From Elusimicrobiota bacterium (GTDB taxonomy: Bacteria; Elusimicrobiota; Elusimicrobia; F11), in NCBI GenBank assembly GCA_022072025.1, contig JAJVIP010000006.1:62001-126000 (forward strand): a stretch of 64,000 nt of DNA, given 5' to 3'. The notes below the pieces were generated by a model that saw only the letters and a program-made list of their open reading frames with translations, searched no databases and was not told the DNA's origin. The translations under genes and the position numbers were made by a program. Position 1 is the first letter of the stretch. Every line of letters begins with the position of its first letter. This document shows positions 1-64,000 of the stretch, one piece after another.

Positions 1-3000
1 ATCCAGAAGATCTTGGACTTCTTTCTTGCTGGAAAAATTAAGGAGAGAAGCTGGATCAACACGAACCGCTGTTCCAATCGGGACATTTTGGCCGGTGTTG
101 TCTTTCTGAAAATTAATGGTTTTTGTTTTCGGGTCAAACAAATAGGTTTGACGTCCTTCGACTGTGCCCAACATCTTATTGAGGAAGGAACCCTTGTAAT
201 CGATCAGGTCGATCACTTGCTTATCCGGCGAGAAATAGAGCGGATCTTTTTTAACTTCGGCCAGCGTGACGCCCCGCGAATCCAAGAGAGCCGATTGTTT
301 CCAGTGGAACCGTTTGTCTTTCGGTTCGAATTGATAGACCTGAAAAGCCGCCCGAGCGTCGGCCAACTCCGGCGGCTCTTGAGCCAGAACATCCGGGACC
401 AAAGCGTCCACGCTATAAAGCCCCAGTTCCTCGCGGTGTCCGGTTGAAACATCCTTCCCATCTCTGAGAAACCGGTATTCGTCCCACCCCGCCTTCTCCC
501 GGTTCGGCATGGTCGGATCGACAGTGTATTCTCCCCCCGTCCGTTTGACGGACAAAACCCCTTTGTCCCAATCGATCCGGCCCACCAACGTCAAGCCGTT
601 ATAAAATTCGATGGTCCGGCGGCGGACATATTCCCCTTTTTTTTCGTTGTATCCCCATTCGAAGCGTTCGCTGGGAACGGTTCCTGAAAACAAACTCCGG
701 TCTGCGTCATTGGAGAAGAAAGAATCAACAGACAGATGTTTGACCGAATGGCCCAATTTGCGCGCCGTGCCATTTTCATAAACAAAACTCTGTCGTCCAA
801 TTTCCCCATGGTCGGAGGGACTGTTTTGACGGCCCGAGGCTTGGGCGCTGTTGCGAATATCTTCCGGAATGGCCGCGCCTTCATTTTCGTAATACACCTG
901 TTCAATGATTTGGGTAACCCGATTTCCATTTTCAATTTTTCCTTGGAAAATTTTCTTGAGTTGAAGCGCCGGGTTTTGCCCCAGGTCGTCTTCATATTTC
1001 TCCGGGGCTTCCCTATATTCTTCGCCCATCCAGGTCTGATCCGCATTGTCCCGACGAATTTGCAACAACTTGATATCTTTATTTTCGATTTGGTGACGCG
1101 TCGTGAACGTGGCCAGTTTATCGCCCAATGTGCCATCGGGATTCAAAGCATAGGCCTCTTTGGGAATGGGCACATATTTTCGGGTCAAGTGAAATATGGA
1201 TCGTTGTTTTTCGAGGTCCATGATGATTCGTTCTTTTCGAGAGAGGTCGTCTTTGCGGGGAACGTCCATGTAAACCACTTGCCCGTCCACTTCCATGCTG
1301 TCGTTATCGAACGACATGACTTTTCCATGATCATCAGCCTGAAGGTACTTGGTTATAAAACGAGGCCGTCCCTCAGCATCTTTGACGATTTGACCTTTGG
1401 GATCCAATTCAATTTCTCGAGTCCGATAAAGTTTTCCAAAACGGTAGATCTCCACCCGACCGGAAATCCATTCGGCCGCTTCGGGACTGAACACATGCTT
1501 CGAATGCACCTCCACGCGGCCGTCGTCAAAACGTTTTTGCAATAGAACCGCGTCCGGCAGTGCCGGCGTAGGGACAGAATAGCCGGCCAGATAACTTTCT
1601 CCCTCTTTCTCTTTCATCGCCACCCAATCAATCATGGGCGATTGCGGGGACAACGCTTCAGCTCCGTCTGGCCCTTTGGCATTCGAGCTGGCGGTTTCAA
1701 TGGGCTGATCTTTTTGGAGCTTTTTCAAGGTCTGATAGTAAAATTCTTTGGCGGGGAGGGCGGAGTCGCCTCCGATCACATAGAGCTCTTCGCCCTCTTT
1801 GGCGCCATTGGCATTGAGGAGCGATTTTCGAAAACCACCCGCTTCAATTTGGTCTTTATCTCCCAGCGAACGAATGGCTCCGGTCACAGGAACCCCATTC
1901 ACGGTAATTTGGCCGTCCACATGCGCCACTTTGCGTCCTGCCACGTCAAATATTTCGAAGTGAGAAAATTTTCCGGTCGCTCGGTTGATGACAGCCGTCC
2001 AGGTGTTGTACAAATCATCCTTGTAAACTGTTCGGTATATTTTCGCCTTGGCGGCTTCAGAAGGAAGAACGTCTCGTTTTGATTTTAAGGGTTCAATTTT
2101 TTGGGTGGGTTCTTTTTCATCGGTGCGCAGAGGGGCCATTTTTTTGGCGGCGAATCGGAAAGATTCCCAAGGAATGGGTTGGCCTTTCAGCTCCCCCGCC
2201 ACCGGGTCATGCCCTCGCGCGTAACACGCCACCGCTGTGGCCGACACCAAACTTGAGCCCTGTTGGGTCTTGTGCCCCCAGAGGGTATCCACGCCTTCAG
2301 CGGAAACCCATTTGTCACCGCTTTTGGTATAGGCATAGGCCAAGCCGGCCCCCTTCTCTGCAGGCTGCAAAGGAAGATGTCGTCTTACGATATCCTCTAA
2401 ATCCTGTAATTTGTTTTTGGCGTTGGCCGCTTGGGCAGTTTTTTGGGCCCTTTCCAAATATTGAATTCCTTTCTTCAGACCATTCATTTGGTTGATCAAC
2501 CATTCCGTGACGAAAAAGGACGGAATTTCCCCCAAATCATTCACCAAGGCCTCAATATCCACCCCTTTGGCCGCCAACTTTTCCGGACCTACCATCGACA
2601 AGGCCCATCCTGGAACGTCGGGCGGGGTTCCCCGTTGTCCTCGCGTATTTGTGTCCCAGAATTCTTTCTGTACGGGGTCATAGTGATGGCGAATCAAGTA
2701 ATCAAGCGCTCTCTCAGCGGCCTGTTCCCAACGGACTTCCCCGGTGATGAGCGCCAAACGATGAAACAAGGCATAGGCGTTGATTTGATATTCACAATTA
2801 AAATCGGCTTGATAGGAAACCCCATTGTCAAATTTCTGGGGCTCTGGACCATAGGGGATTCCTCCATCGGCCTTTTGCTGTTTCAGAACAAATTCTCCAA
2901 TGGATTTCGCCAACTGGAAAAGTTCAGCGTCGTTCCCCTTGTCGGCAGCCCAAACTGTTAATGAAGAGAGAGCCAAATGCATGTTGGGACCATTGGTCAC

Positions 3001-6000
3001 GCGCACTTCTTGCTGCGCATAATCGAGCGGTTCATTCCTTTTGAGGTTGAATGAATCAATAAAACCGCCTTTGGAGGGCCACCAGGTCCGTCCGATGGTC
3101 CTCAATAAAACCTTGGCGTCCGTTAATTGAGCGGCAGAAATAAACCGCTGGGCCTCCATCGCCAAATCATAGAGAAAAGCCACGCCGTTGATTTGCGGAT
3201 CTCCCGCGATATTGCTTTGGGGCCAACCTTGAAATCGGTGTCGATCACTCCACTCGTCCATTCGGGTCCTCAAAACAGGACGGTCCGGGGCCGCGGGAGG
3301 GACTTTGCCGGTTTTTCCCGGCGCCTGAACCTCTTCCGCCCCCCTCCAAAGAAAGGAAACAAAAGCCCAAGAACTCATGGGAAGCGCGGAAATGAGACCC
3401 AGAACCGGCGCTGGAATTTCAGAGGGAAACCGAATCCCAGGAATATTTATTATAGGGGACTCAGACCGCGATTCTTTATCCGTATTCAAGCCGGTTTTTT
3501 TCTCGATGTTCTTTAACGATTCCTCCGCCGCCCAAAGGCCCGGGACCACCGCCACTTTTTTTCCTCCTGTGGGATCCACCACCGACATCTCTCTTGAAAT
3601 TTTTTGAAACTTCTGAATCAGAGATCGGGCGGCGTCCAGTTGGCCCTCATTGATCAGATTTTTAATTTGATTTTCCATCTCACTGAGTTTTTGCCGATAG
3701 ACCGCGAGGCCACGACTCAGGGCCGGATCACTTTCCCAATCGCGGGGACCGGCGGTGGATTTACTTTCAGGGATTGCGTTTAATTTTTTCCAAAATTCTT
3801 GATTGCCCTGGGTCAGTTGTTGAATGGCACGTAACCGAACTCCGTCGGGACTTCCTGGTGAGAAAACAGGCCCCTCAGCCGCTTCGATTTGATCGGGGTG
3901 ATTAAGCCCATACCTCGACAGTTTTCCTGCTGTGATCGTTTTAAACTCTGGATGTCCAGGCCCCCAATCTCCTTTTTCAGCCACCACTTGTCTCCAGTTA
4001 AGACTGGGATTGTTTAACTCTTTCCAATATCGGCGAAGATACTGCGCATTGGCGCTGGACACCGCCTTGGACAAATTTAAAATTCTTTCTCGCATTCGGG
4101 ACGCGTCAGGATTTTCTTGAGAAAGTTCATGTAACACTATTTGTTTGGCCAAAGGAGCCCGTTGTGTCAGACCAAGTCGATCGAAATCGAGATTCTGTTG
4201 ATTTTTCCGCAGGGGGTGGTTCTCTCCCAACTCCAAAATATCGGATAGTTCATTCACCAATTTTTCAAGATTGGGCACCTCCGACAGACGTGAATCCAAC
4301 AAAAGGTCAAAAATTTTACGCTCTGGATGGCCCATTCCGAAATTGGGATCTCCCCCTGAAACATCCACATCAAACGGCTTAAAAAATTCGGGACGCCCCA
4401 TATCGCGTGACGGGAAAATCAGTTCGGCGACCTTTTGGTGGGCGAGAGGTGTATACATGGGCAACGAGTTGAGGTCGTGGGTTACGACCTCGTCTACCTG
4501 AGGGAGACTTTTCAATTTTCCTCTCAATGCGGGGTCATAAATCGAAAAACCAGGCTTCAAACTTTTTAACAAAGCGATGTGTTGACGAATTTCAGCCACG
4601 TGCCGATACTTCAAGATATTTAACCGGGGGTAGAAATCCCAGGCGTTTTTTAGCCTTTCGAAACCCTGGCGGCCCCGCTCAGTTGAAACATCAATTGTTT
4701 TGAGCGCTTCCACCATGGCCAAAAAGCTAACGAAAGTTCCCGGCGGAATTTCCGCAATGACCCGCTCGACCAAACGCATATATTCCGGATCGTCGCTCAC
4801 CCCTTCTCGCAATTGGATGCGATTTAGTCCCACCCTGCCCCAATGAAAGGATTCATTGATCATCCCGGCGATATTGCCCAGGAGACCGCTGTCCGCCACC
4901 ATCACGATGTCGCTGGTATCCAAATCAACACCCGGTTTCCACACGCGGGATTCCAAAACCATCCGATGACCCGAAGCGCCCATGGGCATCCAGGCGTATA
5001 CATCCCCATTCTCCCGCTCGAATTTGAAAATACTCAAGTATTCTCTGGGCAACCAATTTTCTTTTGGGTCAATTTTCACCTTCACCACCGGGAGAGGAAG
5101 GAGGCTGGAATCGACACTGGAGGCGGGATATTTGTCCCGTTCGATTTTCCCGGTGACCAAATCAATCTTAACGAAACTGGCTGAATAGGTTTCCTTGGTC
5201 GCCGAATTGGTTTGTCGATCAACGGGAGTATGGGAAGCGATCCGCTCGTTCGCGTAGACATGACGGATTTTCCCTGATTTCGGGTCCTTGGTCACCATGA
5301 CCACGTTGAACCGTCCCTGTTTAAAGTCGTTTCTCAATTTTTCATTCGGAATAATTTTCTCAAGGGATTTCTCTCCCATAAAATGAATCAGAGATTTGTC
5401 TTTTGTGGCATGCACACTCAAGCGGTTATCAATGAGAAGGGCCGAGGCCAAGGCATTGTGCTGGGCTGCCTGGAAATTTAAACGAGCGATATGCACCTCT
5501 TCCGGCACGTCGGTTGGAGGCAACATTTCGTTTTCTCTTTGCTTATTCTCACGGAACCCCCTGAGTTCTTTCAAACTCTCCAGTCCCAAGAGCGCGGGGG
5601 CATGAGCCTCCAAATTGTAGCCGCGATATTTGGGGTTGGCTTTGATTTCATCTAAAAATTTTCCTTTGAAGTAAAGATGGCCATCCGCCCCCGTATAAAA
5701 ATCCGACCGATTGAATTCGGGCAACTTGAAATAGATCGGTTGCCCCGCAGACGAATCCTTGGGGAGGATTCGAATCACCCCGCGGGTTTCCAAGGCTTGA
5801 GCAATGGCGGGCGCATTTTTGAATTTCTCTATTCCCCGTTTTGTGTCCCTTTCAAGCCGATCAATGGTTTCATACGCAGCCGATAACGCATCCTGGGAAC
5901 GAGGCGGCTTCTGCCCCTTGTCTTCAATGCCCGCTTTCGTTTTTTCCGCTTCCAGAGTTTCTTGGGCCGCAAACACGCCCGGCCACACCGCCACCATTTT

Positions 6001-9000
6001 TTTCCCATCGGGATCGACAACGGTCATTTTTCTTGAGACATCTTGGAATTCTTGCGCCAAAATTTTAAAGGTTTCACGATTTCCCTTGGCAAGATGCTGA
6101 TCCATCTGATTTTTTAATTCGCTCAATTTCCCCCGATAGGCCGCGAGACCCAAGGCGAGGGCCGGATCACTTTCCCAGTTATTTTTTGAAATTTTGCCTT
6201 GGCTTTGAGGCAGGGCCTTCAACGACTCCCAGAACTTCCCATTTTCATTTAATAGGTTTTGAATCTCCGCGGCGGTTTGAACTTTCGAAAAGTTTTGGCC
6301 GTACCTCCAAAGGGGCCCATAAGAAGCAGTCATTTGTAGAGGGTGGCCAAGTCCATATCCGTCCAACCGACCATATATTAATGCCTGCACTTGTGGTGAT
6401 TCATGTCCGTATTTGTTCATCATGATTCTCATTTGGGTCCAATTGGGTTTTTGTTTCTCAAGTTCTTCCCAATATCGAATCTGGGCTTGATAATGCGGAT
6501 GCCCAGATCCCCAATAGGTGAAGGAATCGAAAACTCGTCGCCGCAATTGTTGTGCGTTGGGCGATTTTTTCTCCAATTCTTCTCGCAAAAGTGGATCAGC
6601 TCGATTGACGGGGTGACCGGGCCCATAGCGGTCAAAGTAATAATTAAAGTTCATCATGTAATCAAACCAAGGGTGCGCTGGTCCGTAACCCCTGATATCA
6701 CCAATTTCGTGGATCAGTTTTTTAAGCTGTGGCTCGTTGGCCAATTTTTGAGTTAATCTGGCGTAAATCATTTGCCACTTCGGATGTCCACGGCCCATCG
6801 TGACAAGTTCATCCATTATCCTCCTCGTCAAAGCGGGATCAAAAGTTGAAAAGCCCGGTTGAAGGCTCTTTAATAAGGTGACATAGGATTGAATTATTTC
6901 TCCTTGAGATCCAATTGGCTGGAATATTTTTTCGTGAAAATCCCATGCTTTCTGGATTTGATGGAATCCCATTCGGCCCCGAACGGTGGATGTGTCAATG
7001 GTTTTGAGGGCTTCCGCGGCAGCCAGAAACCCCATAATGTTGGTTGGCGGAATTTCAGACACAAGGCGCTCCACATAACGCATATATCCCACATCATCAC
7101 TGACCCCGGAACGAAGCTGGATGCGTTGGAAATCCAACCGCCCTTCACGAAATGTTTCAAGAGTCATTCCAACAACATTTCCCAATATGGCATTGTCGGC
7201 CACCAGGGCGATGTCGCTCGTTTCCAAATCGATACCAGGCTTCCAAACGCGAGATTCGAGAACCATCCGCTCTCCCGTTGTTCCTGTGAGCATCCAGGCA
7301 TAGGTTTCGTTGTTTGCCCGCTTAAACTGCTGGATATTGAGAATTTCATCTGCAGTCCATTTCTTATCTTTCTCGACTTTCACCCGGTCCACTGTCTTGG
7401 GCAAAATGTTTGAGTCTCCTATCGCTCCCATAAGCTTCGAAGCATACATTTCGTTGTTTGCCCACTTGAACTGCTGGGTATTGAAAATTTCATCTGTAGT
7501 CCATTTCTCTTCTTTCTCGACTTTTACCCCGTCCACTGGCTTGGGCAAAATGGTTGAGACCAAACCAGAAGCGGGATAGGGGTCACGCGTGACTTGGCCG
7601 GTTTTGATGTCAATTTTCACGTAACTTTCCGCATAGGTTTCTTGTGTCATATGGTTGGTACGTCGATCCCAATTGGACAAAGAAGAAATCCGTTCATGGG
7701 CGTACACGTGCCGCACTTTCCCCGTCACGGGGTCCAAGGTCACCATCTTCACGTCATAACGGCCCGTCTTAAAATCATTCCGCAAACTCTCAAGCGGGAC
7801 CACCCGCTCAAGCATTCCTTTTAATAATCCATCATCCACCATTGAGACCAACGACTGGCCCTTGGTGGCCCTCAAACTCATCCGGTTGTCGGCCAGCAAT
7901 ATCGAGGCGAAAGCTTTGTGTACGGCGGCCTCCTCTCGATCGCGGGCAAGCAGCACATTTTCGGGAATCTCTTCGCCCTCTCCGTAAGTGGAACCAGCTG
8001 TTTCTTGATCCCTCATTCTTCTTTCATTGATTTCCCTGAGTTCCTTCAAACTCTCCAGTCCCAAGAGCGCGGGAGCCGGAACATCGAAATTGAAAGAAGC
8101 GTACTTGTCTTGCGCTTTCAGGCCCTGTAGGAAGTTTCCTTTGAAATAGGCGCGCCCGTCCGATCCCACATAAAAATCCGACCGGTTGAATTTCGGCAAT
8201 GACAAATAAATCGGTTTGTCTTTGGCTGGGTCCCTGGGAGAGATTCGCATGAGACCCGTCGTCTCTAGCGCCTCTTTTGAAACCTTGTCGCCCTTCACTC
8301 GATCCATCGCCCGTTGGGTGTCGGACTCCCATTGATCGATGATTTGAAGCGCCGATTTTTTTGGAACTGCCACTTCTCTCAACTCTCGCGCTTCCTCACC
8401 CACCTTCCCCGGAATCAAGGTCGCCAAACTCAGCGTGGAGTTGATGAGTTTGTTCGGCAGCGCCTCCATTAGATTAAAGGGAACCGGCGCCACCACCCGC
8501 GCCACCTGGTAAATACTTCCCCAAAGCCCCTGCCGGCCTTCGCCGTCGCCCCCCCCCGCTCCCCCGCCGCCCCCTCCAGGTCCGGCGCCGACTTCAGCGC
8601 TGGACGGCTCAAGGCGGGCTCGATCTTGGAGTTCTCTCGATTCGAACCGCGCATCAGAAAAAAGATTGTCCTCTCGAGATTCAAGAGCTGTCTTCCCTTC
8701 CGGAGCCAGACCAAACATTTGATGAATGGCCAAATCGGGGTTAACGCCCAAATGAGGCAAGATGGCTTTCTCCATCAGATGAGCGGCCCCCATCACACCT
8801 CTTTCATGGTCTTCCACACTCATCACCACGGCATGAATAGGAGCGAAGGGCAAGCTGAGCCATTTCAAAAATTCAATTTCAAGAGAGACCCAATGCAACC
8901 CGCCGAACTTGATAAAGGAAAGGGAAGAAACCAACAAAGGCCAGCGCCACGCCACGACTTTCCCTTCGGCGTCCTTTGTGGGAATTCGCCAAAAAATTGA

Positions 9001-11943
9001 AGGCAACGCCTCCAGGAAAGAAGCGGTCCAGCGAACCAGCAAGGGAGAGTCTTTATGATCTTTCTGCCGAATTTCTTTGGCGCGGGCGAAATAACCCATT
9101 ACCAACTGCAACATATAAGAAGAGAGGAGACCAAAAACGGAAAAGAATTGAACAGCAGCCCCGGTCATTCCCCCTATTTGAGAAAGAGGACCTGCCCATC
9201 CCGCTCCAAAAACCAGATCCAAGAGATTGAAATGCATGAGGAGCGATGTGCCATTGGGACCAATGAGGGAGGTGAGCACCGCCAAAAGAATGATTTTGGA
9301 AATATAGGAATAAAAAAGGAGTTTAAAACGGGCCGCCACAATGGAAAGGGAAGCCACAAACGGCAACAACAACATCTGGACCAAAGGCGGAGCCCGCGCA
9401 TAAGTTTGTTCCAGTAAATTGGGGTTTTCAATTTTTTCACCCTGGGCTATTTGAAGCACATTGACTATGGGTTTAAAACCAAACCCGTAGAACATAAATC
9501 CGAGATCAAACACATGATGCCAGAACGAGTTCTTCTTGTGGCTTTCATAAAAACCCACAAGGGGTTTGAGCATGGCCTGTCCCCATTTCGTCCTTGAAAC
9601 CATCCATATCCCCACAGTGATAAAAGTGAGGAACATCACAATATTCGCAGTGATAAATAGATACTGACCCACGCCTCCCCACACAGCGGCCTGTAACCAA
9701 TAAGGGGATCCAGGTTGAGAAAGAATACTGGCCAAATGCCCCATCCACTCACTGGCATAGGGCAGCACAAAATAAGCCAACGCTCCCCACACGGGAACAG
9801 AAAGGGCCAATCGTAGGATTGGCATATTCATTACCCCCACAAAAGAAGGGGTCCAGGATCTCAAAGCTTCTTTAAGTGAGGTGAAAGAGAGCGACCGAGG
9901 TAGACGCACAATCGACAACTTGTCTCTCACCTTTCCAACGAAGGAAGGAAAAGGATTTGTAAACCAAACCGCAAACCGAGAAGTTTGGAACTCTCGAGAA
10001 ACGGAGGAGGGATGAGACAACACCGAAGCGAAACCCACAAAAAGCGTAAGTGGAACTTCTCCTTGGAGCGCCATTTGAACTTGATAGAGACCTTCATGCA
10101 GGGCCTCCGGAAAGACGGTGATGCCCAAATTGGTTTTCAGTATTCCTGAAGCGGCAAAGATACTGGCCGAAATGACCGCCAAGAGGACCAGGGTCAGGGG
10201 TTTTGAAAACGTTCCCTTTGATCCCGCATGAATATTGTTGGGGCTCACAAAAAGTTTTTCGCCGGCGAACATTTTCTCAAGGGGCGTTTTTTCGCGGGCG
10301 AACACGCTTAAGTACGCGCTTCCGGCCTCATCCGAAATTTTGGTGATCTTGGGCGCCACCACGACATAGGGAATCCGCTCTTGCTTGAGGATACCGGTGA
10401 GAAGTTCCGTGTGGAAACCGCCGGCCACCAAAACCTTCGGTTTTGGAATCTGCGTCAGCAGATTCCGGATCATCTTATGACTGCGAAGGTCGGCTGCCTC
10501 GTAAAATCTTTCAAACGACGAAAGATTTGGACCATAGTCCATGGTCCATGGTCCATGGACTGTTGCCTTATAACTCCCCCACTCCTCCGGCGTCAGCTCA
10601 AATTTCACCAACTTGCCCGCCAAGGCGAGGAACTCGCTTTGTGCGATCAACTTCTCTTGTTCAGGCGTAAGGGCCATTTGCTTGAGTACGTCCTTTTCCA
10701 ATTCGCCCACTTCTCGAAATAGTTTTTCAGCGGAGAGGCCGTCTGAGAGAAGCACGTAGCGGATATAGTTGTCAAAAGCCGGCGTCTTGGAAAGGTCAAT
10801 GCCGTTCTTCTGGCATGTTTCGCGCATTTGACGGTAATAATCGCCATAACTCATGTGACCCAATCGGTAGGCCACGCTTTGTTGGAGCAGTGTCTTCGCC
10901 TCTTTTTCGCCCAGTCCCCCCACCAGCTTTTCGATGACTGATTTCCGTTCTTGGTCCACCCGAGAAAAATCGAGACTTGATTCCATTTGATGGGCCAAAA
11001 GGAAGCGCTCTAATTCAAAACCAACTTCGCCGCCCATCGCGGCCAATTTTTTGGCATAAACTCCGAGCCCGATTTGTCCATGGTCGTAGGCCGCGCGCAA
11101 ACCGTCAAACTCTTGGAGGGCTGGTGTGAAGACCAAGGTTTTCTTTTTGGCTAACGATTTGGAAGCGGAGCCCAAATTCCGCTCGACCGCCGGCAACATT
11201 TCTCGTGTGGAGAGATAGGCTTTGACATTGGCTTCATAGCTCTTCGGGTCGTCCACTCCCACAAATCGCACGGACGTTTGAAGCCGGTTGAGGCCCACAT
11301 AGGAGGGAGCTGAAAGATATCCGCTTTCAAGAAAATCCCGGCTGACTTCCTCGACAATCTTTTTTTCATCAAAGGCGTGAAACGGAGAAAAATCATAATC
11401 ACCGAAAGCGCCTTCGACTCCAATGGTGCCCACTTTTTTTTCATCAATCAAAGACGCCAACACCTTGGCGATGTTCCCTTGCGCTTCGGGGTTCAAGTGT
11501 ATGTCCTGCACCAACACCACAGGAGCCGCAGGGGCGGAGGGCACATCAAATATTTCTTTAACGGTGCTGTGGGACAACGGCACACTTTTCAAAAGGGATT
11601 GGAGCGCTTGAGAATAGTGACTGAAACGGTTTCGAACGGCGGAGTTTTCCGGAGAACTCCAAGCGCCTGAACGAGCCATGGCTTTTTGGTCCAACAATTG
11701 GGTGGGATGGATCAGCGAATGCGAGAAGGAATCAGGCAAAGAGGCGAGCTGTTGAGAGGAGGGTTTCAGTTCTGATTTCTGAATCTGCTTTTTACGTTCC
11801 GCCCACAACCCTTCATATTGGTTGGCCTCGGCCAATGGAACCGCCACCATTTCAACAAACATCACTCCAGCCAATAAAAGGGCCAAAGATTTCTTAGACG
11901 ACAAAAAGTACTGTGTTTGATGGAGAATCCGTCTCATTTCCAT
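1..11943 (-). CDS. Giant multidomain membrane/secreted protein, partial (C-terminus beyond left edge)
   Basis: Not a gene I recognise as a whole. One open frame of at least 3981 codons starts at ATG 11943 (an in-frame ATG at 11937 is an alternative) and has no stop down to base 1. Visible order: signal or anchor segment (residues 19-38); a region resembling the Tiki/TraB/ChaN/EreA superfamily (about 140-535) with QDIHLNPEAQ at 146-155, a VEGA motif near 177 and GGFHTE at 508-513; several hydrophobic helices (about 575-955); a Gly-rich linker (about 1121-1134); two related ~800-residue units (about 1200-1990 and 2024-2805); a hydrophobic stretch (about 2835-2865); an alpha/alpha-toroid glycan-enzyme-like domain (about 2885-3250) with QKADGG; and a beta-rich tail. 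Domain names are inference from motif resemblance. Role unknown; envelope localisation is likely. Confidence 0.85.
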   Translation of the reverse strand, partial: MEMRRILHQTQYFLSSKKSLALLLAGVMFVEMVAVPLAEANQYEGLWAERKKQIQKSELKPSSQQLASLPDSFSHSLIHPTQLLDQKAMARSGAWSSPENSAVRNRFSHYSQALQSLLKSVPLSHSTVKEIFDVPSAPAAPVVLVQDIHLNPEAQGNIAKVLASLIDEKKVGTIGVEGAFGDYDFSPFHAFDEKKIVEEVSRDFLESGYLSAPSYVGLNRLQTSVRFVGVDDPKSYEANVKAYLSTREMLPAVERNLGSASKSLAKKKTLVFTPALQEFDGLRAAYDHGQIGLGVYAKKLAAMGGEVGFELERFLLAHQMESSLDFSRVDQERKSVIEKLVGGLGEKEAKTLLQQSVAYRLGHMSYGDYYRQMRETCQKNGIDLSKTPAFDNYIRYVLLSDGLSAEKLFREVGELEKDVLKQMALTPEQEKLIAQSEFLALAGKLVKFELTPEEWGSYKATVHGPWTMDYGPNLSSFERFYEAADLRSHKMIRNLLTQIPKPKVLVAGGFHTELLTGILKQERIPYVVVAPKITKISDEAGSAYLSVFAREKTPLEKMFAGEKLFVSPNNIHAGSKGTFSKPLTLVLLAVISASIFAASGILKTNLGITVFPEALHEGLYQVQMALQGEVPLTLFVGFASVLSHPSSVSREFQTSRFAVWFTNPFPSFVGKVRDKLSIVRLPRSLSFTSLKEALRSWTPSFVGVMNMPILRLALSVPVWGALAYFVLPYASEWMGHLASILSQPGSPYWLQAAVWGGVGQYLFITANIVMFLTFITVGIWMVSRTKWGQAMLKPLVGFYESHKKNSFWHHVFDLGFMFYGFGFKPIVNVLQIAQGEKIENPNLLEQTYARAPPLVQMLLLPFVASLSIVAARFKLLFYSYISKIILLAVLTSLIGPNGTSLLMHFNLLDLVFGAGWAGPLSQIGGMTGAAVQFFSVFGLLSSYMLQLVMGYFARAKEIRQKDHKDSPLLVRWTASFLEALPSIFWRIPTKDAEGKVVAWRWPLLVSSLSFIKFGGLHWVSLEIEFLKWLSLPFAPIHAVVMSVEDHERGVMGAAHLMEKAILPHLGVNPDLAIHQMFGLAPEGKTALESREDNLFSDARFESRELQDRARLEPSSAEVGAGPGGGGGGAGGGDGEGRQGLWGSIYQVARVVAPVPFNLMEALPNKLINSTLSLATLIPGKVGEEARELREVAVPKKSALQIIDQWESDTQRAMDRVKGDKVSKEALETTGLMRISPRDPAKDKPIYLSLPKFNRSDFYVGSDGRAYFKGNFLQGLKAQDKYASFNFDVPAPALLGLESLKELREINERRMRDQETAGSTYGEGEEIPENVLLARDREEAAVHKAFASILLADNRMSLRATKGQSLVSMVDDGLLKGMLERVVPLESLRNDFKTGRYDVKMVTLDPVTGKVRHVYAHERISSLSNWDRRTNHMTQETYAESYVKIDIKTGQVTRDPYPASGLVSTILPKPVDGVKVEKEEKWTTDEIFNTQQFKWANNEMYASKLMGAIGDSNILPKTVDRVKVEKDKKWTADEILNIQQFKRANNETYAWMLTGTTGERMVLESRVWKPGIDLETSDIALVADNAILGNVVGMTLETFREGRLDFQRIQLRSGVSDDVGYMRYVERLVSEIPPTNIMGFLAAAEALKTIDTSTVRGRMGFHQIQKAWDFHEKIFQPIGSQGEIIQSYVTLLKSLQPGFSTFDPALTRRIMDELVTMGRGHPKWQMIYARLTQKLANEPQLKKLIHEIGDIRGYGPAHPWFDYMMNFNYYFDRYGPGHPVNRADPLLREELEKKSPNAQQLRRRVFDSFTYWGSGHPHYQAQIRYWEELEKQKPNWTQMRIMMNKYGHESPQVQALIYGRLDGYGLGHPLQMTASYGPLWRYGQNFSKVQTAAEIQNLLNENGKFWESLKALPQSQGKISKNNWESDPALALGLAAYRGKLSELKNQMDQHLAKGNRETFKILAQEFQDVSRKMTVVDPDGKKMVAVWPGVFAAQETLEAEKTKAGIEDKGQKPPRSQDALSAAYETIDRLERDTKRGIEKFKNAPAIAQALETRGVIRILPKDSSAGQPIYFKLPEFNRSDFYTGADGHLYFKGKFLDEIKANPKYRGYNLEAHAPALLGLESLKELRGFRENKQRENEMLPPTDVPEEVHIARLNFQAAQHNALASALLIDNRLSVHATKDKSLIHFMGEKSLEKIIPNEKLRNDFKQGRFNVVMVTKDPKSGKIRHVYANERIASHTPVDRQTNSATKETYSASFVKIDLVTGKIERDKYPASSVDSSLLPLPVVKVKIDPKENWLPREYLSIFKFERENGDVYAWMPMGASGHRMVLESRVWKPGVDLDTSDIVMVADSGLLGNIAGMINESFHWGRVGLNRIQLREGVSDDPEYMRLVERVIAEIPPGTFVSFLAMVEALKTIDVSTERGRQGFERLKNAWDFYPRLNILKYRHVAEIRQHIALLKSLKPGFSIYDPALRGKLKSLPQVDEVVTHDLNSLPMYTPLAHQKVAELIFPSRDMGRPEFFKPFDVDVSGGDPNFGMGHPERKIFDLLLDSRLSEVPNLEKLVNELSDILELGENHPLRKNQQNLDFDRLGLTQRAPLAKQIVLHELSQENPDASRMRERILNLSKAVSSANAQYLRRYWKELNNPSLNWRQVVAEKGDWGPGHPEFKTITAGKLSRYGLNHPDQIEAAEGPVFSPGSPDGVRLRAIQQLTQGNQEFWKKLNAIPESKSTAGPRDWESDPALSRGLAVYRQKLSEMENQIKNLINEGQLDAARSLIQKFQKISREMSVVDPTGGKKVAVVPGLWAAEESLKNIEKKTGLNTDKESRSESPIINIPGIRFPSEIPAPVLGLISALPMSSWAFVSFLWRGAEEVQAPGKTGKVPPAAPDRPVLRTRMDEWSDRHRFQGWPQSNIAGDPQINGVAFLYDLAMEAQRFISAAQLTDAKVLLRTIGRTWWPSKGGFIDSFNLKRNEPLDYAQQEVRVTNGPNMHLALSSLTVWAADKGNDAELFQLAKSIGEFVLKQQKADGGIPYGPEPQKFDNGVSYQADFNCEYQINAYALFHRLALITGEVRWEQAAERALDYLIRHHYDPVQKEFWDTNTRGQRGTPPDVPGWALSMVGPEKLAAKGVDIEALVNDLGEIPSFFVTEWLINQMNGLKKGIQYLERAQKTAQAANAKNKLQDLEDIVRRHLPLQPAEKGAGLAYAYTKSGDKWVSAEGVDTLWGHKTQQGSSLVSATAVACYARGHDPVAGELKGQPIPWESFRFAAKKMAPLRTDEKEPTQKIEPLKSKRDVLPSEAAKAKIYRTVYKDDLYNTWTAVINRATGKFSHFEIFDVAGRKVAHVDGQITVNGVPVTGAIRSLGDKDQIEAGGFRKSLLNANGAKEGEELYVIGGDSALPAKEFYYQTLKKLQKDQPIETASSNAKGPDGAEALSPQSPMIDWVAMKEKEGESYLAGYSVPTPALPDAVLLQKRFDDGRVEVHSKHVFSPEAAEWISGRVEIYRFGKLYRTREIELDPKGQIVKDAEGRPRFITKYLQADDHGKVMSFDNDSMEVDGQVVYMDVPRKDDLSRKERIIMDLEKQRSIFHLTRKYVPIPKEAYALNPDGTLGDKLATFTTRHQIENKDIKLLQIRRDNADQTWMGEEYREAPEKYEDDLGQNPALQLKKIFQGKIENGNRVTQIIEQVYYENEGAAIPEDIRNSAQASGRQNSPSDHGEIGRQSFVYENGTARKLGHSVKHLSVDSFFSNDADRSLFSGTVPSERFEWGYNEKKGEYVRRRTIEFYNGLTLVGRIDWDKGVLSVKRTGGEYTVDPTMPNREKAGWDEYRFLRDGKDVSTGHREELGLYSVDALVPDVLAQEPPELADARAAFQVYQFEPKDKRFHWKQSALLDSRGVTLAEVKKDPLYFSPDKQVIDLIDYKGSFLNKMLGTVEGRQTYLFDPKTKTINFQKDNTGQNVPIGTAVRVDPASLLNFSSKKEVQDLLD
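3895..4341 (-). repeat. [YWFL]G-x-x-H-P motif array in unit B
   Basis: The second copy of the array keeps FGMGHP (4341), LGENHP (4230), WGPGHP (3966) and YGLNHP (3912), with eroded positions between. The first interval (37 codons) and the last (18 codons) match those of unit A. Confidence 0.7.
6340..6798 (-). repeat. [YWF]G-x-G-H-P motif array in unit A
   Basis: Six motifs are spaced 18-38 residues apart: MGRGHP (6798), YGPAHP (6690), YGPGHP (6627), WGSGHP (6513), YGHESP (6411) and YGLGHP (6357). The intervals are 36, 21, 38, 34 and 18 codons. Between them lie helix-like charged segments. I do not know a named repeat with this pattern. Confidence 0.75.
7264..7551 (-). repeat. 144-bp tandem duplication (48 residues x2) nested in unit A
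   Basis: Copy 1 occupies 7551-7408 and copy 2 occupies 7407-7264. Both begin ILPK and carry VKVEK, KWT-DEI, QQFK and ANNE at the same offsets. Unit B has only one corresponding segment, so this duplication followed the larger one. The copies are still clearly similar at DNA level. Confidence 0.85.
10538..10558. repeat. Three perfect tandem copies of the 7-mer TCCATGG in the giant gene
   Basis: TCCATGG is repeated three times without interruption inside the reading frame, near residue 465. Seven is not a multiple of three, so gain or loss of one copy would shift the frame of the remaining ~3500 codons. Confidence 0.8.
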
Positions 11944-11963
11944 GCTCTAGACTAACTAGTTGA

Positions 11964-12002
11964 GATTAAGATCGCCTTAAGATCCGGTAAATTTCTTGTA
12001 AA
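11964..12002 (-). promoter_or_regulatory. Four hexamers at 11-bp period upstream of the giant gene
   Basis: Read on the minus strand, TTTACA (12002-11997), TTTACC (11991-11986), TTAAGG (11980-11975) and TTAATC (11969-11964) recur at exactly 11 bp. The array ends 20 bp before ATG 11943. Direct hexamers at 11 bp are the layout bound by PhoB/PhoP/OmpR-type regulators; the regulator here is not known. A very similar array precedes the TPR gene at 28569. TTTACC plus TAATCT (17-bp spacer) could alternatively be read as a sigma-70 promoter. Confidence 0.5.
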
Positions 12003-12110
12003 ATTTCGTGGGGAAGGAAAGACTAATTTGAGACGAAAAATCAAATTTTGAATTGATTTTTGGATACGAATTTCAAGGTTAAATGAATGGCGCGGTGAGG
12101 TTTTTCTCGA

Positions 12111-12183
12111 GTTTCGAGTTTGTGATTTGAAACTTCGAGTTTTTAAACTCTAAATCACAAGTCTCAAACTCTAAACTCGAAAC
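12111..12183. repeat. 73-bp imperfect palindrome between nrdJ and the giant gene
   Basis: The ends are a perfect 11-bp inverted pair, GTTTCGAGTTT (12111-12121) and AAACTCGAAAC (12173-12183). The interior is a degenerate palindrome of GAGTTT and TGATTT words. It lies 35 bp downstream of the nrdJ stop and could act as its terminator or be a dispersed repeat. The rest of 11944-12217 shows only the hexamer array. Confidence 0.6.
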
Positions 12184-12217
12184 AAACTCAAAAAGAAGGG
12201 ATGGTATTCTCCCTCGT

Positions 12218-15200
12218 TCATGAACAGCCAGAGGTGGCACCACAAGTATTGCATTTGAGGCAGGTGCCATTGCGGACCATGGTGAATTGACCGCACTCAC
12301 GGCACGGATCGCCCTCATACCCTTTCATGCGCGCTTCCTGCATTTTCCGAGCCGCACTGTCGGCTTTTCCAGGACGAGGCGTGGACGACAATGATACAGG
12401 AACTGCAGCCCCATTGACCACGGTGGCGGTTGCCACTGAAGCGGCTTTGATGGAGGTGGCCTCCACCGTTGGAGAATGGGTCACGGTGGATGTCACGGTT
12501 GTCAGTCGTGGTGTGGTCGGAACAGCGTGATCGACTTTCGGAGAAGAGATATCCAATTTTTCGGCGGGCTCGTTTTCCACATGGCCCGAGCGTGGGGTTG
12601 TGAATTTAAACGGAGAAGGTTCTCGGAAAGGAACAATTCTTTCAAACATCACTTCCTCCGATTCATACTCCGGCCCCTTGGTGACGGAATCCACCCGCAA
12701 ATCTTCCAGTTGAACTTGAGCCAAGTCTTGACGATCCAAATAGGTGATGGCCAACTCGCGGAAGATGTAGTCGATGATCGACGTGGACATTTTGATGCGG
12801 GGGTTCCCGCTCACCATACCATTGGGTTCGAAGCGTGTGAACACGAACGCTTCGACGAATTCCTCCAATGGAACACCATGCTGGAGTCCCAACGACACCG
12901 CAATAGCGAAACAGTTCATGAGGCTACGGAAAGCGGCGCCTTCTTTGTGCATGTCCAAGAACAATTCGCCCAATTCTCCGCCTTCGTATTCACCGGTCCG
13001 AATATACACGGTGTGCCCGCCAATTTTCGCTTTCTGCGTATAGCCCGCCCGACGATCCGGTAACCGACGACGTTTGGCGATGTATCGGTGAATCAACTTC
13101 TCGGCCACTTGGAGCGGTGTGGAAGGCGCTTCCGCTTTGGAGGAGTCTTCAGAAGCCGCCTCATCGGACGCCGTGTTGAGCGGTTGGCTCAGTTTCGAAC
13201 CATCGCGGTACAGCGCGTTGGCTTTGATCATATATCGCCAGGATTTCATGTAGGCATCTTGAATATCGGCGATGGTCGCTTCCATGGGAAAATTGATGGT
13301 CTTGGAAATGGCGCCTGAAATAAACGGCTGCGCCGCGCCCATCATTTGAATGTGCGCGATGGGAGCGATGAAACGTTTCCCTTTGGTTCCACAACGGTTC
13401 GCGCAATCGAAAACCGCCAAATGTTCGTCTTTGAGATGGGGCGCCCCTTCCAACATCATGGTGCCGCACACATAGGAATTGGCTTCGGCGATCTGGTCAC
13501 CCGTGAAGCCCAAGCCTTTCAGCATGTTGAAATTCCAATCGTTGAGCTGAACTTCGGTGAAGCCCAAGGTCTTCACACAAAATTCTTCGCCGAGCGCGTA
13601 TTTGTTGAACACGAAGTTGATATCAAACGCTTGGGGCAACGCGTCTTCCAATTTTTTGAGAATTTCATCGGTGAAGCCTTTGGCTTTGAGACTCTCGGGG
13701 TTGATGTGCGGAGCGCCTTTCAAGGATCCCGCTCCACGACAGTATTGAATAATGGCTTCGATCTGAGGGGTCGAATACCCCAACTTCCTCAAGGCTGGCG
13801 GAATGGAACTGTTGATAATTTTGAAGTAACCGCCCCCGGCCAACTTCTTAAATTTAACCAACGCGAAATCAGGTTCAATGCCGGTGGTGTCGCAATCCAT
13901 CACGAGACCAATGGTGCCCGTGGGCGCGATCACCGTCACTTGCGCGTTTCGAAATCCATAGGCCTCTCCCAAATTCAACATTTTATCAGCGTCTTCGCGC
14001 GCCGCTTTGAGGAGGGGCGCCGGGCAATGGTCGGGGTTGATTCCCATCGGCTTAATGCTCAAACCTTCATAGTCGTCCACCGGCACATTGTAGGCGGCCC
14101 GTCTGTGGTTGCGAATGACCCGCAACATGGCCTCTCGGTTGGCGAAATAGCGAGGGAAAGGGCCTTTCACATGCGCCATTTCAGCCGAAGTGGCATAGGC
14201 CACGCAATGCATGATCGCTGTCAATGCGCCGCAGATGGCTGAGGCTTCAGGGGAATCGTAGGGAATTCCATTGACCATCAAGTAAGCGCCCAAATTGGCG
14301 TAACCCAAACCCAAGGTGCGAAAGTCATACGACTTCTGCGCAATGGCCTGGCTGGGGAATTGGGCCATGAGCACGCTGATTTCAAGCGTGATGGTCCACA
14401 GCCGATTCGCGTGGCGATACCCTTCCACATCAAACTGACCGCTCGATTCATCATGAAACTTCATTAAGTTGAGCGAGGCCAAATTACAAGCCGTGTCATC
14501 CAAAAACATATATTCGCTGCACGGATTCGAAGCATTAATGCGTCCATCCTCGGGACAGGTATGCCATTCGTTGATGGTCGTGTCGTACTGAAGCCCCGGG
14601 TCCGCGCAACTCCAAGCAGCGTTTGAAATTTGATTCCAAAGGTCCCGGGCATCCAATGTTTTGCAAGGTTTGGGTTCCCGGCCTTCACGGGCGGCCTTGG
14701 CCTTTTCGACGCGCCAGTACAAATGCCAATCGCCGCCAGTTTCAACCGCTTCCATGAAGCCATTGGTCACTCGAAGCGAGTTGTTGGAATTTTGTCCTGA
14801 CACCGTGACATAGGCATCCGAATTCCAATCGGTGTTGTAGACAGGGAACTTGAGGCTGGTGACCCCCTGTTGGGCGAGAGCAATAGCGCGTTCCACATAA
14901 TTGGCCGACACGCAGGCACCGGCCGCGGCCCGAATGGCCGCCGCCAATCGGGTATTCTTCTTCCGATCAAATTTTTCTTTCTCAACGGGCCAGGCATGCG
15001 CGGACTTGATGATTTCGTTCAAATGCTTTTCACACAACCTCGAACCCGTGACAAGCGCCGCAACTTTTTGCTCCTCCACCACTTTCCAGTTGATGTATTC
15101 CTCAATGTCCGGATGATCCACATCCAACGTCACCATCTTGGCGGCGCGGCGTGTGGTGCCGCCTGATTTGATGGCGCCCGCCGCGCGATCGCCAATGCGA

Positions 15201-16024
15201 AGGAAAGACATGAGACCTGACGATTTTCCTCCGCCACTGAGAGGTTCGCCGGATCCGCGGATGGCAGAAAAATTAGAGCCGGTGCCGGACCCATATTTAA
15301 AGATCCGGGCTTCCCGAACCCACAAATCCATGATGCCGCCCTCATTGACCAAATCATCCGACACCGATTGAATAAAACAGGCATGCGGCTGGGGGTGTTC
15401 GTAAGCGTTGGTGGAACGCGTCAATTGACCCGTGGCGGGGTCTACAAACATATGGCCTTGGGCCGGTCCTTCAATTCCATAGGCCCAATGAAGGCCCGTG
15501 TTGAACCACTGGGGAGAGTTCGGTGCGGCCACTTGCCGGGCCAACATGACCACCATTTCGTTGTAATAGGACAAAGCGTCTTCTTCAGACGCGAAGTAAC
15601 CATATTTGAATCCCCAATAGGTCCAACAACCAGCCAGCCGATGAAAAACTTGGGCGGCATCAGCCTCCCCCACATATCGTTGATTTTCAGGAAGTTTCGC
15701 CAACTCCACCAGGTCCGCGGTGGAACGCTGTAACCATTCCGGGATACCGCTTTCATGAATTTTTTTCAGTACCGCAGGAACACCGGCGCGGCGGAAATAT
15801 TTTTGGGCGATGATATCAGTGGCCACTTGTGACCAACTTTTGGGAATCCGAATGTTTTCCATTTTGAAAACAACCGATCCATCGGGATTGGAAATACTGG
15901 AAGTCCTAAAATCCCATTCAATGGTCTTATAGGGATCTTTACCAGCCAAACAAAAACGGGGTGTGATCGTGAGACCCTTTTTGGATTTACTGGAGTTTGA
16001 TTTGGTTAGGGATGAAGTCGGCAT
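12218..16024 (-). CDS. nrdJ: Vitamin B12-dependent (class II) ribonucleotide reductase
   Basis: This enzyme reduces ribonucleotides to deoxyribonucleotides using adenosylcobalamin, independent of oxygen. It is 1268 residues from ATG 16024, chosen because GAGGTGAT lies 7 bp upstream; an in-frame GTG at 16036 would overlap that Shine-Dalgarno. Recognisable parts are the N-terminal FRRAGVPAV region, the glycyl/thiyl barrel with [20 protein letters not shown] and [19 protein letters not shown], a C-terminal TSCPD-type domain (around [15 protein letters not shown]), and a Cys-rich tail ([13 protein letters not shown], ending SGCS) that should be the redox-active or zinc-binding end. It belongs to the long NrdJ subclass. 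No cobalamin riboswitch is visible upstream. Confidence 0.96.
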
Positions 16025-16079
16025 AGGGAGAATCACCTCATTAAAAATTGGATACCACTACCTGTTGGGGCAGCGCGAC

Positions 16080-16109
16080 TTTCTACTACAACATATTTGA
16101 TCGTGTCAA
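16080..16109 (-). promoter_or_regulatory. Candidate sigma-70 promoter of nrdJ
   Basis: On the minus strand TTGACA (16109-16104) is followed after 18 bp by TAGAAA (16085-16080), about 55 bp upstream of ATG 16024. The spacer contains an AT-rich CAAATATGTTG stretch that only loosely resembles an NrdR box. Confidence 0.45.
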
Positions 16110-16169
16110 CGCGCAAAATTCATAGTGAAAAATCGGTTTTTTCGAAGGAAAAAATATTTTTTTTGATGT

Positions 16170-16175
16170 TATAAT
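16170..16175 (+). promoter_or_regulatory. -10 element of the M23 peptidase gene, near-leaderless
   Basis: A perfect TATAAT ends 9 bp before ATG 16185, so transcription should begin at or within a few bases of the start codon. No Shine-Dalgarno lies between. No good -35 hexamer is seen. Confidence 0.55.
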
Positions 16176-16184
16176 CCGCGCCGC

Positions 16185-17462
16185 ATGAATTCCTCGCCCA
16201 TTTCTCCTCGACAACGCGTGGCCCTTATTTTGGGGAGCGTGTCGTTGATTCTTTTAATCGCTCTTTTGCTTCCCAAAAAAGCGAAACATTTTTTTTCTCC
16301 AGCCCCCCCACCGGTGGTGATCACAACGGGCACCGTTCAATCGGGAGACGTGTTTGGTCTGCTCCTCACCCGTCACGGCAAATTAGATCCCAAATATGTG
16401 GCGCCGGTCCAAAAGGCTTTTCGGGAGCAATTCCGGCCGGAAAGCATTCAGCCCGGACATCATTTTGAAATCGTCACCTCCACCACCGGCATTTTCCAAA
16501 AACTCACCTACAAAATTGATCCCACCCAATCCTTTGTGGTCACGCGAAGCAGCGGAGACGTCTATCAATCGGAACAGGTCACGCAAAAAACCGTGTGGAT
16601 GGAAAAACGCATCAGCGTGGAGGTCACAAAATTTTTGGAATGGGACCTGCGCAATGCCGGCTATGAACCCACACTCATCGACAACCTGACCTATGAATTG
16701 GGAGAAAGTATTTTTGGCTGGCGCATTGACTTTTTTACCGAACAACGCAAAGGCGATCGGCTGGATGTTCTTTTAGAAGAGGAATATATCGTGGGAGAAG
16801 ACCACCCGATCAAAGGCGGTAAACACATGCGGGTCATTACCGCTTCTTACACAGGCTCTGGTACAAAAAATAAAGAGAACGTGGCCATTCGATTTCAATC
16901 CCATGACGCGAAACGCGCCGACTACTTCGATCCTGAAGGAAAAGCCATGCGCCGCGAATTTTTGCGGGCGCCTTTCACGAAAGGGGTGTTCCGAATTTCA
17001 TCGGGCTTCAACCCGCGCCGGCTTCATCCGATTTTGCGTGTGTACCGGCCCCATCACGGCACCGATTATGCCGCTTCTGTGGGAACCCCCGTGGCCGCCA
17101 TCGGAAAAGGAACGGTGGTTCGGGCTGAGTGGTACAAAGGGTATGGCAACTGCATTGATATTCGACACAACAACCGTTATGTCTCCCGTTACGGGCATCT
17201 CTCCAAAATTGCCGTTCGAAGAGGACAGGTGGTGGAACAAGGCCGCTACATAGGAAAAGTAGGGAACACTGGACTATCCACGGGACCTCATCTACACTTC
17301 GAAATGTTGGTTAACGGCGCGCAGCAGAATTTTTTACGCATGAATTTTCCGGCCTCTTCTTCGGTGGCCAAGTCGGATATGCCAGATTTCTACCGCGTTC
17401 GTGATGAAGCCTTGGCTCGCCTCGCCGCGAGGCCGGTTGATCAACCCAAAAAATTATCATGA
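16185..17462 (+). CDS. M23-family peptidoglycan endopeptidase (LytM/MepM-like)
   Basis: Predicted to cleave peptide cross-links of peptidoglycan in the periplasm. It has 425 residues with an N-terminal membrane anchor or signal (about residues 12-28). The C-terminal LytM domain carries HHGTDYAA (first zinc ligands), the RYGHLS strand and the final HLHFEM motif, so the H-x-H zinc site looks intact. The middle part (about 45-270) resembles the LysM/OapA-like region of MepM-type enzymes. It heads a forward gene run with the subtilase and PorV genes, which fits envelope maturation. Confidence 0.92.
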   Translation: MNSSPISPRQRVALILGSVSLILLIALLLPKKAKHFFSPAPPPVVITTGTVQSGDVFGLLLTRHGKLDPKYVAPVQKAFREQFRPESIQPGHHFEIVTSTTGIFQKLTYKIDPTQSFVVTRSSGDVYQSEQVTQKTVWMEKRISVEVTKFLEWDLRNAGYEPTLIDNLTYELGESIFGWRIDFFTEQRKGDRLDVLLEEEYIVGEDHPIKGGKHMRVITASYTGSGTKNKENVAIRFQSHDAKRADYFDPEGKAMRREFLRAPFTKGVFRISSGFNPRRLHPILRVYRPHHGTDYAASVGTPVAAIGKGTVVRAEWYKGYGNCIDIRHNNRYVSRYGHLSKIAVRRGQVVEQGRYIGKVGNTGLSTGPHLHFEMLVNGAQQNFLRMNFPASSSVAKSDMPDFYRVRDEALARLAARPVDQPKKLS

Positions 17463-17555
17463 ACGTGGAGAATTGGTGACCCAAAAAAACATTTTTCAAA
17501 ACTCGCGCTCGAAGATCATGACTTTCTGGGCTTGTTGCGAAAAGAGGCAAAGGCC

Positions 17556-17640
17556 GTCGTCCCGGCATGCCGTTTGGCCGGGATCCAGGTTTTCACAGAC
17601 GGTAAAACCTGGGCCCCGGCCAAAAGATTGCCGGGGCGAC
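17556..17640. repeat. 85-bp palindromic repeat element before the subtilase signal peptide
   Basis: The arms begin GTCGTCCCGGCA (17556) and end TGCCGGGGCGAC (17640), and both contain TTTGGCCGGG and CCAGGTTTT cores. Each arm is about 37-38 bp, with only a few mismatches and a short central loop. It looks like a REP/MITE-type dispersed palindrome. It is translated in frame if the subtilase starts upstream of it. Confidence 0.75.
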
Positions 17641-17646
17641 AGCGTC

Positions 17647-19299
17647 TTGTGCAGGTCCTTTAGGTACGCTTCAACTGAATATATCCGGCTAATCCAGGCA
17701 TTTGTTTTAATTTTCATCCTCAGTTCCCCCCCGCTTCTCGCCGCCTCTGCTCTTCAGAGCTACGAATCCGAAACCGGGCAGAAACAAATGGTTCTTCCGC
17801 AAGTCCTGGTCAAATACAAATCTGGCAAAAACAACCAAGTTCGCAACGCTCTGGGTCGAATGGGCGCCATTCACCAGCGAGAATTAGCGAACATCGGCGT
17901 GGATGTGTTGAATGTCCCCCCTGGGCAATCCGTTCAATCCTTTGTGGCCCAACTCAAAAAAAATGACGACATCGAATTTGTCGAACCCAATGGCGTGTTG
18001 CGCGCGCTTTACACTCCCAACGATCCCAGTTTTTCTTCACAGTATTTCATGACCTCCTCCTATTCCAATATCACCGGCGCCTGGGACGTGGCCGGAACCA
18101 CCGGCGCCGCCAGTGTGGTGGTGGCGGTCATTGACACTGGGATCACTCCCACCCACTCCGACTTAAGCAATCAACTCTGGTCCAATCCGAGTCCCTCTGG
18201 TAATTCAGGCGCCTATGGAACACAAATAGGAATTGATTGGAATGGTGACGGAGATTTTGTTGATACCGACCCAAGTTTGGGTCCTGAACAAGATTACAGC
18301 GCCACCCCCATTGACAACAACACCGGGGAATATCACGGGACGCGCGTGGCGGGGATAATTGCGGCCCAAATCAATAATGGAGTCAATATTTCCGGGGTAG
18401 CACCCGGGTGCAAAATCATGACAGTCAAAGCGCTCACCTCCGCCGGGGCGGGAGATTATGCGGCGATCGCCGCTGGTATTACCTACGCCGTCACCAATGG
18501 CGCTTCTGTGATTAATTTGAGTTTGGGGGGCGAGTCCAGCTCACAAACAGTTTTAGACGCCGTGAACAATGCCATCGCGAACAATGTGGTGGTGGTGGCC
18601 GCTGCGGGCAACGATGGCAACGGGTCCCCCGTCAACTTTCCCGCCTCCATCGCTTCGGTGATTGCGGTGGGCGCAACGGACGCATCGAACAATTTGGCCT
18701 CTTTCTCTTGCACGGGCCCCTCGGTTGATCTGGTGGCTCCTGGCGTGGGGATTATTTCCACCATCGCCCCCAACACGATCAGTTCTCCTAACGACGCCAC
18801 CGGCAATGATGGCACTTCCTTTTCAGCGCCCATTGTGGCGGGTGTGGCGGCCCTCATGCGATCTCTGGGATCGCCGACTCTGTCGGTTGAACAAATCACC
18901 ACCTATTTAACCCTCACTGCCAACGACCGCGGATTGGGAACCAACAATTCTTATGGCCATGGTCTATTGAACGCTTCCTTGGCGATCCAATCTGCCATGG
19001 CCGGCACTGTTTTATCGGCCAAAGCGGCTGGCGGAGAAACCAATCTTTATCCGAATCCTTTTAACCCACTCACCACGGCCAACGCTCATTTCGCGTTGCC
19101 TTCAGGTGTGGATGAAGCGGGAGTGGAAATCAAGATTTTTAATGTGGTGGGAGAGGAAGTGCAAACCCTTCGGGGCGCTCAATACAAATCATGGGATGGC
19201 AAAAACGAGGATGGGTCTCTGCTGGCCCCGGGAATTTACTTTTACCGGGCCCAAACCTCTGTCGGGGATCTGAAAGGAAAGTTCACCATAAAACAATGA
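17647..19299 (+). CDS. Subtilisin-like serine protease (S8) with FlgD-like C-terminal domain
   Basis: This is a secreted protease with an intact triad: Asp in AVIDTG (near 18134), His in HGTRVAG (near 18335) and Ser in GTSFSAP (near 18812). A propeptide (VLVKYKSG to FVEPNG) precedes the catalytic domain. The C-terminus starts NLYPNPFNP and contains IFNVVGEEV and APGIYFY, typical of FlgD-Ig-like or sorting-type tails in Elusimicrobia and FCB bacteria. The start is uncertain: the signal peptide (LIQAFVLIFILSS) follows a palindromic repeat, so TTG 17647 gives a normal signal peptide, while ATG 17518 or ATG 17401 would read the repeat as protein. No Shine-Dalgarno decides it. Confidence 0.9.
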   Translation: MCRSFRYASTEYIRLIQAFVLIFILSSPPLLAASALQSYESETGQKQMVLPQVLVKYKSGKNNQVRNALGRMGAIHQRELANIGVDVLNVPPGQSVQSFVAQLKKNDDIEFVEPNGVLRALYTPNDPSFSSQYFMTSSYSNITGAWDVAGTTGAASVVVAVIDTGITPTHSDLSNQLWSNPSPSGNSGAYGTQIGIDWNGDGDFVDTDPSLGPEQDYSATPIDNNTGEYHGTRVAGIIAAQINNGVNISGVAPGCKIMTVKALTSAGAGDYAAIAAGITYAVTNGASVINLSLGGESSSQTVLDAVNNAIANNVVVVAAAGNDGNGSPVNFPASIASVIAVGATDASNNLASFSCTGPSVDLVAPGVGIISTIAPNTISSPNDATGNDGTSFSAPIVAGVAALMRSLGSPTLSVEQITTYLTLTANDRGLGTNNSYGHGLLNASLAIQSAMAGTVLSAKAAGGETNLYPNPFNPLTTANAHFALPSGVDEAGVEIKIFNVVGEEVQTLRGAQYKSWDGKNEDGSLLAPGIYFYRAQTSVGDLKGKFTIKQ

Positions 19300-20837
19300 C
19301 ACCCCAAATGAATGACGATACCTTCAACCGCAGAATTCGGGTTAAAAACTTGATTCCCGCTTTCGCGGGAATGACGATGTTATTAACTGCAGGATTCGGG
19401 CTAGCTCTCCTTATAATAGGAGGACCTATTCCCCTCCATGCGGAAACGTCCAAAGGGGCTGGGTCAAGTTTGTTTCCTTTCTTAAAAATTCCCATCAGCG
19501 CGCGTGCCGTGGCGCTGGGCGGCACGTTGGGCGCCACCGATGGGGACGCGGGAGGAATCGACACCCACATGGCAGGCTTGGCCAGTCTGGAGAGAATCGA
19601 TCTACAAGCCAGCTTTATCAATCATTTTGAGGATTCGTCGCTACAAGCCATTACAGCGGGATTCCCCATCAAATCCAAAGGAAAACCAGGGATTCCATTG
19701 GAACGTATGGAAGGAGCGGAATTTCCTCGGGATCAATGGGTCATCGGAGTTGAATACCGCTCCTTTAAAGTGAGTGATGACGCTTTTGATGAAAACAACC
19801 ATCCCCTGGACGAATTTGATGTAAAAGACCAAATGATTGCGGTGGGTTTGGCCTATCCTATCTCAAGAAAAATCAGTGTGGGACTGACGGGGAAAACTCT
19901 CAATAGCAAGATCCAAGGAAAATCCACCAGCGCGTCCGCCATCGACGCGGGATTCATCAACAAAATCAACAGCCGTCTCAATTTTGGTTTGGCGTTTCAA
20001 AATTTAGGTTTCCAAAAAAAATTCTCGGGGAGTTTGAGCAACAGCGAATATTCGTTGCCCGGGACCGCGCGGGGCAGTCTTTCTTACCGGTTTAATCCCT
20101 GGGTTCTGGCCCTGGTGGACGTGGCCGCCGCGCAAGACGAAGTGATCCGAAAATCTGGCGGCGTTGAATGGTCTTTGGGAAAATCATTCCATGTGAGAGG
20201 GGGGGTTCTCCACCACACCTCTCTTGAGTTCTCAGGGGGTGTGGGCCTTGATATCAATGGACCTCAAAAATCGTTACCTCCTTCCACCAAGTCTGAGAGC
20301 TCTCTCTCAGGAAAAAAACCGGCCTCCAATCTCTCTCCCATGGCGGTTCAGATTTTAGGACGGTTGTCTGACAAAATGATTCAAGCCTATCTTCCGACCA
20401 AACTTGGAGTTGAGAAACCCACCTTGGCGGTCTTGCCCTTTCACTCCTCAGAACAAGCTTCGGTTTCGATTCATAAAAAAATTCATGAGGCCTTGTCTCA
20501 ATCCAATGAATTTAAAACGATTGATTCAAAAAATGAAACGGCTTTTATTATCAGCGGGAAGGTCAACTTATCGAACGATACCTATATCATCAACACCCGC
20601 TTGATTCGAATGGAGGACGGGGAAACCATCGCTGTGGAACGCGCTGAAATTGCGCAAGAAGACCTCTTTGAAGAAGTTTCATCCGCTCAAAAAAAGCCCA
20701 CCTTGGGGAAAATATCTTACGAGAATTCATCTTCAAACAACTCCTTTACGCGGGTCAACATCAGTCTTGACTATGGCTTGACCACTCACCAAGAATTGGG
20801 ACTCACCCACACCCTCACGCTGAAAATTCTTTACTAG
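19296..20837 (+). CDS. PorV/UPF0164-type outer-membrane barrel protein with FlgO/CsgG-like domain
   Basis: The start overlaps the subtilase stop (ATGA at 19296), suggesting translational coupling. A long n-region with RRIRVK is followed by a hydrophobic signal segment ending LHAETSKG. Residues of about 60-340 have the GTSARAVALGG-like start (here SARAVALGGTLGATDGDAGG) and amphipathic strands of PorV/UPF0164 barrels. After a Ser/Lys-rich linker, PTLAVLPF onwards (about 395-490) resembles the FlgO/CsgG-type lipoprotein domain, and the protein ends with barrel-like strands and a C-terminal aromatic residue. Part of the signal region is encoded by a GC palindrome (19353-19372), so ATG 19371 or 19377 are alternative starts. 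Likely role: outer-membrane export or surface attachment with the adjacent protease. Confidence 0.75.
   Translation: MTPQMNDDTFNRRIRVKNLIPAFAGMTMLLTAGFGLALLIIGGPIPLHAETSKGAGSSLFPFLKIPISARAVALGGTLGATDGDAGGIDTHMAGLASLERIDLQASFINHFEDSSLQAITAGFPIKSKGKPGIPLERMEGAEFPRDQWVIGVEYRSFKVSDDAFDENNHPLDEFDVKDQMIAVGLAYPISRKISVGLTGKTLNSKIQGKSTSASAIDAGFINKINSRLNFGLAFQNLGFQKKFSGSLSNSEYSLPGTARGSLSYRFNPWVLALVDVAAAQDEVIRKSGGVEWSLGKSFHVRGGVLHHTSLEFSGGVGLDINGPQKSLPPSTKSESSLSGKKPASNLSPMAVQILGRLSDKMIQAYLPTKLGVEKPTLAVLPFHSSEQASVSIHKKIHEALSQSNEFKTIDSKNETAFIISGKVNLSNDTYIINTRLIRMEDGETIAVERAEIAQEDLFEEVSSAQKKPTLGKISYENSSSNNSFTRVNISLDYGLTTHQELGLTHTLTLKILY
19353..19372. repeat. 20-bp dRS3-like palindrome inside the PorV signal region
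   Basis: The core is ATTCCCGCTTTCGCGGGAAT, a perfect 8-bp inverted repeat with a 4-base loop. It matches the ATTCCC-N8-GGGAAT pattern of dispersed repeats known from Neisseria and many environmental genomes. It is translated as IPAFAGM in the reading frame of the PorV-like gene. Confidence 0.8.
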
Positions 20838-20847
20838 TCTTGCACCC

Positions 20848-21915
20848 ATGAAACGGAAAGTCTTTTTTGGAATCCTGGTGGCCGTTCTGCTTTTCGCAAT
20901 CGGACTGATTCAATTTTTTCGAACCCTTCAAACTCTCCCCCCGCCCACCAAACGGGAAGAAGAAGCCCGCCCTCCCGCGGTAAGGAGTTTAGAAGAGACG
21001 GTTCCTTCAATTAACGAACTTGAAAAAACAAAAAATGAAATGCTCGCCTATTTGAACCAAACCGAAGCGCCGAACCGCCGATTGATACTTCCCTCCACCC
21101 CCAATGAGGTGGAAGAAACGGCAAAAGCTCCCCCCTCCTCGCCTCCCCCATTGACTCCGCGCGCCATCGGACGGAAGAAACGCCAAGGGTTGCCCATGGG
21201 AGTCGTGTTGTGGGACAACGTTCCCGTCTATGACTCGGTTGAAAAGAAACGGGTTATTTTTTCACTTCGTTCGGGAGATGTCGTGCGGGTTTTTGATGAT
21301 AACGCGCCCTCACTCGCCCATGTTCAACCCGGCCTCGATATTTATTTGGCGGCCACCACCAAAGAGACTCAACCCGCGGGTGAATTTTTACCCGATCAAG
21401 ACGGATGGGTGGAGAAAACAAACCTTCATGTGTTTGAACCCGACGCGGCCAAAGAATTTGTTATGGAGACCACTCCGGTGACACTGGGCAACGACACCGA
21501 TTTTTCCACCTTTGACTTCTATGACCGCGCGATGAAAAACCCCGACCCCGTGGTCCACCGGATGATTGGCCCGCGCATGATCGCGCTGGTTCTTTTACAC
21601 GAAGATTACAGCTCTTCTTGGGCCACACTGTACCGCGACCAAGACCCCCGCATTCGAGACGCAGCACTGGCCGCCCTGAATGAACGCGGCGTGGGAGATA
21701 ACCGCGAACTCATTGAAGACCTCATCCTTCGTTTAACCGAACTCACCAAATTCAAAGCCAAGGGAGAAACGGAGCTGGAGGTGTTGTCGCTGCTGGGCGT
21801 GTTAAAGGCCAGTCAACATCCGCGGGTGCCCGCCGCTTTGGCCAGTTTTAAAGAAGATTGGGAAAAAACCCAAAGCCCCGCCTTAAACGAGGCCCTCCAA
21901 CAAATCCTCAAATGA
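20848..21915 (+). CDS. Membrane-anchored protein of unknown function
   Basis: Not recognised. It has 355 residues with one N-terminal membrane helix (about 5-26), a Pro/Glu-rich linker (about 30-110), a compact domain around GVVLWDNVPVYDS to DGWVEKTNLHVF that may be SH3-like (about 118-205), and a C-terminal helical part with HEAT-like character (RDQDPRIRDAALAALNERG). The start is 10 bp after the PorV stop, so it is probably in the same operon and acts in the periplasm. Confidence 0.75.
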   Translation: MKRKVFFGILVAVLLFAIGLIQFFRTLQTLPPPTKREEEARPPAVRSLEETVPSINELEKTKNEMLAYLNQTEAPNRRLILPSTPNEVEETAKAPPSSPPPLTPRAIGRKKRQGLPMGVVLWDNVPVYDSVEKKRVIFSLRSGDVVRVFDDNAPSLAHVQPGLDIYLAATTKETQPAGEFLPDQDGWVEKTNLHVFEPDAAKEFVMETTPVTLGNDTDFSTFDFYDRAMKNPDPVVHRMIGPRMIALVLLHEDYSSSWATLYRDQDPRIRDAALAALNERGVGDNRELIEDLILRLTELTKFKAKGETELEVLSLLGVLKASQHPRVPAALASFKEDWEKTQSPALNEALQQILK

Positions 21916-21949
21916 CGCCTCCTTGTTGTTTTTGCTAACGTCCGGCGTC

Positions 21950-22693
21950 ATGATTTTCCTCTCAATTCTCATCGCCACCACCCTGGTCGGTCTTTTGTCC
22001 TTTGTGGGCGCTTTCTTTTTCCTGGCCAAAAAAAATCCAGACACTCTGACCTTCTATTTTGTCAGCCTGGCTTCAGGCACCATGCTCGGGAACGCGCTTT
22101 TGAACCTGATCCCTGAAGCGATGGAACACAACACCCACGCCGCTTTCCCCATGATTGGTTTGGGCGTTTTTATTTTCTTCATTCTTGAGAAATTTCTCAT
22201 TTGGCGACACTGCCATTCTCACCACCACACCGGAGATCATCAAAAACCCATCGCAGCGCGAATGATTATTACCGGAGACGCTATTCACAATTTCATTGAT
22301 GGAGCCATCATTGCCAGCTCGTTTCTCATTGACTTCCACGTGGGTTTGGCCGTTACGGCCGCGATTGTTCTGCACGAAATCCCTCAAGAACTGGGTGATT
22401 TTGGCATTCTTATCCGTGGAGGTTACTCTGTGAAAAATGCGTTGGGCATCAACGCTCTCACCGCCTCTACCGCCCTCTTGGGCGCGGTGATCACATATTT
22501 TTTTCTTGAAATGGCCCCGCTGGCCCAACATTTTCTTGTGCCCGTCACAGCGGGAGGGTTTCTCTACATCGCTCTGGCAGATTTGATTCCTCAACTCCAC
22601 GAACATGTCAACCTGAAAGAAAGCCTCATCCAAATGGCGCTTCTTCTTGGAGGTTTCGGATTTATGGCTGTCATCAGAAACGCGCACGGATAA
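21950..22693 (+). CDS. ZIP-family divalent metal transporter
   Basis: Inner-membrane importer of zinc or a related divalent metal. About eight hydrophobic helices are present. The metal path motifs HNFIDG (helix IV) and HEIPQELGDF (helix V) are intact, and a His-rich cytoplasmic loop (CHSHHHTGDH) lies between helices III and IV. The first ATG is 21950; an in-frame TTG at 21923 would add nine residues. Its stop is three bases before dnaX. Confidence 0.9.
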   Translation: MIFLSILIATTLVGLLSFVGAFFFLAKKNPDTLTFYFVSLASGTMLGNALLNLIPEAMEHNTHAAFPMIGLGVFIFFILEKFLIWRHCHSHHHTGDHQKPIAARMIITGDAIHNFIDGAIIASSFLIDFHVGLAVTAAIVLHEIPQELGDFGILIRGGYSVKNALGINALTASTALLGAVITYFFLEMAPLAQHFLVPVTAGGFLYIALADLIPQLHEHVNLKESLIQMALLLGGFGFMAVIRNAHG

Positions 22694-22696
22694 CCC

Positions 22697-24406
22697 ATGT
22701 CGAATTCGTACGTCGTTTTGGCTCGCAAATATCGGCCCCAAACTTTTGAAGAAGTGGTGGGTCAAAATTCTGTTTCTCAAACCCTGCTCAATGCCGTTGA
22801 GGCGGGACGCGTGGCTCATGCCTATGTTTTTTCCGGGCCTCGCGGCGTGGGGAAAACGACCACCGCCCGCATCTTGGCCAAATGCCTCAATTGCGCCAAA
22901 GGTCCCACCAAAACGCCTTGCAACAGCTGCGAGGCTTGCGTATCGATCAGTGAAAGCAACTCGATGGACGATGTGCTTGAAATCGACGGCGCGTCAAACC
23001 GCGGAATTGAACAGATCCGTGAGCTCAGGGAAACCGCCAAATACGCGCCCGCCCGAAGCCGCTACCGCATCTTTATTATTGATGAAGCCCATCAAATCAC
23101 CAAAGACGCTTTTGGCGCACTTCTAAAAACCCTGGAGGAACCGCCACCCCACGTGGTTTTCATGATGGCCACCACCGAGGTCCAAAAGATTCCAGCCCCC
23201 ATCTTATCTCGCTGCCAGCGCTTTAGTTTGCGCCCCATCTCAGCGGAACATGTTTTTAAACATCTTAAATCCATTTGTGAAAAGGAAAAAATAAAAGTAG
23301 ACGATGACGCGCTCGCGGACGTGGTCCGGTTTGTGGAAGGCAGCCTCAGAGACGCCTTGTCGCTTCTGGATCAAGCCGTTGTTTTCGCGCCCACAGGCAT
23401 CTCGTCCCATACGATTCGGGATCTTTTGGGCCTCTTGCCCATGGACTTTATTCGATCCTTCGCTCAGACCATTCAGGAAGGAGATCCATCGGCCATTCTT
23501 CAAGCGACCCAAGGAGCCGTCCAAAACGGAATTGATCTCACACAACTGGGAAAAGACCTTCAGGGTTATTACCACAATCTGCTTTTGGCCAAAGCCGGCG
23601 TAGAAGAAGTGTTCAAAGTCAACTCCAAAATATTCACGCAAGCCGCCGAAAGTTATGATTTTCAGACCTTGGAAAGAAACATTCGCTTGCTCTCCCGCGC
23701 GCTCAACGATATGAGACACACCGAAACTCCCCGCGCGGTATTTGAAATCTCTGTGCTCCGGCTTGGCCAAAAAACCTTGGACCCGCGAATGCTGATCGAA
23801 CGCTTGGAGAAATTGGAAAAATCAACGCCTCCGTCATCTTCGCTCTCCTCGACCGCATCGGCGATCCCCCAAAAGACTTTTAGAACCACGGACTTGGCTT
23901 TAAGCCCCTCCCGCTCAACGGAAAAAACCCCCCAACCAAAAGAAGTCCCCTCCCACGAATCCTTTCGTCCAGTCACCAAAGACCTATCGGCAAAAATTGT
24001 ATCGAGTTGGGAAAACCTGGTAGATCAAATCTCGAAATCAAAAGGTTCTTTGGGAACCGCGCTGGGCGCCGCCGCTCCCGAGGCCCATCAAGACAGGATC
24101 ACCTTAACCTTCGATAAACTTTTTAATCACGACATGGTTCAACGCTCCATGGACATTCTCAAAGGATTCATTGAGAAACAATTCGGAACGTGTCCGGCCA
24201 TTGATTTAAAAATCGAGAAATTACCTGACCCCGAAAAACCTCCGACGCCTGCTGCCAAGAGCGCAACTGCGCCGGCGCCAGCCTCCAATCGATCCATGGA
24301 ACTGAACGATTCATTTGAAGAAATCAAACCCGCGGAAGCGACCTCGGCCGTTCAAAAAGCACTCAAACACTTTCCGGGTACCGTCAAACGTGAAAAAAAA
24401 GGGTAA
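22697..24406 (+). CDS. dnaX: DNA polymerase III subunit gamma/tau
   Basis: Clamp-loader ATPase of the replicative polymerase, 569 residues. Walker A is GPRGVGKTT (residues 47-55). The zinc module has Cys in CLNCAKG and CNSCEAC, and Walker B plus sensor regions are seen as IIDEAH and SRCQRFSLRP. The C-terminal third has a Pro/Ser-rich linker and a tau-like domain. Upstream spacing to the ZIP gene is three bases and recR follows after six bases, so these genes are likely cotranscribed. Confidence 0.97.
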   Translation: MSNSYVVLARKYRPQTFEEVVGQNSVSQTLLNAVEAGRVAHAYVFSGPRGVGKTTTARILAKCLNCAKGPTKTPCNSCEACVSISESNSMDDVLEIDGASNRGIEQIRELRETAKYAPARSRYRIFIIDEAHQITKDAFGALLKTLEEPPPHVVFMMATTEVQKIPAPILSRCQRFSLRPISAEHVFKHLKSICEKEKIKVDDDALADVVRFVEGSLRDALSLLDQAVVFAPTGISSHTIRDLLGLLPMDFIRSFAQTIQEGDPSAILQATQGAVQNGIDLTQLGKDLQGYYHNLLLAKAGVEEVFKVNSKIFTQAAESYDFQTLERNIRLLSRALNDMRHTETPRAVFEISVLRLGQKTLDPRMLIERLEKLEKSTPPSSSLSSTASAIPQKTFRTTDLALSPSRSTEKTPQPKEVPSHESFRPVTKDLSAKIVSSWENLVDQISKSKGSLGTALGAAAPEAHQDRITLTFDKLFNHDMVQRSMDILKGFIEKQFGTCPAIDLKIEKLPDPEKPPTPAAKSATAPAPASNRSMELNDSFEEIKPAEATSAVQKALKHFPGTVKREKKG

Positions 24407-24412
24407 CCCTTG

Positions 24413-25006
24413 ATGATGTCCCAACGGTGGCATAATTTGGTTTTGGCCATTCGAAAGTTACCGGGAGTGGGACCCAAAATGGCTGAAAGAATTGCGCTTC
24501 ACTTGATGCGGTCTGACGAAACAAGCAACATTCTTCGCGCCATTCAAGAAGCCAAAACCCACTTAAAACGCTGTTCACTCTGTGGCATTTTCACCGATGA
24601 CGAACCCTGCCAACGCTGCACCGACAACCAACGAGAAAGAAATCTACTTTGCGTCGTCGAAGAAATGGCCGACTTAGAAGCCATGGAACGATCGGGGGCG
24701 TACCGAGGCAATTACCACTTATTGGGAGGGGTCTTGTCGCCCTTGGACGGCATTGGCCCAAAACAATTGAGAATCGACGCCTTGCTCAAACGACTTGAAT
24801 CAAATGATCCGCGCATTGAAGAGGTCATTGTCGCCACCAACCCCACGGTGGAAGGCGAAGCCACCGCCACTTATCTGGCCCAAATCATTCATCCGTTTGG
24901 AAAAAAAATTACTCGCTTGGCCACCGGGCTTCCTTCCGGAGTGGCCATTGAATATGCCGATGAACTCACGCTCACCCGCGCCTTGGAGGGCCGCCGCAGT
25001 TTGTGA
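24413..25006 (+). CDS. recR: Recombination mediator RecR
   Basis: RecR works with RecO and RecF to load RecA at gaps. The protein has the N-terminal helix-hairpin-helix (LPGVGPKMAERIALHL), the four-Cys zinc finger (CSLCGIFTDDEPCQRC) and a Toprim domain (LLCVVEEMADLEAMERSG), and ends at about 198 residues as usual. ATG 24413 and 24416 are equivalent starts. It follows dnaX directly; the ybaB/ebfC gene commonly found between them is absent. Confidence 0.97.
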   Translation: MMSQRWHNLVLAIRKLPGVGPKMAERIALHLMRSDETSNILRAIQEAKTHLKRCSLCGIFTDDEPCQRCTDNQRERNLLCVVEEMADLEAMERSGAYRGNYHLLGGVLSPLDGIGPKQLRIDALLKRLESNDPRIEEVIVATNPTVEGEATATYLAQIIHPFGKKITRLATGLPSGVAIEYADELTLTRALEGRRSL

Positions 25007-25034
25007 AGCAAGGTGACTGCAGTGGGCCTGCGTT

Positions 25035-25901
25035 ATGAAAAAAGGTGCGCTTTTATTTCCTCTTCTATTGAGTTTTTCCTCAGTTCAATCCTCTCTTGTG
25101 TCTGACTCTCCGGACGAAGCCGTTCAGAAAATTGAGGTGATCGTCCAAAAGAAAAAAGCAAAACCACAAGAAATTAAGGATTTGATTGCCGCCCTCCAAC
25201 ATACAGATACTTCTATTCGCGTGAAGGAACGCGCGGCCTGGGCGTTGGGAGAATTGGAAGCCAAATCGGCGGTGAGCGCTTTGATCGAAGCCACTCAACA
25301 CAAGGGCCTTCTGGTCCGCTCTGCGGCGGTTCATGCCTTGATTCATTTGCGGTCCCAGGCGGCGCTTCCATCTCTTGTAAGAATTGCCGAAAGTGATCCC
25401 ATCTTGTCTATGCGCCAAGACGCGACATTGGCCCTGGGACTTTTACAAACGGAAAAAGCGATTCCGCCGTTGGTCAAACTTTCAGAAGATCCCAACCCTG
25501 AAATTCGAGGGGCTTCGGTATTGGCCATGGCTTCCCTTCATTCAAAGAAAAATAACTTTTCGCAAATCTTCGAAGAAATGTCCGCGGACGCGTCTCCCTA
25601 TGTCCAGGAGCGCGTCAAACGCGGGTGGGATGTGGCCAAGCGGTCTAATGGAAAAGTCATGGCGCATTTGGAGGCGACTGATGTCGATGTTCGCCTTTTT
25701 GCCGCTCTTTATTTTCAACGACATGGCGGATCCAAAGACTTGAAATCTCTTGAAACATTCAAAAATTCAGAAGCGGACGAGGAAACACGGGATCAATTAA
25801 AGAAATCCATTACCGCCATCAAAAAACGCTCCGCCGCCAAAGCAATCGAACAAAAAGCGGCCCCCCCCAAACCCAAACCAACGGCACCCACCGAAAAATA
25901 A
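25035..25901 (+). CDS. Secreted HEAT-repeat protein
   Basis: It has 288 residues with an N-terminal signal peptide (hydrophobic residues about 5-20). At least four HEAT/PBS-lyase-like repeats follow: RVKERAAWALGELEAKSAV, LVRSAAVHALIHLRSQAAL, SMRQDATLALGLLQTEKAI and EIRGASVLAMASLH. The C-terminus is Lys/Pro-rich. Such solenoids bind partner proteins; no catalytic feature is visible. It is the last gene of the forward run. Confidence 0.8.
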   Translation: MKKGALLFPLLLSFSSVQSSLVSDSPDEAVQKIEVIVQKKKAKPQEIKDLIAALQHTDTSIRVKERAAWALGELEAKSAVSALIEATQHKGLLVRSAAVHALIHLRSQAALPSLVRIAESDPILSMRQDATLALGLLQTEKAIPPLVKLSEDPNPEIRGASVLAMASLHSKKNNFSQIFEEMSADASPYVQERVKRGWDVAKRSNGKVMAHLEATDVDVRLFAALYFQRHGGSKDLKSLETFKNSEADEETRDQLKKSITAIKKRSAAKAIEQKAAPPKPKPTAPTEK

Positions 25902-25931
25902 AGAAAATTCGAAATTCCTCCCTGGGTTGTG

Positions 25932-25962
25932 CAACGGGAAAGTCGCCAAAGGCGACTCGTTG
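25932..25962. terminator. Candidate bidirectional terminator hairpin
   Basis: A perfect 7-bp stem AGTCGCC-AAA-GGCGACT (25941-25957) is extended by CAACG/CGTTG with a four-base bulge. It lies between the convergent HEAT and unknown genes. There is no strong T-run, so intrinsic termination is only probable. Confidence 0.5.
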
Positions 25963-25979
25963 AGGAGAGTCGGATGGGG

Positions 25980-26705
25980 TTAAACTCCGAGCGCGTGGCG
26001 GGTGTCTTTTTCCCAGGTAGGGGAAGACAGTTTAGAGAGCAATCCACGCGCTTTTTCAAACATGGATCGTAGCTGGGGTTTGTTACTCACCACCCGCGCC
26101 AAAGCGGGATGCGCAAACAGAAGATAATGCTCAAAAGTCGGTTTCTTGGATCCAGCGGAAAAATCAAGGAAATGGAGGAGCCGGTCGGGATTCTCGGTAT
26201 CAGTCCACTCGGTTACAAATTCCGAAAATAGGCCCGGTTGTGTTTCTGTGAACGGTGCAAAGTATCGTCCCACCAGCGCGTCGCGTTCTTTGGAGAACAA
26301 AACGACATCTTGATGGTCCGCTGAAATTCCCACCCTTTCACAATGCGCATGATCCAAATGATCAATCATAAAAAGATCGGTTTTTTTTCGAAAGAGTTCT
26401 CGCATGGATTCATAGAGGGGAACGGCTAGACCTTTCTCCACCATGGTTTCCTTGAACCGAAGCAGGAACTGACAGAGAGCATCCAGATCCGGCGCATCAT
26501 TGGCCGGCGCCTGCGCAATTTTCTCTATGAAATAAGGGAGAAAACAAATGTCATCCAATGAACGAAGCTGAGGTTTTTTCTCCGCGGGTGCGGCGGAATA
26601 ATCTTTGGAAAGAATGTCTTTGAGTTGAGCAAAGGGATCTTCAATGAGCGGAGCCGAGAGTCCGAAAGGAGAAACCGATCTTTTTTGAGCGCGAGCTGTT
26701 TTCAT
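25980..26705 (-). CDS. Protein of unknown function
   Basis: Not recognised. It has 241 residues, predicted soluble and mostly helical with no signal or membrane segment. Its stop is 78 bp from the convergent HEAT gene, and its ATG is 13 bp after the TPR gene stop, so it is probably cotranscribed with the TPR gene. The longest distinctive stretch is IDHLDHAHCERVGISADHQD (about 114-133). Confidence 0.65.
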   Translation of the reverse strand: MKTARAQKRSVSPFGLSAPLIEDPFAQLKDILSKDYSAAPAEKKPQLRSLDDICFLPYFIEKIAQAPANDAPDLDALCQFLLRFKETMVEKGLAVPLYESMRELFRKKTDLFMIDHLDHAHCERVGISADHQDVVLFSKERDALVGRYFAPFTETQPGLFSEFVTEWTDTENPDRLLHFLDFSAGSKKPTFEHYLLFAHPALARVVSNKPQLRSMFEKARGLLSKLSSPTWEKDTRHALGV

Positions 26706-26718
26706 ATTCTTTGGCGCA

Positions 26719-28569
26719 TTATACCGCCAAAGAGACCGGCAACAACTCCTGAACGGCCACCCGGGGCCGGATCAAATGCAAATCCGCAGGGCCTTGACTC
26801 ATCAATTCATCGTAGGACTTGCGGTAATCTTCACGAACCCGTGTTGAATAATTTTCTTGGTAACGGGTCAGTATTAAATCAATCAATTGTTTCTCAGTTG
26901 ACCGAAGACCGCTGGACACAAGTGTATTTAAACTTTGACGAAAAAATTTGTTTTCAGCGGGCACCTTGGACGTTTCGGACAACACCCCTTTTATCGCTAA
27001 AAATTTGGCTTTTAGTTTTCGAGATCCAACGGCCCGTACATCCTTTTCCACATGATCAACAGCGAAGGCAATGGCCCCGGGTCCTTTGTCGTGGCGTTGT
27101 AATTGAAGTGCTCCCAACAAAGCTTCGGCGCGCACATGACGTTGCATGAGTTTTTTGGCCAAAAAAGCCGTGTCTTGAAATACCACCAACGCCTCTTTGG
27201 GACGGTCAAACGCCACCAATGATTCCGCCAACAGAGTTCCCAGCAGGGGTTTTAGATATTTGAGACCCGTGGATTCAATCAATATACCTGCCGTATCAGC
27301 AGCTTCTTTGGCACGGGTGGCGTCCCCCATCATCAACCACAGGCGAACTCGGGCCAATTTGGTTGCGGCCAAAATATCTTTGGCTTCACATTTTTGCGCA
27401 TGGTTTTCTGATCGGTCCAACAACTCAGAGGCTTTCTGCATAGCACCCTCTTCCAAATATAAAGACGCCATATTGCGGTCCACATCCGCCTTGAGGGATA
27501 TGAGATCCAACTGCGTGGCCGCGGTGTAGGCCCTGATCAGATTTTCTCTGGCTCGAGGCAAATCTCCCATTTCAAGATACGCTTCACCCAGTTCGTTGTC
27601 ATGCCAAGCCATTCCCACCCGGTTACAAACATCGGAATGAAGCGCCGAACCTTCACGGAACGTTTGCCAAGCTTTCACCAACAATCCTTGATCTCGATAA
27701 ATCTGTCCCATTTGAAAAAGACCCCAAGCCACGCCATCATGATTCCTCAAAGGGGTGAAAAGTTGAATGGCTTCCTTGTTGAGCAAAATGGCCTCTTCCG
27801 TGTGACCTATCAATCGCTTGATCGCCGCCAAATTAAGCAAACACCAACCCAGCCGATCGTGTAATTCCAGGTCCGCAAACAGGTCCCTCGCCTTGTTAAG
27901 CGTTGATTCAGCCTCGGACAATCGACACAAAGACCTCAAAATCATGCCTTGCCCCAATAGAGACCAGGCTTGTCCTTGTCGATTGTTTAATCTTTCAAAA
28001 GAATGGGTGGCTTCGGTGTAGAGTTTTTCAGCGACATCAAAAAAACCCATTTGGTGATAGATCATGCCCAACGTACAGTTGTTCCAAGCCACGCCATTTT
28101 CGGAATTGAATTCGACAAAAATTCCATGCGCCTTTTTGGCATAGGACAGACTCTCGGCCCGGTGAGATTGGTTGAATGAAATAATGGCCAAATTGTTATA
28201 CGCCCAAGCGAGCTCAAGCATACGACCAAGAGATTGAAAAAGACTGGCCGCCTTAAGACCCAAATCAAATGCCAACGTATCACGGCCCAATTCTCGATGG
28301 GCAAGAGATAGTTCATAAAACACAGAAGCTTGGCCAAATTCATTATTGGTCAAGGAGAATAAATTTTGTGCTTCATTGAGCAAATTGGGAACAGCGCTCA
28401 ATTTCCGCTGACCACGTAACACCATAGCGGTGTGCACCAACACCCAAGCTGTGTTGTCCATCTCTCCACTGCGTTGAGATTTCACCAACTCTTGACGCAA
28501 CTGTTGGAGGACCGTTTTGGCTCCGGCTCTGGTGAGCGCATCCGCTCGATCGCGTAATATTGTTTCCAT
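26719..28569 (-). CDS. Tetratricopeptide-repeat protein
   Basis: It has 616 residues, composed largely of about ten TPR-type helix pairs of ~40 residues (for example AWAYNNLAIISFNQ, AWSLLGQGMILRSL, GWCLLNLAAIKRL, AWGLFQMGQIYRDQG, AWHDNELGEAYLEMG). A conserved Trp begins many units, as in MalT- or LGN-like TPR arrays. There is no signal peptide, so it should be a cytoplasmic scaffold. Its start region carries the same 11-bp hexamer array found before the giant gene. The partner is unknown. Confidence 0.85.
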   Translation of the reverse strand: METILRDRADALTRAGAKTVLQQLRQELVKSQRSGEMDNTAWVLVHTAMVLRGQRKLSAVPNLLNEAQNLFSLTNNEFGQASVFYELSLAHRELGRDTLAFDLGLKAASLFQSLGRMLELAWAYNNLAIISFNQSHRAESLSYAKKAHGIFVEFNSENGVAWNNCTLGMIYHQMGFFDVAEKLYTEATHSFERLNNRQGQAWSLLGQGMILRSLCRLSEAESTLNKARDLFADLELHDRLGWCLLNLAAIKRLIGHTEEAILLNKEAIQLFTPLRNHDGVAWGLFQMGQIYRDQGLLVKAWQTFREGSALHSDVCNRVGMAWHDNELGEAYLEMGDLPRARENLIRAYTAATQLDLISLKADVDRNMASLYLEEGAMQKASELLDRSENHAQKCEAKDILAATKLARVRLWLMMGDATRAKEAADTAGILIESTGLKYLKPLLGTLLAESLVAFDRPKEALVVFQDTAFLAKKLMQRHVRAEALLGALQLQRHDKGPGAIAFAVDHVEKDVRAVGSRKLKAKFLAIKGVLSETSKVPAENKFFRQSLNTLVSSGLRSTEKQLIDLILTRYQENYSTRVREDYRKSYDELMSQGPADLHLIRPRVAVQELLPVSLAV

Positions 28570-28590
28570 GACAGTATTTTAGACCCCTGG

Positions 28591-28629
28591 GCTTAATTCA
28601 TGAAGAAGATCTTGTAAATCTTTTGTAAC
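28591..28629 (-). promoter_or_regulatory. Hexamer array at 11-bp period upstream of the TPR gene
   Basis: Minus-strand hexamers GTTACA (28629-28624), TTTACA (28618-28613), TTCTTC (28607-28602) and TTAAGC (28596-28591) are followed after 9 bp by TAAAAT (28581-28576) and, 6 bp later, ATG 28569. Over 23 aligned bases the array matches the giant-gene array (12000-11978) at 19 positions. It lies in the intergenic space shared with the divergent MBOAT gene, so it may affect both. Confidence 0.5.
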
Positions 28630-28657
28630 AATTGGGCTCAGGATCCATCAATGCAAC

Positions 28658-28663
28658 TATAAA
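28658..28663 (+). promoter_or_regulatory. Candidate -10 of the MBOAT gene
   Basis: TATAAA sits 14 bp before ATG 28678. No convincing -35 hexamer is present; the 11-bp hexamer array lies about 30 bp upstream. Confidence 0.4.
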
Positions 28664-28677
28664 ATCCCTTTTGACCT

Positions 28678-30102
28678 ATGTTATTCAATTCATTCACCTA
28701 TCTTATTTTCTTGCCATTGGTGGTAGCGTTTTACCATACCATCCCTCAAAGATTTCGATGGCAATTCTTGCTGCTCGCGAGTGTGACCTTCTATGTCTGG
28801 TGGAAGCCGGCATATATTGTTTTATTAGGACTGTCGATTTTGATCGATTGGTGGAGCGCGCTAAAAATTGAAGCCACCTCAGAACCACGCGTTAGAAAAA
28901 GATGGCTTGTCTTAAGTGTCGTTTCCAACCTGGGTCTACTGGTTGCATTTAAATATTTGGACTTTTTCACCGTCAATCTAAATATCCTTCTTAACTGGGC
29001 TGGTTCTTCACATCAATTTCCCCAATTCCAATGGGTTCTTCCTGTGGGGATATCGTTTTATACCTTTCAGTCCATGAGTTACACGGTGGATGTCTATCGC
29101 CGACACATAAAAGCTGAAAAAAATATCTGTTTTTTCGCTCTCTTTGTTAGTTTTTTCCCTCAACTGGTAGCTGGACCTATTGAACGAGCTGGTGCTCTCA
29201 TAGACCAATTACGGGGAAACCGACAAATCTCTTGGGATCGATTCTTTTTTGGACTGAAAATTCTGGCCTGGGGTTTGTTTAAAAAAATGGTGATCGCGGA
29301 TCGGTTGGCGGCGTATGTGGATCTGATTTATGCGGATCCAGTTTCCTTTTCCGGCAGCACTTTGTATTTGGCCACCGTTTTTTTTGCATTTCAAATTTAT
29401 TGCGATTTCTCTGGATATTCTGATATCGCCGTCGGTTCCGCTCAAATGCTGGGGATCGACTTAATGGAAAATTTCAGATCCCCTTACCTCGCCACCTCTA
29501 TCATTGATTTTTGGAAAAGATGGCACATTTCCCTGACCACGTGGTTCCGCGATTACCTCTATATTCCTTTGGGAGGAAACCGAAATGGGGGAATTCGTTC
29601 CTTAATAAATATTTTCATTGTTTTTTTAGTTAGCGGATTGTGGCACGGGGCTTCCTGGACGTTTATTGGGTGGGGGGCCTATCATGGACTCCTCTATTTG
29701 GGAAACAGATTGTGGCTGCAACGGGAATCAACATCTGCCGCACCCTTAGTAATCTGGCGTGGGATTCAAAGACTCACCACCTTTCACTTGGTTCTGATTG
29801 GATGGGTGTTCTTTCGGGCCAAAACAATAACCGATGCAAAATTTATTTTCCTTCACTTGTGGGACTCTCGTCCTCTTCAAATTTCGTTGGGAAGCGCCTT
29901 TACTCAATCTGATCTATGGGTCAGTCTCATGGGAATATTGCTTCTCCTCATCACTGAATATGTAAAAGAAAAAAAGGCTTTGCTTCTTCTCTATGCTCAA
30001 GCCCCGACTGCTTTGAGATGGTCCTTCTATTACGCCCTATTCTTCCTGGTTGTTCTTCTATCGCATACAGAATCACAACAGTTCATCTATTTTCAATTCT
30101 AA
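28678..30102 (+). CDS. MBOAT-family O-acyltransferase (AlgI-like)
   Basis: Membrane-bound O-acyltransferase that moves acyl groups across the inner membrane for modification of an extracellular or cell-wall glycan. It has 474 residues and about ten hydrophobic helices. Signature parts are DFWKRWHISLTTWFRDYLYI with PLGGNR and the catalytic His in GLWHGASWTF. The next gene, an SGNH protein, overlaps its stop by one base (TAATG), the arrangement seen in AlgI-AlgJ/X-type pairs. Confidence 0.93.
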   Translation: MLFNSFTYLIFLPLVVAFYHTIPQRFRWQFLLLASVTFYVWWKPAYIVLLGLSILIDWWSALKIEATSEPRVRKRWLVLSVVSNLGLLVAFKYLDFFTVNLNILLNWAGSSHQFPQFQWVLPVGISFYTFQSMSYTVDVYRRHIKAEKNICFFALFVSFFPQLVAGPIERAGALIDQLRGNRQISWDRFFFGLKILAWGLFKKMVIADRLAAYVDLIYADPVSFSGSTLYLATVFFAFQIYCDFSGYSDIAVGSAQMLGIDLMENFRSPYLATSIIDFWKRWHISLTTWFRDYLYIPLGGNRNGGIRSLINIFIVFLVSGLWHGASWTFIGWGAYHGLLYLGNRLWLQRESTSAAPLVIWRGIQRLTTFHLVLIGWVFFRAKTITDAKFIFLHLWDSRPLQISLGSAFTQSDLWVSLMGILLLLITEYVKEKKALLLLYAQAPTALRWSFYYALFFLVVLLSHTESQQFIYFQF

Positions 30103-31136
30103 TGAAACCGCTCACCCCATTATCCAAAACATTGGTTTTCTTCTCCGGAATCATTTTATTGAGTATTGCCTTAGGAATTTTAGCCCGGAATAGCGGGGCT
30201 GTTTACAATCAGGGAGTCTTTTTGGTCATCCATGAAAAAAGGAAATGGGCCAAAGAAAGACACATGTTTGATCCTCAAAAAAAATCAGTGATTTTTTTGG
30301 GAAACAGCGTACAATTGGCCGCCCTGAAACCACAAGATTTCGATAACGCCACTCAACAAAAAACCCAGTCATTCAATTTTTCTCTCCCCGCTTTGCCCAT
30401 CGGGCCGGGACTTTTTGTTCTTCAATCCCTCTGCCAATCTTGGGGCAAACCTGATTACATAGTTGTCAGAATCGTCACCGATAACAGCCGCATTCCAGGG
30501 CTGTTTGACACCAATGCGGTGCAAGGGATCGGGGGAAGGGAATTTTTTTCCTACCTTTTCCGCCGTTCCAACAAAGCTTTCGCTCTCAACGGCATTTTTC
30601 CATTACGTATGAATATTGGCGGAACGTTAAAATACTTAAAAAACTTGGTTCTTGACCCTGAAGATATTCACCGGACTTATTCAGAGAATCGAAGTATTTT
30701 GGATCAACTGAGAGCTGATCGCGGATGGTATTACATTGAGCAACAGGCCATATTTCCCGATGGACGTTTGCCTGACGATTATGCCCTGGTGGACCCAAAA
30801 CATTTAACCCCGCTTGTTCCCGATCCCTTTGAATGGAGCCCCGATGCCTATTTCAAACAATTTTTGGATTACACAGCCGAACAAGGAATAAAAATTTTAT
30901 TGATCAGCTCCGTGTATCGCGAGGGTACAGCGGCGCCTTGGGCCTCACAGCCCCCAGAATTCATTGAGATCCCCAAACACTACCCGCATGTATATGTGTC
31001 AAAACACAGCTGGGAAAGAAAATTTTTGCCCAATCGATTTTGGTCGGATAAAACCCATCTTAATCCTGAAGGGGCGCGCCTATACTCACAAATGATTGCC
31101 GCGGATTTTATGGATGCTTTTGGCGGGGAATTTTAG
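30102..31136 (+). CDS. SGNH-hydrolase-like partner of the MBOAT acyltransferase
   Basis: It has 344 residues from ATG 30102. An N-terminal membrane anchor (about 10-30) is followed by an extracytoplasmic domain. The nucleophile region is FLGNSVQ (Ser near 30308) and the C-terminal DKTHLNPEG supplies the D-x-x-H pair (near 31048), as in SGNH/GDSL and AlgJ/AlgX-like enzymes. It probably transfers or removes the acyl group handled by the MBOAT protein; the glycan is unknown. Its stop overlaps the convergent ychF stop by four bases. Confidence 0.8.
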   Translation: MKPLTPLSKTLVFFSGIILLSIALGILARNSGAVYNQGVFLVIHEKRKWAKERHMFDPQKKSVIFLGNSVQLAALKPQDFDNATQQKTQSFNFSLPALPIGPGLFVLQSLCQSWGKPDYIVVRIVTDNSRIPGLFDTNAVQGIGGREFFSYLFRRSNKAFALNGIFPLRMNIGGTLKYLKNLVLDPEDIHRTYSENRSILDQLRADRGWYYIEQQAIFPDGRLPDDYALVDPKHLTPLVPDPFEWSPDAYFKQFLDYTAEQGIKILLISSVYREGTAAPWASQPPEFIEIPKHYPHVYVSKHSWERKFLPNRFWSDKTHLNPEGARLYSQMIAADFMDAFGGEF

Positions 31137-32203
31137 ACTTTAAAGTGGATGTGGAGAATATCCCCGTCCTGAGTGAGATAATCTTTCCCTTCCATTCGAA
31201 TCTTGCCTTTGGCGCGAAGCTCCGCTTCTGAGCCACAGGCCGCAAGATCGTCATAAGAAAAAACTTCAGCGCGAATGAACCCTCTTTCCAAGTCCGAGTG
31301 AATCTTCCCGGCCGCGCGCGTGACCGGAAGCCCTTTGGAGATATGCCAAGCGTGAACCTCTTTGGGACCTGCAGCAAAAAAAGTGATGAGATTTAAAAGC
31401 CTCTGCCCCGCTTTGGCCAATGCATCCAAACCCGACTCTTTGATTCCCAACTCTTCGCGAAACGCGGGCCTCTCTTCTTCCGGGAGCATCATCACATCGG
31501 CTTCGAGTTTGTTGTTGATCTCCACCACTTGCCCCCCTTCTTTGGCGGCGAAGTTTTTGACGATATCCACGACGGATGCCGGTGTGCGCTCATTCACATT
31601 GGCAATATAGAGAACTGGTTTCGAGGTCAGCAAATTCAAATCTTTCATAGATTCTGGAGCGAGGTTCTGACGACGAACCGGCACCCCGTCTTCAAGGTTC
31701 TTTCGGATCTTGTCCAAAAAGTCATAGGTTTTTTTGGCCTCTTCTTGACCCGACTTGGCTTGCCCGTGAACCTTGGCCATTCCTTTTTCAACCTGTCCCA
31801 AATCAGCCAACAAAAGTTCTGAGGAGATCACCTCCGCATCTTTTTTGGGGTCCAAATCTCCCAAAACGTTGATCACATTCGCGTCATCAAAACATCGCAC
31901 CACTTGAGCGATCGCGTCACAACCGCGAATGTCGTCTAAAAAATCATTTCCACGCCCTTCTCCTTTGCTCGCGCCGGGGACCAATCCCGCGATATCCACA
32001 AATCGGATGGCGGCCTGAATTTTCTTGGGAGCCGAATATATTTTTTGCAAATGATCCAAGCGGGGATCCTTCACCGGAACAACCCCTACATTGGGTTCTA
32101 TGGTTGTGAAGGGGAAGTTTTCAGAGGCCACGCCAGCTGAGGTCAATGCATTAAAAAGCGACGATTTCCCAACGTTCGGCAATCCCACAATTCCTATTTC
32201 CAC
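31133..32203 (-). CDS. ychF: Obg-family ATPase YchF/OLA1
   Basis: A ribosome-associated P-loop NTPase, 356 residues. G1 is GLPNVGKSS, and the specificity motif reads NVNE instead of NKxD, consistent with ATP preference in this family. The C-terminal TGS domain is present (FFAAGPKEVHAWHISKG onward). The start overlaps the end of the upstream glycosyltransferase gene by ten bases. Confidence 0.97.
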   Translation of the reverse strand: MEIGIVGLPNVGKSSLFNALTSAGVASENFPFTTIEPNVGVVPVKDPRLDHLQKIYSAPKKIQAAIRFVDIAGLVPGASKGEGRGNDFLDDIRGCDAIAQVVRCFDDANVINVLGDLDPKKDAEVISSELLLADLGQVEKGMAKVHGQAKSGQEEAKKTYDFLDKIRKNLEDGVPVRRQNLAPESMKDLNLLTSKPVLYIANVNERTPASVVDIVKNFAAKEGGQVVEINNKLEADVMMLPEEERPAFREELGIKESGLDALAKAGQRLLNLITFFAAGPKEVHAWHISKGLPVTRAAGKIHSDLERGFIRAEVFSYDDLAACGSEAELRAKGKIRMEGKDYLTQDGDILHIHFKV

Positions 32204-34194
32204 GATTGATCCCCCATTTCATTTTTTATGATGGCCGCCATCTTACCACGCGGTTCAAGCTCCAAATAACGGCGCCAAGAGGTGGCACTGGCCTCAATTC
32301 GACCCGCTTGCCGTTGGGCCACCCCCAACATGTACCAGGCTTCCGCGCGCGAGGACGCCAAGCGAGTGGCGTTCTCATAGGCCTCAATGGCGGAATCCAA
32401 TAGACCCTTGCGCAAGGCCACAAAACCCCTTCCATATTGAGCTTCAAAAAAATAAGGATCTTCGCGAACAGCTCGGTCAAAGACGATTTCAGCTTCCGCC
32501 AACAAATCTTTCTGAGCCAACAGTCCTCCTATATTGGACGACAACCAAGCCATTCCTTGTCCCCAGTCAAGCGCCAATAAAAACCATTTTTGGGCCGAGA
32601 CAACGTCCCCTTTCTCCAAGGCCGCCTTTCCATAAAAATAGGGCAAATGGACAGCCACAAGACGCGTTGGATAATCAGACCGCACGCCAGTGAGGCGCAC
32701 CAGATGGAAAGCAGACAAGTCTCTCGGTTGACCCGGTCCATAGAGGAGACCTTCCAAAGCAGGAACCTCAAAAGGTGTGTTGTTCTTATCAAAGGCCAAA
32801 ACCCGAAGGGGAACATCTTTCCTCTGAAGCAAATGACCCTCTATAAACTTCTGCCTTTCCAGGCGTTGGGTCCAAGATAAATCCAACAAATCACTTCCAT
32901 AAACAGGTTCAAACAGAGTTCCGGGTCGGTAGAAAAACTTTAAATCGGGGCGACGGCCTTCGGATACATGTCCCACCAAAAGAGACGACGTGGGTTCGTC
33001 AAACAACACGCGGTCGATGATCACCCGAGTATTCTCAGGAGCGGAGCGAAAGATTGCTTGCCCCACATCTCTTATCACCGTGTTGTGGCGAAAACTTGGG
33101 GAATGCGCCAAAACTGTGAAGGGTTCGATCAAAATTAAAAGCGCCCCCACAAATAAAAAGCGATGAGCCCGGACCCCTTCCAAGGCCACCGCCAACAGAA
33201 CCACCGAGGCCAACAATGGGAGCAAATAGAAACGCTCAAGACGCCATTGCCCAATATCGCTATAAGGAGACAGGTTCGAATACATTTCAAACCCCGCTCC
33301 AAATATAATCCACATAACAAAGGCGGATAACACAATAATCCGTTTGGAGGCATGAAACACGCCCACCAACAGTCCCATCAATGTCAACACAAGACCGCCG
33401 GTGCCGGCTTGATGGAACATCCTCTCCCCAAAAACTTTGGTTTGTTGGAGGTAAAGAGAAAATTCTCGAAAGGGAAGAGCAGACGGATGAAGAGACGTTG
33501 AACCAAATTCCCGACGCGTCAATACCGCCAAAAACCGATTCCAGGTTTCCGGATCTCCAAAATTCACTGGAGGGTTGGCCCAGGCCCGGATGGGCAAATA
33601 GAGATGGATGGAAAATCCCAAACCAAAAAAGAGAAACATCTTTCCAATGTCCACCCCTTTCCTCCTCTTCATGAAAAAGAGGACCACCACCGGAAAAATT
33701 AACACGAGGGTGTGATGATTCCCCATCCCCAGTCCAAACAAAAAGGAACCCAACAACCACTGACCGTGGATCAAGGCCCAAAGAATTCCCACCGCAAAAA
33801 GGGCGTTCAAGCCGAAAACTTCCACCACCCGCGCCTGCTCGATAACCAAGGGGCGAGTGGCCAAAAATAGTGTGGCCGCGACTGAAGGTAGTTGTGACGC
33901 CCCATCCCCCTTCGGTAAATCCAACAACGCCACCAAAAAATGAAAAAAAAGGAGCAACAATCCGGACATCATCAAACAAGTGAGGATGTGGCACTGATAA
34001 CTGGGTGTAGAAAAAGGGAAGAGGCCTTGAATGAATTTTCCCAGGAGCTGAAACAAGGGGTAACCAGGGGCGTGAGGAATCCCCAAAGAAAAAGAAGAGG
34101 CGATAAATTCACCTGAATCCCCGCCGTCCAATGAAACGGACGCTCCCTGCAAATAAAAACCAAATGAAACGAGGAATAAAAGGAGTGAACCCAA
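32194..34194 (-). CDS. DUF2723 membrane glycosyltransferase-like protein with TPR tail
   Basis: It has 666 residues from TTG 34194, five bases after the proB stop. The N-terminal DUF2723 region has GGDSGEFIASSFSLGIPHAPGYP-like residues (the acidic DSGE motif of O-mannosyltransferase-like GT-C enzymes) followed by about ten membrane helices. The C-terminal ~130 residues are TPR-like (AEIVFDRAVREDPYF, SAIEAYENATRL). It likely glycosylates lipid or protein substrates at the periplasmic face. The TTG start is inferred, with no clear Shine-Dalgarno. Confidence 0.85.
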   Translation of the reverse strand: MGSLLLFLVSFGFYLQGASVSLDGGDSGEFIASSFSLGIPHAPGYPLFQLLGKFIQGLFPFSTPSYQCHILTCLMMSGLLLLFFHFLVALLDLPKGDGASQLPSVAATLFLATRPLVIEQARVVEVFGLNALFAVGILWALIHGQWLLGSFLFGLGMGNHHTLVLIFPVVVLFFMKRRKGVDIGKMFLFFGLGFSIHLYLPIRAWANPPVNFGDPETWNRFLAVLTRREFGSTSLHPSALPFREFSLYLQQTKVFGERMFHQAGTGGLVLTLMGLLVGVFHASKRIIVLSAFVMWIIFGAGFEMYSNLSPYSDIGQWRLERFYLLPLLASVVLLAVALEGVRAHRFLFVGALLILIEPFTVLAHSPSFRHNTVIRDVGQAIFRSAPENTRVIIDRVLFDEPTSSLLVGHVSEGRRPDLKFFYRPGTLFEPVYGSDLLDLSWTQRLERQKFIEGHLLQRKDVPLRVLAFDKNNTPFEVPALEGLLYGPGQPRDLSAFHLVRLTGVRSDYPTRLVAVHLPYFYGKAALEKGDVVSAQKWFLLALDWGQGMAWLSSNIGGLLAQKDLLAEAEIVFDRAVREDPYFFEAQYGRGFVALRKGLLDSAIEAYENATRLASSRAEAWYMLGVAQRQAGRIEASATSWRRYLELEPRGKMAAIIKNEMGDQSWK

Positions 34195-34199
34195 GCGGA

Positions 34200-34976
34200 T
34201 TAAGACAGGCGGGCGAGAAACCGAGTTCCAGCCCCGGTCACATCGTTGAGAATTTTTTCAATCGTGTCGGGTGCGGTCCCGGAGGCGATCCAAGTTTCGA
34301 TTCCGGAAGATGTGGCCCTTTTGGCCGCGGCCAGCTTTGTTTTGATCCCACCCACCGATAATTTGGATCCGGAATTTATGTCGGCTTTTTTTTCCATGGA
34401 CGCCGTGACCCGTTTAACAAGGGGAATCACACGGTTCGTCAGGCGGCCTCTGCTGTCCTGCTCGAAAAGACCGGGAACATCAGACAACAAAATGAGTTTG
34501 TCGGCCCGAACCTTAACAGCGACAATAGAGGAAAGGGAATCATTATCACCAAATTGGATTTCATCGGTCGACACAGAGTCATTTTCATTGATAATGGGCA
34601 TCGTCCGGTGAGACAACAAATGGAGCAAGGTGTGCCGAACATTCGTATACCGCTTCCGGTTCATCAGGTCTTCTCTCGTCAGAAGCAATTGCGCGGGAAT
34701 AATGCCGTATTTGGAGAGCGCCTTTTCATACTCATGCATCAGCGCTACTTGTCCCACCGCCGCCGTGGCCTGTTTGGCTTGTAGTTCTTTCGGTCGTTCT
34801 TTGAGTTTTAATCGACCCACACCAGCGGCAATGGCGCCGGAACTGACCACGATGACGTCGTGTCCGCGCTTGTGGGCATAGGCCAATTGTTTGGCGATTC
34901 GACCGATGGCTTTTGCATCCAAGCCGCCATTCTTTTTTGAAAGCGTGGCTGAGCCTGTTTTAATGACAAGTCTCAT
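34200..34976 (-). CDS. proB: Glutamate 5-kinase (PUA-less form)
   Basis: First step of proline synthesis, phosphorylating glutamate. It has 258 residues covering the amino-acid-kinase fold only: KTGSATLSKKNGG, VVSSGAIAAGVGRL, INENDSVSTDEI and FGDNDSLS. The C-terminal PUA domain of E. coli ProB is absent, as in many short homologues. It overlaps obgE by four bases. proA is not adjacent. Confidence 0.95.
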   Translation of the reverse strand: MRLVIKTGSATLSKKNGGLDAKAIGRIAKQLAYAHKRGHDVIVVSSGAIAAGVGRLKLKERPKELQAKQATAAVGQVALMHEYEKALSKYGIIPAQLLLTREDLMNRKRYTNVRHTLLHLLSHRTMPIINENDSVSTDEIQFGDNDSLSSIVAVKVRADKLILLSDVPGLFEQDSRGRLTNRVIPLVKRVTASMEKKADINSGSKLSVGGIKTKLAAAKRATSSGIETWIASGTAPDTIEKILNDVTGAGTRFLARLS

Positions 34977-36271
34977 CGACGGGGGGGGCGACGCGGAGGC
35001 GGGTTTTGGAAACCGATCTCCGGTTTGAAATCAAATTCGAAATCTAAAATCTTCACTCCATCACCTGATTTGGCTCCCACCGACAGCAACTCTCTCTCAA
35101 CGCCAATCTTTTTCAGAATATTTTGCGTTCGAACGACGGCCTCAGGAAGTTTAAAATTGGTCATCGCCACCAATCTTTCCACTTTTTTTCCTTTTACGCA
35201 GTAAAGACCTTCCGGTGTTTTCTCCACCCAAAAATCGGGTTCTAAATTCACATGCACCGCTTGAGGCGCCACATTCACCTTTTCATGGGGGATGGAGTCA
35301 AGCAATTTCGCCACCTGGGCCAGCAGATCTGCTATTCCCTCTCCGGTCACACCTGATACCGCCAAAACTGTCTGTGCTTTGAAAGAGCGTTTGATGTCTT
35401 TAAAAACTTTTTTTCCTTCCGACAAATCTTGCTTGTTAATGACAATAATTTGTTTTTTCTTGGCCAAGGTTTTCGAGTAAGTTTTGAGCTCGTTGTTGAT
35501 GATTTTAATATTCGCTTTGGCGTCTTTGTCTCCAAAGCCGAGAGGGTCCACCACATGAACCAACACGCGGGTTCTTTCAATATGGGCCAAAAACTCATGT
35601 CCCAACCCTTTGCCTGTATGAGACCCTTCAATTAATCCGGGAATATCAGCAAATACAATTTCACGGTTGTGGTAAATGGCCACTCCCAAATTGGGGTACA
35701 GTGTGGTGAATGGATAAGACGCAATTTTTGGGTTCGCTCGCGTCAGTCTCGATAACAAAGTGGATTTTCCCGCATTTGGCATTCCAATAAGCCCCACATC
35801 CGCGATGACTTTAAGACGGAGTGTTAATTCAATCTTTTCTCCGGGTTCTCCTTTTTCGGCAATTCGCGGTGCCTGTCGAACGCTGTTTTTAAAGTGCACA
35901 TTGCCGCGACCTCCACGACCCGCTTTGGCCACCAACAAACGCTCCTCGGGATTTAAAAGATCGGCAATCAGGGTATTCCCTTTGTAAACCGAGGTACCAC
36001 AAGGAACTTCGAGGATTAAATCGTCTCCACTTTGGCCAGATTTGAGATACCCTGAACCAGGAAGGCCGCTGGGAGCCACGTAGGAAGGTTTGCGAACAAA
36101 GTCGAGAAGAGTCCGAAGACGAGACGTCGAAAGTAAATAAACATCTCCACCGCGACCACCGTCTCCGCCATTGGGTCCGCCTTTGGGAATAAATTTCTCA
36201 CGACGAAAAGCTGCGCTTCCGTCTCCTCCGCTTCCGGCTTGAATATGAATAGTGGCTTTATCGATGAACAT
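34973..36271 (-). CDS. obgE: GTPase Obg/CgtA
   Basis: Essential ribosome-assembly GTPase, 432 residues. It has the Gly-rich Obg fold (about 1-158, with GGPNGGDGGRGGDV), the G domain with GMPNAGKSTLL, DIPGLIEG and NKQD, and a C-terminal OCT domain (about 345-420). It follows rplU-rpmA, a widespread gene order. Confidence 0.97.
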   Translation of the reverse strand: MFIDKATIHIQAGSGGDGSAAFRREKFIPKGGPNGGDGGRGGDVYLLSTSRLRTLLDFVRKPSYVAPSGLPGSGYLKSGQSGDDLILEVPCGTSVYKGNTLIADLLNPEERLLVAKAGRGGRGNVHFKNSVRQAPRIAEKGEPGEKIELTLRLKVIADVGLIGMPNAGKSTLLSRLTRANPKIASYPFTTLYPNLGVAIYHNREIVFADIPGLIEGSHTGKGLGHEFLAHIERTRVLVHVVDPLGFGDKDAKANIKIINNELKTYSKTLAKKKQIIVINKQDLSEGKKVFKDIKRSFKAQTVLAVSGVTGEGIADLLAQVAKLLDSIPHEKVNVAPQAVHVNLEPDFWVEKTPEGLYCVKGKKVERLVAMTNFKLPEAVVRTQNILKKIGVERELLSVGAKSGDGVKILDFEFDFKPEIGFQNPPPRRPPRR

Positions 36272-36393
36272 AAATGCAATTCCTGGTTCCTAAATCTTGA
36301 TGCCTAGAAAGGTACAAAATTTGTGTCTATCCACTCGATAATAGGTCGCAGGCCCACGGAATGAGGTGTTAGGAATATTTAAAGGAAGGAAAA

Positions 36394-36690
36394 TTACTTT
36401 TTCGCGGATGCGGCTGAAGCCGCCGGGTAAACGCTGATACGTTGGCGTCCCCCCCAGCGACCCGGGGTTTTGCTCATCCATTCAAACTTAACAATGCCTG
36501 ATACCCGCGCGAACAAGGTATCGTTACTTCCAATTCCCACATTAAAACCAGGATGAAAGTGGGTTCCGTTTTGTCGAACCAAAACTTCTCCAGCGTTTAC
36601 AAATTGACTGCCATATCGTTTAACTCCAAGACGTTGACCGGCAGAGTCGCGTCCGTTGGTTGTGGATCCTTGTGATTTTGTGTGTGCCAT
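36394..36690 (-). CDS. rpmA: 50S ribosomal protein L27
   Basis: It has 98 residues starting [16 protein letters not shown], with [14 protein letters not shown]-type [11 protein letters not shown] and GNDTLFA conserved. The N-terminus needs no processing signal. The 122-bp spacer to obgE shows no recognised element. Confidence 0.96.
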
Positions 36691-36706
36691 GACTTAAACC
36701 TCTATT

Positions 36707-37027
36707 TTAGGGGAGAGAAATATGTTTGATGCGAAGTTCGGTCAACCATTGACGATGACCTTGGGTTTTCTTGTACACCTTTTTTTGGCGTTCTTTGTAG
36801 ACCAAAATTTTGGGAGCCCGGAGCTGACGAATTACCTCGGCCGTCACGCTGGCGCCAGCAATTTTTGGCTTTCCCGCAATAGATTTCTCTTGGGTGCGCG
36901 CAAAAAGAACATCGTCGAGCTTTACTTCTTGACCCTCTTTCGCATCTAATTTTTCCACCTTGAGTGTTTCACCCTCGGCGACGCGGTATTGTTTACCGCC
37001 GGTTTTGACAATAACATAGGAATTCAT
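36707..37027 (-). CDS. rplU: 50S ribosomal protein L21
   Basis: It has 106 residues with YVIVKTGGKQYRVAEG at the N-terminus and KVYKKTQGHRQ near the C-terminus. Its own promoter lies immediately upstream, so it begins a rplU-rpmA-obgE-proB transcription unit inside the larger block. Confidence 0.97.
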   Translation of the reverse strand: MNSYVIVKTGGKQYRVAEGETLKVEKLDAKEGQEVKLDDVLFARTQEKSIAGKPKIAGASVTAEVIRQLRAPKILVYKERQKKVYKKTQGHRQWLTELRIKHISLP

Positions 37028-37036
37028 AGGGGCGGG

Positions 37037-37065
37037 ATTGTAGCCAACCCATCGTCGAAGGTCAA
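37037..37065 (-). promoter_or_regulatory. Sigma-70-type promoter of rplU
   Basis: TTGACC (37065-37060), a 17-bp spacer and TACAAT (37042-37037) form a near-consensus promoter. The -10 ends 9 bp before ATG 37027, predicting an almost leaderless mRNA with no Shine-Dalgarno. Confidence 0.75.
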
Positions 37066-37107
37066 ATGAAAAATTTTTCCTAAAACGCCCCGATAATTCA
37101 GTGCGTT

Positions 37108-38541
37108 TTACTCAAGCATGATGCGATAATGCTCCCAGGGAAGCGCTTCATCATTATAAACCTCAATGGAACGTCCCACTTGTTTCTCCATACGTTCCTT
37201 ATTTTCGCGAAAGTAATCTGCCACGGGGGGAACGAGGTAAATTTTTAAACGTCCATCCGGCCGGCCTTGAGTCATTTCAAGGATCTCTTTTCGAATCTTG
37301 AGAAACAAGGAATCTCGCGATAGCACCCATCCACTGCCCGAACACTCCACACACATCTCACACGTCATTGATTGAAGCGATTCTCGTCGCCGTTCTCGGG
37401 TCATCTCGACCAAACCCAAACGGGTAATGGGCAAAATTTTAATTTTCGCATGGTCTCCGCCTGTGGCTTGGGCCAAAGATTCCACCACCTTATCTCGATT
37501 TCTCCGCTTTTTCATGTCGATAAAATCGATCACAATAATGCCACCGATGTTGCGAAGCCTTAACTGACGTGCCACCTCAATGGCCGCTTCAATATTGGTC
37601 ATGGTCACTGTCTCTTCTTGTGAATTCTTCCCGGTAAACTTTCCGGTATTCACATCGATCGCACAAAGCGACTCAGCCTCCTGGAGAACCAAATAACCGC
37701 CGGAGGGCAAATCGATTCTGGAATTGCGCAATTTTTGAAGTTCTTCATCCACGTTAAAGGAGGTGAAAATGGGTGTTCGTCCTTCATAAAGCCGAACCCG
37801 GTCCGATAACTCGGGAGCCAACATTTCCACAAATCCTTTCACATCTTCGAATTCCTGTCGATTGTCCAAAAGAAACGCTTCCACATCTTCAGAAAGAATA
37901 TCTCTCACCACTTGAAACGTGAGACCCAATTCTTTGTGAATAAGGCCTTTGTTAACTTTTTCTTGCCGTTTTTTAATGGTTTCCCATAATCGGGTTAAAT
38001 ATTTCATTTCCCGGCGTAACGCGCGTTCGTCCACACCTTCGGCTTCTGTTCTAACAATCACTCCGCCTGGCGGATTAAAAGATTCCACTATTTTCTTGAG
38101 GCGGTCCCGCTCGGAGTTTTCCTCCACTTGCCGCGATACTCCAACATGTTCCGACAAAGGCATCAAGATCAAAAAGCGCCCTGGAAGCGATATATCCATG
38201 GTCACTTTCATGCCTTTGGTACCGATGGCTTCTTTGGCCACCTGCACCAGAATGGTTTCTCCTTTCTTTAAAATTTTTCCGATATCTCGCTCGTTGTTGG
38301 CCGATAAAACATCTGAGATATAGAGATAGGCATTTTTTTCTTGTCCCACATCGATAAACGCCGATGAAATTCCCGGCAATACATTTTCAACCTTTCCTTG
38401 ATATATATTCCCCACCACCTTATCGTTTCCACCCATATGCCGATCAATAAAATATTCGGCCAATTGATTGTTTTCAATAATTGCCACTCGCGTTTCATCG
38501 GGTGTCGTGTTGGTAAGAATTTGTTTCTTTACTGGTTTCAT
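37108..38541 (-). CDS. rng: Ribonuclease E/G family protein (RNase G-like)
   Basis: Endoribonuclease for rRNA or mRNA processing, 477 residues. It has the S1 domain with GNIYQGKVENVLPGISSAFIDVG, the catalytic region with CAIDVNTGKF (magnesium-binding Asp) and IIVIDFIDM, and the zinc link CEMCVECSGSG. There is no long C-terminal scaffold as in RNase E, so RNase G is the closer match. It lies 10 bp downstream of the DUF2344 gene. Confidence 0.95.
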   Translation of the reverse strand: MKPVKKQILTNTTPDETRVAIIENNQLAEYFIDRHMGGNDKVVGNIYQGKVENVLPGISSAFIDVGQEKNAYLYISDVLSANNERDIGKILKKGETILVQVAKEAIGTKGMKVTMDISLPGRFLILMPLSEHVGVSRQVEENSERDRLKKIVESFNPPGGVIVRTEAEGVDERALRREMKYLTRLWETIKKRQEKVNKGLIHKELGLTFQVVRDILSEDVEAFLLDNRQEFEDVKGFVEMLAPELSDRVRLYEGRTPIFTSFNVDEELQKLRNSRIDLPSGGYLVLQEAESLCAIDVNTGKFTGKNSQEETVTMTNIEAAIEVARQLRLRNIGGIIVIDFIDMKKRRNRDKVVESLAQATGGDHAKIKILPITRLGLVEMTRERRRESLQSMTCEMCVECSGSGWVLSRDSLFLKIRKEILEMTQGRPDGRLKIYLVPPVADYFRENKERMEKQVGRSIEVYNDEALPWEHYRIMLE

Positions 38542-38551
38542 GATTTTTCCT

Positions 38552-39238
38552 TTAGGGTTCTAATAGAGACCCATTGTCCTTTTCTAAATAGAATTTAATT
38601 CGTTTAACTTTAAGAGAGGGGTTGTTGGGCCCCATCTCAACTTGGGCATCGCTTAAACCCAAGACCGCTTGCATAATCCGTTCTGGTTTTAATGTCCGGC
38701 CAGGTCCAAAGCGTATATCCAACATGAGATGATCGTGGTCCAACTTCCAAGATCGCACACACGCTTTTGCATCGATGACCACATCGCCACTTTCCTTCTT
38801 TTTGGTGACCATAAAATGTTTTTGATTGTCAAAATCTTTCCATTTATGATCCGACCCAACCAAAAGAGGAGAAATGATTTCATAAGACGCCGCATTGAGT
38901 GTTTGATCCAGGGAAGGAAAAAATCTTGGAATGGATTTGACGTTCATGAGTTCATACCCTTCTGGCAAATGGCCTTTGACCGATTCAGTGGCCGTGGCCA
39001 TATTCAGTCGGGCAGCCAACTCCACATCACAATATTCGGCTTCCGATTCGTATCCCACTGAAATGGCCGGTCCAAACGAAATTTTTGGTTTGGGTCGATT
39101 TCCACTGGACAAACTGAGTGGCCAATTTGATTTTTCAAGGGCTCGACGAATGGCCTCAATATGCTGCAGATGGGTCAGAGTTGAGGCTCCACCCCATCGA
39201 CGAAATCGCAAACGCGCGCGTTGAAGAGTTACCGCCAT
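38552..39238 (-). CDS. DUF2344 / TIGR03936 radical-SAM-associated protein
   Basis: It has 228 residues from ATG 39238, which overlaps the rodA stop (TAATG). The N-terminus RARLRFRRWGGASTLTHLQHIEAIRRAL, the SSGNRPKPKISFGPAISVG stretch and YCDVEL match the family that usually follows, or is fused to, a TIGR03960 radical SAM protein upstream of rng. Its biochemical role is not established. No radical SAM gene is adjacent here. Confidence 0.85.
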   Translation of the reverse strand: MAVTLQRARLRFRRWGGASTLTHLQHIEAIRRALEKSNWPLSLSSGNRPKPKISFGPAISVGYESEAEYCDVELAARLNMATATESVKGHLPEGYELMNVKSIPRFFPSLDQTLNAASYEIISPLLVGSDHKWKDFDNQKHFMVTKKKESGDVVIDAKACVRSWKLDHDHLMLDIRFGPGRTLKPERIMQAVLGLSDAQVEMGPNNPSLKVKRIKFYLEKDNGSLLEP

Positions 39239-40593
39239 TAGAGCATGTACCTCCGCCAATGAATGGACAACAGGAGTCCAACAGCCAACATGGAACTCAC
39301 CATGGAAGATCCCCCATACGACACGAGGGGTAAAGGGACACCCGCCACCGGCGCCAAACCCATGGTCATGCCGAGATTCAAAAGAGCATAAAAGGCGAAC
39401 ATCGTGGCAAAGCCAGCTGCCACCATTCCACCAAACCGGTCTCGCGCCACCAAAGAAATTTCAAAACCGCGCCACACAATGAGAAAATAAAACGCCAAAA
39501 TAACCACCGCTCTGACGAAACCGAGTTCTTCTCCAATCACGCTGAAAATAAAATCCGTATGCCGACTCGGTAAAAAACCCAGCCGTGACTGGGTTCCTTT
39601 TCCATAACCTTTACCGATGATTCGCCCTGAGCCTATTGAGATTTGTGATTGTCGAACGTTGTATCCTCCCCCCAACGGATCAAGAGAAGGGTTTACAAAG
39701 GCCACCAACCGTTTTCTCTGATACACCTTAATCACCCGATTGGTGGCCATGGCCCCCACAATTCCTGTCAGAATTAACGTGAGCGTAACCCACAGGTAAA
39801 GTGAAGGGATAAAAACGCGCATTTTTCTAAGGAACCACCACACAGAAATAAGCGCGGCACATATTCCCAAAAACATCCACACCCCCGGCCATCCGCCCTT
39901 AAAAGCCAGCGCGAAAAAATACAACACAGGCGCTTTTTTGAGAGATTCTCCAAGCAGAGTGAAATAAGTGGAAGCCAACGGAATACCGACAGCCAAAACC
40001 CCCACCAGGCTTAACGCAAGTAAATGCAGGGCCCGCGCCCCAGCCACAAAAAACATCACAAAAGCCACCGGAATAAAAACAAGACTGGAGGAAAAATCGG
40101 GTTGAATAATAATGAGGGCAATGGGGAAAAAAGCGATGACAAAGGGAACCACCAAAGATTTGGGGGTATGCCACTGTATGCGTTGATCCAAATATCCAGC
40201 GAGGGTTAAGACAAAAAGCGGTTTTGCAATTTCTGAGGATTGGATATAGATGGGGCCCAAATTAAACCAACCTCGCGTCCCACGCAGATTGGAACCAAAA
40301 ATGAGAACTCCGATCAAAACCAAAATCATGACGACATAAAGGGGCCGAACATAGGTCCGAAAAATTTGATAGGGCAAAAGCGTAAGCAACACCAGTCCCA
40401 CAAAACCCACGGCTGCCGCCGTCAATTGTCGCAACACATAACCACTCCCTCCACTTACTTCTGTGGAATATATGGTGAGAAGGCCAACGACAACCGTCAC
40501 AAGAACTGAAAAGAGCAAAACAAAATCGATATGAAACCCCCGCGAAAAGAGAGAAACATGTTGACCAGGAGATCCATAGGTCCGCGTGTTCAT
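39238..40593 (-). CDS. rodA: Rod-shape peptidoglycan polymerase RodA (SEDS)
   Basis: SEDS glycosyltransferase that polymerises lipid II in the elongasome with PBP2. It has 451 residues and about ten membrane helices. Family motifs include GTRGWFNLGPIYIQSSEIAK, IIIQPDFSSSLV, LGFLPSRHTDFIFSVIGEE and the C-terminal PLVSYGGSS. It overlaps mrdA by four bases. Confidence 0.97.
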   Translation of the reverse strand: MNTRTYGSPGQHVSLFSRGFHIDFVLLFSVLVTVVVGLLTIYSTEVSGGSGYVLRQLTAAAVGFVGLVLLTLLPYQIFRTYVRPLYVVMILVLIGVLIFGSNLRGTRGWFNLGPIYIQSSEIAKPLFVLTLAGYLDQRIQWHTPKSLVVPFVIAFFPIALIIIQPDFSSSLVFIPVAFVMFFVAGARALHLLALSLVGVLAVGIPLASTYFTLLGESLKKAPVLYFFALAFKGGWPGVWMFLGICAALISVWWFLRKMRVFIPSLYLWVTLTLILTGIVGAMATNRVIKVYQRKRLVAFVNPSLDPLGGGYNVRQSQISIGSGRIIGKGYGKGTQSRLGFLPSRHTDFIFSVIGEELGFVRAVVILAFYFLIVWRGFEISLVARDRFGGMVAAGFATMFAFYALLNLGMTMGLAPVAGVPLPLVSYGGSSMVSSMLAVGLLLSIHWRRYML

Positions 40594-42374
40594 GGCATTT
40601 TTACTTCGGCTGGTTTGGGAGGAAGCGCCGTTTCCAATAATCGCCGCACCACTGGCCCTGCCACCGACCCGCCATGTCCGCCATTTTCAATCAACACACA
40701 CAAAGCCACAGAAGGTTGTTCATCTTTGTACCCGGCGTATCCGGCAAACCAAGCATGATCATCTCCATGAGGATTCTGGGCTGTGCCGGTTTTCCCATGA
40801 ACGTCCAGATGTGAAATCTGGGTGGCCACTCCAGTTCCTTGGGTTACAACACGTTCAAGTGAACGATCGATGGCCTCCCATGTTGATTCTCTCAGCTGAA
40901 CTGATTTCCAAAGCAATGGTGTGCCTTGGGTTATGACCTGTCCATTTATGTCAACAATACGGTCCAAAGCGTAGGGTCGATAAATCGCCCCGTGAGTGGC
41001 CAATGCCATCATCATTGCGGCGATTTGGAGCGGCGTGGCAGTCACAAAACCCTGCCCGATGGCCATGTTATAGGTATCTCCCGTGGACCACCCGCCCAAT
41101 CCCATTTTCCTTTTCCAAGTGGGGTTGGGAGTCACCCCTTTATTTTCACCCACCATGTTGTCTTGAACCGCTTGACCAAACCCAAATTGAAGAGACATGT
41201 CACTGATCGCCTTGGACCCCAATTTTTGTCCCAAATAATAAAAATAGGTATCGCAAGATTCGGCCATGGCTTGCCAATAATCCACTGAACCATGACGTTT
41301 CCAACACTTGTATTTTTTTTCCCCACCTTTGCCGTCCGGTAATGTGACAAATCCGACGCAATTCACTCGCTCGGAAGTGCGAATTGCGTTTTGCTCAAAC
41401 CCGGCAATTGCCGTAACGATCTTGTACGTTGAACCGGGAGGATAGGCTCCCTTAAAAACGCGATCCAAAAAAGGAGAATGCGGATCTTTAAGATGCTCCA
41501 CCATGGATCCGGTGGGATCAAAAGAGGGGGCACTGGCCCACGCCAGAATGGCTCCGGTATGGACATCCACCACCACAGCCGCTCCGCGCTTGGTGGTTGA
41601 TTTAGACAACTCTTCCTCAGCCACACGTTGAACATCCAAATCCAATGTTAAATGGACGTCGCTTCCTTTTTGATAGGGAAGCTCTTTAATGATCTGTTTC
41701 AGACGTCCAAAAGAATCCACTTCGATCATCATGCCCCCATCATGACCGCGCAACTTGTCGTCTTGGATGCGTTCAAGGCCCATTTTTCCGATCAAATCCC
41801 CGGATTTCAAAGATCCCTTCAATTCACGTTCTCCCACTTCTCCCAAATATCCTATGAGGTGAGGAGCAAATAATCCCACAGGATAACCTCGACGAAACTC
41901 CATCACGACACGCAAACCCGGAAGTAACAACTCCATTTCCCTCATGAGAAAAGCCACTTGGGAAGGCACATTTTCAACCAATCGCACCATCTGTTTGGAG
42001 TCAAAAGCTTTCTGGAGACGTTTTATCCAAACAGAAGGAAAAGGAGTTAAAAACGGACGAAGGGTTTCTTCCACTTCATTTCGACCGAGAGTGGATTTTT
42101 CCGGAACCGAATACACCACAGACCAAGTGGGCTGATTGGTGACAAAAACCCTGCCCTTACGGTCGAAAAAATCTCCACGAGGTGCTCTCAGATATATGAC
42201 TTGCGTCCGATTGGATTCTGAGAGTTGGGCAAAAGTCCCTCCTCTGACCACCTGTAACTGGAACAACCGGACCAAAATAATCAAATAGCCGGCGGCGAAA
42301 AAAATGCTGGCCAATCGGACCCGGCTTCGAAATCGTTTTTCTGAAAATGTGTCGGTATTTCCGCCCACCCACAT
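40590..42374 (-). CDS. mrdA: Penicillin-binding protein 2 (elongasome transpeptidase)
   Basis: Class B PBP, 594 residues from ATG 42374 (two bases after the mreD stop, with AGGAG upstream); an in-frame start at 42416 would overlap mreD. It has one membrane helix, the pedestal domain (RGDFFDRKGRV, GEVGERE) and the transpeptidase with STYK (active Ser), SCD as the SxN equivalent and KTGTAQ. Confidence 0.97.
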   Translation of the reverse strand: MWVGGNTDTFSEKRFRSRVRLASIFFAAGYLIILVRLFQLQVVRGGTFAQLSESNRTQVIYLRAPRGDFFDRKGRVFVTNQPTWSVVYSVPEKSTLGRNEVEETLRPFLTPFPSVWIKRLQKAFDSKQMVRLVENVPSQVAFLMREMELLLPGLRVVMEFRRGYPVGLFAPHLIGYLGEVGERELKGSLKSGDLIGKMGLERIQDDKLRGHDGGMMIEVDSFGRLKQIIKELPYQKGSDVHLTLDLDVQRVAEEELSKSTTKRGAAVVVDVHTGAILAWASAPSFDPTGSMVEHLKDPHSPFLDRVFKGAYPPGSTYKIVTAIAGFEQNAIRTSERVNCVGFVTLPDGKGGEKKYKCWKRHGSVDYWQAMAESCDTYFYYLGQKLGSKAISDMSLQFGFGQAVQDNMVGENKGVTPNPTWKRKMGLGGWSTGDTYNMAIGQGFVTATPLQIAAMMMALATHGAIYRPYALDRIVDINGQVITQGTPLLWKSVQLRESTWEAIDRSLERVVTQGTGVATQISHLDVHGKTGTAQNPHGDDHAWFAGYAGYKDEQPSVALCVLIENGGHGGSVAGPVVRRLLETALPPKPAEVKMP

Positions 42375-42376
42375 GG

Positions 42377-42874
42377 TTACATATGCTCCTGCTGTATTCT
42401 CCAGAGATTCACCCAACGCTCTGTTAAATAAAAAATAACAGGCATAAAAACAGCGTTATAAGTGGCCTTCAAAATAAAATGCACTAAAGATAATCGCCCA
42501 TAACTCTCATCAAACAGGTTGTGTAAGGTCGACATTCCAAACGAATAATAAAGTGTTCCAAAAAGGGCGATGGCCACTTGTGCGGTTAACCGTTCACTGG
42601 CCACTCGACGCCGGAAAGTCCCTGCAAGAAAACCCGCAAATGCCAAAATGACAGCGTTCAAGCCAAAAAGACGTGTGCCCGTCGAGTCACTGAGCAATCC
42701 AAAAAAGAACCCGACAATTTCGCCCATAATAGGACCCATCAAAAATCCTTGTGCCAGTGTTAACAACAGCAATACATGGGGTGCTGCCTCATAAAGAGAA
42801 AGATATCGCCCTAAAAAAATATGAAGCAAGCTTCCCACGATCAACGTGCTGAGAACAAATAAAAAGCGGATCAT
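42377..42874 (-). CDS. mreD: Rod shape-determining protein MreD
   Basis: Polytopic inner-membrane protein of 165 residues, with about five helices. Sequence is weakly conserved, but GEIVGFFFGLLSD and position between mreC and mrdA identify it. The start lies two bases after the mreC stop. Confidence 0.9.
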   Translation of the reverse strand: MIRFLFVLSTLIVGSLLHIFLGRYLSLYEAAPHVLLLLTLAQGFLMGPIMGEIVGFFFGLLSDSTGTRLFGLNAVILAFAGFLAGTFRRRVASERLTAQVAIALFGTLYYSFGMSTLHNLFDESYGRLSLVHFILKATYNAVFMPVIFYLTERWVNLWRIQQEHM

Positions 42875-42875
42875 T

Positions 42876-43718
42876 CTATTTGCGAGTCCCCCTTAATTCT
42901 TTTCGCTCCAAAACCAAAACATTCCGCAACGATCCCAAATTGGCCGGTTGTACCAGCGCCTCTTTAAAAAATCCATTGGGAGAATCATTGACACTCACGA
43001 CCACTCCCACATAAATATGTGGGGGAAAAATCCCCCCCAGTCCAGCTGTTACAACTTCATCTCCCACAGCCACATCAGATAGATGGGGCAGATATCCCAA
43101 TTTTGTCCATGGCTTCGTTTGGCCTTCCAATAGCCCCAAATCCCCTGTTCGCACAATGGACACGGCTGTTGCCGAAAGCGCATCCGTCAAAAGAAGAATC
43201 TTGCTGGTTTCATCACTGACGTCTGCCACCCGCCCCACCAACACAGGTCGATCAGAGGACACAGCTACAACAGCCGCCGAGGTATTAATTCCGCTTGAAG
43301 CACCCTTATTGAGGATGATTGTGCGAAACCAATCTCTCATATCCAAACCCACAACATCGGCGGATATCCCTTTGGGAAAATATTGCTGTTTAAGTCCCAG
43401 CAGAGCGCGCAGACGATTGTTTTCTGCTTCGAGCGCATCGCGTTCAACATCCCGCTTTGCAAGTTGGGCATTTTGTTCACGAAGAAGTGTGTTCTCAGCT
43501 TCGGCTCGAACCAGATTAAAAAAACGGCCCGTTGACAAATCCAAGGTATTGAAAAATTGTCCAGAACGGACGATACCCGGAGAAACGAGAAACCATAAAC
43601 TGGATTTAAAAGCATTGATAGGACCCGATAGGCGAAGGGCCATAGATAAGAATGACAATGAAGCAAAAAAAACAAGGAGTATGCCGGCCCGGTGCCGTTG
43701 AAAAAAATCAAGAAACAC
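42876..43718 (-). CDS. mreC: Rod shape-determining protein MreC
   Basis: It has 280 residues from GTG 43718, preceded by a strong AGGAGG. One N-terminal helix is followed by a coiled coil (about 65-100, ending LRALLGLK) and two beta-barrel domains (ADVVGLDMRDWFRTIILNKGASSGI, VVAVSSDRPVLVGRVADV). It links MreB to PBP2. Confidence 0.95.
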   Translation of the reverse strand: MFLDFFQRHRAGILLVFFASLSFLSMALRLSGPINAFKSSLWFLVSPGIVRSGQFFNTLDLSTGRFFNLVRAEAENTLLREQNAQLAKRDVERDALEAENNRLRALLGLKQQYFPKGISADVVGLDMRDWFRTIILNKGASSGINTSAAVVAVSSDRPVLVGRVADVSDETSKILLLTDALSATAVSIVRTGDLGLLEGQTKPWTKLGYLPHLSDVAVGDEVVTAGLGGIFPPHIYVGVVVSVNDSPNGFFKEALVQPANLGSLRNVLVLERKELRGTRK

Positions 43719-43867
43719 GGAACCGACCTCCTAAAAAAAGAGGGAGTTCAATTACAGAGGGAGGGAAGAGAGGTGAGAGAAAAGAGATAATTAGAAAAAT
43801 TGTTTTCACAAAGAGAAGAAATCTCCTGGTTAAAGTGTGTTACAAAATCTGTGCTGTTCATCATAAA
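43719..43867. other. 149-bp spacer between mreB and mreC
   Basis: The stretch nearest mreC is a long purine-rich tract on the plus strand (about 43731-43796), read as polypyrimidine in the mreC leader. No hairpin terminator or clear promoter was seen. Confidence 0.5.
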
Positions 43868-44905
43868 TTAGCGCTGCGGCGACAACATAACCCTATGTCT
43901 TTTTATGTTGTCGAGTTCTTCAAGATAACGTCCGCATCCAATTGTCACTGCCGACAATGGATCGGCGGCCACATGGACCGGTAGATCCGTCTCCTGCGCA
44001 AGCAAATCTGGGAACCCCCGAAGCAAAGCGCCGCCTCCCGCCATCATAATCCCCCGATCGACCAAATCGGCGGAAAGCTCCGGAGGGGTTTCTTCCAAGG
44101 CTTCTTTAACAGTATCAACAATCAACTTAACGGGTTCAGAGAGAGCCTGACGGATCTCTTCGGATGTGACCGTGATGGTTCGAGGAAGGCCAGTCACTTG
44201 GTCGCGCCCTTTGACTTCCATGGACTCTTCTTCGGGTAATGGGAAAACGCTTCCAATACGAATTTTTACCTGCTCAGCGGTCGATTCTCCAATCACCAAA
44301 TTGTATTTCCGCCTGAAATATTGCATGACCGCTTCATCCATTTCATCGCCAGCCACATCAATGGATTTTGATACAACCATTCCCGAAAGGGAAATCACTG
44401 CCACTTCTGTGGTGCCGCCGCCGATATCAACGATCATGTTTCCATGAGGTTCGGAGATGGGCAAATCGGAACCAATTGCCGCCGCCATGGGCTCCTCTAG
44501 AAGTTCAATTTGGCGAGCCCCAGCCTGTTCAGCCGCTTCGCGGACAGCACGTTTTTCAACTTCAGTTATACCAGAGGGAATTCCAATCACAATTCGAGGA
44601 TGGAGTAAACTTCGTCGGTTGTGTACTTTGCGAATAAAATACTTGATCATCGCTTGAGTAACTTCAAAATCAGCAATCACCCCATTTCGAAGAGGGCGAA
44701 CCGCTTGAATATTGGCAGGCGTTTTCCCGAGCATACGTTTGGCCTCGGCTCCAAACGCCAAAACTTCCCTTGTGGTTCGATCAATGGCCACCACACTGGG
44801 TTCGCGAAGCACAATTCCTTGACCCTTTACATACACCAACGTATTCGCGGTGCCGAGGTCAATACCCATGTCGTTGGAAAAGAGTCCTAAAATGTAATTA
44901 AACAT
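43868..44905 (-). CDS. mreB: Actin-like rod shape protein MreB
   Basis: It has 345 residues with the actin-fold motifs [30 protein letters not shown] and [15 protein letters not shown] lies upstream and only 30 bp separate it from rplQ, so it is probably read through from the ribosomal block. MreB filaments guide MreCD-RodA-PBP2. Confidence 0.98.
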
Positions 44906-44935
44906 CGGGACTCCGTTGTAGCTATTTTGAAATTA

Positions 44936-45289
44936 TCAGGCAATTAATTTAATAAGAGCCATCTGAGCGTTATCGCCCTGACGGTTCTGCAACCGATAAA
45001 CCTTGGTGAACCCGCCCACGCGAGTGGAGTAGCGGGTGGCCAAGACATCAAATAATTTTTTCGTCACTTCTCCATCCTGAATGTCTCTCGCCACTGTGCG
45101 ACGCGCATTCATATCACCTTTCTTGGCGACAGAAATTAAACGCTCCGTCATGCGAGAACATTCTTTGGCTTTGGGGAAAGTGGTTTGGATTTGTTCGTAT
45201 CGAATCAGATCTGTGGCGAGACTTCGAAGCATCGCAAAACGAAACCCCGTTTTTCGCCCCAGTTTTCGACCGGCTCCTGTTTTAGCCAT
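44936..45289 (-). CDS. rplQ: 50S ribosomal protein L17
   Basis: It has 117 residues from ATG 45289 (MAKTGAGRKLGRKTG); upstream in-frame codons overlap rpoA and are not part of the protein. The conserved RSLATDLIRYEQIQTTFPKAKE and GGFTKVYRL are present. Confidence 0.97.
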   Translation of the reverse strand: MAKTGAGRKLGRKTGFRFAMLRSLATDLIRYEQIQTTFPKAKECSRMTERLISVAKKGDMNARRTVARDIQDGEVTKKLFDVLATRYSTRVGGFTKVYRLQNRQGDNAQMALIKLIA

Positions 45290-45296
45290 GGTAAAG

Positions 45297-46292
45297 TTAC
45301 ACTCCTGCCGGCGTTCCCGTTGGTGCGGGTTGATTGGAGGGTCGTCCAAGAGAAAGTCCCATTTCCTTGAGACGATCCCGAATTTCATCCAATGATTTCT
45401 TGCCGAAATTTTTGTAAGCCAAAAGTTCATCTTCGGTTTTGCTCACCAGTTCACCGATGGTCTTAATTTTGGCTACCTTAAGACAATTCGAAGCCCGAAC
45501 AGAAAGTTCGATAATTTCAACTGGTTGCGTTAACATCTCTTCGATTTTTGCCGTCTCTTCAGTTCGGACTTGAGCCTGAACGGGCGCCACTTCTTGCTCA
45601 TCGAACGTAATAAAGGTGGTCAAAGAATCTTTAAGAATTTTCGCTGAATACGCAAGAGCGTCACCCGGTGTGACGCTTCCGTCCGTCCATATTTCAACGA
45701 TCAATTTATCATAGTCGGTCATTTGACCAACCCGCGCATTCTCCACTTCATAGTGCACTTTTGAAACAGGGGAGAAGAGAGCGTCCACAGGAATCGTTCC
45801 CAAAGGTTGCCCTTCTCTTTTGAGTCGGTCAGCGGGGATATAACCACGGCCCTTTGAAATTTCCATTTCCAAATCCAGTTCAACTCCATCATCGATATTG
45901 GCGATCACCAAATCAGGGGTGAGAATTTCGACTTGATTGTTGGGCTGGATGTCTTTCGCCAGGATTTCGCCTTGACGTCGAATTTTCAAGTGAAGTGTTT
46001 CCGGTCCTGCGCTGTAGAGTTTCACCCGAAGTTTTTTCAGATTCAAAATGATGTGAATAACATCTTCTCGCACACCTTTAAGCGCGGTGAATTCATGGTG
46101 TGCCCCTTTGATGCGAACGGCAGTTACTGCCGCGCCCTCAAGTGATGAGAGCAGAATCCGTCGCAGAGAATTGCCAATGGTATGGCCATATCCCTTTTCA
46201 AACGGCTCAGCAACGAACCGACCGTATCGGTCTGTGAGAGTGGTGTTATCGATTTCTAAACGCTGGGGTAAGACGAGTCCTTGTGTAATCAT
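45297..46292 (-). CDS. rpoA: RNA polymerase alpha subunit
   Basis: It has 331 residues. The N-terminal assembly domain has GYGHTIGNSLRRILLSSLEGAAV, and the C-terminal domain (about 250-315) has ELSVRASNCLKVAKI and KSLDEIRDRLKEMGL. GGAGG lies upstream of ATG 46292. The gene order rpsD-rpoA-rplQ is standard. Confidence 0.98.
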   Translation of the reverse strand: MITQGLVLPQRLEIDNTTLTDRYGRFVAEPFEKGYGHTIGNSLRRILLSSLEGAAVTAVRIKGAHHEFTALKGVREDVIHIILNLKKLRVKLYSAGPETLHLKIRRQGEILAKDIQPNNQVEILTPDLVIANIDDGVELDLEMEISKGRGYIPADRLKREGQPLGTIPVDALFSPVSKVHYEVENARVGQMTDYDKLIVEIWTDGSVTPGDALAYSAKILKDSLTTFITFDEQEVAPVQAQVRTEETAKIEEMLTQPVEIIELSVRASNCLKVAKIKTIGELVSKTEDELLAYKNFGKKSLDEIRDRLKEMGLSLGRPSNQPAPTGTPAGV

Positions 46293-46420
46293 TGTTGTTC
46301 CTCCATAGTATCATCGCAACGACACCCGACATAACCAAACATTCCCATCCAACTTCCGGGGTAGCGGTTATTGGCAATGACGGGGCCTTTCCGCGATGAT
46401 TTATAAATTAAATTTTCAAA
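46293..46420 (-). other. 128-bp spacer between rpsD and rpoA
   Basis: An 8-bp inverted pair (46310-46317 and 46393-46400, ATCATCGC/GCGATGAT) could close a long leader structure before rpoA. No promoter hexamers of good quality were seen. Function is unproven. Confidence 0.35.
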
Positions 46421-47104
46421 TTACTTCGAGTAAAGCTCCACGATGTATTGTTCGTTGACCGGATAAGACATTTCATCACGTGTTGGCAAAAGCTTAACGG
46501 TCCCTTCCACTTTTAACTCCTTTAAATCAACTGGCAAATCTTTTGACCGTCCCAAAATTTCTGCCACGGCTGGATTCAACTCAAGCCATGCCGGAATCTG
46601 TCGATGCAACTGTGTGGAGATGGCGCGCTGAACGCGTGCATTTCCTTTTTGGTTTTCAGAAAGAGTCACCACGTCGCCAACTTTGGTGATATAAGAAGCC
46701 GTGTCCACCCTCTTTCCATTGACGAGAATATGCCCATGGTTCACCAACTGACGAGCGGCCGCCATAGAGGAAGCAAACCCCAGTCGGCGAACAACATTAT
46801 CAAGCCGAATTTCAAGAAAACGAAGCAATGCTTCGCCGGTCTTTCCAGGTTCCTGTGTTGCCCGATCAAAATAGGAGTGAAATGATCTTTCGAGCAGTCC
46901 AGCAATTCTTTTGGTCTTTTGTTTTTCCCGCAAACGTTTACCGTATTCGGTGGGTTTGGACCGCCGTTTACCATGTTGTCCCGGTGCCAACGCACCGGTC
47001 GGTTTATCAATGGGACATTTGTTATAACAACGCTCCCCTTTTAAGAAAAGCTTCGCGGACTCCCGCCGACATAATTTGCATACTGCTCCAATATAACGTG
47101 CCAA
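46421..47104 (-). CDS. rpsD: 30S ribosomal protein S4
   Basis: It has 227 residues from TTG 47104, fixed by AAAGGAG upstream and the conserved first residues ARYIGAVCKLCRR. Four Cys (CKLC, then ERCYNKC) form the zinc site of the C+ type. The S4 RNA-binding motif LDNVVRRLGFASSMAAARQLVNHGHI is intact. Confidence 0.96.
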   Translation of the reverse strand: MARYIGAVCKLCRRESAKLFLKGERCYNKCPIDKPTGALAPGQHGKRRSKPTEYGKRLREKQKTKRIAGLLERSFHSYFDRATQEPGKTGEALLRFLEIRLDNVVRRLGFASSMAAARQLVNHGHILVNGKRVDTASYITKVGDVVTLSENQKGNARVQRAISTQLHRQIPAWLELNPAVAEILGRSKDLPVDLKELKVEGTVKLLPTRDEMSYPVNEQYIVELYSK

Positions 47105-47117
47105 CTTAATTCTCCTT

Positions 47118-47600
47118 TTATACGCGACGCGGCTTGGGTGGTCTGCACCCATTGTGCGGAATCGGGGTAACATCTCGAATAAGACTTACTGTAAATCCAA
47201 CGGTTTGAAGCGCGCGAATGGCGGTTTCACGACCTGATCCGGGGCCACTCACAAACACCATAACTTGACGAACTCCCATTTCCTTGGCTTTGTTCGCCGC
47301 CTTTTCAGCGGTTACTTGTGCTGCAAAAGGTGTCCCTTTTTTTGTTCCTTTGAAGCCAGAACTTCCAGCTGACGCCCAAGAGATAACTCCTCCATGATCA
47401 TCGGTGATCGAGACAATGGTGTTATTGAAAGAACATTGAATATAGGCTCGCGCAAAACTGACATCCCGTTGAACTTTTTTCTTTTTAACGGGTTTATCTG
47501 CCGGTTTTCCTTTTGCCGCTGTCTTGGCTTCCGAAGCAGCTGCTTCAGTCGGTTTGGCTGCCGCTTTCTTTTCTTTATTGTCCTGTTTTTTTTCTTCCAT
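47118..47600 (-). CDS. rpsK: 30S ribosomal protein S11
   Basis: It has 160 residues. The first ~35 are a Lys/Ala-rich extension absent from most S11 proteins. The core [16 protein letters not shown] and [16 protein letters not shown] follow. Confidence 0.96.
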
Positions 47601-47614
47601 AATTATGACTCCGA

Positions 47615-47989
47615 TTATTCAGTCGGCTTGACAGAACCAACTGTTCTGCGTCGACCGCGCCTGGTGCGCGCATTGGATTTGGTTCGTTGACCGTGAACCG
47701 GGAGATTTCGCCGATGACGAAAACCTCTATACGAATTAATTTCGATTAAGCGACGAATGTTGCCTTGAACTTCTCGACGCAAATCCCCTTCCACGCGAAA
47801 TTGCCGAGTAATTTCAGTGTTGATTTTCGAAATATCTCCTTCGGTTAAATCTTTAACACGTGTCGCCCCATCAATTCCTGTGGCTTCCAAAATTTGGATA
47901 GAACGAGCGGGGCCTACCCCATACACGTAACGAAGCGCGATATCCACGCGTTTCGCTTTTGGTAAATCGATACCTGCTACTCGGGCCAT
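47615..47989 (-). CDS. rpsM: 30S ribosomal protein S13
   Basis: It has 124 residues from ATG 47989 ([15 protein letters not shown]); codons farther upstream overlap rpm[17 protein letters not shown] and the basic C-terminus [14 protein letters not shown] are conserved. Confidence 0.97.
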
Positions 47990-48003
47990 AAAATTATTTC
48001 TCC

Positions 48004-48117
48004 TTAACCTTGACGCTGTTTGTGACGAGCATTGGTACACACGATATAAACACGTCCATGCCTTCTGACCACCTTACATTTGTCACACATTTTTTTAACT
48101 GACGCTCTAACTTTCAA
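48004..48117 (-). CDS. rpmJ: 50S ribosomal protein L36
   Basis: A short gene of 37 codons from TTG 48117 to TAA 48006-48004. The product starts [17 protein letters not shown] and continues [20 protein letters not shown]. The zinc ligands C-x2-C, C and H are all present (C+ form). It sits between infA and rpsM as usual. Confidence 0.95.
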
Positions 48118-48137
48118 TTTATCCTCCGACGTTAAAT

Positions 48138-48356
48138 TTATTTCGCTCGATATGTAATTCTTCCGCGGGTTAAATCATAAGGGGACAATTCCACTTTGAC
48201 CTTATCTCCCGGCAAAATCTTTATGTAATGCATGCGCATTTTCCCTGAAATATGCGCAAGAATCTTGTGCCCTCCCTCCATTTCCACTCGAAACATCGCG
48301 TTGGGGAGCGCTTCTAAAATTGTTCCTTCAACTTCAATTTTTTCTTCTTTGCTCAT
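48138..48356 (-). CDS. infA: Translation initiation factor IF-1
   Basis: It has 72 residues forming an S1-like OB fold: [45 protein letters not shown] and RGRITYR. Confidence 0.98.
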
Positions 48357-48363
48357 TTTTCTT

Positions 48364-49140
48364 TTACGCCACCTGTGTCAAAATTTCCGGTCCATTTTCC
48401 GTCACCGCTATCGTGTGCTCAAAATGTGCGGCAAGAGACCCATCCACGGTCACCACTGTCCAACCATCTGGCAGCACCCGCACTTGCCATCCACCCATGG
48501 TCACCATTGGCTCGACAGCCAAAACCAAACCAGGATCGAGGCGCATTCCGCTTCCAGGATTTCCGTAATTGGCCACCGCGGGCTCTTCATGCATCTTTCG
48601 CCCAATTCCGTGGCCCACAAAATCTCGAACCACTCCATAACCATTCGACTCGGCCACTGTTTGAACCGCAGCCCCTACATCTCCCAGCCTCATTCCAGGC
48701 CGCATGCACTCTATGGCTGCAAAAAGTGACTGTTCAGTAACCCGAACCAACTTTACCGCTTCAGGTGCGCCCGGCGGAACTATGACGGTCATGGCTGTAT
48801 CGCCTACGAATCCATCGACGGTAGCCGCCACATCAATACTGACCAGATCGCCAGGTTTAATCTTCCTGTTGCTCGGAATCCCATGAACCACTTCATTGTT
48901 AATCGACACACATAACGATGCCGGATAACCGCGATATCCAACAAATGTTGGTTTTCCACCATTTTGACGAATGGTGGCTTCAGCAATTCGATCCAAATCT
49001 TTCGTGGTCACCCCTGGCTGAATGGCTTTCGCCACTTCTTGCAAGGTTTGGCCCGCCAATCGTCCCGCCACCCGCATCAACTCAATTTCACCTTTGGTTT
49101 TTAATTCAACGGATGACTTTCTTGCCACACCACCAACCAT
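48364..49140 (-). CDS. map: Methionine aminopeptidase, type I
   Basis: It removes the initiator methionine from nascent proteins. It has 258 residues from ATG 49140, seven bases after adk. Metal ligands lie in [18 protein letters not shown] (two Asp), [14 protein letters not shown] (His, Glu) and EPMVTMG plus [14 protein letters not shown]. Confidence 0.97.
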
Positions 49141-49147
49141 GACTGCT

Positions 49148-49789
49148 TCAATTTTTGAGCGCTGCTTCGATGTCTTTAGCAACCTGCTCAATGGGCTGAG
49201 CCGCATTGACCTTTTTAAAACCGGAAAATTCTTTGTAATAATCAAGAACAGGCTCAGTCTGCCGAGTGTAAACACTCAACCTTTCTTCCACAATCTCAGC
49301 GCGATCATCGGGCCGATGAATCAGTTTTGCCGAACATTTGTCACAAACCCCTGTCACTTTCGGTGGTTTGTTGACCAGGTTATACACCTCTTTACAGGAC
49401 GGGCACTGTCGTCGAGCAGAAAGACGTTTCACCAACTCTGAAAAAGCAACATCGAAAAAAATCACAGCATCGATAATAAATTTTTTTTTCAAAGCATACC
49501 CGTTTAACGCCTTCGCTTGATCGACCGTGCGTGGGTATCCATCCAATAAAAACCCCGCATTATTTAAAGAACCAATTTTTTCAAAAACAACTCTTGAGAC
49601 CAAATCATCGGGGACCAATTTCCCGGCGGCCACAAAACCTTTTATCTCTTTTCCCAATTCCGTCTGACTTTGAATAGCTTCTCGAAAGGCATCACCTGTT
49701 GACAAATGAGTTAACCGAAATTTATCGGCCACGCCTTTGGCCTGTGTCCCCTTTCCAGAGCCAGGTGGGCCCAAAAAAACAATGTTCAA
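49148..49789 (-). CDS. adk: Adenylate kinase
   Basis: It interconverts ATP, ADP and AMP. It has 213 residues: P-loop GPPGSGKGTQAKG, LLDGYPRTVDQA, and a long LID with a four-Cys zinc site (CPSCKEVYN and CDKC). It overlaps secY by four bases. Confidence 0.98.
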   Translation of the reverse strand: MNIVFLGPPGSGKGTQAKGVADKFRLTHLSTGDAFREAIQSQTELGKEIKGFVAAGKLVPDDLVSRVVFEKIGSLNNAGFLLDGYPRTVDQAKALNGYALKKKFIIDAVIFFDVAFSELVKRLSARRQCPSCKEVYNLVNKPPKVTGVCDKCSAKLIHRPDDRAEIVEERLSVYTRQTEPVLDYYKEFSGFKKVNAAQPIEQVAKDIEAALKN

Positions 49790-51126
49790 GCAGAATACCA
49801 GCGGCCGCGACCGCGTCCTTCAACGCGTCCAGTTTTGCTGAACCCCTCATAATGCCGCATGATCAGATGTGATTCCAATTGACTGACGGTGTCCAGGGCC
49901 ACGCCAACAACAATCAATATCGATGTGCCCCCAAAGAAAAACGGAACATTAAATTTTTGCTGCATGAGAGAAGGCAACACGGCCAAAACGGCCACCGACA
50001 AAGCTCCTCCTAAAGTAATTCGTTCCATGACTTTTTCTAAATAGAGCGCCGTCTGTTCTCCCGGTCGAATACCAAGGACAAACCCACCCCATTTTTTTAA
50101 ATTTTCAGCTATATCCTTCGGATTAAACGACACCGAGTTATAAAAGTAACAAAAGAAAATAATCAGGGCCGCGTAAACCAAGTTGTATCCCCAAGAATTA
50201 TGGTTAAAAAGGTCGTTGACTCTTTGGGCCCAACCCGCTTGTGGAGAAAAAGAAGCAATGGTCACAGGAAAAGACAACAAAGAAACCGCGAAAATAACCG
50301 CAATCACACCCGATTGATCCACTTTAAGCGGCAGAAATGTGCTTTGCCCTCCCATCATCTTTCTTCCCACAACCCGCTTGGCATATTGCACTGGGATTTT
50401 ACGTTGGCCAGTCTCTAGCCACACAACAAGCCCTGTAATCACCAATAAGAAAGCCAAGAGCGCCCCAGCGCCAAAAAGACTTCGCTGCTGAAGTTCAAAG
50501 ACTTCACGACTGACATTTGAAAGAGCTGCAGGAAGTGTTTCAACAATTCCCGTAAAGATAATAAGTGAAATTCCATTTCCCACGCCAAATTCCGTGATTT
50601 GTTCTCCAAGCCACATCACAAAAACTGTCCCCGTTACAAGGGTAACCATTGTGGTCAATGTAAAAGCAAGTCCAGGGTTTACAACCACCGGCAAATCTCC
50701 CGTGACTGGCATACGAGAGATGAGTTGCGTCAGACCAAAAGATTGAATGAAACCAAGGATCACCGTGGCATACCGGGTAATTTGATTGAGCCGCTTTCTT
50801 CCCGCTTCCCCTTCTTTGGCCAAATGATCCAGATACGGAATAACATGGGCGCCTTGAAGCAAGCTCATAATAATAGACGCGTTGATGTAGGGCATGATCC
50901 CCATTGAAAAAATAGACATGCGCGACAAAGCTCCACCTGAAAAAACATCAAGAAATCCCAGCAGCGAGTTGGCTTGTTGTTTGAAAAGATACGCAAGTGC
51001 ATCAGGATTCACACCGGGGATGGGAACCGTCACACCCAATCGGTAAAGAGCAATCACACCCAAAGTAATCAATATTCTTTTGCGAAGCTCTTTGATTTTA
51101 AAAAGGTCAAATACCGATTGGATCAT
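49786..51126 (-). CDS. secY: Protein translocase subunit SecY
   Basis: The core channel of Sec export, 446 residues with ten membrane helices. Motifs include GVTVPIPGVNPDAL, SIFSMGIMPYINASIIM, LGEQITEFGVGNGISLIIF and FNPKDIAENLKKWGGFVLGIRPG. Confidence 0.98.
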   Translation of the reverse strand: MIQSVFDLFKIKELRKRILITLGVIALYRLGVTVPIPGVNPDALAYLFKQQANSLLGFLDVFSGGALSRMSIFSMGIMPYINASIIMSLLQGAHVIPYLDHLAKEGEAGRKRLNQITRYATVILGFIQSFGLTQLISRMPVTGDLPVVVNPGLAFTLTTMVTLVTGTVFVMWLGEQITEFGVGNGISLIIFTGIVETLPAALSNVSREVFELQQRSLFGAGALLAFLLVITGLVVWLETGQRKIPVQYAKRVVGRKMMGGQSTFLPLKVDQSGVIAVIFAVSLLSFPVTIASFSPQAGWAQRVNDLFNHNSWGYNLVYAALIIFFCYFYNSVSFNPKDIAENLKKWGGFVLGIRPGEQTALYLEKVMERITLGGALSVAVLAVLPSLMQQKFNVPFFFGGTSILIVVGVALDTVSQLESHLIMRHYEGFSKTGRVEGRGRGRWYSA

Positions 51127-51139
51127 GTATCAATACTTT

Positions 51140-51586
51140 TTAGCCGACTGTTTTAAAACTGCCACCAACAGAAGCGATGGCCTTTTCGGCGGATTTGGAG
51201 AAACGATGGGCCGTCACTTTCAGAGATTTGGTTAATTTACCTATACCCAAAATTTTAAAAGGAACCGTCGCATTTTTGATAACGCCTTTTTTAAAAAGTG
51301 TTTCACCATTGACTTCATCGCCCGCTGTAAAACGTTCCTCAAGAACAATCACATTGATGGGTTCATAATAAATCTTGGAAGGATGGTTGAATCCTCGTTT
51401 TGGGATACGGCGGAAAAGAGGTGTTTGCCCTCCTTCAAACCCATTCATAATGGTGTCGCCGGAACGACTACTTTGGCCTTTTTGGCCTTTCCCTGCTGTT
51501 TGTCCCATGGTGCTTCCTTCGCCACGACCTACAATGAGACGAGGTTTCCGAGATCCGGGCGCCGGCTTCAAATCATGCAGTCGCAT
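51140..51586 (-). CDS. rplO: 50S ribosomal protein L15
   Basis: It has 148 residues from ATG 51586 ([16 protein letters not shown]), with the Gly/Arg-rich [19 protein letters not shown]. The start overlaps the rpsE end by 14 bases, which leaves no room for rpmD (L30). Confidence 0.97.
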
Positions 51587-52109
51587 GGGCTGTTTCTCCT
51601 TCAGACACAAATTTTCTATCGGCTTCAACGGTCTTTCCACGCAATTTAGATATCTCTTCCGGCATCTTCAATTTTTTAAGTCCCGCCAAAGTCGCATAAA
51701 CAACGTTGAAATGATTCCGACTTCCCAGGGATTTAGTCAACACATCTTTGACTCCCACCGCTTCAAGAACGGCTCGAGCTGAACCGCCAGCGATAACCCC
51801 AGTTCCAGGAGCCGCTGGTTTAAGCAAAATGGAACCCGCCCCAAAATTTCCTGTGGTCGCGTGAGGGATGGTCGTTCCGGAAAGAGAAATCTTCACGATG
51901 TCTTTCGAAGCTTGGGAATTTCCTTTTTTAATGGCTGCTTGGACTTCTTTGGCTTTCCCGAGCCCCACACCCACATGTCCCGCCCCGTCTCCAACCACCA
52001 CAAGCGCGTTGAATGAAAATCGTTTTCCACCTTTGACCACTTTGGCGACCCGACCGATTTTTATGACGGTCTCGGTTAATGTTAGATTGCTCGAATCAAT
52101 TTTATTCAT
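51573..52109 (-). CDS. rpsE: 30S ribosomal protein S5
   Basis: It has 178 residues with [32 protein letters not shown] and [20 protein letters not shown]. The C-terminus is slightly extended. Confidence 0.97.
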
Positions 52110-52123
52110 ATTCTTCCTTCTAT

Positions 52124-52471
52124 TTAAATTTTTAGGCCGGCTTGACGAGCCCCTTCCGCCACAGCTTTTACGCGACCATGATAGGGACGTCCCCCTCGAT
52201 CAAACACCACCTGATTGATACCTTTCTGAGTGGCCTTTTCTCCCAAGCGAGATCCAACCAAAGTAGCAACTTTCACACCACTTCCTTCCCCGATTCCTTT
52301 TTCACGAGACGAAGCCGCCACAAGCGTTTTCCCTTGGGCATCATCAATAATTTGCGCGTAGATGTGTTTCAAACTTCGATAAACTGACAGCCGCGGTAAA
52401 TGCGCCACATTTCTAATTTTATTGCGCACCCTTAACTTTCTAAATAGATATCTCTCAGATCGAATTCTCAT
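52124..52471 (-). CDS. rplR: 50S ribosomal protein L18
   Basis: It has 115 residues with [21 protein letters not shown] near the N-terminus, then HIYAQIIDD, and ending [17 protein letters not shown]. Confidence 0.97.
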
Positions 52472-53094
52472 TACTTCTTACCTCCGCCACCTGCACCCGC
52501 TCCAGCTGCACCTGCTGCCGCCTTGCCCGCCTTGCGTTTTACCACTTCATTTTCATAGCGGATTCCTGTCCCTTTGTAGGGTTCAGGTTTCTTAATGGCT
52601 CTAATTTGCGCAGCCACTTGACCAACCATTTGTTTATCATTACCTTCAATGACCAAAAGATTGGGAGCTTTGGGATCGATTAAAATTTTTATTCCGACAG
52701 GGATTTCAAAGACCACCGGATGCGAAAACCCGAGCGTCAGAGTTAGTTTATTTCCCGCAACAGCTGAACGAAAACCCACTCCTTCAACCATCAATCGTTT
52801 CTGAAATCCCTTTGTAACGCCCTCAACCATGTTGAGAATCAATTTTCTTGATAATCCATGCAGAGCTTTCGTCTGATTCGTATTAATCGTTGGCATAATC
52901 TTGACTTGGCTGCCTTCTACTTTGGCCGTAATTAAATTCGGCATCACCCATGAGAGCTTTCCTCTTGTTCCTTCCGCTTGAATGGTTTGAGCGCTAACGG
53001 AAACTTTAACGCCTTGCGGAATTTCGACGGGTTTTCGTCCCAATCGGGAGAGAGGCGCTTCTTTTTTAGGTTCTGTTGCAATAGTGGCGTTCAT
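52471..53094 (-). CDS. rplF: 50S ribosomal protein L6
   Basis: It has 207 residues from ATG 53094, 10 bp after the rpsH stop. Two L6 folds are present ([19 protein letters not shown]-type [11 protein letters not shown]). The last ~20 residues are an Ala/Gly/Lys tail not found in typical L6. Confidence 0.96.
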
Positions 53095-53104
53095 AAAATC
53101 TTTT

Positions 53105-53494
53105 TTACCAGATGTAGCAGAGAACTTCTCCACCCAGCTTTTTCTCCTTGGCTTTTTGCCCTGACAAAATTCCTTTTGATGTCGACAAAATCACAGTTCC
53201 GAGTCCGTTTTGAATAGAGGGAATTTCTGTCCATTTTCTATATACACGCAAACCTGGGGATGACACACGTTTAACCCCCTGGATCACCCGTTCTTTTTGA
53301 GGTGAATATTTCATGGTCACGCGAATTGTGTTGACATGTTTATCTTGAGACACCCGGTAATTGCTGATATATCCTTCTTCTTTCAAAACTCGAGCAATTT
53401 CGGTTTTAATCTTCGATGCCGGCATGTCCAAAGTTTCTTTGAACTTGTGGTTGGCATTGGAGATCTGAGTCAACATGTTTGCAATGGGATCCAT
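53105..53494 (-). CDS. rpsH: 30S ribosomal protein S8
   Basis: It has 129 residues with MDPIANMLTQISNAN, VLKEEGYISNY and the C-terminal GLGTVILSTSKGILSGQKA. Confidence 0.97.
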   Translation of the reverse strand: MDPIANMLTQISNANHKFKETLDMPASKIKTEIARVLKEEGYISNYRVSQDKHVNTIRVTMKYSPQKERVIQGVKRVSSPGLRVYRKWTEIPSIQNGLGTVILSTSKGILSGQKAKEKKLGGEVLCYIW

Positions 53495-53519
53495 CTAAAT
53501 TCTTCTCCTTACTTTTTAA

Positions 53520-53705
53520 CTACCAGCTTGACTTAACAACACCTGGAATTTGCGCCTTGTGCGCTAAATTTCTGAAACAAATTCGACAAAGGCCAAAATC
53601 ACGGTAGAAACTTCGGGCTCGTCCACAAAGGCGACACCGATTACGGAATCTCGTGGCAAATTTTTGCGGCTTGCGCATTTTCGCCATCCAGGCGTATGTA
53701 GCCAT
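53520..53705 (-). CDS. rpsZ: 30S ribosomal protein S14, type Z
   Basis: It has 61 residues, the short zinc-binding form. Ligands are [20 protein letters not shown] (C-x2-C, 12 residues, C-x2-C). Confidence 0.97.
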
Positions 53706-53708
53706 GGT

Positions 53709-54320
53709 TTAGTTCTCCTGTACTTTTTGCTGCAAAGTTTTTTCTTTTTTGGCAAATGGCAAACCCAACACATGAAGAAGCTCAAAGGCTTCTTTATCGG
53801 TGTTCGCCGACGTAACAAAGGTGATGTTCATTCCCCGAGGAGCGTCTGATTTTTCCACATTAACTTCCGGGAAAATGTACTGTTCCTTAATTCCCAAATT
53901 ATAATTTCCGCCCCCATCAAAAGCCGTAGGGCTTAATCCACGAAAGTCTCGTATACGAGGAACCGCAATTGATATGAATCGGTCCAGGAATTCGTACATA
54001 CGCGCCCCTCGAAGCGTCACACAAACGCCAATGGGCATTCCTTCGCGAAGTTTAAAAGCTGAAATTGAATTTTTGGACTTTCGAACACTGGGTTTCTGTC
54101 CTGTGATTTGCGCCAATTCATCGTTGGCAATATCCAATGCTTTGATGTTTTCACGCGCGGCGGACACTCCAATATTCAACACGATCTTTTGTAGTTTTGG
54201 GACCGCATTAATATTCTCCTTCCCAAGACGCTCCTGAAGAATTTTGACTCCCGCGGATCCAAAAGCCGATTTGAGCCTGGGGATATATTTTGTTTGATTT
54301 TTTTCCGAACTCACCGTCAT
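53709..54320 (-). CDS. rplE: 50S ribosomal protein L5
   Basis: It has 203 residues with VPKLQKIVLNIGVSAA, ITGQKPSVRKSKNSIS and RDFRGLSPTAFDGGGNY. It binds 5S rRNA with L18. Confidence 0.97.
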   Translation of the reverse strand: MTVSSEKNQTKYIPRLKSAFGSAGVKILQERLGKENINAVPKLQKIVLNIGVSAARENIKALDIANDELAQITGQKPSVRKSKNSISAFKLREGMPIGVCVTLRGARMYEFLDRFISIAVPRIRDFRGLSPTAFDGGGNYNLGIKEQYIFPEVNVEKSDAPRGMNITFVTSANTDKEAFELLHVLGLPFAKKEKTLQQKVQEN

Positions 54321-54333
54321 TATCTCCTAAAAT

Positions 54334-54663
54334 TTATCGCTTTTTGGGCTCGGGAATAACAGTGCCCGTTGCCCGACACAAGCGAATCTTTGTTCCATCC
54401 GACAATCGATCGAATTTCGGACGCGTGGGTTTTTTGGTGTCCGGATCAATCAACATCACTTTGCCAACCGGCAAAAACATCTCTTTGTCTTTAATACCGC
54501 CCGTTTGTCCTTGGCCTTGAGGACGAGTATGACGCTTGGCCAAATTAATTTTGGCAACAAGAACTCGTCCCTTGGAAGGCTCCACCTTAATGACTTCCCC
54601 TTCTTTTCCCTTATCTTTTCCCCAAAGAATTTTTACCTTGTCGTATTTGCGAACATTCTTCAT
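54334..54663 (-). CDS. rplX: 50S ribosomal protein L24
   Basis: It has 109 residues with the KOW motif VKILWGKDKGKEGEVIKV and the basic NLAKRHTRPQGQGQTGG. Confidence 0.97.
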   Translation of the reverse strand: MKNVRKYDKVKILWGKDKGKEGEVIKVEPSKGRVLVAKINLAKRHTRPQGQGQTGGIKDKEMFLPVGKVMLIDPDTKKPTRPKFDRLSDGTKIRLCRATGTVIPEPKKR

Positions 54664-54665
54664 GA

Positions 54666-55034
54666 TTAAAGAACCTCAGGGGCGAGCGAAATAATTTTTA
54701 AAAAGTTTTTTTCACGTAATTCACGGGCAATTGGGCCAAAAATACGCGTGCCACGCGGTTCATTTTCATCGTTGATAACCACTCCCGCGTTGTCATCAAA
54801 TCGAATGTAACTGCCATCTGCCCGACGGGATTCCTTTCTTTGACGAACCACGACCGCCTTAACAACGTCGCCTTTTTTAATCGTGGCACCTGGCAAAGCC
54901 ACTTTAACGGCACAAACGACTTTGTCGCCAATAGCAGCATATCGACGACCGGAAGATCCGGATACGTGAATAACCATCAACTCCCGAGCGCCGGAGTTAT
55001 CAGCAACAGTCAAATAAGTTTGTTGTTGAATCAT
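54666..55034 (-). CDS. rplN: 50S ribosomal protein L14
   Basis: It has 122 residues: [19 protein letters not shown] at the start, [18 protein letters not shown], and [17 protein letters not shown] at the end. It overlaps rpsQ by four bases. Confidence 0.98.
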
Positions 55035-55306
55035 TGGAGTTTCACCGTAGCCTTGTTAAGAATATCCGTGATACGCCAACGTTTTTTTGATGACATTGGA
55101 CGAGTTTCAGCAACTCGCACCCGATCACCAGAATGAGATTCGTTTTTCTCATCATGAGCATAAACTTTGGTTGTGAGGTTTCGGATTTTTTCATATTGTG
55201 GATCCCGTTTGGACCAGCGAACTTCAACGACACGGGTCTTATCCATCTTATCAGAGACAACCCAACCTTCTAAAACCTTGCGGTTCGAACGTGTTTCAAC
55301 TGTCAT
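55031..55306 (-). CDS. rpsQ: 30S ribosomal protein S17
   Basis: It has 91 residues with [41 protein letters not shown] and SSKKRWRI. Confidence 0.97.
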
Positions 55307-55506
55307 GGGTTGTTTCTCCTTTGACTCATATAAGTATGAACGCGAGCCACTTCACGTCTGACTTTGCGAATCGACATGGTATTTTTCAATGGAGCAGACG
55401 CGGCGCGAAATCGTAGTTTAAACAGCTCTTCCTGAGATTTCTGAAGTCGTTGCTGAAGCTCTCCTTCGCTTGCTTGTTTGTAATCAATTTTTTTTTCTTT
55501 TGCCAT
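55303..55506 (-). CDS. rpmC: 50S ribosomal protein L29
   Basis: It has 67 residues with EGELQQRLQKSQEELFKLRF and VRREVARVHTYMSQRR. It overlaps rpsQ by four bases. Confidence 0.96.
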   Translation of the reverse strand: MAKEKKIDYKQASEGELQQRLQKSQEELFKLRFRAASAPLKNTMSIRKVRREVARVHTYMSQRRNNP

Positions 55507-55529
55507 AAATTATAAATCTCCCACTCCCG

Positions 55530-55943
55530 TTAGACGCCAGTGCGCTCAATATATTGACACTTGATGGGCAACTTATCCGAAGCCACTTTCATGGCTTGTT
55601 TCGCTTCTGCGGGCGTTATCCCTTCCATCTCAAATAAAATACGTCCTCTTTTCACCACGGCCACCCAAAAGGCAGGATCTCCTTTTCCTTTTCCCATTCG
55701 TGTTTCAGCGGGTTTTTGAGAAATGGGTTTATCGGGAAAAATGCGAACCCACATCTTTCCGCCCTTCTTGGTGTAGCGTGATAAAGCCACACGTGCTGCT
55801 TCAATCTGCCGAGCTGTAATCCATTTATTACCGAGAGCCTGAAGACCAAACTCTCCAAAAGCCAAAGTCGCCCCTTTGTGGGCTGTGCCCGCAAGACGCC
55901 CGCGGTGCTGTTTTCTATATTTGACACGTGATGGCATCAACAT
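55530..55943 (-). CDS. rplP: 50S ribosomal protein L16
   Basis: It has 137 residues from ATG 55943, favoured over ATG 55937 by AGGAG nine bases upstream. Conserved parts are [27 protein letters not shown] and [18 protein letters not shown]. Confidence 0.97.
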
Positions 55944-55946
55944 AAA

Positions 55947-56705
55947 TTATTTCTCCTCTATGGGAGTCTCTTCCGCAACTTGAGGCGTAACCTCAGATTC
56001 AACCACCGGAGTTTCTCCAACAGTGGATAAAGCGGCCAAAGGCTTCACGTCAACTTCTTTAATTAAATCGGCTTCTGATTTAAGGAAAAATTCTTTTTTG
56101 AAAATCCAACACTTGACGCCAATGCGTCCCATGGTGATATGAGCTTCGGTAAATCCATAATCAATATCCGCTCGGAAGGTGTGCAAAGGCACCCGCCCTT
56201 CCATGGTCCATTCGGTTCGCGCAATTTCAGCTCCGCCCAATCGTCCCGCCACCATTAGTTTTATGCCACCTGCGCCCGCTTGCATGGTTCTCTCAACAGC
56301 ACGCTTCATTGCACGTCGAAAAGCAATTTGTTTTTCAAGCTGAAAAGCCACGCTTTCGGCCACCAATTGGGCATCCAGTTCAGGACGTTTAATCTCCACC
56401 ACATTGATGGTGGCCTCTGATGAAGTCATATCTTGAACTTGTTTTTTAAGTTCTTCGATATCGGCCCCTTTTTTCCCGATAATAACGCCCGGACGCGCGG
56501 TATGAAGATTCACCCGAATATATTTGCCGGTTCTTTCAATGGTTACTTTGGAGAGAGCCGCCATACGAAATCTGTCTTTGAGAAATTTTCTAATCCTGAA
56601 ATCTTCTTCGATCAAATCAGGCATATCTTTCGGAGAATACCATCGAGATTCCCAATCTTGGATATAACCGACTCGCAAAGCCTTTGGTGAAATCTTATTA
56701 CCCAC
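55947..56705 (-). CDS. rpsC: 30S ribosomal protein S3
   Basis: It has 252 residues. The KH domain is HTARPGVIIGKKGADIEEL, and MEGRVPLHTFRADIDYGF is conserved. After ~215 residues an acidic Glu/Val-rich tail extends the protein. Confidence 0.97.
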   Translation of the reverse strand: MGNKISPKALRVGYIQDWESRWYSPKDMPDLIEEDFRIRKFLKDRFRMAALSKVTIERTGKYIRVNLHTARPGVIIGKKGADIEELKKQVQDMTSSEATINVVEIKRPELDAQLVAESVAFQLEKQIAFRRAMKRAVERTMQAGAGGIKLMVAGRLGGAEIARTEWTMEGRVPLHTFRADIDYGFTEAHITMGRIGVKCWIFKKEFFLKSEADLIKEVDVKPLAALSTVGETPVVESEVTPQVAEETPIEEK

Positions 56706-56717
56706 TCTGTTGTCCCC

Positions 56718-57056
56718 TTATTTTTTAACCGGTTTTTGATCCGTCACCTTGATGGTCACGTGACAAGTTTTCCGTTTATAAATTCCGCGCGCACCCATGG
56801 CCATGGGGCGAACTCTCTTCAATACGGGCCCATTGTCCACCCATGCGGCTTTCACATACATGGCATTGGGGTCTTGAGCCCCTGAATTAGAAAATGCGCT
56901 TTTTAAAGTTTTAAAAACCATAATTCCGGCGGCACGCGGGACCGTGGGCAATATGTTATAGGCCTTGGCCACGGATTTTCCCCGTATAAGCCCCAAAACC
57001 TGACCTACCTTCCGAGGCGAGAAACGTTGATGTCTTGCAATTGCTGTAGCTTCCAT
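56718..57056 (-). CDS. rplV: 50S ribosomal protein L22
   Basis: It has 112 residues from ATG 57056 (MEATAIARHQRFSPRKVGQV); upstream in-frame codons overlap rpsS. RPMAMGARGIYKRKTCHVT ends the protein. Confidence 0.97.
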   Translation of the reverse strand: MEATAIARHQRFSPRKVGQVLGLIRGKSVAKAYNILPTVPRAAGIMVFKTLKSAFSNSGAQDPNAMYVKAAWVDNGPVLKRVRPMAMGARGIYKRKTCHVTIKVTDQKPVKK

Positions 57057-57069
57057 AAATATTCCCAGT

Positions 57070-57357
57070 TTAGGTTGTTGCGGTGGCTTCTTTTGTATGG
57101 GCAGCTCCATGGCCCTTAAAGAAGCGTGTCGGCGCAAATTCACCCAATTTGTGCCCTACCATCTGGTCCGTAATAAACACTGGATGAAATTTTCGTCCAT
57201 TATGAATTCCGATAGTGACACCGACAAAATCCGGAGAGATATCAGAATTACGGGCCCACGTATTGATGACCCTCTTGTCCCCTTTTTCTTTGGTTGCTCG
57301 AATTTTTTCGAGCAATCTTTCGTCAATGTACGGTCCTTTTTTTGTTGAACGACTCAC
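57070..57357 (-). CDS. rpsS: 30S ribosomal protein S19
   Basis: It has 95 residues from GTG 57357 with AGGTGAT upstream. [14 protein letters not shown] and [19 protein letters not shown] are conserved. Confidence 0.97.
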
Positions 57358-57424
57358 CTAAAATCACCTCTCATTAAAATAATTGAAAATTCTTGGCTCT
57401 CATCATGCTTTCCGTTGAATATGA

Positions 57425-58273
57425 TCATGCTGCTGAAACAACGGCTTTGCTGGCACGGCGATCACGAACAATCAACCAATCCGTTTGATGCCTGGTTCTC
57501 GTCTTATAACCTTTGGCAGGCTGATTCCAAGGAGATCTGGGCTGATTGTTTCCTTTCGATCGACCCCGTCCTCCTCCGTGCGGATGGTCCACTGAATTCA
57601 TAGCAGTTCCGCGAACAGTGGGGCGAATGCCTCGATGACGTGAACGCCCCGCATTTCCCAATGACAAATTTTCATGCTCCAAATTACCAACCTGCCCAAT
57701 CGTGGCTGTACAACTGGAAGGAATCAAACGAATCTCCCCTGAAGGAAGGCGAACCTGACAAAACTCTCTCTCTTTGGCCATCAATTGCGCAGCTCCACCA
57801 GCTGAACGCACAATTTGTCCACCTTTACCGGGAACAAGCTCAATATTGTGGATCACTGACCCTTCCGGCATGGCCGACAAAGGAAGGGCATTTCCAATTT
57901 TAATTTCTGCCTCAGGACCTGACATAACGCGATCATTTACTTTTAGGCCTTCAGCGTGAATGATGTAGCGTTTATCACCGTTTGAAAAATAAACTAGCGC
58001 AATGCGCGAAGTTCGATTGGGGTCATACTCCACTGACACAACACGGCCAGGAACACCCCAATTATCTCTTTTAAAATCGATCAAACGATAACGTCTTTGA
58101 TGACGCCCGCCAATATGGCGAACCATAATTTGACCAGTGTTGTTACGCCCCCCCGTTTTGGGCAGCGCTCTTAAAAGCTTCTTTTCCGGAGCTTTTTTTG
58201 AAAGCCACGAAAAATCTTCAACGCTCATGCTTCGGCGAGAAGGGGTATAGGGTTTAAATGTCTTCAAGGCCAT
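57425..58273 (-). CDS. rplB: 50S ribosomal protein L2
   Basis: It has 282 residues. The peptidyl-transferase-proximal [20 protein letters not shown] is present with the conserved His, along with [16 protein letters not shown]. Confidence 0.98.
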
Positions 58274-58275
58274 GT

Positions 58276-58560
58276 TTATGCCACCTCTTCCCAGTTGATC
58301 TGTTGTCCCTGTTTAACTTGAATAATTGCCTTTTTGCGATCGGGTTGATACCCACCCACAGGGCCTGTTCTCCGCCTGAATTTCCCAACGATCTTTGTGG
58401 TTTTTATACTGAGAACGTTGACTTTAAACCGTGATTCGATCGCTGAGCGAATTTGCCCCTTGCTGGCTGAAGGATCCACCTCAATCACGTACCCATTTTT
58501 CTCTCGAATTCGGGTGGATTTTTCTGTAACCAGAGGACGACGTAGGATATTAATTGACAT
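58276..58560 (-). CDS. rplW: 50S ribosomal protein L23
   Basis: It has 94 residues from ATG 58560, which lies inside the rplD end (11-base overlap). [20 protein letters not shown] is conserved. It forms the exit-tunnel docking site. Confidence 0.97.
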
Positions 58561-59197
58561 TGGATTTTTCCGTTTTTCCCTGTACGCGAGCGACCAACTT
58601 CTCAAGACCCGCTTTTGTTATAAACACGCGCCTCGCGCGCAAACAATCATAGGTGTTAAATGAGGCCACGTCCGTGACCTGCACATGAGAAATATTTCTA
58701 GAAGCCCGATCGAAAGCAGGATCGATTTTTTCAACCAACAAGAAAGAGTTCGTGGGTGCTTTCCATTTGGAATAAACTGTGGCTACATTTTTTGTTTTTA
58801 CTTCGGAGAGGTTGATGGGATCAACAACTTGAATTCTGTTGTCCTGAAGGAGTCCGCGGAGGGCCATTTTGAAGGCGATTTGTTTTTTCTGTTTTGGAAG
58901 ATCTTGGCTATAGTCTCGATTCACGGGCCCAAATATAATTCCGCCTTTCCTCCACAAGGGTGAACGAGTTGAACCAGCGCGAGCATTACCCGTCCCTTTC
59001 TGTTTCCATGGTTTTAAGCCTCCACCCGATACCATGGCTCGCGTTTTAACGGAATGGGTTCCGGACCTTAAACCAGCTTGGTAGGCGACCACCACTTCAT
59101 GGAGAAGCGCTGGCGATGTTTTTGTAGCAACCAAAGCCTCGTCAAAAGTGACGTTGCCTGATTCCTTACCTGAATTATCAATAACTTTAAGTTCCAT
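58550..59197 (-). CDS. rplD: 50S ribosomal protein L4
   Basis: It has 215 residues with the tunnel loop KPWKQKGTGNARAGSTRSPL and the conserved ends EALVATKTSPALLHEVVVAY and LVARVQGKTE. Confidence 0.97.
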   Translation of the reverse strand: MELKVIDNSGKESGNVTFDEALVATKTSPALLHEVVVAYQAGLRSGTHSVKTRAMVSGGGLKPWKQKGTGNARAGSTRSPLWRKGGIIFGPVNRDYSQDLPKQKKQIAFKMALRGLLQDNRIQVVDPINLSEVKTKNVATVYSKWKAPTNSFLLVEKIDPAFDRASRNISHVQVTDVASFNTYDCLRARRVFITKAGLEKLVARVQGKTEKSNVN

Positions 59198-59233
59198 ATA
59201 TTATTTACTCAACTTGTTTTGGGTGGCGCCGAC

Positions 59234-59986
59234 TTACTTTTTGGCTTTCGGCTTCGCTTGCTGCTTGGGTTGGGATGAAATCTTAACCGCGCGGCTCGTA
59301 GGCTTAAGCACAACGAAATTCCCGTTGGGCCCTGGAACGGACCCTCGGAGAAGTATCAAATTCTTTTCAGTGTCAACATCAACAATTTCAATTTTTGGGA
59401 CAGTCGACCAAACGTGTCCCATCCGACCGGGTTTCCTTGTTCCGGGAAGGACATGTTGCGGCCCTTGGGCACCATTCGAACCAGGATGGCGCCGGTATTC
59501 ACCATTTCCATGGCTGTGCGGAAGACCCGCGAATCCATGCCGTTTCATAACTCCAGCGTAACCCTTCCCCCGTGTCAGACCAGAAACCTGGACCATTTCT
59601 CCTTTCGAAAAAACGTTGGCGGGAACAGGTTGCCCCACTTTAAATGCACCTGAATCGCTCACGTGGAATTCACGTAACCATCGCTTAAGCGGGAGTCCTT
59701 TTTTGGACAAATGTTGAGCCTCAGCTTTGCTTAATTTCTTTTCTGCCACATCACCATAACCAACTTGCACTGCACTGTACCCATCTTTTTCTTTTGTTTT
59801 AATTTGGGTAACAATATTTCCTTCGGTGGAAATAACAGTCACAGGGACCATATCGGAATTCTCAAGAAAAATTCTTGTCATCCCAATCTTGGTTCCAACG
59901 ATACCCTTGAGCGGAGCTGTTTCCACTTGTGGAGCAGAACTATCGCTCACAGGTTGTTCATTTGTCATTTTCGCTTCTTGTCCCAT
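59234..59986 (-). CDS. rplC: 50S ribosomal protein L3
   Basis: It has 250 residues with GIVGTKIGMTRIF and GLTRGKGYAGVMKRHGF. It has a ~25-residue N-terminal extension and a Lys/Gln tail (QPKQQAKPKAKK). ATG 59986 or ATG 59968 could start it; neither has a good Shine-Dalgarno. Confidence 0.96.
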   Translation of the reverse strand: MGQEAKMTNEQPVSDSSAPQVETAPLKGIVGTKIGMTRIFLENSDMVPVTVISTEGNIVTQIKTKEKDGYSAVQVGYGDVAEKKLSKAEAQHLSKKGLPLKRWLREFHVSDSGAFKVGQPVPANVFSKGEMVQVSGLTRGKGYAGVMKRHGFAGLPHSHGNGEYRRHPGSNGAQGPQHVLPGTRKPGRMGHVWSTVPKIEIVDVDTEKNLILLRGSVPGPNGNFVVLKPTSRAVKISSQPKQQAKPKAKK

Positions 59987-60007
59987 AAAAATAAATTATT
60001 CTCTTTT

Positions 60008-60355
60008 TTAAAAATCAATTCTTGGAAGTTGGATTGACACATCCACTCCTGCCGGCAAATCTAACTTGCGCAGTTCCTCGACGGTACGCGCCGTTGGCTC
60101 AACAATGTCCACCAAACGTTTATGAATCCTCATTTCAAATTGCTCTCGGGATTTTTTATCGGTGTGGGGGGAGCGCAGCACTGTATATTTTTTGATGGTG
60201 GTTGGCAAGAGGACCGGCCCAGACAAATTGGCTCCCGTTCGTTGGACCGTATCCACGATTTTCGCGAGGGAATCATCCAACATCCGGTAATCATACCCCC
60301 GCAATTTGATGCGAATTCTTTGCATATCTAAGCTTGCTGCGGCTCTATCTGACAT
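60008..60355 (-). CDS. rpsJ: 30S ribosomal protein S10 (NusE)
   Basis: It has 115 residues from ATG 60355 (AGGAG five bases upstream). This gives about ten extra N-terminal residues before [38 protein letters not shown] is conserved. Confidence 0.97.
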
Positions 60356-60376
60356 AAGTTCTCCTGCTGAATTCCT

Positions 60377-62455
60377 TTAAGCTTTGGCCGTAGCAACCAG
60401 CTCTTCAGCGAGGTTGCGCGGCACTTCTTCATAATGACTGGGCTCCATTGAATAGGAGGCCCGACCCTGAGAAAGCGAACGAATGGTGGTGGCATAACCG
60501 AACATTTCACTCAAGGGGACAAATCCGTGAATGTATTGAATCACACCCTTATCTTCAACTTGTTCAATACGGCCACGACGACGGTTTAAGTCGCCAATGA
60601 CATCCCCCATATAATCTTTTGGGGTTACAACATCGATTTTCATAATGGGCTCAAGAAGGACAGGGCTGGCTTTTTTGCATCCTTCTTTAAAGGCCATGGA
60701 AGCGGCAATTTGGAAAGCCATATCGTTTGAGTCCACTTCGTGGAAACTTCCGTCAAACAAGGTCACAATGATATCAACCACGGGATAACCTGCCATCACA
60801 CCTGAGTCAAGCGCATTGATAAGCCCCTTCTGAACTGAGGGAATATATTCTTTTGGAATACGCCCCCCCTTGATCTTATCGACAAATTCATAGCCTTTAC
60901 CGGTTTGATTGGGCTCCACATTTATCCAAACGTGGCCATAGTTACCCCGGCCACCTGATTGCTTGATGTATTTGCCTTCTTGCTCCACCTTCTTCCGAAT
61001 GGTTTCGCGGTAGGCAACTTGAGGTTTACCAATATTGGCCACCACATTAAATTCACGTTTCATACGATCCACCAAAATTTCCAAATGAAGTTCTCCCATT
61101 CCTGAAATAATGGTTTGTCCCGTTTCTTGATCGGTTCTAATTTTAAATGTGGGGTCTTCTTCCGCCAAACGATTGAGCGCGATGGCCAACTTCTCTTGAT
61201 CTGCCTGTGATTTGGGTTCAATGGCCAAAGAGATGACTGGTTCAGGAAACTTTGGCGGCTCAATGACCATCGGCTTGGATTCGTCAGAAAGAGTTTGACC
61301 TGTGGTCACTCCTTTCAAGCCAATCACAGCTCCAATGTTGCCGGCTGTTATTTCCTGAACTTCTTCTCGTTTATCCGCATGCATACGCAAGATGCGTCCG
61401 ATTCTTTCTCTCATTTTCGTGGTGGCATTATAGACCTGCGTGCCCCCTTGCAACTTGCCCGAGTACACTCGAACAAACGTAAGTTTTCCAACGTGTGGAT
61501 CTGTTTGAATTTTAAATGCCAATGCCGTCAATGGTTCATTGTCTGTTTTTTGGCGTGTCATGGGTTCGCCTGTATCCGGATCTGCCCCATGAAGTGTCGT
61601 TGATTCAACCGGAGAAGGCAAATACATGTTCACCGCATCCAAAAGAGGTTGCACCCCCTTATTTTTAAAAGAGGTTCCGCAGAGGAATGGAAAGAATGTT
61701 CCCGTGATGGTGGCTTTCCGAATGACTTTGTTAATTTCATCGACAGAGATTTCTTTTCCGTCCAGATATTTATGGGCCAATTCATCATCGTAATCAGCCA
61801 ACTTTTCGATGAGGCCTTCACGGTATTTCTTGGCTTGTTCAACCATATCTTCCGGAATTTCAACCTCATCAAATTTTGCCCCCAATTCTTCTCCTGACCA
61901 TATCAGGGCCTTCATTCGAACCAAATCAATCAAACCTTTAAAACTAGACTCAATCCCAATTGGTAACTGAATGGGAACAGCATTCGCTCCTAATTTTTCA
62001 TGAAGTGAATTCAAGCACATGTAAAAATCAGCGCCCAACTTGTCCATTTTGTTGGCGAACACAAGTCGGGGCACTTTATACTCGGTGGCCTGACGCCAAA
62101 CTGTTTCTGACTGAGGTTCAACGCCTTGTGAACCGTCGAGCAAAACCACAGCGCCATCCAAAACGCGCAGTGATCTTTGCACCTCGGCCGTAAAGTCAAT
62201 ATGGCCAGGAGTATCAATAATGTTATAGGCGCATTCTTTCCAGGTGCAATGGGTGGCGGCGGAGGTAATGGTGATTCCTCGTTCCCGCTCCTGTTCCATC
62301 CAGTCCATGACGGTGTTTCCCTCATGGACTTCGCCGATCTTATAGATTCGTCCCGTGTAATACAGAATACGTTCGGTGGTGGTGGTTTTTCCGGCATCAA
62401 TGTGAGCAATAATGCCGATGTTTCTAATGAGGGACTTGTCTGGTTCTTTGGCCAT
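60377..62455 (-). CDS. fusA: Elongation factor G
   Basis: Ribosomal translocase GTPase, 692 residues. G motifs are [24 protein letters not shown] and [10 protein letters not shown], followed by domains II-V with [19 protein letters not shown]. It directly precedes rpsJ; no tuf lies between. Confidence 0.98.
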
Positions 62456-62460
62456 GGAAT

Positions 62461-62940
62461 TTACCAGCGATAGTGAGCAAAAGCCTTATTAGCTTCAGCC
62501 ATTTTGTGGGTGTCTTCACGCTTTTTAATTGAAAGTCCTTCTTTTTTGCTGGCTGCCAAAATTTCCTCCGCCAATCGTTCTTTCATTGGCTTGCCGGTTT
62601 TTGAGCGGCTGAAAGTGAGAATCCAACGCATGGCCAAAGCGATACTGCGCTCTGGTTTCACTTCAGAGGGAACCTGATAGGTGGCTCCGCCCACCCGACG
62701 AGCTCTGACTTCCAAGAGAGGACGAACATTTTCAATCGCACGATTGAAGGTTGCGAGTGGGTCTTCACTCGATTTTCCTTTAATCCGTTCAAGTGCTCCG
62801 TAAATGATTCGTTCTGCGGTTGACTTTTTTCCACCTTCAATGATCTTGTTGATCATCTGAGAAATTAAAACAGATTTATAGATTGGATCAGGACCAGGTC
62901 CTGGACGGCGGTCTTTGGCTTTTAAATCTTTTCGTGGCAT
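62461..62940 (-). CDS. rpsG: 30S ribosomal protein S7
   Basis: It has 159 residues with [37 protein letters not shown] and [13 protein letters not shown] at the end. Confidence 0.98.
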
Positions 62941-62941
62941 T

Positions 62942-63328
62942 TTACTTCGTCTCCTTGGCTTTGGGTCTCTTGGCTCCGTATTTGGAACGCCCTTGTTTTC
63001 GGTCAGTTACTCCAGATGAGTCAAGCACACCTCTAATAATGTGGTATCGAACGCCGGGAAGATCTTTAACACGGCCTCCACGGATCATAACGATGGAGTG
63101 CTCCTGAAGATTATGCCCCACCCCAGGGATATAGGCCGTTACTTCCACGCCGGTTGTCAACTTAACCCGTGCGATTTTACGAAGCGCTGAATTGGGTTTC
63201 TTGGGTGTGGTGGTTTTTACTTGAGTGCAAACACCGCGACGCTGAGGACAGTTTTCCAAGGCAGGCGATTTTGTTTTGCTGGTTTGAGCCTCGCGGATAC
63301 CGCGAATAAGTTGACTTGTTGTTGGCAT
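62942..63328 (-). CDS. rpsL: 30S ribosomal protein S12
   Basis: It has 128 residues with [19 protein letters not shown] (the Lys linked to streptomycin sensitivity is kept), [19 protein letters not shown] and [11 protein letters not shown]. Confidence 0.98.
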
Positions 63329-63329
63329 G

Positions 63330-64000
63330 TTATTTCTTCTCCGACTCTTCGATTAATCTGCGTTCATAGAAACCGGTTCCTGCCGGAATCAAATGACCGA
63401 TAATGACGTTTTCTTTTAGACCCAAGAGATCATCCACAGCGCCCGTGGTTGCAGCTTCAACAAGCACGCGTGTGGTTTCTTGGAAACTGGCGGCAGAGAT
63501 GAACGATTCAGACGCCAATGATGCTTTGGTGATACCCAACAGTACTGGCTGGGCTTCTGCTTGTTCTCCCCTCTTCACGCCTTTATTGGCGAGAATGAAT
63601 CTCGATCGAGGCACTATTTCACCGGCCAAGAAATCAGTGGCCCCTGACTTGGTGATGACCACATTCGACAACATTCGTCGAACAATAATTTCAATGTGTT
63701 TGTCGTTAATGATAACGCCTTGCAGACGGTAGACTTCCTGAATTTCATTCACGAGGAACTCTTGAACTTCTTTGGCTCCTTTGACTTTCAAAATATCATG
63801 AGGATTGATAGCTCCGTCTACAATGGGTTCTCCAACTCCAACGCGATCACCTTCGTACACAACCAAATGTTTTCCTTGAGGAACATTGTAATCCCGTTGA
63901 AGACCGGTATCTTCGTTGGTCACAATGACTTTGAGACCCCCTTTCGGAGTCGAAGCCAATTTAACCGTTCCCTCAATTTCTGAAATAACAGCTGGGGTTT
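63330..64000 (-). CDS. rpoC: RNA polymerase beta' subunit, partial (C-terminal end)
   Basis: The frame is open to the right edge, so about 223 C-terminal residues are seen and the start is outside. Conserved parts are [51 protein letters not shown] and [16 protein letters not shown]. It lies one base from rpsL, as in rpoBC-rpsLG-fus order. Confidence 0.97.

Follow-up and report, generated by a model that had tools for sequence, protein, structure and literature searches.

The window, a stretch of 64,000 nucleotides from an Elusimicrobiota bacterium, carries an M23 peptidase gene followed by genes for a subtilase and a PorV/PorQ-family protein (Table 1). The subtilase begins at the operon junction marked by the M23 stop codon. 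The C terminus of the subtilase displays a T9SS-type sorting domain (TIGR04183, 25.3 bits for a cut-off of 23), and the PorV-like protein scores 74.7 bits with NF033709, under the cut-off of 90. A first-pass annotation had described an 85-bp palindrome (within element A) at the 5' end of the subtilase gene and a dRS3-like repeat (B) in the PorV signal region. Both repeats are indeed there, and each is crossed by an open frame that continues into the gene.

Table 1. Genes and repeat features at the subtilase-PorV locus.
Feature	Positions	Strand	Basis or remark
M23 peptidase gene	16185-17462	+	ORF; PF01551 E 1.6e-34
Subtilase	17473-19299	+	ORF; PF00082 E 1.3e-55
Left arm of element A, diverged	17533-17555	+	BLAST matches of several other copies reach 17533
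Core palindrome, 85 bp, family A, CGTC-type	17556-17640		Open subtilase frame
Right arm of element A, TIR-like end TTCAACTGAATATATCCGGCTAA	17641-17694	+	Arm comparison among copies
Subtilase signal-peptide hydrophobic core and cleavage region (QAFVLIFILSSPPLLAAS)	17695-17750	+	In-frame start scan
PorV/PorQ-family protein gene	19308-20837	+	ORF
Element remnant, type-1 right end-like (CTTCAACCGCAGAATTCGGGTTA)	19310-19344	+	Direct repeat of 19369-19403
Repeat B core, dRS3 / CGTC-1-like REP	19354-19371		Readable as IPAFAG(M) in the PorV signal peptide
Second type-1-like right end (TTAACTGCAGGATTCGGGCTA), joined to repeat B	19369-19403	+	Direct repeat; by-eye comparison

Structure and copy number of the two repeats

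The arms of palindrome A (17573-17593 and 17604-17624) are 21 nt long and 90% complementary. The palindrome is not the whole repeat, as arms in other copies extend the unit to ~17533 and ~17694; judged from these copies, it is the core of a larger element of mobile type (about 17533-17694). The left arm of the window copy resembles the arm family GAGACTGTTGCGAAAGTAAGCTTTAAGCC in a by-eye comparison with arm family 2, and the arm grouping itself lists it as a singleton. Both ends of type-1 copies of A have terminal inverted repeats, TTAACC(C/G)GAAT.ATTCAGTTGAA; in the window copy, the right end alone is of type 1. The left end of A reads CCGTCGTCCCGGC and the right end of the window copy TGTCGCCCC, which places the CGTC tag at one end only, and the element ends are often TTAA or TA. 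Neither a target-site duplication nor a within-species empty site was seen, the relatives listed being from other genera. Three Y1_Tnp matches were found in the genome, one copy having its own perfect 27-bp TIRs; by eye, the 450-500 bases of flank read show no ends of families A to D, and a Y1 transposase visibly bearing such ends was rejected.

Family A is abundant. Its half-site pattern, at up to 2 mismatches, has 178 matches in the whole genome (88 forward, 90 reverse) as compared to 16 for the reversed control pattern. BLAST with the 85-mer, scoring 40 of 104 candidates, matched at least about 40 separate genome positions (57 rows, often the two strands of one position), and 91 non-overlapping copies or sub-copies were read in the window and 55 genome stretches picked around repeat hits, together about 649 kb of 3.64 Mb (18%).

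Repeat B is low-copy, and equal abundance of the two families was rejected. With up to 3 mismatches allowed, its sequence TTCCCGCTTTCGCGGGAATGACG has a single match in the window (19354-19376), while 100 shuffles gave 0. The whole genome has 11 sites (7 exact, 4 with one mismatch) as compared to 4 in the control, so that not all sites listed can be taken as genuine. Its right end GGGAATGACG reads CGTCATTCCC on the other strand, a CGTC-tagged end. The pieces at 19310-19344 and 19369-19403 form a 35-nt direct repeat of 77% identity, whose likeness to the arms of A was judged by eye, and ends similar by eye to the second piece flank the B cores of two other loci (L035 and L036). A pattern close to B has 232 matches in a genome of another genus (G001). 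In G007, which belongs to a different family of the class, a similar REP pattern was read at 43 sites, 3 of which continue as AFAGMT into N-termini, those of efflux-like, PorV-like and lipoprotein-like genes (named by eye).

Translation starts and signal peptides

A GGAG at 17467 precedes TTG 17473 and GTG 17476, one of which is the probable start of the subtilase, upstream of the palindrome. Near the signal peptide, the in-frame starts are a TTG at +6 within the element arm and an ATG at +147, past the end of the signal peptide; the interval from element A to the signal-peptide core is free of in-frame ATG, GTG and TTG codons. We read element A as an in-frame insertion into the n-region of the subtilase signal peptide, and we infer both initiation upstream of it and the working of the extended signal peptide.

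Orthologues point in the same direction. The subtilase orthologue of G002 has no palindrome and can start at the equivalent TTG, which overlaps the M23 stop and from which it reads MKITRLTVSLLFIATVFSPLA. In the orthologue of G001, the third genus, another palindrome occupies this position; the orthologue shares GGAGAATTG with the window subtilase, and its frame runs from the TTG in GGAGAATTG through an inverted repeat (32 nt, 94% complementary) into TLLALILILVPPSLALA. An upstream TTG is therefore found at the equivalent position in three genera. These comparisons support the idea put forward in the first-pass annotation, of Rickettsia-like in-frame palindromes at signal peptides. A single ORF over subtilase and PorV in G002 was set aside as a fusion because its translation crosses an unknown residue (X).

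The first-pass annotation had also hinted that repeat B may supply the PorV start. ATG 19371 does share the frame of the PorV-like ORF, and a start there or at 19377 is possible; however, ATG 19308, 8 nt past the subtilase stop, is favoured because it lies close behind that stop, opens a positively charged n-region (RRIRVK) and has a counterpart in G001, where the PorV ATG overlaps the subtilase stop. The G001 frame passes shorter palindromes (8- and 11-nt stems) on its way to the signal peptide, and between these and the hydrophobic core there is no start except a GTG inside the repeat region.

With a probability of about three in four, both repeats are translated in-frame palindromic elements in the signal-peptide regions of the subtilase and of PorV. 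They would belong to a large group of palindromic elements of the CGTC type (REP/MITE type) that are non-autonomous and often 'translationally transparent' in that at least one frame could be read by ribosomes without a stop. In the subtilase the element would lie in frame between the old start (TTG 17473 or GTG 17476) and the hydrophobic core; from this position it would therefore be translated, adding roughly 54 n-region residues that would be removed with the signal peptide. In PorV, a smaller REP and pieces of a related element would make up the bulk of the n-region and some of the h-region (MNDDTFNRRIRVKNLIPAFAGMTMLLTAGFGLALLIIGG...). Insertions may survive in signal peptides because cleavage removes them from the protein.

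Alternatively, the repeats could be non-coding 5' regulatory elements with the starts inside them or at their edge (TTG 17647; ATG 19371 or 19377), the palindrome acting as an mRNA hairpin in stability, as an RNase III site or in attenuation. TTG 17647, in the right arm, is in frame with the subtilase, and as the start it would make the repeat a 5' untranslated region plus start codon; similarly, the REP ending GGGAATGACG places an in-frame ATG for PorV. The part of the 2013 survey of GTAG/CGTC REPs available to us also argues that REPs at the N-termini of annotated ORFs may in many cases be extragenic (PMC3733652). Against this, a TTG is present at the equivalent upstream position in three genera, and PorV of G001 offers only the repeat-region GTG as a start between its palindromes and its hydrophobic core. 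Moreover, by eye a clear Shine-Dalgarno motif is absent at both internal starts, and a protein beginning MTMLLTAG... would have no positive charge ahead of its hydrophobic core. We consider 5' regulatory elements unlikely.

In-frame insertions within genes and elements at start codons

In-frame palindromes also occur within coding regions. A family-A element interrupts CoaB in frame (query 2-135 aligns with chain 6-142 of PDB 1u7u and query 219-281 with chain 142-207), and KdpB is interrupted in frame by another CGTC-type palindrome, not of family A (query 2-111 aligns with chain 2-111 of 6hra and query 146-715 with chain 120-682). By these alignments, CoaB and KdpB show in-frame insertion within conserved domains. 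Among 72 paired A elements (mean 186 bp) there are 95 fully open frames (92 with another edge convention) as compared to 57.4 +- 5.6, maximum 76, in 100 dinucleotide shuffles, which do not preserve palindromy and hence the coupling of frames across both strands that it brings; 22 of the 72 have no fully open frame. By a crude rule, 11 of the 13 members of a hand-collected set are signal-peptide-like, versus 82 of 288 other genes; one of the 13 may not be a repeat (L044, TolC-like, IPALAG; rejected as a sure REP with one mismatch and no CGTC context, and possibly chance). Among all called genes whose start is no more than 200 bp from an A element there is no such excess (11 of 46).

That the repeats are ordinary intergenic REPs, open by chance and with the true starts deeper in the genes, is already disfavoured and very improbable: GC-rich palindromes are poor in stops, with about 57 open frames expected in the 72 shuffled elements, but the subtilase has no in-frame ATG, GTG or TTG between the element and its signal-peptide core, and the CoaB and KdpB insertions lie inside conserved domains.

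The phenomenon is broader than first stated, comprising mid-gene in-frame insertions and putative start-codon cassettes. Outside the window, the same genome has two related palindromic families, C and D, which are located at start codons and carry a leader frame. Family C has 22 copies, in all of which the distance from start codon to ATG is exactly 266 bp. A Shine-Dalgarno-type motif is found in 16 of the 22; the terminal ATG opens a long coding frame in 21, and in 17 the leader stop overlaps the ATG of the next gene. The ten genes tested behind such ATGs begin near their natural N-terminus. Contig searches with PorV and with the C leader as queries confirmed no relatives.

Stop codons are avoided within C. 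A strongly conserved leader protein was rejected, with 232 nonsynonymous changes for 243.5 expected; any conservation of the amino-acid sequence is weak at most. There is some excess of synonymous changes (115 for 92.1 +- 7.9, 10 of 2000 simulations; 49 for 42.2 when each change is counted once, 182 of 2000), and weak conservation is therefore possible.

We lean towards reading C and D as start-codon cassettes, predicted to be mobile and to insert exactly into start codons, notably at operon junctions, where they would use the host initiation site for their leader ORF and pass translation on via the Shine-Dalgarno motif they bring along and an ATG at their end that overlaps the leader stop (ATGA). 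If this is true, gene starts would be a safe haven for mobile DNA, protected by translational coupling; if confirmed, mobile DNA could live in operons without silencing downstream genes, and the cassettes would be a natural source of leader ORFs. No elements inserting at start codons were recognised in the literature searched, whose reach left out most subscription journals.

Altogether, these data suggest that signal peptides can repeatedly incorporate selfish palindromes and would tolerate such insertions because they are cut off. The same genome holds repeat families in which the start codon appears to govern position, frame and ends, and start-site annotation would be unreliable in REP-rich genomes.

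Comparison with known systems

In-frame palindromes, N-termini included, have been published (PMC3733652, PMC2229807; excerpts). As excerpted in PMC10969869 and PMC2229807, Rickettsia palindromic elements (RPE; Ogata et al. 2000, 2002) measure about 100-150 bp and lie in frame in conserved genes as well as between genes. The repeats described here likewise are palindromes in frame inside conserved genes (CoaB, KdpB and the subtilase orthologues), in families readable as peptide. The likeness proposed is one of way of working, and we do not claim that the repeats are RPE. Two features go unreported for RPE in these excerpts: signal-peptide n-regions as the site in orthologues of two genera, and the sister families C and D at start codons.

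CGTC-tagged REPs, according to the part of PMC3733652 cited, include Neisseria dRS3 (= CGTC-1) and RPE-4 and RPE-6 of R. conorii. The repeats here have CGTC at the outer end of a short GC-rich palindrome, at one end of the stem, and share dimers, in-frame intragenic copies including NH2 ends and, for A, many copies. Unlike the REPs of that account, the REP core here lies within larger units that have TIR-like arms and contain nested inserts, and it recurs in signal peptides of several genera.

Translational coupling through an overlapping stop and start (ATGA) is described in the portion of PMC6728339 cited, and the leader stop of most C copies overlaps the next ATG in the same manner; in contrast to that case, the upstream ORF in C is a repeated, mobile-type element and the coupling is predicted. 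Finally, as in Yersinia YPO1552, where according to the excerpt of PMC2229807 a MITE fusion forms a signal peptide, a mobile palindrome would supply part of the signal peptide; the Yersinia case concerns one locus, whereas here two adjacent genes and their orthologues in another genus are involved.

Palindromic repeats in the subtilase and PorV-like frames

The source genome of the window comprises 43 contigs and 3.64 Mb. The first-pass annotation had an 85-bp palindrome preceding or entering the subtilase frame and a dRS3-like repeat (repeat B) translated in the PorV signal region. We confirmed both repeats, each within the open frame of its gene (see table). The palindrome is a real repeat but not a complete one, being the core of a larger element, family A, whose arms extend beyond 85 bp. 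Genome-wide, the family A half-site has 178 matches versus 16 for the reversed control, and we found 91 copies or sub-copies in the roughly 649 kb surveyed (the window plus 55 stretches, 18% of the genome, a biased choice centred on repeat hits and transposase genes). This DNA contains 164 core ends: 42 are single, and the other 122 make up 11 linked arm groups with at least two members each, the largest (83 members) lumping several arm types. Type-1 arms terminate in inverted repeats TTAACC(C/G)GAAT.ATTCAGTTGAA, and other copies carry non-type-1 arms. In the window the element begins at ~17533 with a left arm that has diverged, and its right arm is of type 1 and runs to about 17694. Judged by eye, ends similar to the type-1-like ones around repeat B also border B cores at two other loci (L035, L036). 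Some family A cores hold palindromic inserts of the form GTACCG...CGGTAC, which suggests layered insertions. At least one fully open frame is present in 50 of 72 paired A elements; such frames number 95, compared with 57.4 ± 5.6 (maximum 76) in shuffled elements.

Features of the window and of other loci of the source genome (L numbers, individual loci; rc, as recorded)
Feature	Position	Remark
M23 peptidase gene	16185-17462	first of three consecutive genes
Subtilase gene, C-terminal sorting domain of type IX kind		directly after M23 peptidase gene
PorV/PorQ-like protein gene		third, after subtilase
85-bp palindrome (A core)	17556-17640	
Repeat B	19354-19371	
Type-1-like right ends	19310-19344; 19369-19403	PorV gene start, on either side of repeat B
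A element in CoaB	L086:3947-4148	in frame, ~67 residues
Different CGTC-type palindrome in KdpB	L113:7740-7832	in frame, ~31 residues
Element after RND efflux-pump ORF	L088:13710-13943	fuses it in frame to next gene
GTACCG...CGGTAC inserts	L111:10124-10299; L115:6388-6591; L098:4004-4105	nested in cores
Family C copies	L190-L211	contigs C1, C2, C5, C7, C9, C11, C15, C17, C18, C20, C22, C27
Family D copies	L076:8091; L093:3910; L097 (rc) 3873; L102 (rc) 3918; L116:7350; L118:6394; L119:3931; L123:1278	
Y1/RAYT-like transposase genes (L087)	G000:C15:68515; 76438	near-identical, 8 kb apart

An in-frame start scan found no ATG, GTG or TTG between element A and the subtilase signal-peptide core, and the only start that the frame offers nearby, TTG 17647, belongs to the right arm of A. 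The orthologues led us to place the subtilase start upstream of the palindrome. In a genome of the same family but another genus (G002), a possible TTG start overlaps the M23 stop and reads MKITRLTVSLLFIATVFSPLA, without a palindrome; in a third genus (G001) the equivalent TTG lies within GGAGAATTG, a motif also found in the window at 17467-17475, and the frame crosses an inverted repeat of different sequence (32-nt arms, 94% complementary) followed by TLLALILILVPPSLALA. The G001 PorV ATG overlaps the subtilase stop, and its frame crosses other, shorter palindromes into the signal peptide. Thus, the n-regions of both genes hold in-frame palindromes in two genera, the repeats differing. From these comparisons of sequence, we consider it probable, at about three chances in four, that repeats inserted in frame into the signal-peptide n-region. 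G001 is rich in such REPs, one pattern having 232 matches. We examined 43 of the 44 sites of the same pattern in another family of the class (G007) and found five in the AFAGMT frame with downstream coding signal: at L308, L313 and L320 the REP, as AFAGMT, enters what look like the N-termini of three genes, one efflux-like, one PorV-like and one lipoprotein-like (translations judged by eye), while L293 and L295 have no plain N-terminus of these kinds.

Insertions elsewhere and the signal-peptide pattern

In-frame insertions also occur outside signal peptides. CoaB aligns with PDB 1u7u on both sides of its element (query 2-135 to chain 6-142, query 219-281 to chain 142-207), and KdpB aligns with 6hra over query 2-111 and then 146-715, the latter matching 120-682. 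In-frame coding signal flanks A elements in a uracil-DNA glycosylase-like gene, within its N-terminal part, in a 527-codon ORF (L079), in two very long ORFs (L101, L107) and at L117, and likewise flanks the RND efflux-pump fusion. The gene after this pump shows no recognisable start ahead of its signal-peptide-like segment. The 11 repeat B sites comprise two very long ORFs (L039, L040), one ORF 3' end (L042), three N-termini (L034, which is PorV, L043 and L044) and five sites without such an open frame.

We collected by hand, and not blind, 13 genes that either must start within or before an A or B repeat or have a signal peptide partly made of repeat. A crude hydropathy rule scored 11 of these 13 as signal-peptide-like, versus 82 of the 288 called genes that start over 200 bp away from any A element. 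Among called genes starting near an A element the count was only 11 of 46, and there is therefore no general preference for secreted-protein genes: the pattern is a property of which N-terminal fusions are seen. The simplest account would be that the cleaved n-region tolerates insertions.

Families C and D at start codons

Alignment of the arms revealed two relatives of family A, C and D, ending in ...TTGCGGCGGAGCTGCGCTATG. A genome-wide search with an interior pattern of family C, allowing up to 3 mismatches, found 22 copies (control 0). Their mean divergence from the consensus is 6.0% (range 3.3-11.2%), and all span exactly 266 bp from a left start (ATG in 21, GTG in one) to a right ATG. In 21/22 copies the right ATG begins a frame of 100 codons or more with coding signal, compared with 18% of 2548 TATG sites; at the exception, L210, the frame has 21 codons. 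In 20 copies the leader frame from the left start crosses the whole element without a stop, and its TGA overlaps the right ATG in 17; the other five leaders stop at -11, -11, +7 and +10 or stay open, both -11 stops belonging to copies whose gene lacks an A after its ATG. Since the downstream gene's own frame has a stop 4-20 codons before the right ATG, this frame is not enterable from further upstream. The TGA of the upstream gene overlaps the left start in six copies, and seven copies have it at -9 to -16; the upstream gene's stop is more distant (-34 to -221) in five and was not found in four. A T precedes the left start in 20/22 copies versus 56/228 called genes.

Substitutions creating stops in C are few (3 versus 15.3 ± 3.7 expected; 2 versus 7.7 ± 2.3 with each counted once), while nonsynonymous ones are not rare (232 versus 243.5) and synonymous ones show a modest excess (115 versus 92.1 ± 7.9), which becomes weaker if every change counts only once. 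The RNA folds as a single long hairpin (z -7.8), and the antisense frame, open in 18/22 copies, is a by-product of the palindrome.

Family D, looked for solely within the surveyed stretches, has 11 left ends, eight with a right end as in C around an A-type core. Six of these eight open a gene; the remaining two lead into a C leader (tandem D-C) and, at L097, into a frame of just 22 codons. Their lengths are 191, 194 or 257 bp, every one 2 modulo 3; the three 191-bp copies have an ATG 3 nt further upstream, and nested 63-bp inserts preserve frame. In ten tested genes after C (six) or D (four) ends, the NCBIfam match begins within the first 1-12 residues (transaldolase, release factor 3, UbiX, two ABC ATPases, phytoene desaturase, PurE, HisD, dihydroorotase and HypC, the last four being among those behind D).

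On this evidence we lean towards regarding C and D as start-codon cassettes, in which the element would occupy the start region and then hand the gene a start back by translational coupling; what would mainly be preserved is the requirement of coupling, an open frame ending at the next ATG. Our leaning is slightly reduced because Shine-Dalgarno (SD) motifs show no clear enrichment before the left start. The C copies usually carry a GGAG motif, and SD-type matches of at least 4 nt precede the right ATG in 16/22 but the left start in only 7/22, compared with 20% of 2926 TATG sites. Insertion could either be targeted to start codons or merely survive there; that only one C copy (L210) is not followed on its right by a plausible gene speaks for targeting, or for very strong selection. 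Because the bases at the two ends differ in three copies (L197, L205, L206), the right ATG may be part of the element, as in single-strand transposition beside a fixed target; alternatively, the duplication may be limited to TA or ATG. No mobilising enzyme was found. Of the two Y1/RAYT-like genes at L087, one is bounded by a perfect 27-bp terminal inverted repeat, GGTGCCGCAGTTGTCATTTGGCATTTG, and the left end of the other contains mismatches; their ends gave no match to families A-D.

Comparison with described repeats

Among the matches listed for 234 other genomes of the class, with up to 3 candidates scored per genome, no full-length C match appeared, the only match being 24 nt in G218. We found no description of start-codon-embedded elements in the open-licence literature. 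The window repeats resemble described systems: in-frame palindromes within Rickettsia proteins (PMC10969869, PMC2229807), CGTC REPs that many species carry inside genes and at NH2 ends (PMC3733652) and a MITE making up part of a signal peptide (PMC2229807). The window finding is therefore not new in kind, but a variant of these.
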